Part shown: piece by piece, positions 1 through 34,299 of the stretch
How positions within the stretch are numbered: the stretch's first letter is position 1
Layout of the letters: each line of letters opens with the position of its first letter
Source of the DNA: Thermoleophilia bacterium
Lineage (GTDB): Bacteria > Actinomycetota > Thermoleophilia > BMS3ABIN01
Assembly: GCA_030650885.1 (NCBI GenBank)
Contig: JAUSDE010000114.1
Location: 1-34,299, forward strand
Length of the DNA: 34,299 nucleotides
Direction: 5' to 3'
The notes under the pieces: model-generated
What the model was told of the DNA's origin: nothing
The model's database searches: none
The model's input: only the letters and a program-made list of their open reading frames with translations
Translations under genes and position numbers: made by a program

Positions 1-1
1 A

Positions 2-400
2 AGAGCAATTAAGGCAGAAAAAGCACGAGAACAAAAATATGCTTCTGAAGTTACGACTCTGGCTAATACTTGCTCAAAGGCTTTAACAAATATTGGTGAA
101 TTCTTAGGAGATAATCCATATCCGCCTTTGTGGACTGATCAAGAGAAACTAAATCTTGCTGCAAGTATGGTCACTCTGCAACTAGCGTATGGTGATGCTC
201 AAAATTTTGATGTTCCTGCAAAATATACAGATGCACATAACTCACTTCTTGCCGGACTTAAGAAATATTCTGACTCAATGACACTAATGGCAGAGGGCAT
301 AGATAGCTTAGATGCTGGCACGCTTACTGCTGCAACAGATCTTTTGAACGAGGCTAATGTAAATATAAGCGACGCTACAACTAAGATTCTTGATTCATGA
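2..400 (+). CDS. hypothetical protein, partial (continues past the left edge)
   Basis: Frame of the 128..400 ORF stays open to the window start (RAIKAEKAREQKYASEVTTLANTCSKALTNIGEFLGDNPYPPLWTDQ...); no family recognised. Confidence 0.6.
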   Translation, partial: RAIKAEKAREQKYASEVTTLANTCSKALTNIGEFLGDNPYPPLWTDQEKLNLAASMVTLQLAYGDAQNFDVPAKYTDAHNSLLAGLKKYSDSMTLMAEGIDSLDAGTLTAATDLLNEANVNISDATTKILDS

Positions 401-506
401 GAAATTCGTGCAAATAGTGCATTGATAAAGTATATCGATCTGGGTATGGAAAGCTTGAAGACCAAAGGGAATCAGCTAAGTTATTTAGACAAAGGAGAAG
501 GAACTA

Positions 507-1238
507 GTGACAGATGCACCTACTGAGCTCACAAAACTTATAGAAGCAGAGAAAACCTATCAATCTTCAGTAAAAGAAGCGAAAAAAGTATTTAAAGAAA
601 CAAATAAAGTATGGGCCAAGAAGCTTAAGGAAGCTGAGAAATCCTTAAACAATGCATTAAGGAATGAGAGCATTGATCGTTTTGGGAAAATCAAACTGTT
701 TGAAGACAGAATAGAGTCACCAGAAGGAACTGCATTTTTTACAAATGGAGAAGTTAAGGCCGAAGTTGAAGCTGAAGGCAATTTGTCTATATCACAGCGC
801 CCCACTGTTACGCGATGGGCTTGTTGCGGTTGTTTTTCACTGGCGATGCCGAAAAAGACAACTCATGACTCAAGGCAATTGTTTCTAACTATTACCGCAC
901 CGGGCGTTGGCTTACTAGTAAAAAGCAAATTGCCAGACTCAAAAAAAATTCGGCAATTTGCCGTAAATGTCAATAGCGCCTATCAAAGTGCAGAAGTTAA
1001 AAAGAAATCGCGGGAAGATGCCGTTAAAGTTGCTACTTCCGGCTTGGAAACAGTAAAGAAGGAAATGGAAACTTCAACCTCGAAGGCGAAAGAAACGTTG
1101 TCTATCGTTATTGAAGACAAAAGTCAATTAAATGACGCGATCTTAGCAGCAGAAAATCAATTGTCTCAATCTGAAAATAAGAAACTTGCAGCAGAGGTAG
1201 AAAAAGCAAAAAAGCTATTACTTACCGAATCAGAGTAG
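507..1238 (+). CDS. hypothetical protein with coiled-coil-like N- and C-terminal segments
   Basis: 243-aa ORF, GTG start; Lys/Glu-rich helical ends around a central beta-like region. Confidence 0.65.
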   Translation: MTDAPTELTKLIEAEKTYQSSVKEAKKVFKETNKVWAKKLKEAEKSLNNALRNESIDRFGKIKLFEDRIESPEGTAFFTNGEVKAEVEAEGNLSISQRPTVTRWACCGCFSLAMPKKTTHDSRQLFLTITAPGVGLLVKSKLPDSKKIRQFAVNVNSAYQSAEVKKKSREDAVKVATSGLETVKKEMETSTSKAKETLSIVIEDKSQLNDAILAAENQLSQSENKKLAAEVEKAKKLLLTESE

Positions 1239-1412
1239 TGAAAGGGAGCCGCATAATCGTAGCCAACCGTGCAATATAAGCACGCTAGGGCATGGACCTA
1301 GTGGGTTATCAGATTATCCACTCTACATCGATATAAAGCCGCACTGGCAAATGCCGAAAGCTGGAAAGCCACACATAGTAATCTATTGACTTTTTAGCTT
1401 TTGGGAGATGAA

Positions 1413-2210
1413 ATGGCGAAGAAAAATGAAGGTCTTCTCGATCTACTCCTGGATTTTCTAATCAAATTACCTTGGTGGGTCAGTATTTGTATTGCCGTGA
1501 TCGGCGCCATGGTTTTTATGCTGATGGCGCCGCAGTCGCTTTGGCTAGCAATAATGTTTGCGTTTTGTTTCCTTATTGTTGCAGGAGGCTCGGCTCTCAT
1601 ATCGGCGAGAAAGAGAAGGCTACTAGACCGGCAGAAAAGTATCGAGTCGATTCGCTCTTTGGAATGGAAGCAATTCGAAGAGTTGCTTGGGGAGGCATTC
1701 CGGAGACTGGGCTACTCAGTAAAGGAAAATTCATCTGCTGGTCCAGACGGTGGCATCGATCTCACAATCAAACAAAACGGTAATGTTTATCTCGTCCAGT
1801 GCAAGCAGTGGCGTGTATTCAAGGTGGGCGTAAAGGTGGTGCGCGAGATGCTCGGCCTGGTGACCGCCCATGGCGCGCAAGGCACCATCATCGTGACATC
1901 GGGAATGTTCACTCAGGAGGCCAAGGCATTCGCTCAAGGAAAACCGATCGACTTGATTGAGGGACACCAACTCGTCGGTATGATTGAGTCTGTTCGGAGA
2001 GAATCAGCGATAACGGCAAGTGATACCTCGGGGCAGACGCGCTCCTTGGGAGTTCCCACTATGCAGTCGATCGCCAGTGCCCGACAGTGTCCTCGTTGCG
2101 GCGGCGAACTGGTCGTCAAAAAAGCGCGCCGAGGTCCTACAGCAGGGAGTAGCTTCTGGGGCTGCTCAAGCTTTCCGCAATGCAGGTATTCTGAAGGAAT
2201 TGAGAGTTAG
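1413..2210 (+). CDS. membrane-anchored Mrr-type restriction endonuclease with C-terminal topoisomerase-type C4 zinc finger
   Basis: Two N-terminal TM segments; Mrr catalytic signature (FEELLGEAFRRLGYSVKENSSAGPDGGIDLTIKQNGNVYLVQCKQW); CPRCGGELVVKKARRGPTAGSSFWGCSSFPQCRY zinc finger. ATG 1413 after GGGAGATG preferred to TTG 1401. Confidence 0.9.
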   Translation: MAKKNEGLLDLLLDFLIKLPWWVSICIAVIGAMVFMLMAPQSLWLAIMFAFCFLIVAGGSALISARKRRLLDRQKSIESIRSLEWKQFEELLGEAFRRLGYSVKENSSAGPDGGIDLTIKQNGNVYLVQCKQWRVFKVGVKVVREMLGLVTAHGAQGTIIVTSGMFTQEAKAFAQGKPIDLIEGHQLVGMIESVRRESAITASDTSGQTRSLGVPTMQSIASARQCPRCGGELVVKKARRGPTAGSSFWGCSSFPQCRYSEGIES

Positions 2211-2292
2211 CAAACGACGATTCTCTAAGCGACGCTTCTCTCCTCCTCAATCGGAATTCCTCGTATCTCGTAATTCTCACAAATAACTATTA

Positions 2293-2324
2293 AAAAAGGG
2301 ACTCCCTCACAGGAGCCCCTTTTC
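2293..2324. terminator. bidirectional intrinsic terminator
   Basis: AAAAAAGGGACTCC-CTCACA-GGAGCCCCTTTT between convergent genes (one A/C mismatch). Confidence 0.75.
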
Positions 2325-2338
2325 CATCAACTCAAGTA

Positions 2339-2998
2339 TTACTTCTTCCGCAGCTTCTCACTCTTCTGCAAGGAGCGGTCGAACTCATCAAATACAACGT
2401 TTTCAACCCGGCCTGACCGCAGGTCGCTGTAGCGTGAGGATGTCGATCTCCAGGCGGCCGCCACACCTACTTCATCCTTGTCGTAGGCCATAACTGATGC
2501 CGCACTAACGCCATGGGCTAGTGCATCGTCGATTGCATCCAGGTCAGCGCTGAGGAAGACAAACTTCCAGCCATCCTCCTGCTTCTTGTTTATCATCTTC
2601 GTGATCTGCCCTCTGGTGAACTCATGGCTATCATTCTCCTGCCCATCGGTCACGACGAGCATTACCACGTGGGCCGGCATTTCCATCTCGGGCATGACCG
2701 CGAGGTTCTGCTCCAGGTCGTTTATGCCCCGCCCGATGGCATCGAGCAGCGGTGTAGCAGCCCGGGGGACGTATGTCTTGCGAGTCAGCTTGGGTACGGC
2801 GCTGATCAGCTTGAAGTCATGGATCACCTCGTACGGGTCCTCGGAGTCGAACTGGACCAGCGTCAGCGTTCCCACACCCGGCCGTTTCTTCTGATCGGCG
2901 AGAAAAGTGTTAAAGCCGCCGATGGTGTCGTCCCGGATCGGTTCCATCGAGCCAGTCCGGTCGAGTATTACTGAGATATGGCTGTAGTCTTCTTTCAT
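2339..2998 (-). CDS. VWA (von Willebrand factor A) domain protein
   Basis: MIDAS-like motif VILDRTGSMEPIRDDTIGGFNTF; VTDGQEND; RBS GGGAGG before ATG. Confidence 0.85.
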   Translation of the reverse strand: MKEDYSHISVILDRTGSMEPIRDDTIGGFNTFLADQKKRPGVGTLTLVQFDSEDPYEVIHDFKLISAVPKLTRKTYVPRAATPLLDAIGRGINDLEQNLAVMPEMEMPAHVVMLVVTDGQENDSHEFTRGQITKMINKKQEDGWKFVFLSADLDAIDDALAHGVSAASVMAYDKDEVGVAAAWRSTSSRYSDLRSGRVENVVFDEFDRSLQKSEKLRKK

Positions 2999-3013
2999 TT
3001 TGGGCCTCCCTTT

Positions 3014-3253
3014 CTATTGGTGGATCTGCCGATGGCATCCCTTGCACACGGTTACTACCTTTCCCCTGGCATCATGGTGGAAGTGCGCCAAGTCCAGGTC
3101 CCAGCCGGTCTCGAACGGATCGGTAGTCAGCCGCTGGCTACAGTAATGGCACTTGCCGCCGTCGAGCATGTAGCTTTTGTCGAGGCTGTGCTGGAACTTG
3201 TCGTATATGCCGTAGTTCTTCTCCATGTAGCGTTCAAGCATGGTTCTGGCCAT
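3014..3253 (-). CDS. small HNH-like zinc-binding protein
   Basis: CHYC...DLAHFHHDARGKVVTVCKGCHRQIHQ; 79 aa, co-directional with the VWA gene. Confidence 0.6.
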   Translation of the reverse strand: MARTMLERYMEKNYGIYDKFQHSLDKSYMLDGGKCHYCSQRLTTDPFETGWDLDLAHFHHDARGKVVTVCKGCHRQIHQ

Positions 3254-3370
3254 TCGTCCTCCCCTGGTGGTGATCGCCCGGTCACGGATACGCTGATGAA
3301 TCTGATTGACACTTGTAGAATGTTAACAGGGGGGTCGGACGGAAAAACGGCGATTGATGAGTATTTATAA

Positions 3371-3390
3371 ATAGTATACTATGTATATAC
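3371..3390 (+). promoter_or_regulatory. tandem AT-rich palindromes upstream of CopG-like gene (possible operator/promoter)
   Basis: ATAGTATACTAT followed directly by GTATATAC, both perfect palindromes, ~70 bp upstream of the 3459 start. Confidence 0.4.
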
Positions 3391-3458
3391 AAAGTATAAC
3401 ACAGCGGCAAATCAAAACAAAATGATTTCAGGGCCCGAAAAAGGTAAAATGAAAGTCA

Positions 3459-3785
3459 ATGAAGCCAAAGAAAACAACACCAGCGGGGAAGAGCAAGAAG
3501 TTCAAGCTTCAGGAAACCCTCGGCAGGAGCGACCTGGAGATCATCAATATGCTGGACAGCAGCAGTCCCGAAAAGATGATGGACCAGCTGACGCCATATG
3601 AAGAACGTCTGGCGTATTCCTCAAGCCATAAAAAGACCATCAGCATCCGCCTGCCCGAATATCTTACGCTCAAGCTGAAGGAGATCGCTCGCAGGAAGGG
3701 GATCGGGTACCAGCCGCTTATAAGGATGTGGCTTATTGAGAGGCTGGAGGAGGAGCTGGATGGGGAATCTGAAAGCGAGGAATGA
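3459..3785 (+). CDS. CopG/BrnA-like ribbon-helix-helix protein
   Basis: C-terminal SSHKKTISIRLPEYLTLKLKEIARRKGIGYQPLIRMWLIERLEEEL typical of BrnA/CopG-family antitoxins. Confidence 0.75.
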   Translation: MKPKKTTPAGKSKKFKLQETLGRSDLEIINMLDSSSPEKMMDQLTPYEERLAYSSSHKKTISIRLPEYLTLKLKEIARRKGIGYQPLIRMWLIERLEEELDGESESEE

Positions 3786-3974
3786 TTCGTCCCACCCCGT
3801 AGGTTTCAAGCCCACCAGTAGTATAATCCTTAAATGCCAGGCGCATGCTCTCACTCTTCGAAGGTAGAACGCCGTTCATTTACTTTCCGCCACTAACCAC
3901 GTAGCATTAATTACTTTTCAGTGATTGTGTTAACCACACTCTCAGCACTGAATGCTCCAAGTTAGGTGCAAAAA

Positions 3975-4997
3975 ATGAAATACGAAGAACTTAAAGAATT
4001 CATTTCAGTGAAGATGCGAATGTCGCATGTCTATCAGCCAGTAATGCTCATCAGCCTTCTGGAAAACAACGGCAGATGTCATGAAACGCAAATTGCTTCA
4101 GCTTTGCTTTCTCAGGATCAGAGTCAACTCGAGTACTACACAAAAATTACAAATAATATGGTAGGCAAAGTACTGAGGAGCCATGACGTTGTTATTCGAG
4201 ATCCAAGGATCAAAGAGTACGCCCTAATCGACTATGAATTGCTTAACGAACAGCAAAGGCTTTCTTTAATTGATCTATGTAAAAAGAGATTGACTGATTT
4301 TGTGGAAACAAGAGGAAAGAAGATCTTTGATCATCGGCGTAAATCGTCAGGCTACATCAGTGGAACGATCAGATATGAGGTGTTAAAAAGGGCAAAGTTT
4401 CGCTGTGAGCTCTGCGGAATTTCCGCGTATGAAAAAGCCCTTGAAGTCGATCACATAATACCCAGAAATAATGGCGGCTCTGATGACATCAGTAATTTCC
4501 AAAGTTTATGTTATAGCTGCAATTCAATGAAGCGAGATCGGGATGACACTGATTTCAGGGCAATAAGGGATTCATATGATTCAAGGAAATCAGGTTGTAT
4601 CTTTTGTGAAACACCGGAAGATCGAATTATTGATGAAAATGAACTAGCAAATGTGATTCGAGATGGTTTTCCGGTGACCGAACACCATTCGCTGATAATA
4701 CCGAAGCGGCACGTGTCTTCCTATTTTGATTTGGGGCAATCTGAGATTAACGCCATTAATCAATTAATTGTTCTGACAAAAAATGATATTGAGGAACAAG
4801 ACAAGGCTGTCACGGGCTTCAATGTTGGTATTAACTCGGGAAAAAGCGCCGGGCAAACGATATCTCATTGCCATGTACATCTAATACCGCGGCGAGATGG
4901 CGACGTTGAAAACCCATTGGGGCGGTGTGAGGCATATTATTCCGGGAAAAGGTTTCTATTAAATTTAATATGCGGGAGCAAGCACCTTGTACATTGA
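3975..4997 (+). CDS. HNH endonuclease - HIT (histidine triad) domain fusion
   Basis: HNH: CELCGISAYEKALEVDHIIPRNNGGSDDISNFQSLCYSCNSMKRD; HIT: CIFCETPEDRIIDENELANVIRDGFPVTEHHSLIIPKRH...HCHVHLIPRRDGDVENP. AGGTG upstream of ATG 3975. C-terminal end probably frameshifted (see findings). Confidence 0.85.
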   Translation: MKYEELKEFISVKMRMSHVYQPVMLISLLENNGRCHETQIASALLSQDQSQLEYYTKITNNMVGKVLRSHDVVIRDPRIKEYALIDYELLNEQQRLSLIDLCKKRLTDFVETRGKKIFDHRRKSSGYISGTIRYEVLKRAKFRCELCGISAYEKALEVDHIIPRNNGGSDDISNFQSLCYSCNSMKRDRDDTDFRAIRDSYDSRKSGCIFCETPEDRIIDENELANVIRDGFPVTEHHSLIIPKRHVSSYFDLGQSEINAINQLIVLTKNDIEEQDKAVTGFNVGINSGKSAGQTISHCHVHLIPRRDGDVENPLGRCEAYYSGKRFLLNLICGSKHLVH

Positions 4998-5901
4998 CGA
5001 TAAAAGAGTCCGTCTTGCTGCCTTTGACTGGCTATCTGCACAAGAACGGATTTACGGCGACGTCCTTCCTCGGAAGATCCTTGAGCAAGGATTTATAATC
5101 GATGGTCAGCGCGTTCCTCTCATATCCGCACAAGGTATCTTCAAGCCTAAAGTACTGGCAGAGATTCCCATTTCTATAACCACTTCACCAAAGGGCCCAT
5201 ATGATGACCAGATGGGCGGCAATGATCTTCTGTCCTACAGATATCGTGGCATAGACCCTATGCATCGTGACAATGTTGGTCTACGCAAAGCTATGGTTGA
5301 GAAAACGCCCCTCATATATTTCTTTGGTCTCATGCCGGGGAAATATGTAGCAGTTCGTCCGGTTTTCATAGCAGGCGATGACCCAGTCAACCTGACCTTT
5401 GACGTTGCAGTGGATGATCGGGACCTAATTGGTTACTACGCGCGCAAGCAAACCAATGCCGTAGCGGATTCGTCGGTTGACGAAGGGCGAAGAGTATATA
5501 TTACCGCGGTTGTGAAGCAACGCCTGCATCAGAGAGGCTTTCGATTAAAAGTTCTCAGCGCATATCACGAGCAGTGCGCTCTATGTAGGTTAAAACATGC
5601 GGAACTACTCGATGCAGCTCATATAATTCCTGATGGGGAACCTGGTGGTGAGCCAGTCGTGACCAATGGATTAGCTCTCTGTAAGCTGCACCACGCCGCA
5701 TTTGATAACTTCTTTCTGGGAATACGACCTGACTATATGGTCGAGGTGAGGAAAGACATACTGGCTGAAGAGGATGGACCTATGCTTCAGCACGGGCTTA
5801 AGGGGCTTCAAGGTGGGAAGTTGATTATTCCGCGAGCTCTAAATGCGCGGCCATCTCCAGGTAAACTTGAAATCAGGTATAAGCAGTTTTTAGCTTCGTA
5901 A
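4987..5901 (+). CDS. HNH-type putative restriction endonuclease
   Basis: HNH core CALCRLKHAELLDAAHIIPDGEPGGEPVVTNGLALCKLHHAAFDNFFLGI; TTG start with GGGAG upstream. Confidence 0.8.
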   Translation: MYIDDKRVRLAAFDWLSAQERIYGDVLPRKILEQGFIIDGQRVPLISAQGIFKPKVLAEIPISITTSPKGPYDDQMGGNDLLSYRYRGIDPMHRDNVGLRKAMVEKTPLIYFFGLMPGKYVAVRPVFIAGDDPVNLTFDVAVDDRDLIGYYARKQTNAVADSSVDEGRRVYITAVVKQRLHQRGFRLKVLSAYHEQCALCRLKHAELLDAAHIIPDGEPGGEPVVTNGLALCKLHHAAFDNFFLGIRPDYMVEVRKDILAEEDGPMLQHGLKGLQGGKLIIPRALNARPSPGKLEIRYKQFLAS

Positions 5902-5906
5902 AAGAC

Positions 5907-5969
5907 TGGTGTCGGAGGGGGGACTTGAACCCCCATGAGCCATTGGTACACTAGGCCTTCAACCTAATG
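5907..5969 (-). pseudogene. 3' fragment of a type II (Leu-like) tRNA; candidate attachment-site scar
   Basis: Minus strand CATTAGGTTGAAGGCCTAGTGTACCAATGGCTCATGGGGGTTCAAGTCCCCCCTCCGACACCA: anticodon arm, long variable region, T arm GGGGG-TTCAAGT-CCCCC, acceptor 3' strand CTCCGAC-A-CCA. No D arm or 5' acceptor strand upstream. Confidence 0.8.
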
Positions 5970-6162
5970 TAAAGATAATTCAGTTCGACGGGTGTCAGTT
6001 GGCGGTCAAACTTGAGATTCATGCGAGTGAGCATCCCGTAGAAATTGATATTCGACCGACTCGACCCCCTAATTAAGACTTAGCCCACTGTCCATACTCC
6101 ACGCTGAGTGAAAACAAAAGGTCGCTACTTGTCTCGATGAGTGAGCTTCTCGAAGCTCGCCA

Positions 6163-6834
6163 TCAGTCTTTGCGGAACGCCACTGCAATCATCCCGACTG
6201 ATTCGTCCGTGAATGGCGAGCGATCATCATCTCCGTACAGACCGATCATTCGAAAGCCGCACCGGGCGAGCAGATGCTCTAATTCGTAGCGATACATAAG
6301 GCGCATGGGGAAGGTCTCGGTTACCCGGATCGACGAACCATCGGCCTCGCCAATTTCGTACGTCATCTCACATTCGTTGCACTGGAGGGGGCGATTGTAG
6401 ACGCAGGACGACATCCATCTGCGGACGGTCCGACCTTCCGTCCACTCGACGACATCGACGCACGATTCGCCGTTCTTGGTCTCCAGGATAGTTTCGCCGT
6501 CCGCTGATTCCGTCTTTATCGAGCTGGGCGCGGGGTCGGGGTTGAAAAGGTCGAGCACCAGCATACCCTGTGGAGCCAGCTGAGAGTGACAGCTTTCCAG
6601 GCACGAAAGCTGGTCGTCGACTGTGCGCAGGTGGTGAAAACTGTTGAAGCTGCAGAAGATCGCCGAGAATTTGCGATCGAGGTCGAATGACGCCATATCA
6701 CCCATGACAAGGCTGACCCGGTCGCGCATTTCTGCCGGGGTAGCTTCCAACTTTGCGCGGCAACGATCCAGCATCTGCGTGGAGAAGTCGAGGCCGGTGA
6801 TCTCGTAGCCGGCCTGGGCGAGAGGGAGCAGCAC
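6163..6834 (-). pseudogene. class I SAM-dependent methyltransferase, 5'-truncated
   Basis: Methyltransferase body (YEITGLDFSTQMLDRCRAKLE..., FSAIFCSFNSFHHL) but SAM-binding motif I (LDLGCGTG) absent; upstream frame reads unrelated APKLCFNLCHV and then a stop. Confidence 0.7.
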
Positions 6835-6864
6835 ATGACAAAGATTAAAACAGAGTTTTGGGGC

Positions 6865-7119
6865 TCACATCGCCAAAGCTTTCATGGCTTCATAGACCAG
6901 AAAAGCCGGCCATACGAGTGCTTTGAGAACTCCCAGCACACCATTCCAAAAACCATCTGCAAATTTGATGTAGTAGACAACTGCCCCTATGAATCCCAGG
7001 AACCATACCGCTCCGGCTGAACCATTCTGAGTTGCACTTTTTTTACCTGATCCGGAACAACTATCCTCAAGCTTCTTCTCTATCTTTCTCTCAATTTCTT
7101 TTTCCTGTTCTGTATTCAT
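6865..7119 (-). CDS. small membrane protein
   Basis: 84 aa, charged N-terminus, central hydrophobic segment AVWFLGFIGAVVYYI. Confidence 0.55.
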   Translation of the reverse strand: MNTEQEKEIERKIEKKLEDSCSGSGKKSATQNGSAGAVWFLGFIGAVVYYIKFADGFWNGVLGVLKALVWPAFLVYEAMKALAM

Positions 7120-7357
7120 GATAGATCCTTAAATTGTTTTTCTGTTTATACCATCGCTGCAGCATTATTAATCACTATATCCACGAATGGATTATGTCGC
7201 GCAGATAAGGAAAAGGTGGAAAATAGCAGCGAATGACAATAAACTAATATTTGGTCTTCTATGAGGGCCTGTTGGCAGCGAAATATGGAGCCTTCCCTCA
7301 ATGACCAGAATTTGCCCCTGACCCTGTTTCACACGAACTGGGAGGTGCGGTAGCAAA

Positions 7358-7804
7358 GTGAAAGCAAGTCGCCAGACTATTCTCTTAGCGATACCGTTCT
7401 TCCTCGCCGCCATCTGGGCCCTCGGAGCCAGCCTCTACATTCTCCTTGCCCCTTTTGGCACCGGAATGGGCACAACAATGTCTACCAGCGGCCAAATCAT
7501 CACACAGAGTGTCGTCCAACAATCATTCTATGATGTCATGGGATCGTGGGGCGTTTTCCTTCTGGCAGTCTTTGCCCTTCTATATATTTCTACGGCCCTG
7601 TCTGCTTTGCTGAAAAAAACAGTGTTGCTCGCGTCCACCAGCTTGGTCGCCTGCGCACTGACCATCGTATCTGGTTTTTCGATAGGGCTTCTTTATTTTC
7701 CAGCCATGCTGGCAATCATCGCTGGTTGGATGATGCTGGGGACGCTGGGTATTGTAAGGCTATGGCAGTACTGCTTTCGGCCATTTCCGGCCGAGGAGGA
7801 ATAG
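7358..7804 (+). CDS. multi-pass membrane protein, unknown function
   Basis: 148 aa with about four hydrophobic segments; GTG start, GGGAGG upstream. Confidence 0.65.
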   Translation: MKASRQTILLAIPFFLAAIWALGASLYILLAPFGTGMGTTMSTSGQIITQSVVQQSFYDVMGSWGVFLLAVFALLYISTALSALLKKTVLLASTSLVACALTIVSGFSIGLLYFPAMLAIIAGWMMLGTLGIVRLWQYCFRPFPAEEE

Positions 7805-7830
7805 GGGCGAAGGTTTCCTGTTTCCAGAGC

Positions 7831-8652
7831 TTATTTTGTGGTCAGTTCATACCGGGCCACATCTGGAGGATCCAGGTAGGTCCAGGAGCCTTCAACGCCC
7901 AGGTGTCGTGCGCCGGTCTCCAGATGCAGCATAGCGATGCCGCAGTCGAGGCGTTTGGCTATACGATACGTATCAGAAAGACTGTCAACGGAGACTGTGA
8001 TCTGTCCGGGTTCTGCCAGGAACCTCCAGGGTTGCCTGTTCACTGCGGATGGGGCCAGGCGGGCGCACTCCAGTGCGGCGCCCATCCAGGCTGGCCATTC
8101 TGTCTGCGGCAGCCCGCTGACCAGTTCGTCCAGACTTTTCCGCTTGTGGCTGCGCGCAAATTTTTTAATCAGCCTGTGGCTGAAGTTGGCAGCTTGCGCG
8201 TCCATCCCGAGGGCAATCACGGCTAATACCTGTTCCTCAGGAGCCAGCGTCATGGCATTCGCCACCACATCAGGATGGAAAAAGCCACCCACCCAGCACG
8301 TCCCCAGTCCATGGGAGACAGCTTCCAGCACAACCGCTTCTCCAGCATAGCCGCACATCAACTGGAAAGTCGGATCAGCCTTGTTACCGATGACCGCGGC
8401 GTAAGCCGGGGGGTCCACGATGCTGCCGTATGAGCCTGCGACTCCCCGGAAAACCTGGCTGACGGCTTCAGTAGTTACTACGACGCGGGCGGCGGGTCCC
8501 GAGAAACCGGCCGCTACACGGCCCAGCTGCTCCAGGAGTTCTCCCGGAACCGGTTCGCCGGTATAAGCTCTTATCGAGTGCCGGAGCGGTATAACTTCAT
8601 ACCATTTATCTTTGGGAGTCATCATCGGGGAAAGAAGAGCACCAGAATTCAA
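7831..8652 (-). CDS. nitroreductase family protein
   Basis: PLRHSIRAYTGEPVP..., LARLAPSAVNRQPWRF-type motif (ECARLAPSAVNRQPWRFL), DCGIAMLHLE. Confidence 0.85.
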   Translation of the reverse strand: MNSGALLSPMMTPKDKWYEVIPLRHSIRAYTGEPVPGELLEQLGRVAAGFSGPAARVVVTTEAVSQVFRGVAGSYGSIVDPPAYAAVIGNKADPTFQLMCGYAGEAVVLEAVSHGLGTCWVGGFFHPDVVANAMTLAPEEQVLAVIALGMDAQAANFSHRLIKKFARSHKRKSLDELVSGLPQTEWPAWMGAALECARLAPSAVNRQPWRFLAEPGQITVSVDSLSDTYRIAKRLDCGIAMLHLETGARHLGVEGSWTYLDPPDVARYELTTK

Positions 8653-8685
8653 AAACGTGAGCAGAGTCGGATTATTCAGCGACTT

Positions 8686-8919
8686 TTACGCTACTGCACT
8701 ATCCAGCACGGCGGCCTGCTCCTCACTATTCACTTTGGCCATACCTAGATGAAGCCAGTAACTTCGGCATATACGGCAATAACAGCGATATAACGTGACA
8801 GCCAGGCCCCCTGAGCAGAGCAGGTCATCGTGGCCGAACTCGATCGGCGACTCGAGAGCCCCGCCGCACTCGTGACAGACGTTGCTGATCATATTTGTGT
8901 TCGTGCTCTCAAGTGTCAT
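8686..8919 (-). CDS. zinc-ribbon-like small protein
   Basis: CHECGG...CYCRICRSYW; start at the MTLESTNTN Met preferred. Confidence 0.5.
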   Translation of the reverse strand: MTLESTNTNMISNVCHECGGALESPIEFGHDDLLCSGGLAVTLYRCYCRICRSYWLHLGMAKVNSEEQAAVLDSAVA

Positions 8920-9125
8920 TTCCAACGGTTTCCCTTTGCTTTTTGCGCCAGACAGCGCCCTCATCCAGGAGCCATATTTGTATGCCCCGAAGGTTACTAC
9001 ATATTCTTGCCTCCGGGTCCGGTCCCTTCATGGCTAAATGAGAAGATGTTCGGAGATATTGAACCTGAGGGTTATGTCGTCATGCAAACATCCTGCGCGC
9101 TTTAAGTGTATCGCGCATGCCGCAT

Positions 9126-9725
9126 TTACACCCCGAGCCCGGCGATGGCCTCCTCGAACACTTCATACGGATGGGCGCCTACGATCCGGTGGCTTCCATT
9201 GATCACATAGGTCGGAACCGCCTTTACGCCAAGTTCCGCGGCAACTGACAGCTTCTTTTCAAGAACCGCGGTGTATTCACCGCCCGTGATCGCCTTCTCC
9301 AGTGCAGCGGCATCAAGGCCGGCCGCGCTTGCCGCCACACGCAGGACTTCCCAGCTGCCTATGTCGCGCCCCTCGCCGTACAACTGATCGAATACCGCCC
9401 GATGAAACTCATCACCTGGCCCCTGCGCATATGCATATTCGGTTGCCTCCAGCGCCAGCCGCGAGTTCCGGATGCGGCCCGTGAACACCATCTTCAGCCC
9501 GCCGCTTTCCGCCATCATTCTCAGGCGCGTGTGGGTGTCGTCGGACTCATCCTGATATTCCACGGGCATTTCCATGCCTTCTGGCGGCATATTGGGGCGC
9601 AGGAGATAGGGCTCCCACCTGATTACTGCGTCTTCATGCTCGCGCTTCAACTGGTCGACCGCTACCTGGCCGACATAGCACCAGGGTCATACATAATCAG
9701 AATAGATAGCAAGTTCAAGGGGCAT
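9126..9725 (-). CDS. selenocysteine-containing DsbA/FrnE-like thioredoxin-fold oxidoreductase (UPWC), 199 aa with in-frame TGA at 9689..9687
   Basis: Reading through one TGA gives MPLELAIYSDYV-U-PWCYVGQVAVDQLKREHEDAVIRWEPYLLRP...; Sec replaces the first Cys of the family CPWC motif; SD GAGGTGAACC-ATG at 9725; SECIS-like hairpin downstream of TGA. Confidence 0.88.
9654..9674 (-). promoter_or_regulatory. candidate bacterial SECIS element
   Basis: 7-bp stem GUCGGCC / GGUCGAC (one G-U) closing apical loop AGGUAGC that contains GGU; loop begins 20 nt after UGA. Confidence 0.75.
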
Positions 9726-9790
9726 GGTTCACCTCGGTCTTGGGATATGGCGTAAGTCTTCCCGAGGAACGGTGGGCTGAAACGGCAGCC

Positions 9791-11428
9791 CTACAGCTCC
9801 GGTTCGTCCCGCGGCTCCGCCTGTCCCATTTCTGCCTCCAGCTCCACGCCCACTTCCTGCAGCGGCGGCCGCTTCCGCGCCCGGTGCAGATCTATCACCG
9901 GCAGGAAGAACGTGGTGAACAGCGCCGCGACGACCACGAAGACGCCGAGCAGATATACATGTGCGATAGATACCGCCAGCGCTTCCTTGAGCGTCTGGAT
10001 GAACGCAAGATAATACTCCTGCAGCTGAGCCTGCTGAGGCGCCGGCACCTTCTCCATCAATCCCACCATCCGCTGCTGGCCACCTACGGACAGAAAATTC
10101 TGCAGCGTGTTGGTGTCGATGCCGGAGATCGCCGCCGCCGGATTCATTTTGTTGATTGTCTGCACGAACGGGTCCGAGTTCACATCGGCGAGCCGAACGG
10201 CCAGGGCGTTGTTCATCACGCTGCCCATGATCGCCACGCCCACGGTGCTGCCGATGCTGCGGAACAGCTGCAGGGTGGCCGTAGCTACGCCCAGCTTGCT
10301 GCGGTCGAACGAGCTCTGCACCACGATTGTATAAATCGGGAAGGAGACGCCTATGCCCAGCCCCAGCACGACCATGTCGCGCACAAGCTCCAGCTTGGTG
10401 GTATCCACTGACAGTGTCGAGAAAAGGTACATGCCGAAGACTGCGATGGCCAGGCCGATGATCGAAGAAACCTTGTACTTGCCAGTGCGGCTGATAACCT
10501 GGCCGACGATGGCGCTGGAGATGATGATGCCGACGCTTAGCGGCGCCAGCACCAGCCCCGAGTTAGTGGCTGAAAAACCGACCACGCTCTGGGCGTATAG
10601 CGGCACGAAGGCGATGGCTCCGAACATCCCGAACGAGGTCAGAAAAGTGACGATGACCGAGACGTTGAGCCCGCGGTTTTTAAAAAGCTCCAGCGGCAGC
10701 ACCGGGTCGGCGGCCCTGCTTTCTACCAGAGCGAATGCCGCGAGCAGCACAACAGTTGCGCCGAACAGTCCGATTATCTCAGGCGAGCCCCAGGCATACT
10801 GGCTGCCGCCCCAGACGAACGCCAGCAGCAATGTGACCAGCGCCGCTCCCAGGGTAGCCGCCCCCAGGTAATCGATGGGGTGCCGGTCTGTCTCCGGCCT
10901 GATCTTCGGCAGCGCGGCCATCAGCACGACTAGTGCCAGGATCCCGAAGGGTACGTTTATATAGAAGATCCAGCGCCAGCTGATGTTGTCGGTGAACCAG
11001 CCACCGACCAGCGGCCCGATGACGCTGGCGATGCCGAAGACGCCGCCGATGAGCCCCTGCCAGCGCCCTCGTTCGGCGGGGGTGAACAGGTCGCCGATCA
11101 CGGCGATGGCGTTGACCATGATTGCGCCGCCGCCGATGCCCTGGAAGGCACGGAAGAGGATCAGCTGTGTCATCGACTGTGACTGCCCGCTCAATACCGA
11201 GCCAACCATGAAGATGATGATGCCGATCACAAAGAATATCCGGCGCCCGTAGATGTCCGAGAGCTTGCCGTAGATGGGGATGGTGACCGTCGAGGCCAGC
11301 ATGTAGGCGGAAAACACCCAGCTCAGATGTTCCAGCCCCTGGAACTCCTGCACGATCTGCGGCATGGCCGTGGCGACGATTGTCTGGTCCAGCGCCGCCA
11401 GGAAGATCGCCAGCATAACGCCGACCAT
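9791..11428 (-). CDS. DHA2-family (EmrB/QacA-like) MFS exporter
   Basis: [23 protein letters not shown]..., [46 protein letters not shown]. Start uncertain: homologous-looking sequence ([17 protein letters not shown]) extends upstream of the ATG without an in-frame ATG. Confidence 0.9.
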
Positions 11429-11665
11429 GGCGATGACCTTCGATTTGTGGTGAATATCGGTTGTGGTCTCCAGTGGTTCCCTGCCTTTTCATAATCTGCT
11501 GTAAGCCAGTCGGGAAAGTATACTTTTTGTTATGTGATCAAGCAAAACTCTACGCTGCTACTGTTTACGCTCCTGCTTATATACGCGAAAGTAGCGGGGA
11601 GGGCAGGTCGGGCATCAAGCATCTCGATGAATGACCGATAGCGCCTTTTACGACCATGGGGCATG

Positions 11666-11709
11666 CTTATGTTTACATAAGTTGAAAATGATGACAAATG
11701 TGGTATTAT
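11666..11709 (+). promoter_or_regulatory. promoter with adjacent operator-like palindrome
   Basis: CTTATGT-TT-ACATAAG perfect inverted repeat (11666-11681), then -35 TTGAAA (11682-11687), 16-nt spacer, extended -10 TGG-TATTAT (hexamer 11704-11709). Confidence 0.65.
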
Positions 11710-11792
11710 TTAAAATAACTGATATATCAACCAACAAGATGCACTCCGCGTTTCAGGGAATCCACGATCAGCAAGGGGGCAGTACCATAAGC

Positions 11793-11981
11793 ATGAAGAC
11801 AAAAAGGTTTGAGTATGTACGTCCGCGCCTGGTAAAGCTGGGCAACATCAAGGAGATCACCTGCAACTTTCCCGGATGGCAGTGCAGCTACGGTGGCGGC
11901 GAGCGTGAAGATGAGCACGATGGTGGTCACGGTGGAGGCCATGGCGGCGGCCACGGCGGCGGCCACGGCGGTCACCACTGA
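11793..11981 (+). CDS. putative RiPP precursor: lasso-type leader motif with His/Gly-repeat tail, 62 aa
   Basis: MKTKRFEYVRPRLVKLGNIKEITCNFPGWQCSYGGGEREDEHDGGHGGGHGGGHGGGHGGHH; leader fits YxxPxLxxxGxxxxxT. Own promoter and terminator. Confidence 0.75.
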   Translation: MKTKRFEYVRPRLVKLGNIKEITCNFPGWQCSYGGGEREDEHDGGHGGGHGGGHGGGHGGHH

Positions 11982-12005
11982 TCTGAATCTCCGATAAAGT
12001 ATTCC

Positions 12006-12035
12006 AGGGTGCCCCTATAGGCGCCCTCTTTGTTT
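12006..12035 (+). terminator. intrinsic terminator after the lasso-leader peptide gene
   Basis: AGGGTGCC-CCTATA-GGCGCCCT followed by CTTTGTTT. Confidence 0.75.
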
Positions 12036-12210
12036 AATCCCCTCACATCCCTCCTGTTTGAGCAACCCCATTTCGCAGACGATATTAGCACTAGGACCGC
12101 TTCAAGCGGTCTCTGAGTAAAGATATTAACCCCGGTACCACATCCGATCTGGTTCGATATCCACTCTTAATGTCCAGGGGCTTAACACCGCTATCCAGGA
12201 GTCATTACCT

Positions 12211-13872
12211 ATGAGAATTATCAAGCCATCGCTCGCCGCCGCCCTTATCGCAATCGTGATCATTGTTACTCTCACCGCCGGATCCGTCTCCAGCGCCAGC
12301 GCTACCGTTCCTGCCGGCTTCAAGCTGGGCGTGGCCCTCGAGTATCCATCAACCCTGGCGAGTTTTGAGTCGTCTGTCGGCCATAAGGCTGACATGTTCC
12401 TCTGGTACCAGTCGATCAGCGAAGATCTGGACACCGCTACCCTCGGCCCAATCGCCCAGGGCGGCCGCGCCATCCAGCTTGCGTGGGAGCCGTGGAATTT
12501 CGGTGCGCCTGACCTGGTCAATCAACCGGCATATCAGCTTCGCGACATCACTGCTGGCAATTGGGACGCGGATATTCACAGGTGGGCGCGCCAGATCAAG
12601 GCGTTCGGTTACCCGGTCGTATTCCGTCCCATGTGTGAGATGAATGGAGACTGGACCAGCTGGGGCGGCACCGTCAACGGCAATGTACCGGCAGATTACA
12701 TCCCCGCGTGGCGGCACATACACGATATCTTTGTCGCGGAAGGGGCGACCAACGCCGCGTTCCTCTGGTCGCCGAACGTGGAGGGCGACCTGGAGAAGGC
12801 CACCTCGACGTTCAGCAGATACTATCCCGGCGACGCCTATGTGGACTATGTGGGCATGGACGGATACAACTGGGGAAGGATGTATACGACCCCTGAGTGG
12901 ACTTCTTCATGGCAGTCGTTCACGGAAGTCTTCCGCTACAGCTATGACGCCTTCACCGCCAGGACCGGCAAGCCTGTATTGGTTTCCGAAACGGCCACCA
13001 CCGAGCTCGGTGGAGACAAGGCGGCCTGGATAACCGACGCCTTTGCCCAGTTGCCGGTGAGGTTTCCCCGCATCGTCGGCCTGACCTGGTTCAATTACAA
13101 CAAGGAGACCGACTGGCGCGTGAGCAGTTCCGCCGCCAGCCTGCAGGCGTTCAAAACCGCGGTGGCCGTTGCGCCGGCGCCGGTTCCCGATCCGGCGCCG
13201 ACTCCCGATCCTGCACCTGTACCAGACCCGGCGCCCGCACCTGATCCAGTACCCCCGCCGGCACCCGCGCCCGATACGGTCGCTCCGGCAGTCAGCATAA
13301 CTTCTCCAGTCTCGGGAACGGTCCTGACACGTGGCACAGTTAATGTGGCTGTCGCCGCCAGCGACAACGTGGGAGTCACGCGCGTGGAACTCTATCTTGG
13401 GACCAGGCTGCTGGGCGCGGATACAGCTTCGCCTTATAACTTCTCATTCAGCACCAAAGGGCTTGTCCGGGGAACCTATACGCTCAAGGCGAAAGCTTTC
13501 GACGCCGCCGGTAATGTATCTCAGACCCAGATCCAGGTGACGGTTCCGCGGAGCAGCAAGCCGCGACTGAGCCTGACGAGTAACTCAGCCTACTGGGCCA
13601 GCTTCAGCGATTTCACCGCCAGGAAGCTGTCGGTCTGGTTCACGCTGCAGAACGGCGTCGGCGATGCTGCTGAGAGCACACAGGTCGTCAGCGCCTCTGG
13701 AACTGGCGGGACTGCCAACGCGACACCGCTCGCTCTTGATCTTGGCAGTGTCGCTCCGAGCGGCTCTACCGATTTCATGTTGATTTACACTGTGCCCGCG
13801 GGTGTCTCCAGATTCAGGACAGACATCCAGGTCGGCGCCCAGGATGAGGAAGGCAATTCCTACGTTTATTAA
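12211..13872 (+). CDS. secreted GH26-like beta-mannanase-type glycosidase with Pro/Ala linker, Ig-like domain and C-terminal domain
   Basis: Signal peptide; FRPMCEMNGDWTSWGG; FLWSPN; VLVSETATTELGG; GLTWFNYNKETDWRV; (PDPAP)n linker; Ig-like ITSPVSGTVLTRGTVNVAVAASDNVGVTRVELYLG. Confidence 0.8.
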   Translation: MRIIKPSLAAALIAIVIIVTLTAGSVSSASATVPAGFKLGVALEYPSTLASFESSVGHKADMFLWYQSISEDLDTATLGPIAQGGRAIQLAWEPWNFGAPDLVNQPAYQLRDITAGNWDADIHRWARQIKAFGYPVVFRPMCEMNGDWTSWGGTVNGNVPADYIPAWRHIHDIFVAEGATNAAFLWSPNVEGDLEKATSTFSRYYPGDAYVDYVGMDGYNWGRMYTTPEWTSSWQSFTEVFRYSYDAFTARTGKPVLVSETATTELGGDKAAWITDAFAQLPVRFPRIVGLTWFNYNKETDWRVSSSAASLQAFKTAVAVAPAPVPDPAPTPDPAPVPDPAPAPDPVPPPAPAPDTVAPAVSITSPVSGTVLTRGTVNVAVAASDNVGVTRVELYLGTRLLGADTASPYNFSFSTKGLVRGTYTLKAKAFDAAGNVSQTQIQVTVPRSSKPRLSLTSNSAYWASFSDFTARKLSVWFTLQNGVGDAAESTQVVSASGTGGTANATPLALDLGSVAPSGSTDFMLIYTVPAGVSRFRTDIQVGAQDEEGNSYVY

Positions 13873-14079
13873 TAACACGCAACCCCTTTTTCTTCTCATG
13901 GATTATGTTTGCCAGCTTTCTCAGCTTGCCAATGGTTGCCACTTGCGCTTTATTACCCTATAGTTACTGGTAGCCCGCTAGAACGCGGGTGTTAATTTGG
14001 TTTGAAGTGCTTGGCTGATCGTTCTTTTGGCAGTTGATCGAGTACTCCTACCACGGGAATGGTGAGAGGAGGAATTAAC

Positions 14080-14283
14080 TTGCCAGAAGGAACAGTCAAA
14101 TGGTTCTCCGATCAGAAAGGCTTCGGCTTTATTGAGCGTGAGAACGGGACAGATCTGTTTGTGCACTTCTCTGAGATCAAAGGCGACGGCTTCAAAACCC
14201 TCGCCGAGGGCCAGAAAGTGAGCTTTGAAGCTACGGAAGGCCCCAAGGGCCCCCAGGCTACAAACGTGAATCCCATCGCTTAG
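14080..14283 (+). CDS. cspA-like: cold-shock domain protein
   Basis: [66 protein letters not shown] start 7 nt after AGAGGAGGA. Confidence 0.95.
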
Positions 14284-14305
14284 TATTCCAATGAGGAATC
14301 CAGGG

Positions 14306-14333
14306 GGGCCCTCCGTAAGGGGGGCCCTTTTTG
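14306..14333 (+). terminator. intrinsic terminator after csp
   Basis: GGGCCCTCC-GTAA-GGGGGGCCC-TTTTT. Confidence 0.85.
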
Positions 14334-14384
14334 TTTATAATGTACGCTGGCAATATTAGTTGAAAGAAGGATGTCCAGAATTTA

Positions 14385-15476
14385 ATGCTCCCGGAACTGA
14401 AGATAGGTAATTTCAGCGCGCGGCTTCCCATCATTCAGGGAGGCATGGCCATTGGCATCTCCCTCTCGGGCCTGGCATCGGCGGTCGCCAACGAGGGCGG
14501 CATCGGCATCATCGCCACCGCCGGCGTCGGCATGAACGAGCCGGACCTGTACAAGAATTATGTGCAGGCCAATATCGAGGGGTTGAAGAAGGAGATCAGC
14601 AAGGCGCGGGGGCTTACCAAAGGTATCCTCGGCGTCAATATCATGGTGGCGCTGACCAATTACGCCGACATGGTCAAGACCTCAGTCGCCGAGGGCATCG
14701 ACATCATCTTCTCCGGCGGCGGGCTTCCGCTGGACCTTCCCGTTCTGGTCGGGGATAACTTCAAAACCAAACTTGTGCCGATTGTGTCTTCCGGCAGGGC
14801 GACTAAGCTGCTATGCAAGCGCTGGTTCGAGCGGGCCAACCGGCTTCCCGATGCCGTAGTCGTCGAAGGCCCGAAGGCGGGAGGGCACCTGGGCTTCAAG
14901 GCCCAGAACCTCGACGATCCGGACTACGCCCTGGAAAAGCTGATCCCCGAGGTGATCGCCGCGGTCAAGGTCTTCGAGGACCTGCACGGTGTGACTATTC
15001 CGGTCATAGCCGCCGGAGGCATTTTCACCGGCGAGGATATCTACCGGTTCCTTCAGCTCGGCGCCGCCGGGGTGCAGATGGGTACGCGCTTTGTCACCAC
15101 CGACGAATGTGACGCGTCCCTGGAATTCAAGCAGTCATATCTCACTGCCGCGGAGGATGACATCGTCGTCATCAAGAGCCCGGTGGGCATGCCCGGCCGG
15201 GCTATCCGCAACCAGTTCATCGATGACATCAGCGAGGGCAAGCGGACTCCCTACCGCTGCCCGTGGCATTGCATCAAGACCTGCGACTACAAGCAGAGCC
15301 CCTACTGCATCTTCTCCGCGCTGCTCCAGGCCCAGAAGGGTAATTTCAAACACGGCTTCGCCTTCGCCGGCTCGAACGCATATCGCGCCACGGAGATAGT
15401 CTCGGTTCATGATCTGATGGCGGCGCTGGTCAGCGAATATGAAGAAGCCGAAGCCAGGCTGGGCGTACTCTCGTAA
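14385..15476 (+). CDS. nitronate monooxygenase / FabK-like FMN-dependent oxidoreductase
   Basis: LPIIQGGMAIGISLSGLASAVANEGGIGIIATAGVG; VVVEGPKAGGHLGF; PVIAAGGIFTGEDIYRFLQLGAAGVQMGTRFV. Confidence 0.9.
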   Translation: MLPELKIGNFSARLPIIQGGMAIGISLSGLASAVANEGGIGIIATAGVGMNEPDLYKNYVQANIEGLKKEISKARGLTKGILGVNIMVALTNYADMVKTSVAEGIDIIFSGGGLPLDLPVLVGDNFKTKLVPIVSSGRATKLLCKRWFERANRLPDAVVVEGPKAGGHLGFKAQNLDDPDYALEKLIPEVIAAVKVFEDLHGVTIPVIAAGGIFTGEDIYRFLQLGAAGVQMGTRFVTTDECDASLEFKQSYLTAAEDDIVVIKSPVGMPGRAIRNQFIDDISEGKRTPYRCPWHCIKTCDYKQSPYCIFSALLQAQKGNFKHGFAFAGSNAYRATEIVSVHDLMAALVSEYEEAEARLGVLS

Positions 15477-15765
15477 TCAGGCGCCACCCCAGCTCTCGCT
15501 CCGGCAGTTTATTCCGCGGTAAACACCTCTCAGCCAGTACCTCATATCTGATTTTAATCCGTATTTGCAGGCTTTCTGAAGGTTTCAGCTAACTATATAA
15601 GACAGATCCGCGCAAGGGTTTCGATATACGCAGACGGGGAATGTGCAACGCGTAGAGTCCGTATCCGGCTCCGTGCCGGCCGTCGCGCCCGGCCCGGCGC
15701 CCATCCCGAAGTTTAAAAAACCGTCGTACGCGACATAAATAAGCACACTTCTTCAGGGAGGCAGC

Positions 15766-15939
15766 ATGGAATGTTATCTGTGCAAGCACTGCAAGGCCGT
15801 TACCAACTTCCCCATCACAGGCTCGTGCGAAGAGTCGCCGACGGAGGAACATGAGTGGGTATCGGGCGAAATGGTTGAGAACCAGGTGCAGATGATGTGG
15901 GAGCGGGAACCCGACTCGCTGACTTCGGCTTCCAGCTGA
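15766..15939 (+). CDS. small CxxCxxC-containing protein, 57 aa (below the ORF-track cutoff)
   Basis: MECYLCKHCKAVTNFPITGSCEESPTEEHEWVSGEMVENQVQMMWEREPDSLTSASS; CAGGGAG upstream of ATG. Confidence 0.55.
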   Translation: MECYLCKHCKAVTNFPITGSCEESPTEEHEWVSGEMVENQVQMMWEREPDSLTSASS

Positions 15940-16093
15940 AGGGCTTCCAACAGCCCGCCACGACTCGTTTGATACCGCAATAACCGCTGAATCCAACAAG
16001 GGCCGATGGGGCAAGTCCACATCCGTCTGGCTCGACACGACCCCTGCAACCGAATATCCGGAACTCGCCGGAGGGCTCACTGTTGATGTAGCT

Positions 16094-17179
16094 GTGGTCG
16101 GCGGCGGCATCGCCGGGCTTACAGCTGCCTACATGCTCTCACTCGAAGGTCTCCGGGTCGCCGTTGTCGAGGCGATGCGGGTGATAATGGACGTGACTGG
16201 GTTCACTACGGGCAAGCTGACGACACAACACGGCCAGGTGTATGGCCTTATCTCGGAAAGATACGGTCTTGATAAGGCGCAACTCTACGCAGATGCCAAC
16301 CAGGCAGCGCTGGCGCGTATTATCTCGATAATCGAAGACAACAGCATCGATTGTGATTTCCAGCGTACTGATTCATGGCTCTTCACGGAAGAGAGCGCCG
16401 GCCTCGAGACGATCCATGGCGAGGTCGAGCTTGCCCTTAAGCTCGGACTGCCCGCTTCTTATTCGGAAACAACGCCGATGCCCTTCACGAAAGGCGCGAT
16501 GCGCTTCGAGGGACAGGCGCAGTTTCATCCGCGCAAGTACCTCATGTTCCTGGCGGATCAAGTCGTTGCCCGCGGCGGCTCTGTACTTGAGAACACCAGG
16601 GCTCTGGATATAGCTGAAAAAGAGCCGGGCGCGGTTCTGAAAACCAGTCATGGCGACATCACCGCCGGCAGCGTGATCATCGCCACAAACACACCTTTTT
16701 ATCAATCCAGTCTCTATGCCCCGCGGTTCTCGCCCACACGTTCCTATGTGCTCGGCGTCAAACTGGAACAGCAGGTCCCCGAGGGCATGCACTACTGCAT
16801 CGATGATCATGCGGCATCGATACGCAATCAACCCCTGCCCGGTACTGACGAAAGGCTCCTGATGGTCGGCTGCTGGGACAAAAGCCTCGACATCAGTGAG
16901 ACTGAAGCCCAGTATGAAAAAGTGGAAGCATACGCGCGAGAGCGGCTGCCTCTGGCGTCTGTCGACTATCACTGGTTCACTCAGGACCAGAAAACGCCTG
17001 ACCGGATCCCCTGGATCGGGCGCGTGAAGGACTCGCGCCACATTTATGTAGCCACCGGATTCGGCGGCTGGGGGATGACCACCAGTGGTGTCGCCGGCAT
17101 GCTGCTGACCGACATGATAGCTGGCCGCGATACTCCTTATGCGGCTCTGTACGATCCGTCCCGGGCCATTCAGCAGTAA
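16094..17179 (+). CDS. FAD-dependent oxidoreductase (DAO/DadA-like); true N-terminus upstream and unresolved
   Basis: VVGGGIAGLTAAYMLSLEGLRVAVVEA Rossmann motif; C-terminal HIYVATGFGGWGMTTSGVAGMLLTDMI. Homologous-looking sequence extends upstream of the GTG without a canonical start. Confidence 0.85.
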   Translation: MVGGGIAGLTAAYMLSLEGLRVAVVEAMRVIMDVTGFTTGKLTTQHGQVYGLISERYGLDKAQLYADANQAALARIISIIEDNSIDCDFQRTDSWLFTEESAGLETIHGEVELALKLGLPASYSETTPMPFTKGAMRFEGQAQFHPRKYLMFLADQVVARGGSVLENTRALDIAEKEPGAVLKTSHGDITAGSVIIATNTPFYQSSLYAPRFSPTRSYVLGVKLEQQVPEGMHYCIDDHAASIRNQPLPGTDERLLMVGCWDKSLDISETEAQYEKVEAYARERLPLASVDYHWFTQDQKTPDRIPWIGRVKDSRHIYVATGFGGWGMTTSGVAGMLLTDMIAGRDTPYAALYDPSRAIQQ

Positions 17180-18153
17180 TCTGCGGAGAGCGCTTCCGAG
17201 CCTGCGACTATATCGAGCAGTTCCGCCGTAATCTCGCCCTGGCGGCGGTTGTTGAAATCGTGTTTCAGCTCCTCCAGGTACTCTCCGATGTTCTTTTCCG
17301 CCACCTGCATGGCCAGCAGGCGGCTGGTGTTTTCGCTGAGCAGCGACTCCACATATGAACGCTCGACCATGATTCGGATGTGTTGCCGTATCAGCTGCCG
17401 GAACAGCTGCCGGGCGTCCATCGTGAACATGGGTACCGATTTCGCCGGCCAGGGACGGACGGCGAGCTCCTTTAGAAAATCCACATCGATCGGCAGCAAT
17501 CGGGACATGTGCGGCCGATAGTGAGCACCTGAAAGCGGTTTGTTATGGAAGATCAGTACAGGAGTCTCCGAGCTCAGCCGATCGCTACCGATGTGCATGA
17601 AGACTTCCCGAACGCAGCGGGTCATGCCATCTACCGAGCCCTGTATCGCGAAGGACCGCTCGACTTCCATGTTCATCGCATTCAGCCGGAAGGCGGCGTG
17701 ATCACCCAGAGTCACCAGGCGTCGCTGCCCTGGAGGAATGCTGAGCCTGTCCATGGTTTCCATGGCGAAGTTCACTATCTGTTCGTTGAACTGGCCGGAA
17801 AGGCCCTGTTCGGAACCGAGTATCAGGGAGATGGTGCGGGACCGGGCGGCAGTGGCTCGCGGTGCGCCGGTGGCGGCTCGTGGTACATGGGCGGCTCTGC
17901 GCGATCCCGGCATTTCTGCAACACCGGTGCCCGCGGATACTGCCGCTTCCACGGCCTTACGGATCTCCGGTGGCCCCTGCTGAAGCACCGCCTGCAGCCC
18001 CAGCTCGATCGCCCGGGAATAGTCGTTGAGCGAGGCCAGGGATTTCTCAAACTGGCGGATGCTGACTACGGCCAGCACCTTCATCGACGAGACGACCGAC
18101 TGCATGTCGCCGGCGTTGTCTATGCGGCGGTGCAGTTCCTCAAGCGTCTGCAT
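17170..18153 (-). CDS. atpG: N-type ATPase F1 subunit gamma
   Basis: Position in the operon; N- and C-terminal helices ([38 protein letters not shown]). Confidence 0.9.
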
Positions 18154-19762
18154 CCGGACCCGTTTCCGAAATCGTTCCTGCCTGCGCGGCGCTTCCCGCT
18201 CCTGCCGCTGACAATTCAGTGACTGCGCCGAGCTTCAGGGCGTTGCCGATCCTCTCGGTGATCGCTGTGATGTCCGCGTCCGTTAGTTCCCCGCCATCGA
18301 GGATCGCCCGGCACATTTCCGGGAGGTGGTTCTCGATCTCCTTCTCGACGCTGCGCTTGGCGTCGGTGATGTCGTCGAGGCGAAGGCCGTCGAACAGTCC
18401 CCTGGTGACACCGAGAAGAACCGCGATCTGTTCCGGTGCCGTGCGGGGCCGATACTGGGCCTGCTTCAGGGTCTCGCGCACCCGGCGGCCGCGCTCCAGC
18501 GCCTGGCGGGTCTCTTCCTCCAGATTGGTGCCGAAGCGCGAGAAGGTCTCCAGCTCCTCGAACTGGGAATATGACAGACGCAGGTCTCCGGCAACCGCCT
18601 TATAAGCAGGCAGCTGGGCCTTGCCGCCCACGCGCGATACCGAGCGGCCCACGTCAACAGGCGGCAGGACTCCTTCCTGGAAGAGCTTCGGCGACAGGTA
18701 CACCTGGCCGTCGGTGATGGAGATGAGGTTCGTCGGTATGTAGGCTGACAGGTTCTGCGCCTCCGTCTCGACTATGGGAAGCGCCGTCAGTGAGCCACCT
18801 CCCAGCTCCTCAGTGAGGCGGGTGGCGCGTTCCAGCAGCCGCGAATGGATATAAAAGATGTCGCCCGGATAAGCCTCACGGGCCGGAGGCCTCCTTAGCA
18901 GAAGCGAAAGCTCGCGGTAGGCGCGGGCGTGGCGGGTAAGGTCGTCATAGACGATGAGCACGTCGCGGCCGCGTTCCATGAAATATTCGGCGATTGCGGT
19001 GGCGGCGTAGGGAGCGGCGTATCTGAGGCCCAATGGGTCGTCGCCGGATGCGACGACGACCACGCTCTTCTCCATGGCGCCATGGCGGCGCAGGTCGTCG
19101 ATGACACCGGCCACTGCTGAGCCGCGTTGTTCCATGGCGCAATAGACAGAAATCACGTCCTTATCGACCTGGTTGATGATGGTGTCGACGGCGATGGCGG
19201 TCTTGCCGGTATGGCGGTCGCCGATGATCAGCTCACGCTGGCCGCGGCCGATGGGTATCAGCGCGTCGATTACCTGGATGCCGGTCTGGAGAGGCACGCT
19301 CACGGGAGCGCGGTCCATGATCGGCGGCGCCGGGCTCTCGATGGGGCGCCTGGTGACCTCGGGAATGGCGCCGCCTCCATCCAGCGGCATGCCCTTGGCG
19401 TCGACGACCCGGCCCAGCAGACCATCACCCACGGGAACGTCGACTACGCGTCCGGTGCGGCTCACCGTCTGGCCCGCCTCGATGCCCGCCTGCTTGTCGA
19501 GCAGGATGACAGCTACTTCGTCGGGCTCGAGGTTGAGGGCGATACCCAGCTTGCCGCCGGGGAATCGCACCAGCTCTTCAGACTTGACATTGGGTAGACC
19601 TGTGATACGAGCGATGCCCTTGCCCACGAAACACACGGTGCCCGACTCCTTGAAGCCCAGCCCGGTTTCCTGCTCCGACAGGACGTCGCCGACGGCGCCG
19701 ACCGTCTCGTCGATTACCCGCTTAAGGTCATCGGAAGCTTTTTTGTCGTCAGTGTCACTCAT
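18140..19762 (-). CDS. atpA: N-type ATPase F1 subunit alpha
   Basis: P-loop [41 protein letters not shown]. Start at MSDTDDKK. Confidence 0.95.
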
Positions 19763-19769
19763 AGTTCGC

Positions 19770-20576
19770 TCATCGTTCCTCTCCCGGCTTCCGGGCAAAT
19801 GCCCGTGACAGATTCTCATCCAGGGTCTCGAGATAGTTCTGCAGGCTCCAGGCGGCGGTCTGTCCGCCGGCCCGGAGTTCGATGCCGCAGATCAGATCCG
19901 GGGATAACTCGAAGCGGAGGTTGAAGTCGCCGGCCAGGAGCAGCCGTACCGCCGCCTCGATCCGCTCCCGTGTCTCATCGTCGATCTCGAAAGCGGTGCA
20001 GATCACAGCTTCGGGTTTCCAGCCAGCTCCGGGCTCGTCACCGGTTGGAGTCGCTTCAGCATTCGGGGTTGAGAAGGCCTCGAACCCGGGTTCCTGTGCC
20101 CCCGGCAGACGGGCAATAAAAGTATCGATTATATGGCGTTCCAGGTCAACGCCCGCGAGGTCTTCCAGGACACGTCGAGAGATCTCGTAAACCTGTTCTC
20201 CGGCCCGCTGACGCAGGTCGCTCAGGAATGACTGTTTCTCGCGCTCGACAGACTGGCGCCAGCGCTCCTGGCGCTCTTCGATCTCGTCGCGGGCTTGCTG
20301 GATCAGGTCGCGCCTCCAGGCCGCTGCTTCCTCCTGTGCGGCAGAGAGCATCTCGCCGCGCTTATCCTCGATCTCCTGGCGTTCAGAGTGACAGACCGCG
20401 GCTTCCCTGGTGGCTGCCGCCAGCTTGCTCTCCGCTTCGTCGAGGTCGGCGCCGATGCGGTGCTCCCGCTCGTCCATGGTCCGCAGTATCGGTTTGTACA
20501 GGAACCGCTTCAGCAACAGCATCAGCACCACGAAGTTGACGATCTGCGCGAACAATGTGAATAGATCGATGTGCAC
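19770..20576 (-). CDS. atpF: N-type ATPase subunit b with C-terminal delta-like segment
   Basis: N-terminal TM then long charged helix; C-terminus [31 protein letters not shown] resembles delta/OSCP ends. Confidence 0.9.
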
Positions 20577-20623
20577 CCGTTTATCCTTCCACCGATATCT
20601 TGTCCCGGTACGCTGGCAACCGT

Positions 20624-20896
20624 TTATCCTCCGGCTGACATCTTGTCCCAGAACGGGTTGACAAAAATCAGGATTATGGAGATGACGAAGCAGTAGATGG
20701 CGATGGATTCGATCATCGCCAGCCCCACGAAGAGGATGCGGGACAGTATGTCCGCCTCGTCAGGTTGCTGGGCGATCGACTGCAGAGCCCGCGACACGGC
20801 GCGCCCTTCCGCGAGCGCCGGAGCGATCGAGCCGATCGCCATGGTCATGCCTGCCATCGCCATCGATCCCAGGCCGATTATGGTTGTGCTGTCCAT
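20624..20896 (-). CDS. atpE: N-type ATPase subunit c
   Basis: 90 aa MDSTTIIGLGSMAMAGMTMAIGSIAPALAEGRAVSRALQSIAQQPDEADILSRILFVGLAMIESIAIYCFVISIILIFVNPFWDKMSAGG; hidden in the track inside a 316-aa run-on ORF; GGGAGGG RBS. Confidence 0.95.
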   Translation of the reverse strand: MDSTTIIGLGSMAMAGMTMAIGSIAPALAEGRAVSRALQSIAQQPDEADILSRILFVGLAMIESIAIYCFVISIILIFVNPFWDKMSAGG

Positions 20897-20910
20897 GGTT
20901 CCCTCCCAGA

Positions 20911-21603
20911 TCAGTTTGTCAGTGTTTTGTCCTGCGTCCGATGTGTGCCTGCTGCGGACGCGATGTAGATAGCCGCCAGCACCGCGAATATATACGCCTG
21001 TATCTGGCCGATGAGCAGCCCGAACATCTTCATCACCACGGGCAGGAAGAAGGGGACGACGGCCAGCAGCGCTCCGGCTATCATCGACTCGCTCATGATG
21101 CTGCCGAATAGCCGGACGGCCAGGGTCAGGGTGCGGGTGAAGTCGCCGAGGATGTGCATCGGCAGCATCAGCGGCGACGGCTCGATATAGTGGCGCAAAA
21201 ACCCCCCGACACCCTGGGCGGCGATACTGTAAGCTGGCACCGCAAAAAAGACGCAGAGAGCCAGCGCCGTCGTCGTCGAAAGCGAACCGGTCGGCGGCCG
21301 GTATTCGGGGATGACGATCAGCAGGTTGGAAAAAGAGATGAAGAGGAACAGGGTCCCCAGGAAAGGCAGATAGCGATTTATCTGCGGGCCGATGATCTCG
21401 CGGATATGGCTGCGCATCAGAGTCACGACCGCCTCGAAGATGTTCTGCCAGCGGCTGAGGGGCGGATGCATCGTCAACTTGCGCGTGGCCAGCCAGGCGC
21501 AGAATACGATGAGTACCATGACCCCCCAGGTGAAGAGGATGGTGAGGTTGATATTGACGAAACCCCAGCTCCATACGACTGTAGTGTCGGGGCTGATCTC
21601 CAT
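20911..21603 (-). CDS. atpB: N-type ATPase subunit a
   Basis: Multi-TM, LAVRLFGSIMSESMIAGALLAVVPFFLPV; AYIFAVLAAIYIASA. Confidence 0.95.
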   Translation of the reverse strand: MEISPDTTVVWSWGFVNINLTILFTWGVMVLIVFCAWLATRKLTMHPPLSRWQNIFEAVVTLMRSHIREIIGPQINRYLPFLGTLFLFISFSNLLIVIPEYRPPTGSLSTTTALALCVFFAVPAYSIAAQGVGGFLRHYIEPSPLMLPMHILGDFTRTLTLAVRLFGSIMSESMIAGALLAVVPFFLPVVMKMFGLLIGQIQAYIFAVLAAIYIASAAGTHRTQDKTLTN

Positions 21604-21604
21604 C

Positions 21605-21910
21605 TCAACAGCTCTCGTCCGAAGCCGGAAGCGCCGGTTCCGGCTTGCCCCAGCGGCGTACCAGGATCATGCGAGCACCGATGAAGCAGGCGGCACAGAT
21701 CAGGATGCCCTGCAATTCCGCTACCCGGGCGATCAGTACGAAGCCGGCCAGGCATAGCGCCAGCCTGCCGATGTAGCTGCCCAGCACCAGGAATGCCGGC
21801 TGGCTTGAGGATGATAGCCGCTGCAGCGTCAGCCACAGACCACCGAAATAAATGATTCCCAGGGCCAGGCCGGCGACAGCTGGCAATATTATCTGCACCA
21901 CTACCATCAT
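21605..21910 (-). CDS. atpR: N-ATPase-specific membrane subunit AtpR
   Basis: Small ~3-TM protein at the conserved position between atpQ and atpB. Confidence 0.85.
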   Translation of the reverse strand: MMVVVQIILPAVAGLALGIIYFGGLWLTLQRLSSSSQPAFLVLGSYIGRLALCLAGFVLIARVAELQGILICAACFIGARMILVRRWGKPEPALPASDESC

Positions 21911-22291
21911 CTGTCCTCCCGGTCGTCCTGCCGTCGGATCCAGTACCAGGCGTTAAGGCAGCCGAGGAAGAGCCCGGTTGCCATCAGCGCCAGAGCCCAG
22001 GAAAAGCTGGTTGTGTACCGGTTGTCGATCCAGTTGCCGATGGCCAGGCCTGCCAGCGTCGGGATTACCACCGACCAGCCTGTCAGGTTGAAGCGCATGA
22101 AGTCGTACCAGAAGCGGCTGTGGTCGCGCTTTCTGGAGTCGCGTCCCCTTCCACCGGATCCCGGGCCGGTCAGATCCATTTTTTGCCGGCGATCCGAAAT
22201 GCGCCTTTCACCATAGCGGCGATCAGCGGTACGGCGTTCAGCCTGGCGGCGCTCCTCGCCGCGATAGCTTTTATCACCATCCGGGCGCTCC

Positions 22292-22311
<20 letters not shown>
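21907..22311 (-). CDS. atpQ: N-ATPase-specific AtpQ (AtpI-like) with Arg-rich N-terminal extension
   Basis: Two-TM AtpI-like C-terminus (VVIPTLAGLAIGNWIDNRY...FLGCLNAWYWI). Confidence 0.85.
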
Positions 22312-24186
<1,875 letters not shown>

Positions 24187-24239
24187 CTAACCTGGGATTA
24201 GAGGAAGTTACCGTTTGTTGTGCTTGATGACGCCAGCGC

Positions 24240-27200
24240 CTACTCGTACCGGAGCGCCTCCGCCGGGTAGACCTTTGAGGCCTGATGGGCCGGAAGATAA
24301 GTCGTAAGCAATGAAGCGGCATAGGCGAGAACACCGATGAAGACGACATTGAACCAGGGTATCTGGTAGGTCAGGCCGGCCATGTCCTTGGCGATGAAAG
24401 TCATCACCGAGTAACAGAGGGTGAGCCCCAGAACCGAGCCGATGGTTATGCCGAGCAGGGCCACGAATGACGATTCCAGCAGGAATGCTTTCTGCACCAT
24501 TCCCCGGCGGAAACCGATGGCACGCAGCATCCCGATCTGCTGGCGCCGTTCCACTACCGCGCGGGCCGCGATGACGCCGAGCGCAGCTATGCCCACCACG
24601 AGCCCCAGGCCCATGAAGCCCGTCAGAAGGTTGTTGATCATTGACATGGCCCGCATGGAGGAGCGGATGTTGTCTTCTATGACTATCGTGTTCATGCCGC
24701 TCTCGTAAAAAGTCCGCTGCAGGCCTCTCGACGCGTCGACCGCATTCACTCCCGGAGCCGTCCGGAACCAGAACGAAGTGGGGGGCACCGGCCTCGACGA
24801 CATCTGCGAGATCGTATCCTGAGAAGTGAAGATGCCCATGGTGGCATAGAAGGCCAGTGGCTCGATGACACCGATGACCTTGAGACGTGAAAGCTCGCCC
24901 GTGACCGGATCCTTTACCTCGATGAACAGGTTATCCGGCAACTCCTCGTCCTCCTGATAGACACCGCTCATCTGGAACGTTATCGCCGGCCCTCCCTGAT
25001 TAAAATTGCTGTGGGTGGGAAGCAGGCTGGAGTGGACGACAGCAAGGCCCGGCTGGTTCTTGATCGCCTGCCATACTTCGGCGTCGGTCTTGAAGGACTT
25101 GTCCTTCATCTTGAAAGTGTAATTGATGTTATCCAGGTAACCGGCGTCGGCGCCCTGGATGGCGAACTGCGACCATTCCTGGTTTTCCGCGCCGACCTGC
25201 CGTAGTTCGGCGCCAGCGGTCGCCAGGCTGCCGATGGCGGTGAAGTCGTCCGGGCCGATACCGTCACCCTTTGTGGCCAGAGTGCCGTTCACGTCGGTCA
25301 CCGGATTGGAATAACCGGTGATCCCCTGAACTTCAAATCCTCCTGAGACCCGCGGAATATCGTCGTAGAGAGCTGAAAAAGAGTTCATCATCGCCGACAT
25401 GAAGGTCATGGTGAAGATGATCAGTGAGAACATGGCCAGGGCCATGCCGGTGCGAAATCGGGTACGCATGGGGTAGTTGACCGAGATCTTGAGTATCGGC
25501 GGCAATCCCTTCAGCCGCCCGAAAACGCCCACGACCGCCGCCAGCAGGATGTCTGAGTTGTACATCACTGCCCAGATTGAACCGGCGACAACGGCGATGC
25601 CGGAAAGGATGAACATCTCCATGCCGGCGTTCATGTCTTCGGGCCAGAAAGGAAATATCGTGTTCCACACAGATTCGGGTGGCAGCCACCAGGCCAGCAG
25701 TCCCAGACCGGCGATGGTGAAGACGATGCGGTCCGGCAGGCGGAAATACCTGAGCACAAAGGGGATCCCGACGATCAGGAACGAGGTTCCCAGCATGAAC
25801 CAGCCGGACTGCTTCGAGCTGAGCCCAACCATGGTCAACAGTACACCGAATATCAGCATGCCGATGCTGGTCAACAGCCAGCGCAGCCGGCGGCCACCCT
25901 TTTCCGGCTCCGGGATGTCGCGGATGGCTCGCACGATATTCAGGTGGCCGGTCCGCCAGGCGGAAATAATGACAATGATGTAGGTGGCGATCATCCCCAT
26001 GGAGTAGGCGATGACCAGGCTCTTCACGTTGAAGCTGAAAGAGAAGCTGAACTCCTCGAAGCTGCCGAAGGCGCTGGCAAGGATCTGCACCATGCCCCAG
26101 CCGACGACAACGCCGAGCACCGCCCCGACAGCCGCCGCCAGCGCCGCGTAGACCACCCCTTCAAAAGCGAAGACCTTGAGGATGTCGCGGCGCTTGGAGC
26201 CCATCGCCCGCATCACGCCGAGCTCGGTCTTGCGCTCCGCAGCAAGCATCACAAAAATCAGAAATATCAAAAGGACGCCTGCGATCATTGAGAATTCGCC
26301 GAAAAGCAGAAAGATACTGGTGAAACTGCTCGCAGCCTGTTCGGCCTCAGCAAGAGCCTTTTGCTTCAGGGGCTGTATCTCAAGGTTGGTATCGGCGATC
26401 GCCGGTTCGAGAGCCGCTGTCACCGCGTCGGTGCGGTCGACACCCTCAAAAACGCCACCCTGGTTGGAAATCAGCACCATGTTATAGCTGTCCGGCTTTG
26501 CGGCAAGATCACGCGCCACTCTGATCGGGACAACCATTGAAGGCGCGATCGATCCTGACTTGCCGCCACTGTCATATACTCCCGCAACATTCAGCAGACG
26601 CGGGCCGGAAGCGGAAAAGACCTGGACCTGGCCGCCTTCCTTGACGTCTAGTTTATCCGCGGCCTTTGTGCTCATGAAGGCATCATTTTCGGATAGCGAT
26701 TCGATGGTCAGCACCTGGCCGGATGCCGTTTCAAGCGGCTCGGTCTGCGCGGCATAGTCGCTCTCTACGCCGAGGACCTGAAGTTCAGGGAGATTCTGTC
26801 TGCTGGCTGGCGAAAGTGCCGGGTACGTATCGGCCACGACTGGCGCGATGCCGTCAGTCAGACCGTCAGCTGCGAGCGCTCCCCGGATCCTGTCGACTTC
26901 CGCCGGGCCGAAAAACTGGCCGTTGGTCTGGGCTCTGCCGGTCTGGTTGCCCATATGGCTTTCCTGGTCGGACACGCTTTTTGCCCTGACTATCTCGTCG
27001 ACGGGCCCCAGCTGATCCATGGCACTCTTCCTGATTGAAAAATTCATCGTGTCGCCGGTGGAGAGAGCTGCGGAGAAAAGCAGCGTCGTCAGCATCAGGC
27101 CGAGGACTATCAGGGAAGTCTGAGCCGGCCTCCTGGTGATGTTGCGCACGCCCATCTTGAACAGCACCGGGTTGCGGAGCGCCGCTATTATTATGATCCC

Positions 27201-27272
27201 GGCCCCGATTCCCAGCGCCACCAGCAGGCCGATCATCATGTTATTGATGGGTATCCCGAAAAGTTTTTCCAA
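24240..27272 (-). CDS. MacB/FtsX-type ABC transporter permease, 1010 aa
   Basis: Two FtsX-like cores (AAERKTELGVMRAMGSKRRDILKVF; VVERRQQIGMLRAIGFRRGMVQKAFLLESSFVALLG). Confidence 0.9.
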   Translation of the reverse strand: MEKLFGIPINNMMIGLLVALGIGAGIIIIAALRNPVLFKMGVRNITRRPAQTSLIVLGLMLTTLLFSAALSTGDTMNFSIRKSAMDQLGPVDEIVRAKSVSDQESHMGNQTGRAQTNGQFFGPAEVDRIRGALAADGLTDGIAPVVADTYPALSPASRQNLPELQVLGVESDYAAQTEPLETASGQVLTIESLSENDAFMSTKAADKLDVKEGGQVQVFSASGPRLLNVAGVYDSGGKSGSIAPSMVVPIRVARDLAAKPDSYNMVLISNQGGVFEGVDRTDAVTAALEPAIADTNLEIQPLKQKALAEAEQAASSFTSIFLLFGEFSMIAGVLLIFLIFVMLAAERKTELGVMRAMGSKRRDILKVFAFEGVVYAALAAAVGAVLGVVVGWGMVQILASAFGSFEEFSFSFSFNVKSLVIAYSMGMIATYIIVIISAWRTGHLNIVRAIRDIPEPEKGGRRLRWLLTSIGMLIFGVLLTMVGLSSKQSGWFMLGTSFLIVGIPFVLRYFRLPDRIVFTIAGLGLLAWWLPPESVWNTIFPFWPEDMNAGMEMFILSGIAVVAGSIWAVMYNSDILLAAVVGVFGRLKGLPPILKISVNYPMRTRFRTGMALAMFSLIIFTMTFMSAMMNSFSALYDDIPRVSGGFEVQGITGYSNPVTDVNGTLATKGDGIGPDDFTAIGSLATAGAELRQVGAENQEWSQFAIQGADAGYLDNINYTFKMKDKSFKTDAEVWQAIKNQPGLAVVHSSLLPTHSNFNQGGPAITFQMSGVYQEDEELPDNLFIEVKDPVTGELSRLKVIGVIEPLAFYATMGIFTSQDTISQMSSRPVPPTSFWFRTAPGVNAVDASRGLQRTFYESGMNTIVIEDNIRSSMRAMSMINNLLTGFMGLGLVVGIAALGVIAARAVVERRQQIGMLRAIGFRRGMVQKAFLLESSFVALLGITIGSVLGLTLCYSVMTFIAKDMAGLTYQIPWFNVVFIGVLAYAASLLTTYLPAHQASKVYPAEALRYE

Positions 27273-27275
27273 GGT

Positions 27276-28094
27276 TTATCGCCCGCTGTCGGCGTCAGCT
27301 GCCACCGAATCCGGCTCGTCGTCGCAATCCAGCTCGACGCCATCGTCAGTTGATGTGACTCCGCACTCCTGTGCTATGAGGCCGTCGCGCATCCGCACGA
27401 TGCGATGGGCGCGCTCGCCGACCTCTTCGCTGTGGGTGACCAGCACGAACGTCTGGCCATGGTCCCTGTTGAGCCCGCAGAGCACGTCCATGACCTGCTT
27501 CTGGTTCTCGCTGTCCAGGTTGCCGGTCGGTTCGTCGCACCAGATGATGGCCGGGTCATTGACCAGAGACCTGGCGATGGCGACCCGCTGCTGCTGTCCG
27601 CCGGAGATCTCGGCAGGCCGTTTGCCTGTCTGGTCGGCCAACCCCAGAGCTTCCACCCAGTGCAGCGCCCGCTTGCGCGCTTCGCCAGGTTTGACTCCCG
27701 CAACCAGCGCCGGCAGCTCCACGTTCTCGACGACAGTCAGCACCGGCAACAGGTTGAAAGTCTGGAAGATGAAGCCCATGTTCTGGGCGCGGAAATCGGT
27801 GCGGGAGTTGTCGCGCATCTTGTAGAGCGCCTGCTCGCGGATCAAAACCTCGCCCTCGGTGGGCTCGTCGATACCAGAGAGGCAGTTGAGCAGGGTGGTC
27901 TTGCCGGAACCGCTCGGCCCCATGACCGCCACCATCTCACCGCTATAAACCTGGAAATCAATCCCTCGCAGGGCATGAACCTGAACCTCGCCGGTGTCGT
28001 ATGTCTTGTGCAGATTGGTGGTGCTGATAATGATTTCGCTGCCAGCCGGCGCCGTGGCGCTCCCGCTGGTTTGCAACCGATCATGCTCAGCCAT
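27276..28094 (-). CDS. MacB/LolD-type ABC transporter ATPase
   Basis: Walker A GPSGSGKTT; signature ISGGQQQRVAIARSL; Walker B IIWCDEPTGNLD. Confidence 0.95.
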   Translation of the reverse strand: MAEHDRLQTSGSATAPAGSEIIISTTNLHKTYDTGEVQVHALRGIDFQVYSGEMVAVMGPSGSGKTTLLNCLSGIDEPTEGEVLIREQALYKMRDNSRTDFRAQNMGFIFQTFNLLPVLTVVENVELPALVAGVKPGEARKRALHWVEALGLADQTGKRPAEISGGQQQRVAIARSLVNDPAIIWCDEPTGNLDSENQKQVMDVLCGLNRDHGQTFVLVTHSEEVGERAHRIVRMRDGLIAQECGVTSTDDGVELDCDDEPDSVAADADSGR

Positions 28095-28282
28095 GTTTTC
28101 TCCAAAATATCTTTTTATATGCCAGATCAAATTATATCGAATTTAATAAGCTGAGACGTAAGCCCTATAAATCCTTCAATTTACGTACATTCGATAGCCT
28201 TTGAAAATTGGATGTTTAGGAGTATATGGCCGCGGAAATAGCCTAGTTATACGCGAAAAGCAATGAAAGGAAGGGTACAGGC

Positions 28283-28588
28283 ATGGATGCGAATTATTTC
28301 TGTGACACTATGCAGTCAGAATTGACTGGCATCAAGGCAAGGATCTACACGATGGTGCGCGAGATGGAGCGAATGCCGGCGGAAGAGCAGGAAAAAAGGT
28401 CAGCGGAGATCGGGGAGATGAATATGATGATTGACGATCTCACGGCGAAGATCGACAAGCTCAAGAGCACTTGCCCGGCAGACTGGAGCGTGGAGCGGAG
28501 CGATATCGAAACGACAAAGAAACAACTCGTGGAGAAGATCGACCTCTGGGACGCCGAGCACATCGCCGGAGGGTATGTAGGCGGATAG
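28283..28588 (+). CDS. small helical/coiled-coil hypothetical protein
   Basis: 101 aa, GAAAGGAAGG RBS, heptad-like MIDDLTAKIDKLKS. Confidence 0.65.
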   Translation: MDANYFCDTMQSELTGIKARIYTMVREMERMPAEEQEKRSAEIGEMNMMIDDLTAKIDKLKSTCPADWSVERSDIETTKKQLVEKIDLWDAEHIAGGYVGG

Positions 28589-28611
28589 CCGGCCTTCTTC
28601 AGGCGCGTCGA

Positions 28612-28641
28612 CCAAAGCTTCCCCCCTCGGGGAAGCTTTGG
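28612..28641. terminator. perfect 13-bp inverted repeat between convergent genes (likely bidirectional terminator)
   Basis: CCAAAGCTTCCCC-CCTC-GGGGAAGCTTTGG; weak T-tract. Confidence 0.6.
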
Positions 28642-28643
28642 CT

Positions 28644-29216
28644 TTACATGAAGCGTTCGAAGCGCTCCTTTTTCGCACCGCATATAGGGCAGACCTCGGG
28701 CGGATCGTCTCGACCGCAGAGATAGCCACAGACGCGGCAGCGCCATACCGGCTTGCCCAGCGGCGCACCCCCCGGAGCCACTGCTTCGCCAGCGTTTTCA
28801 TGCTCCGACATGGTGGAATCAGCTTCAACGGAATCAAAGCGCGTGAGCATGTTCTGGGCTCGCTCATCCCTCGGAGGCCGCCGCTCTGGAATCGGTCTGA
28901 CTTCTTTCACTCCCTGGAGGATCTCCCCGGAAACATACAGCGCGCAATAGCACATGCCATATTCCCCGAGGTCAGGGTCGCGGTAATCGCAGGGACAGAT
29001 GATATCGAGATCATCCTGCTTGTCATCCGCCGACAGGCGGCAGGGGCAGCCGCGGTAACCATGGCGCTTCTCGTTCGTGATCAGGCCGCGCACCAGGTCG
29101 CGGGTCATCTCTTCGTCAGGGTTAAGGTGATATCCGGATTTCTCGGCGTCTTCCTTCAGGCGCTGCTGAAGTTTCGAAATCTCTTCATCACTGATTGTCT
29201 CCATCACGTCGTCCAT
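28644..29216 (-). CDS. ferredoxin-thioredoxin reductase catalytic-type domain fused to a C-terminal rubredoxin domain
   Basis: CPC...CPC...CYC motifs ([25 protein letters not shown]); [32 protein letters not shown]. Confidence 0.9.
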
Positions 29217-29227
29217 GGGTCAGGAGA

Positions 29228-29524
29228 TCAGGCTTTCTTATCCAGCTCTGCCTGTAGCTGCTCCGGGTTGTAACCAACTATGCACTTGTCGTCGTCGATG
29301 ACTACGGTTGGGAAGGTCGACGCCGGATTCCACTTCTTGATCTCGGCGGAAATATCAGGCTGTTCGTTCTTATCCACCAGGTCCACATCGATCCAGTCAT
29401 AAGAAACGCCAAGGCTGTCGAGCAGCTGCTTGGTTTTGCGGCACCACATGCAGGTGCTCAGGGCAAAAAGCATGATCTTGCCCCGGTCTTCGCCCTCCAT
29501 ATGATTTATCTTGCTCTCGTCCAT
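29228..29524 (-). CDS. glutaredoxin family protein
   Basis: IMLFALSTCMWCRKTKQLLDSLGVSYDWIDVDL...TFPTVVIDDDKCIVGYNPEQL. Confidence 0.9.
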   Translation of the reverse strand: MDESKINHMEGEDRGKIMLFALSTCMWCRKTKQLLDSLGVSYDWIDVDLVDKNEQPDISAEIKKWNPASTFPTVVIDDDKCIVGYNPEQLQAELDKKA

Positions 29525-29609
29525 GTGCGGAGTCCTTTTCGATTGATGTTCGGGCAGCTCGTGCGCCGCCTCAACTTTAATGATTACCGCTCAGCCGTGT
29601 AATCTAACC

Positions 29610-29951
29610 TTAACCGTCTAACGGCATCGAATCGTCCCGGCCCGGTTCCCGCGTCTCCGGCAGGCCTTCGATATCACGTCGGGTCAGATAGCGGCTGTAG
29701 TTCTCCTGAAGGGCTTCGAGCAGGTGGGGCATAAACTCATGGCTGATCATGATGCGCGTCACGACTATCGCCGGGATGTTCCCCGCCGGATCCTGGCCGG
29801 CGAAATCAGCATTGGCGAAATCGATCGAGAACTCGAATTCAGAATGGTTTACGCGGGCCATATTGGCATAGACTCCACGCTGGATATCGGATGGTACTGT
29901 GACTTTGACCTGGGGTCCCTGATTCCCGCTGTTTTCATTTCCGTCCGGCAT
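29610..29951 (-). CDS. DUF3467 family protein
   Basis: RGVYANMARVNHSEFEFSIDFAN...IVVTRIMISHEFMPHLLEALQENYSRY; AGGAGG RBS before ATG 29951. Confidence 0.8.
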   Translation of the reverse strand: MPDGNENSGNQGPQVKVTVPSDIQRGVYANMARVNHSEFEFSIDFANADFAGQDPAGNIPAIVVTRIMISHEFMPHLLEALQENYSRYLTRRDIEGLPETREPGRDDSMPLDG

Positions 29952-30215
29952 ATCTGCCTCCTTTGGCAGGCTGTCCCTTCCCACCTGTTCGTAGTCTGAC
30001 GCCTTTACATTATCAGGAACGCGCCGGGGGATGGGCCGCCTTCCCAAACGCCAGTGCTTTGATTTCCCACCTATTCGGCCGAACTTTCAGGCTTTCCAGC
30101 AGTTTTACCGGTATTTTTTTCTGTCTAACTGTACTTACGGAAGCGGATTTGTCGGATTTCTAAAGAATAGCCAATGGGAGTCGATAATTATTTTGAATCA
30201 CCCACTAACAGGACA

Positions 30216-30300
30216 GGAGGCAAACGCCTCCGCCCTAAAAGGGAGCCCGTAGGTTGTGAGTTTAGCCTCCCCCCACCTACGGGCTCATCTTTTTCCCTTT
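30216..30300 (+). promoter_or_regulatory. structured leader / attenuator-like RNA or small ncRNA ending in a strong terminator
   Basis: Hairpin GGAGGC-AAAC-GCCTCC (30216-30231), then 12-bp terminator stem GAGCCCGTAGGT / ACCTACGGGCTC (30243-30286) with a 20-nt loop and T-rich tail. Confidence 0.6.
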
Positions 30301-30463
30301 TTTCCTTCGTCCCAAACTCTGTATTCGCCTCAGTTGTCGCTCATCCCGCCAAAAGATATAATTGACCGACATTGGCGCGATGCTGCAAGTCTTCCCCTGT
30401 CAGTTCGACCTTCCCTTCGGAATGTGAAGAATCAGGGTTCTTGCGGCCTTAACGGAGATACCT

Positions 30464-31894
30464 TTGACCAGGAATATTACTGATGTGGCGGTTATTGGCG
30501 CGGGACCGGCCGGATTAAGCGCTGCTTTTATCCTCAGCGAGAATCAGAAGAATACCGTGGTTCTGGAGATGAGCAGCCAGGTAGGTGGCATCTCACGCAC
30601 GATCGAACGGGATGGTTTTCGGTTCGATATCGGCGGCCACCGTTTTTTCACCAAGGATGAAGAGATCGACCAGTTCTTCAAGGATATCCTGGGAGACGAG
30701 GCCATCTGGGTCAACCGCTCCAGCAAGATATTCTATCTCGGTAAATACTTTGACTATCCCCTGAAGCCTGCCAACGCTCTGATGGGTATGGGCATCATCA
30801 CCACTGCTAAATGCCTTGGGGATTACGGCTATGTCAAAGTGCGCAATATTTTCAAAAAGCCAGAGATCATCTCTCTTCAGGACTGGGTGAGCAACGAGTT
30901 CGGCGACCAGCTCTTCAAACTCTTCTTCAAGAATTACACTGAGAAGGTCTGGGGGATCGACTGCAGCCAGATCGAGGCGGAATGGGCGGCCCAGCGGATC
31001 AAGGGGCTGTCTCTGCGGGTGGCGGTGAAGGACGCGATCTTTCCGCAGAAGAACCGCAAGGTGGCGACGCTTATCGACAAGTTCCTGTATCCGCGGTTGG
31101 GCATCGGACGAATCAGCGAGCGGCTGGCGGAGGATGTGGAGAAGCACGGAAACGAGGTGAGGCTGCGCTCGCGGGTCGCGGCTATCAACCACGATGGCGC
31201 CCACATCACTTCCATCGATGTTGAATCGGCGGATGGCCCGTACACTCTGGAAGTCGAGAATCTTTGTTCCAGCATGCCGCTCACCGAGCTGGTGACCGCC
31301 ATGAAGCCGGAGGCTCCGGCCGAGGTCGTCGAGGCGGCGCGCAGCCTGCGCTACCGTGACCTGGTGACAGTGAATCTGATGATCGACAAACCGGAGGTCA
31401 CCGACCAGACCTGGATATACATACACGAGCCGACGATCAAACTCGGGCGGATACACGAGCCCAGGAACTGGAGTCCGGACATGGCGCCCGAGGGCAAGAG
31501 TTCTATCGTTGCGGAATATTTTTGTTTCGAAGGAGATGAGATCTGGGACATGGACGACCAGGCCCTGATCGACCTGACCATCAGCGACCTGGACAAGCGT
31601 CTCGGTTTCCTCAAGAAGGAAGAGGTGATCGATGCATTCGTGGTGCGCGTTCCCAAAGCTTATCCGATGTACGAACTGGGTTATGAGATACCGCTGAACA
31701 AGATCCGTGATTACGTGGCCGGATTCGACAACCTGGAGATAGTCGGGCGTTATGGAACCTACAAGTACAACAACATGGACCATTCGATGAAAACCGGCAT
31801 CCTCGCCGCCCGTAACATTCTCGGAGAGTCACATGACGTCCTGGACGTCAATGCCGAGAAGGAATACCACGAAGAGAAACTTCTGGACAAGTAA
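30464..31894 (+). CDS. NAD(P)/FAD-dependent oxidoreductase (UDP-galactopyranose mutase/amine-oxidase-like)
   Basis: DVAVIGAGPAGLSAAFILSENQKNTVVLEMSSQVGGISRTIERDGFRFDIGGHRFF; TTG start. Confidence 0.85.
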   Translation: MTRNITDVAVIGAGPAGLSAAFILSENQKNTVVLEMSSQVGGISRTIERDGFRFDIGGHRFFTKDEEIDQFFKDILGDEAIWVNRSSKIFYLGKYFDYPLKPANALMGMGIITTAKCLGDYGYVKVRNIFKKPEIISLQDWVSNEFGDQLFKLFFKNYTEKVWGIDCSQIEAEWAAQRIKGLSLRVAVKDAIFPQKNRKVATLIDKFLYPRLGIGRISERLAEDVEKHGNEVRLRSRVAAINHDGAHITSIDVESADGPYTLEVENLCSSMPLTELVTAMKPEAPAEVVEAARSLRYRDLVTVNLMIDKPEVTDQTWIYIHEPTIKLGRIHEPRNWSPDMAPEGKSSIVAEYFCFEGDEIWDMDDQALIDLTISDLDKRLGFLKKEEVIDAFVVRVPKAYPMYELGYEIPLNKIRDYVAGFDNLEIVGRYGTYKYNNMDHSMKTGILAARNILGESHDVLDVNAEKEYHEEKLLDK

Positions 31895-31942
31895 GATTTG
31901 AGCGATGCTCAACTCAGAAAATATCTGAGCTCAGCGATTCCA

Positions 31943-31969
31943 AACCGGCGAAAGCCGGTTCTTTTATTT
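31943..31969. terminator. intrinsic terminator between convergent genes
   Basis: AACCGGC-GAAA-GCCGGTT-CTTTTATTT. Confidence 0.85.
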
Positions 31970-32716
31970 ATGCGCAGGTTTCCGCGCCAGCGTGATGATG
32001 GACAGACCATAAGGGAGGTCGACCATCTTCATCATTTCCCGTTCGGCTTTCAGGATCGAACGCAGCAGAAAATTCGCCGGCTTCGGCAACGGCTTGAGGT
32101 CGGAGCGGGATTCCTCCGGCTCGATCCTTGATGGAGGGTGCAGCGCCTTACTGGCAAGTCTTACCGCCGCCATCAAAGGGAAAAGAACCGTGTTGGCGCT
32201 GGTCATCCGCTCAACTGCGAACCCGGCTTCCATGAGCATAGTGCGCAGTCTCATATACGTGTAGCGGCGAACGGCCCCCTGTGATATGTCGTGCTGGCTA
32301 CGCAGGACCGGGTAGGCCTGCTCCGATATGTAATAATACCCGCCTGGTTTCAGCACGCGGTAAGCCTCACGTATGCCGGCTGCATCATCGGGCAGGTTCT
32401 GCAAAACCTCGCAGCAAATGGCGTGGCTGAAGGTGTCTTGCTCGTATGGAAGGGCAACAGCATCGCCTGTCTGCACATTGCTGATGCCACGCTTCTGGCA
32501 CAGATCGATCGCTCGAGGGTGCATGTCGATGCCCCAGACATCGCAGTACTTGTTCAGTGCCTGCATCTTGGCGCCGGTGCCACAGCCGATATCGAGGACC
32601 TTTGAGCCTTGCTCCAGGGTGGGGCTGAGGATCTGGTCCATGATCGCCATCATCCCGGTGTGCCACCAGTAGGTGGTTTCCAGGTTATACATAATGTCAT
32701 ATTCACATGGCTGCAT
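31964..32716 (-). CDS. class I SAM-dependent methyltransferase
   Basis: KVLDIGCGTGAKMQALNKYCDVWGIDMHPRAIDLC; FSHAICCEVLQNL; REAYRVLKPGGYYYISE. Confidence 0.9.
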   Translation of the reverse strand: MQPCEYDIMYNLETTYWWHTGMMAIMDQILSPTLEQGSKVLDIGCGTGAKMQALNKYCDVWGIDMHPRAIDLCQKRGISNVQTGDAVALPYEQDTFSHAICCEVLQNLPDDAAGIREAYRVLKPGGYYYISEQAYPVLRSQHDISQGAVRRYTYMRLRTMLMEAGFAVERMTSANTVLFPLMAAVRLASKALHPPSRIEPEESRSDLKPLPKPANFLLRSILKAEREMMKMVDLPYGLSIITLARKPAHK

Positions 32717-32959
32717 TTAAGTAGTAATCATACTTATTATTAAGTAGAAAAGCTAATTTAACGTAGGCAGTCATCGTGGTTCTAAATAAGGGGAAGAAAC
32801 TCCGGGTGGTCCCGGGCAACAGAATCCTTTGTTTTTGCAGTAAACACCGTGTTCCACCTTCCGCAGTTTGAAGGTATCCCGCCCTTAAGATAGAATCCCG
32901 AGCCTGAAGCACGATTATTGATGCGAGGAACGAATGTTTTCCGCTGAGATGAAACGAAC

Positions 32960-32982
32960 GGGGCGGCCCGCAGGGCCGCCCC
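32960..32982 (+). other. strong GC hairpin upstream of glycosyltransferase gene
   Basis: GGGGCGGCCC-GCA-GGGCCGCCCC, perfect 10-bp stem. Confidence 0.6.
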
Positions 32983-33014
32983 TTCTGATATCAACAACGA
33001 ATCGCAGGTTATCC

Positions 33015-34118
33015 ATGTTGAAGTCCGTTCTCGGGTCTTTCGCCATCAGTCGGGCGCTGGTAGTGCTCTTCGCCGTACTTGGCTACTCCCTGCTTCCCTC
33101 CGTCCAGGAGGGAATCTCCGTACCATTGAGCCATGGAGCAGAATGGTATCTTTCCATGTGGTACCAGTGGGATGCCAACTGGTACATGTCCATCATCGTC
33201 GAGGGCTATCAGTGGGTCGCTGGCGATCAGTCCAACGTTGCTTTCTTTCCGCTTTATCCCATGGCGGCTCGGGGCGGCGGCTGGCTGCTGGGCGGCAATT
33301 ATCTGCTGGGCGGGCTGTTGCTCTCCTCGGCTTTCATGCTCGGCGGCATGGTATTCCTCTACCGGCTTGTGCGCGATGAATATGGCGACGATCTTGCGCG
33401 CCGTTCCGTATGGCTGCTCGCGATCTTTCCCACTTCAGTCTTTTTCACGACGCTTTATACCGAATCGCTGTTTCTTATGGCCAGCGTCGCCGCTTTTTAC
33501 TATGCACGCCGCAGTAGCTGGGCGCTGGCAGGTGTCTGGGGAATGCTGGCTGCGCTTACCCGGGTGACCGGGATGCTGCTGCTTTTGCCCCTGGGCTGGG
33601 AGTACCTTTCCCAAAAAAATTTCTCCCTGAGCAGAATCAGGCCGGCGGTGTTATGGCTGGCGCTGGTGCCAGTAGGCCTGTTCATCTATATGGGGTATCT
33701 ATATAACTCTTTCAGTGAACCACTGGCATTTGCCAAAACCCAGGCGACTGGCTGGGGACACGAGTTCAAACTGCCGTGGGGCAGCTTCGGCCACGACATC
33801 TCTTTTCTGCTGGACCAGTCGGAGCTCTGGGTGATATATGAACTTGCGGCGACTGCCCTGCTGGTCGCGTTGATCGTAGCTGGTGTCAGAAAGCTGCCGG
33901 GTTCGTACACGGTCTACATGGTGATGAGCCTGCTTTTGCCGCTGACGGGCGGCACCACCAAGTCTATGAGCCGCTACCTGCTGGTGGTTTTCCCGTTATT
34001 TATCCTGATGGCAATGTTTACGAAGCGGAGGCCGGCGCTCATCGCAGTCTCGGCGGTTTCTATCCTGTTGCTGGCGATGTCCACAGTTGCATTCGTAACC
34101 GGACGCTGGGTGGCGTGA
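33015..34118 (+). CDS. PIG-V-like mannosyltransferase family membrane protein
   Basis: MWYQWDANWYMSIIVEGYQW...NVAFFPLYPMAARGGGWLLGG; many TM segments. Start 33015 preferred to 32934. Confidence 0.8.
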   Translation: MLKSVLGSFAISRALVVLFAVLGYSLLPSVQEGISVPLSHGAEWYLSMWYQWDANWYMSIIVEGYQWVAGDQSNVAFFPLYPMAARGGGWLLGGNYLLGGLLLSSAFMLGGMVFLYRLVRDEYGDDLARRSVWLLAIFPTSVFFTTLYTESLFLMASVAAFYYARRSSWALAGVWGMLAALTRVTGMLLLLPLGWEYLSQKNFSLSRIRPAVLWLALVPVGLFIYMGYLYNSFSEPLAFAKTQATGWGHEFKLPWGSFGHDISFLLDQSELWVIYELAATALLVALIVAGVRKLPGSYTVYMVMSLLLPLTGGTTKSMSRYLLVVFPLFILMAMFTKRRPALIAVSAVSILLLAMSTVAFVTGRWVA

Positions 34119-34299
34119 TGGCGCTGGAACACAAAACGGTTGTAATATCAAAAACGCCGCCCGTGGCCGAAGCGGCAAAACCGTCGACTCGTGAGCGGCG
34201 GATCGTTATGGCCTTATGGCTGGTGCTGCTGGCTCAGGGGATAATCTTTGCCATGATCCAGCCGGTCTGGAGTCGCGTGGACGAAGCCCAGCATTACCA
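34118..34299 (+). CDS. membrane glycosyltransferase/DUF2142-like protein, partial (continues past the right edge)
   Basis: ATG overlaps the preceding TGA (GTGATG); MALEHKTVVISKTPPVAEAAKPSTRERRIVMALWLVLLAQGIIFAMIQPVWSRVDEAQHY. Confidence 0.65.
   Translation, partial: MALEHKTVVISKTPPVAEAAKPSTRERRIVMALWLVLLAQGIIFAMIQPVWSRVDEAQHY

Follow-up and report, generated by a model that had tools for sequence, protein, structure and literature searches.

What does a lasso-type leader do on a short peptide whose core is not a normal lasso core and whose surroundings hold no lasso maturation gene? The question arises in the window, the whole stretch of 34,299 nucleotides analysed here (contig JAUSDE010000114.1 of a Thermoleophilia bacterium), where a 62-residue peptide is encoded on the forward strand at 11793-11981, with the same coordinates and sequence as in the initial annotation. 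That annotation called the peptide an orphan, which is correct locally but not genome-wide: about nine relatives with the same leader are dispersed over other contigs of its own genome. We favour, as the probable though not the certain reading, that these peptides form a dispersed, multi-copy family of RiPP-type precursors, here called 'WxCS peptides', matured in trans by a single-copy operon on another contig, C57.

A genuine gene with a lasso-type leader

The reading frame is preceded by a sigma-70-like promoter (TTGAAA, a 16-nucleotide spacer and TATTAT; 11682..11709), whose hexamers and spacer are also present in the ortholog of genome G005, and is followed by an intrinsic terminator hairpin (12006..12027, fold z = -3.2), both on the forward strand. 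With a predicted promoter and terminator of its own, the peptide gene looks like a separate transcription unit. Comparison with the G005 ortholog gives a dN of 0.20 and a dS of 1.02, and the resulting dN/dS of about 0.2 indicates that purifying selection acts on the gene. A chance reading frame is ruled out by these signals, by the selection estimate and by homologs in all 19 genomes searched within the same family (2-10 per genome), so that sequence comparison confirms a genuine gene.

The start codon is less certain, by two codons. A Shine-Dalgarno-like stretch, AAGGGGG, and two candidate starts, ATA (11787) and ATG (11793), lie within 11773..11795 on the forward strand; the ATG is replaced by ACG in the G005 ortholog, whereas the ATA, 7 nucleotides behind the conserved GGGGG, is common to both sequences. 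A non-standard start at this ATA, which has ideal Shine-Dalgarno spacing, is therefore possible. An in-frame start further upstream, at 11631, is unlikely since it lies 5' of the conserved promoter.

The leader (M1-C24; 11793..11864, forward strand) carries the motif Y8-P11-L13-G17-N18-T23. Its sequence, YVRPRLVKLGNIKEIT, has the lasso-leader spacing Y1-P4-L6-G10-T16 and matches, as first proposed, every position of the consensus YxxPxLxxxGxxxxxT, with Thr at -2. Residues 8-23 score 15.7 bits with the NCBIfam model of lasso RiPP leaders, NF033521, whose cutoff of 19 they just miss. Conservation of the motif among homologs, on which the lasso-leader assignment had been made to depend, is found for Y, P, L and T but not for G: their spacing is kept, and in most relatives G10 is D or E. 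Over 97 genes, Y is present in 93, L6 in 91 and T16 in 96; because the search pattern that collected this set demanded P4, W, C and S, the conservation of these four residues was not counted as evidence. A set of 29 homologs picked solely by similarity to the window peptide has W-[QNT]-C-S in 27.

Two subtypes can be told apart behind the leader. Type A peptides follow the pattern TFECPxWQCSVxVPPPP, and the one that we tested against NF033521 gave no match. Type B comprises the window peptide and 13 others, whose leaders mostly have G10 and N11 and whose tails consist of 63-93% H, D, G, S, N or E; His is present in 11 of the 14 tails, the other three being Asp- or Ser/Asp-rich. In the window peptide, the predicted core begins with N-F-P-G-W-Q-C-S (11865..11888), which includes the common core motif W-x-C-S, and continues into a His/Gly/acidic tail that runs to the stop codon (11889..11981, both features on the forward strand) and holds 7 His and 16 Gly among 30 residues. 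Metal chelation by this tail is plausible, judging from the recurrence of His/Asp/Gly-rich tails in those 11 type B members.

The same recurrence could suggest that these are small, unprocessed His/Asp-rich metal-binding proteins whose N-terminus only resembles a lasso leader. We think this quite unlikely: the leader is the best-conserved part of the peptides, it is shared with type A members that have no metal-binding tail, its Y/P/L/T spacing is kept, and the genes co-occur with those of an RRE and a B2 peptidase (see below).

A core that does not fit a lasso ring

Is the peptide a lasso peptide at all? Core positions 7-9 are C, S, Y in the window and C, S, V in type A, in agreement with the initial observation that Asp and Glu are missing there. 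In addition, no AsnB homolog scored above the cutoff of the lasso cyclase model (NF033535) in any of 60 genomes, and the homologs of the peptide's own genome, on contigs C47 and C22, fit models of ordinary asparagine synthase or EPS amidotransferase better. These acceptor-residue and cyclase tests rule out a lasso peptide of recognised type. A true lasso peptide closed by an unrecognised cyclase would account for the lasso-type leader and for the presence of an RRE and B2; given the missing acid in both type A and the window peptide, the distance from the leader Thr to W-x-C-S, which is 5 residues or, in a few type B members, 2, and the failure of every homolog in the 60 genomes to reach the cyclase cutoff, we regard it as extremely improbable.

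The AsnB pair on C47 was considered as a cyclase and rejected, being of the ordinary or EPS type. It belongs to what looks like a polysaccharide locus (L030, 1985-8983), which comprises two AsnB-like amidotransferases, a flippase and a B12-binding radical SAM gene and adjoins a protein carrying the C-terminal domain described below.

The conserved element of the core is W-x-C-S. The Cys pair pointed out initially (CNFPGWQC) is present in the window peptide as C24/C31 but is not conserved in the subtype: the G005 ortholog, the nearest one, has Arg in place of C24. By the lasso rule of Thr at -2, the B2 cleavage site would lie behind C24. The Ser of W-x-C-S is the sole invariant Ser.

Candidate maturation genes on other contigs

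Whole-genome searches for RRE, B2 and cyclase matched other contigs alone, so the window contains none of these genes, as had been noted. The proposal that maturation genes lie elsewhere in the genome holds for an RRE, a B2 peptidase and an HprK-like kinase, but not for a lasso cyclase. Contig C57 carries in one row genes for an HprK-like kinase, a PqqD-type RRE (68.5 bits), a lasso B2 (NF033537, 39.1 bits for a cutoff of 33) and a DUF2079 protein, and thus the RRE (B1) and B2 pair of lasso peptide pathways on a contig different from that of the precursor. Across the family this locus adjoins hemW and has glycosyltransferases alongside, often with a methyltransferase, a SPASM radical SAM protein or NTP_transf_5. 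The B2 protein retains a catalytic-type Cys (KCLLRSL) and His (GHSW), and the kinase its P-loop, GxSGSGKS, and DD. The RRE is found in 19/19 family genomes and B2 in 16/19; no B2 was found in G006, G014 and G018, which are 78, 69 and 92% complete.

With RRE, B2 and kinase present in the peptide's own genome and throughout the family, the trans maturation suggested at the outset appears likely. Prochlorosins are matured on the same principle, many dispersed precursors being served by one maturation set; the likeness to WxCS peptides ends with this logic, as enzymes and leader differ. The precursor genes do not adjoin the RRE/B2 operon, and what ties them to it is leader type and co-occurrence.

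In the mechanism that we infer, the discrete PqqD-type RRE would bind the YxxPxL leader and hand it over to B2, the lasso-type Cys peptidase, for a cut just behind the conserved Thr (T-x). The HprK-like kinase of the operon would then probably phosphorylate the core, most likely on the Ser of W-x-C-S, this being the only invariant one. As there is no cyclase, the product would remain linear; it would probably be exported and act at the cell surface, beside or with the secreted proteins described below. In the window member, the type B His/Asp/Gly tail would confer a capacity to bind metal.

Several observations speak against this model. Ser3, the residue phosphorylated by HprK-like kinases in the known systems Bsf and LPP, corresponds here to Cys or to a variable residue, and the invariant Ser lies further in; precursors and operon are unlinked; B2 has the gaps mentioned above; most type B genes other than that of the window have no CTD surface-protein neighbour; no exporter for the peptides was identified; and there is a second RRE cassette, on contig C122.

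This cassette (L032, 5679-8620) comprises an HprK-like kinase, an RRE, a SPASM radical SAM protein and an archaeal-type signal peptidase. It resembles an LPP cluster with an added radical SAM enzyme and adjoins a beta-propeller protein with the C-terminal domain described below. A search for an LPP-like precursor near it and in C57 found none. The cassette could be the real processing system, alone or in addition to C57. Were it to mature the peptides, its radical SAM enzyme might modify W-x-C, for example by a Trp-Cys or Cys-alpha-carbon thioether link, and the two-residue spacing of the invariant Trp and Cys suits such a cross-link; many relatives also have a SPASM radical SAM gene close to their RRE/B2 operon. 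We nevertheless hold this to be rather unlikely, the second RRE being missing in roughly half of the peptide-bearing genomes of the family (such as G003, G004, G005, G009, G013 and G016), whereas the first RRE and B2 are nearly universal. Maturation by the C57 operon remains our preferred reading.

A second HprK-like paralogue, of about 347 residues with intact P-loop and DD, was also observed (L011, L063, L071 and L076), where it adjoins type A peptide genes and genes for proteins with the C-terminal domain or lies between them.

Association with secreted surface proteins

The window peptide gene precedes, as does its ortholog in G005, the gene for a secreted surface protein with GH26-like and Big_7 domains (12211..13872, forward strand). 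The C-terminal domain of this protein (CTD; residues 448-553, 13552-13869, forward strand) represents a lineage-specific family of about 107 residues, present in 11-39 copies in each of the 19 family genomes and in 0/41 genomes sampled elsewhere in the class.

A strong association with this domain is seen for type A. Upstream DNA was long enough for this comparison at 82 type A genes, and 63 of them immediately follow a gene on the same strand that encodes a secreted CTD protein, with 95-180 nucleotides from the stop codon of that gene to the Trp codon of the peptide. A random point would be expected within 300 nucleotides behind a CTD gene on the same strand in about 0.2% of cases (calculated for G005, with 39 copies in 2.4 Mb). 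This linkage of type A genes to secreted CTD proteins is new. A CTD neighbour is missing at 14 type A genes, most of which represent a single orthologous locus, and at 6 of 9 type B genes.

CTDs are borne by diverse secreted proteins (GH26, beta-propeller, FG-GAP, rhodanese and EB_dh) and are absent from Pfam. The structure model of the domain is an Ig-like sandwich (pLDDT 95). A structure search with this model found no close PDB relative (best E 1.5e-3); among the weak matches are adaptin-ear domains whose structures were determined together with short peptides. A function of the CTD as a sorting or attachment domain is possible.

Could the peptides simply be subunits or ligands of the CTD proteins, with a leader for recognition and no RiPP chemistry on the core? 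The position of the 63 type A genes, the restriction of both families to the same lineage, the Ig-like fold and the adaptin-ear neighbours all agree with this. We find it very doubtful, as the fold match is weak, the type A and type B genes without a CTD neighbour do not fit, and the 34 CTD proteins of the genome are matched by only about 9 peptides, a ratio that derives from search results. A broader version of the trans-maturation model, in which each of many dispersed precursors that depend on a common RRE/B2/kinase set has as its partner a secreted enzyme or structural protein with a CTD, and the linear modified peptide is the ligand, tag or anchor of that protein, the His-rich member adding metal binding, can be put forward only tentatively.

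Distribution of the family

No peptide homolog turned up in the 41 genomes searched that belong to the class but not to this family. Across the phylum, a profile search of 397 genomes found full-length or core-covering members confined to the family's 8 sampled genomes, one isolated weak match of 19 residues outside it (G227), and matches in another family, f12, that cover the leader alone. A DNA pattern scan of GTDB genomes returned Thermoleophilia, Gaiellales and 'Actinomycetes' MAGs and two entries without a taxon in their title; matches in Nocardia, Ruminococcus, Bacteroidaceae, Elusimicrobia, Pseudomonas and other taxa lack the leader and were dismissed as chance. Based on these sequence searches, the short peptides are a previously unnamed family in one lineage of mostly subsurface actinobacteria, and our literature search yielded no publication about peptides from this lineage (BMS3Abin01).

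The f12 peptides are tandem orphans with the same leader and short Gly1 cores (L243:1340-1608 and L244:20-780; cores TRGEDPTSEPL, TKGNGPGPSEQL and TKGDIILPSGEVG). In L243 their neighbourhood includes a flippase and a radical SAM gene, and B2 was found in 2 of 4 f12 genomes.

Relationship to known systems

Leader removal and phosphorylation assisted by an RRE have been demonstrated for the phosphorylated lasso peptides of the Bsf subfamily (PMC10368454) and for the cyclase-less linear polyphosphorylated peptides, or LPP, which are reported as restricted to Bacillota (Popov et al. 2026, Nat Commun; PMC13381572). The Bsf and paeninodin types share with WxCS peptides the RRE (B1), B2, the HprK-like kinase and a leader YxxPxL...T; here, in contrast, there is no cyclase and no ring-closing acid, the precursors are unlinked to the operon and the Ser is not at core position 3.

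LPP are the closest known kind. Like WxCS peptides, they have no macrolactam cyclase, a discrete RRE, an HprK-like kinase and, as in several relatives here, NTP_transf_5 in a glycosyltransferase-rich setting. The LPP leader, YxxPxVLxHQxIxFETxxS, with Ser at core 3 and the precursor inside the cluster (PMC13381572), has in common with type A the pattern YxxPx[V/L]xxH...T; Y, P, V/L, H (in type A), I/L and T are shared, whereas FE and the Ser are missing here. The two differ in peptidase, a lasso-type Cys protease B2 replacing the signal-peptidase-like (SpI-like) LppS of LPP (in the present genome a signal peptidase is confined to the C122 cassette, the main operon having B2). They differ also in the placement of the precursors, dispersed and multi-copy instead of in-cluster, in the W-x-C-S core without Ser3, in the CTD surface-protein partners and in taxon, Actinomycetota. 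The WxCS family is therefore filed as LPP-like: it would work like LPP combined with lasso leader processing, and not as a lasso peptide. The possibility of a new RiPP class, raised initially, was a reasonable one, but the term is too strong now that a cyclase-less relative has been published.

If this reading is true, cyclase-less lasso-leader RiPP chemistry reaches beyond Bacillota to mostly subsurface actinobacteria, with precursors that occur as dispersed single genes and are invisible to cluster-based genome mining. The link of the peptides to particular secreted proteins would offer a testable route to the biological role of such peptides.
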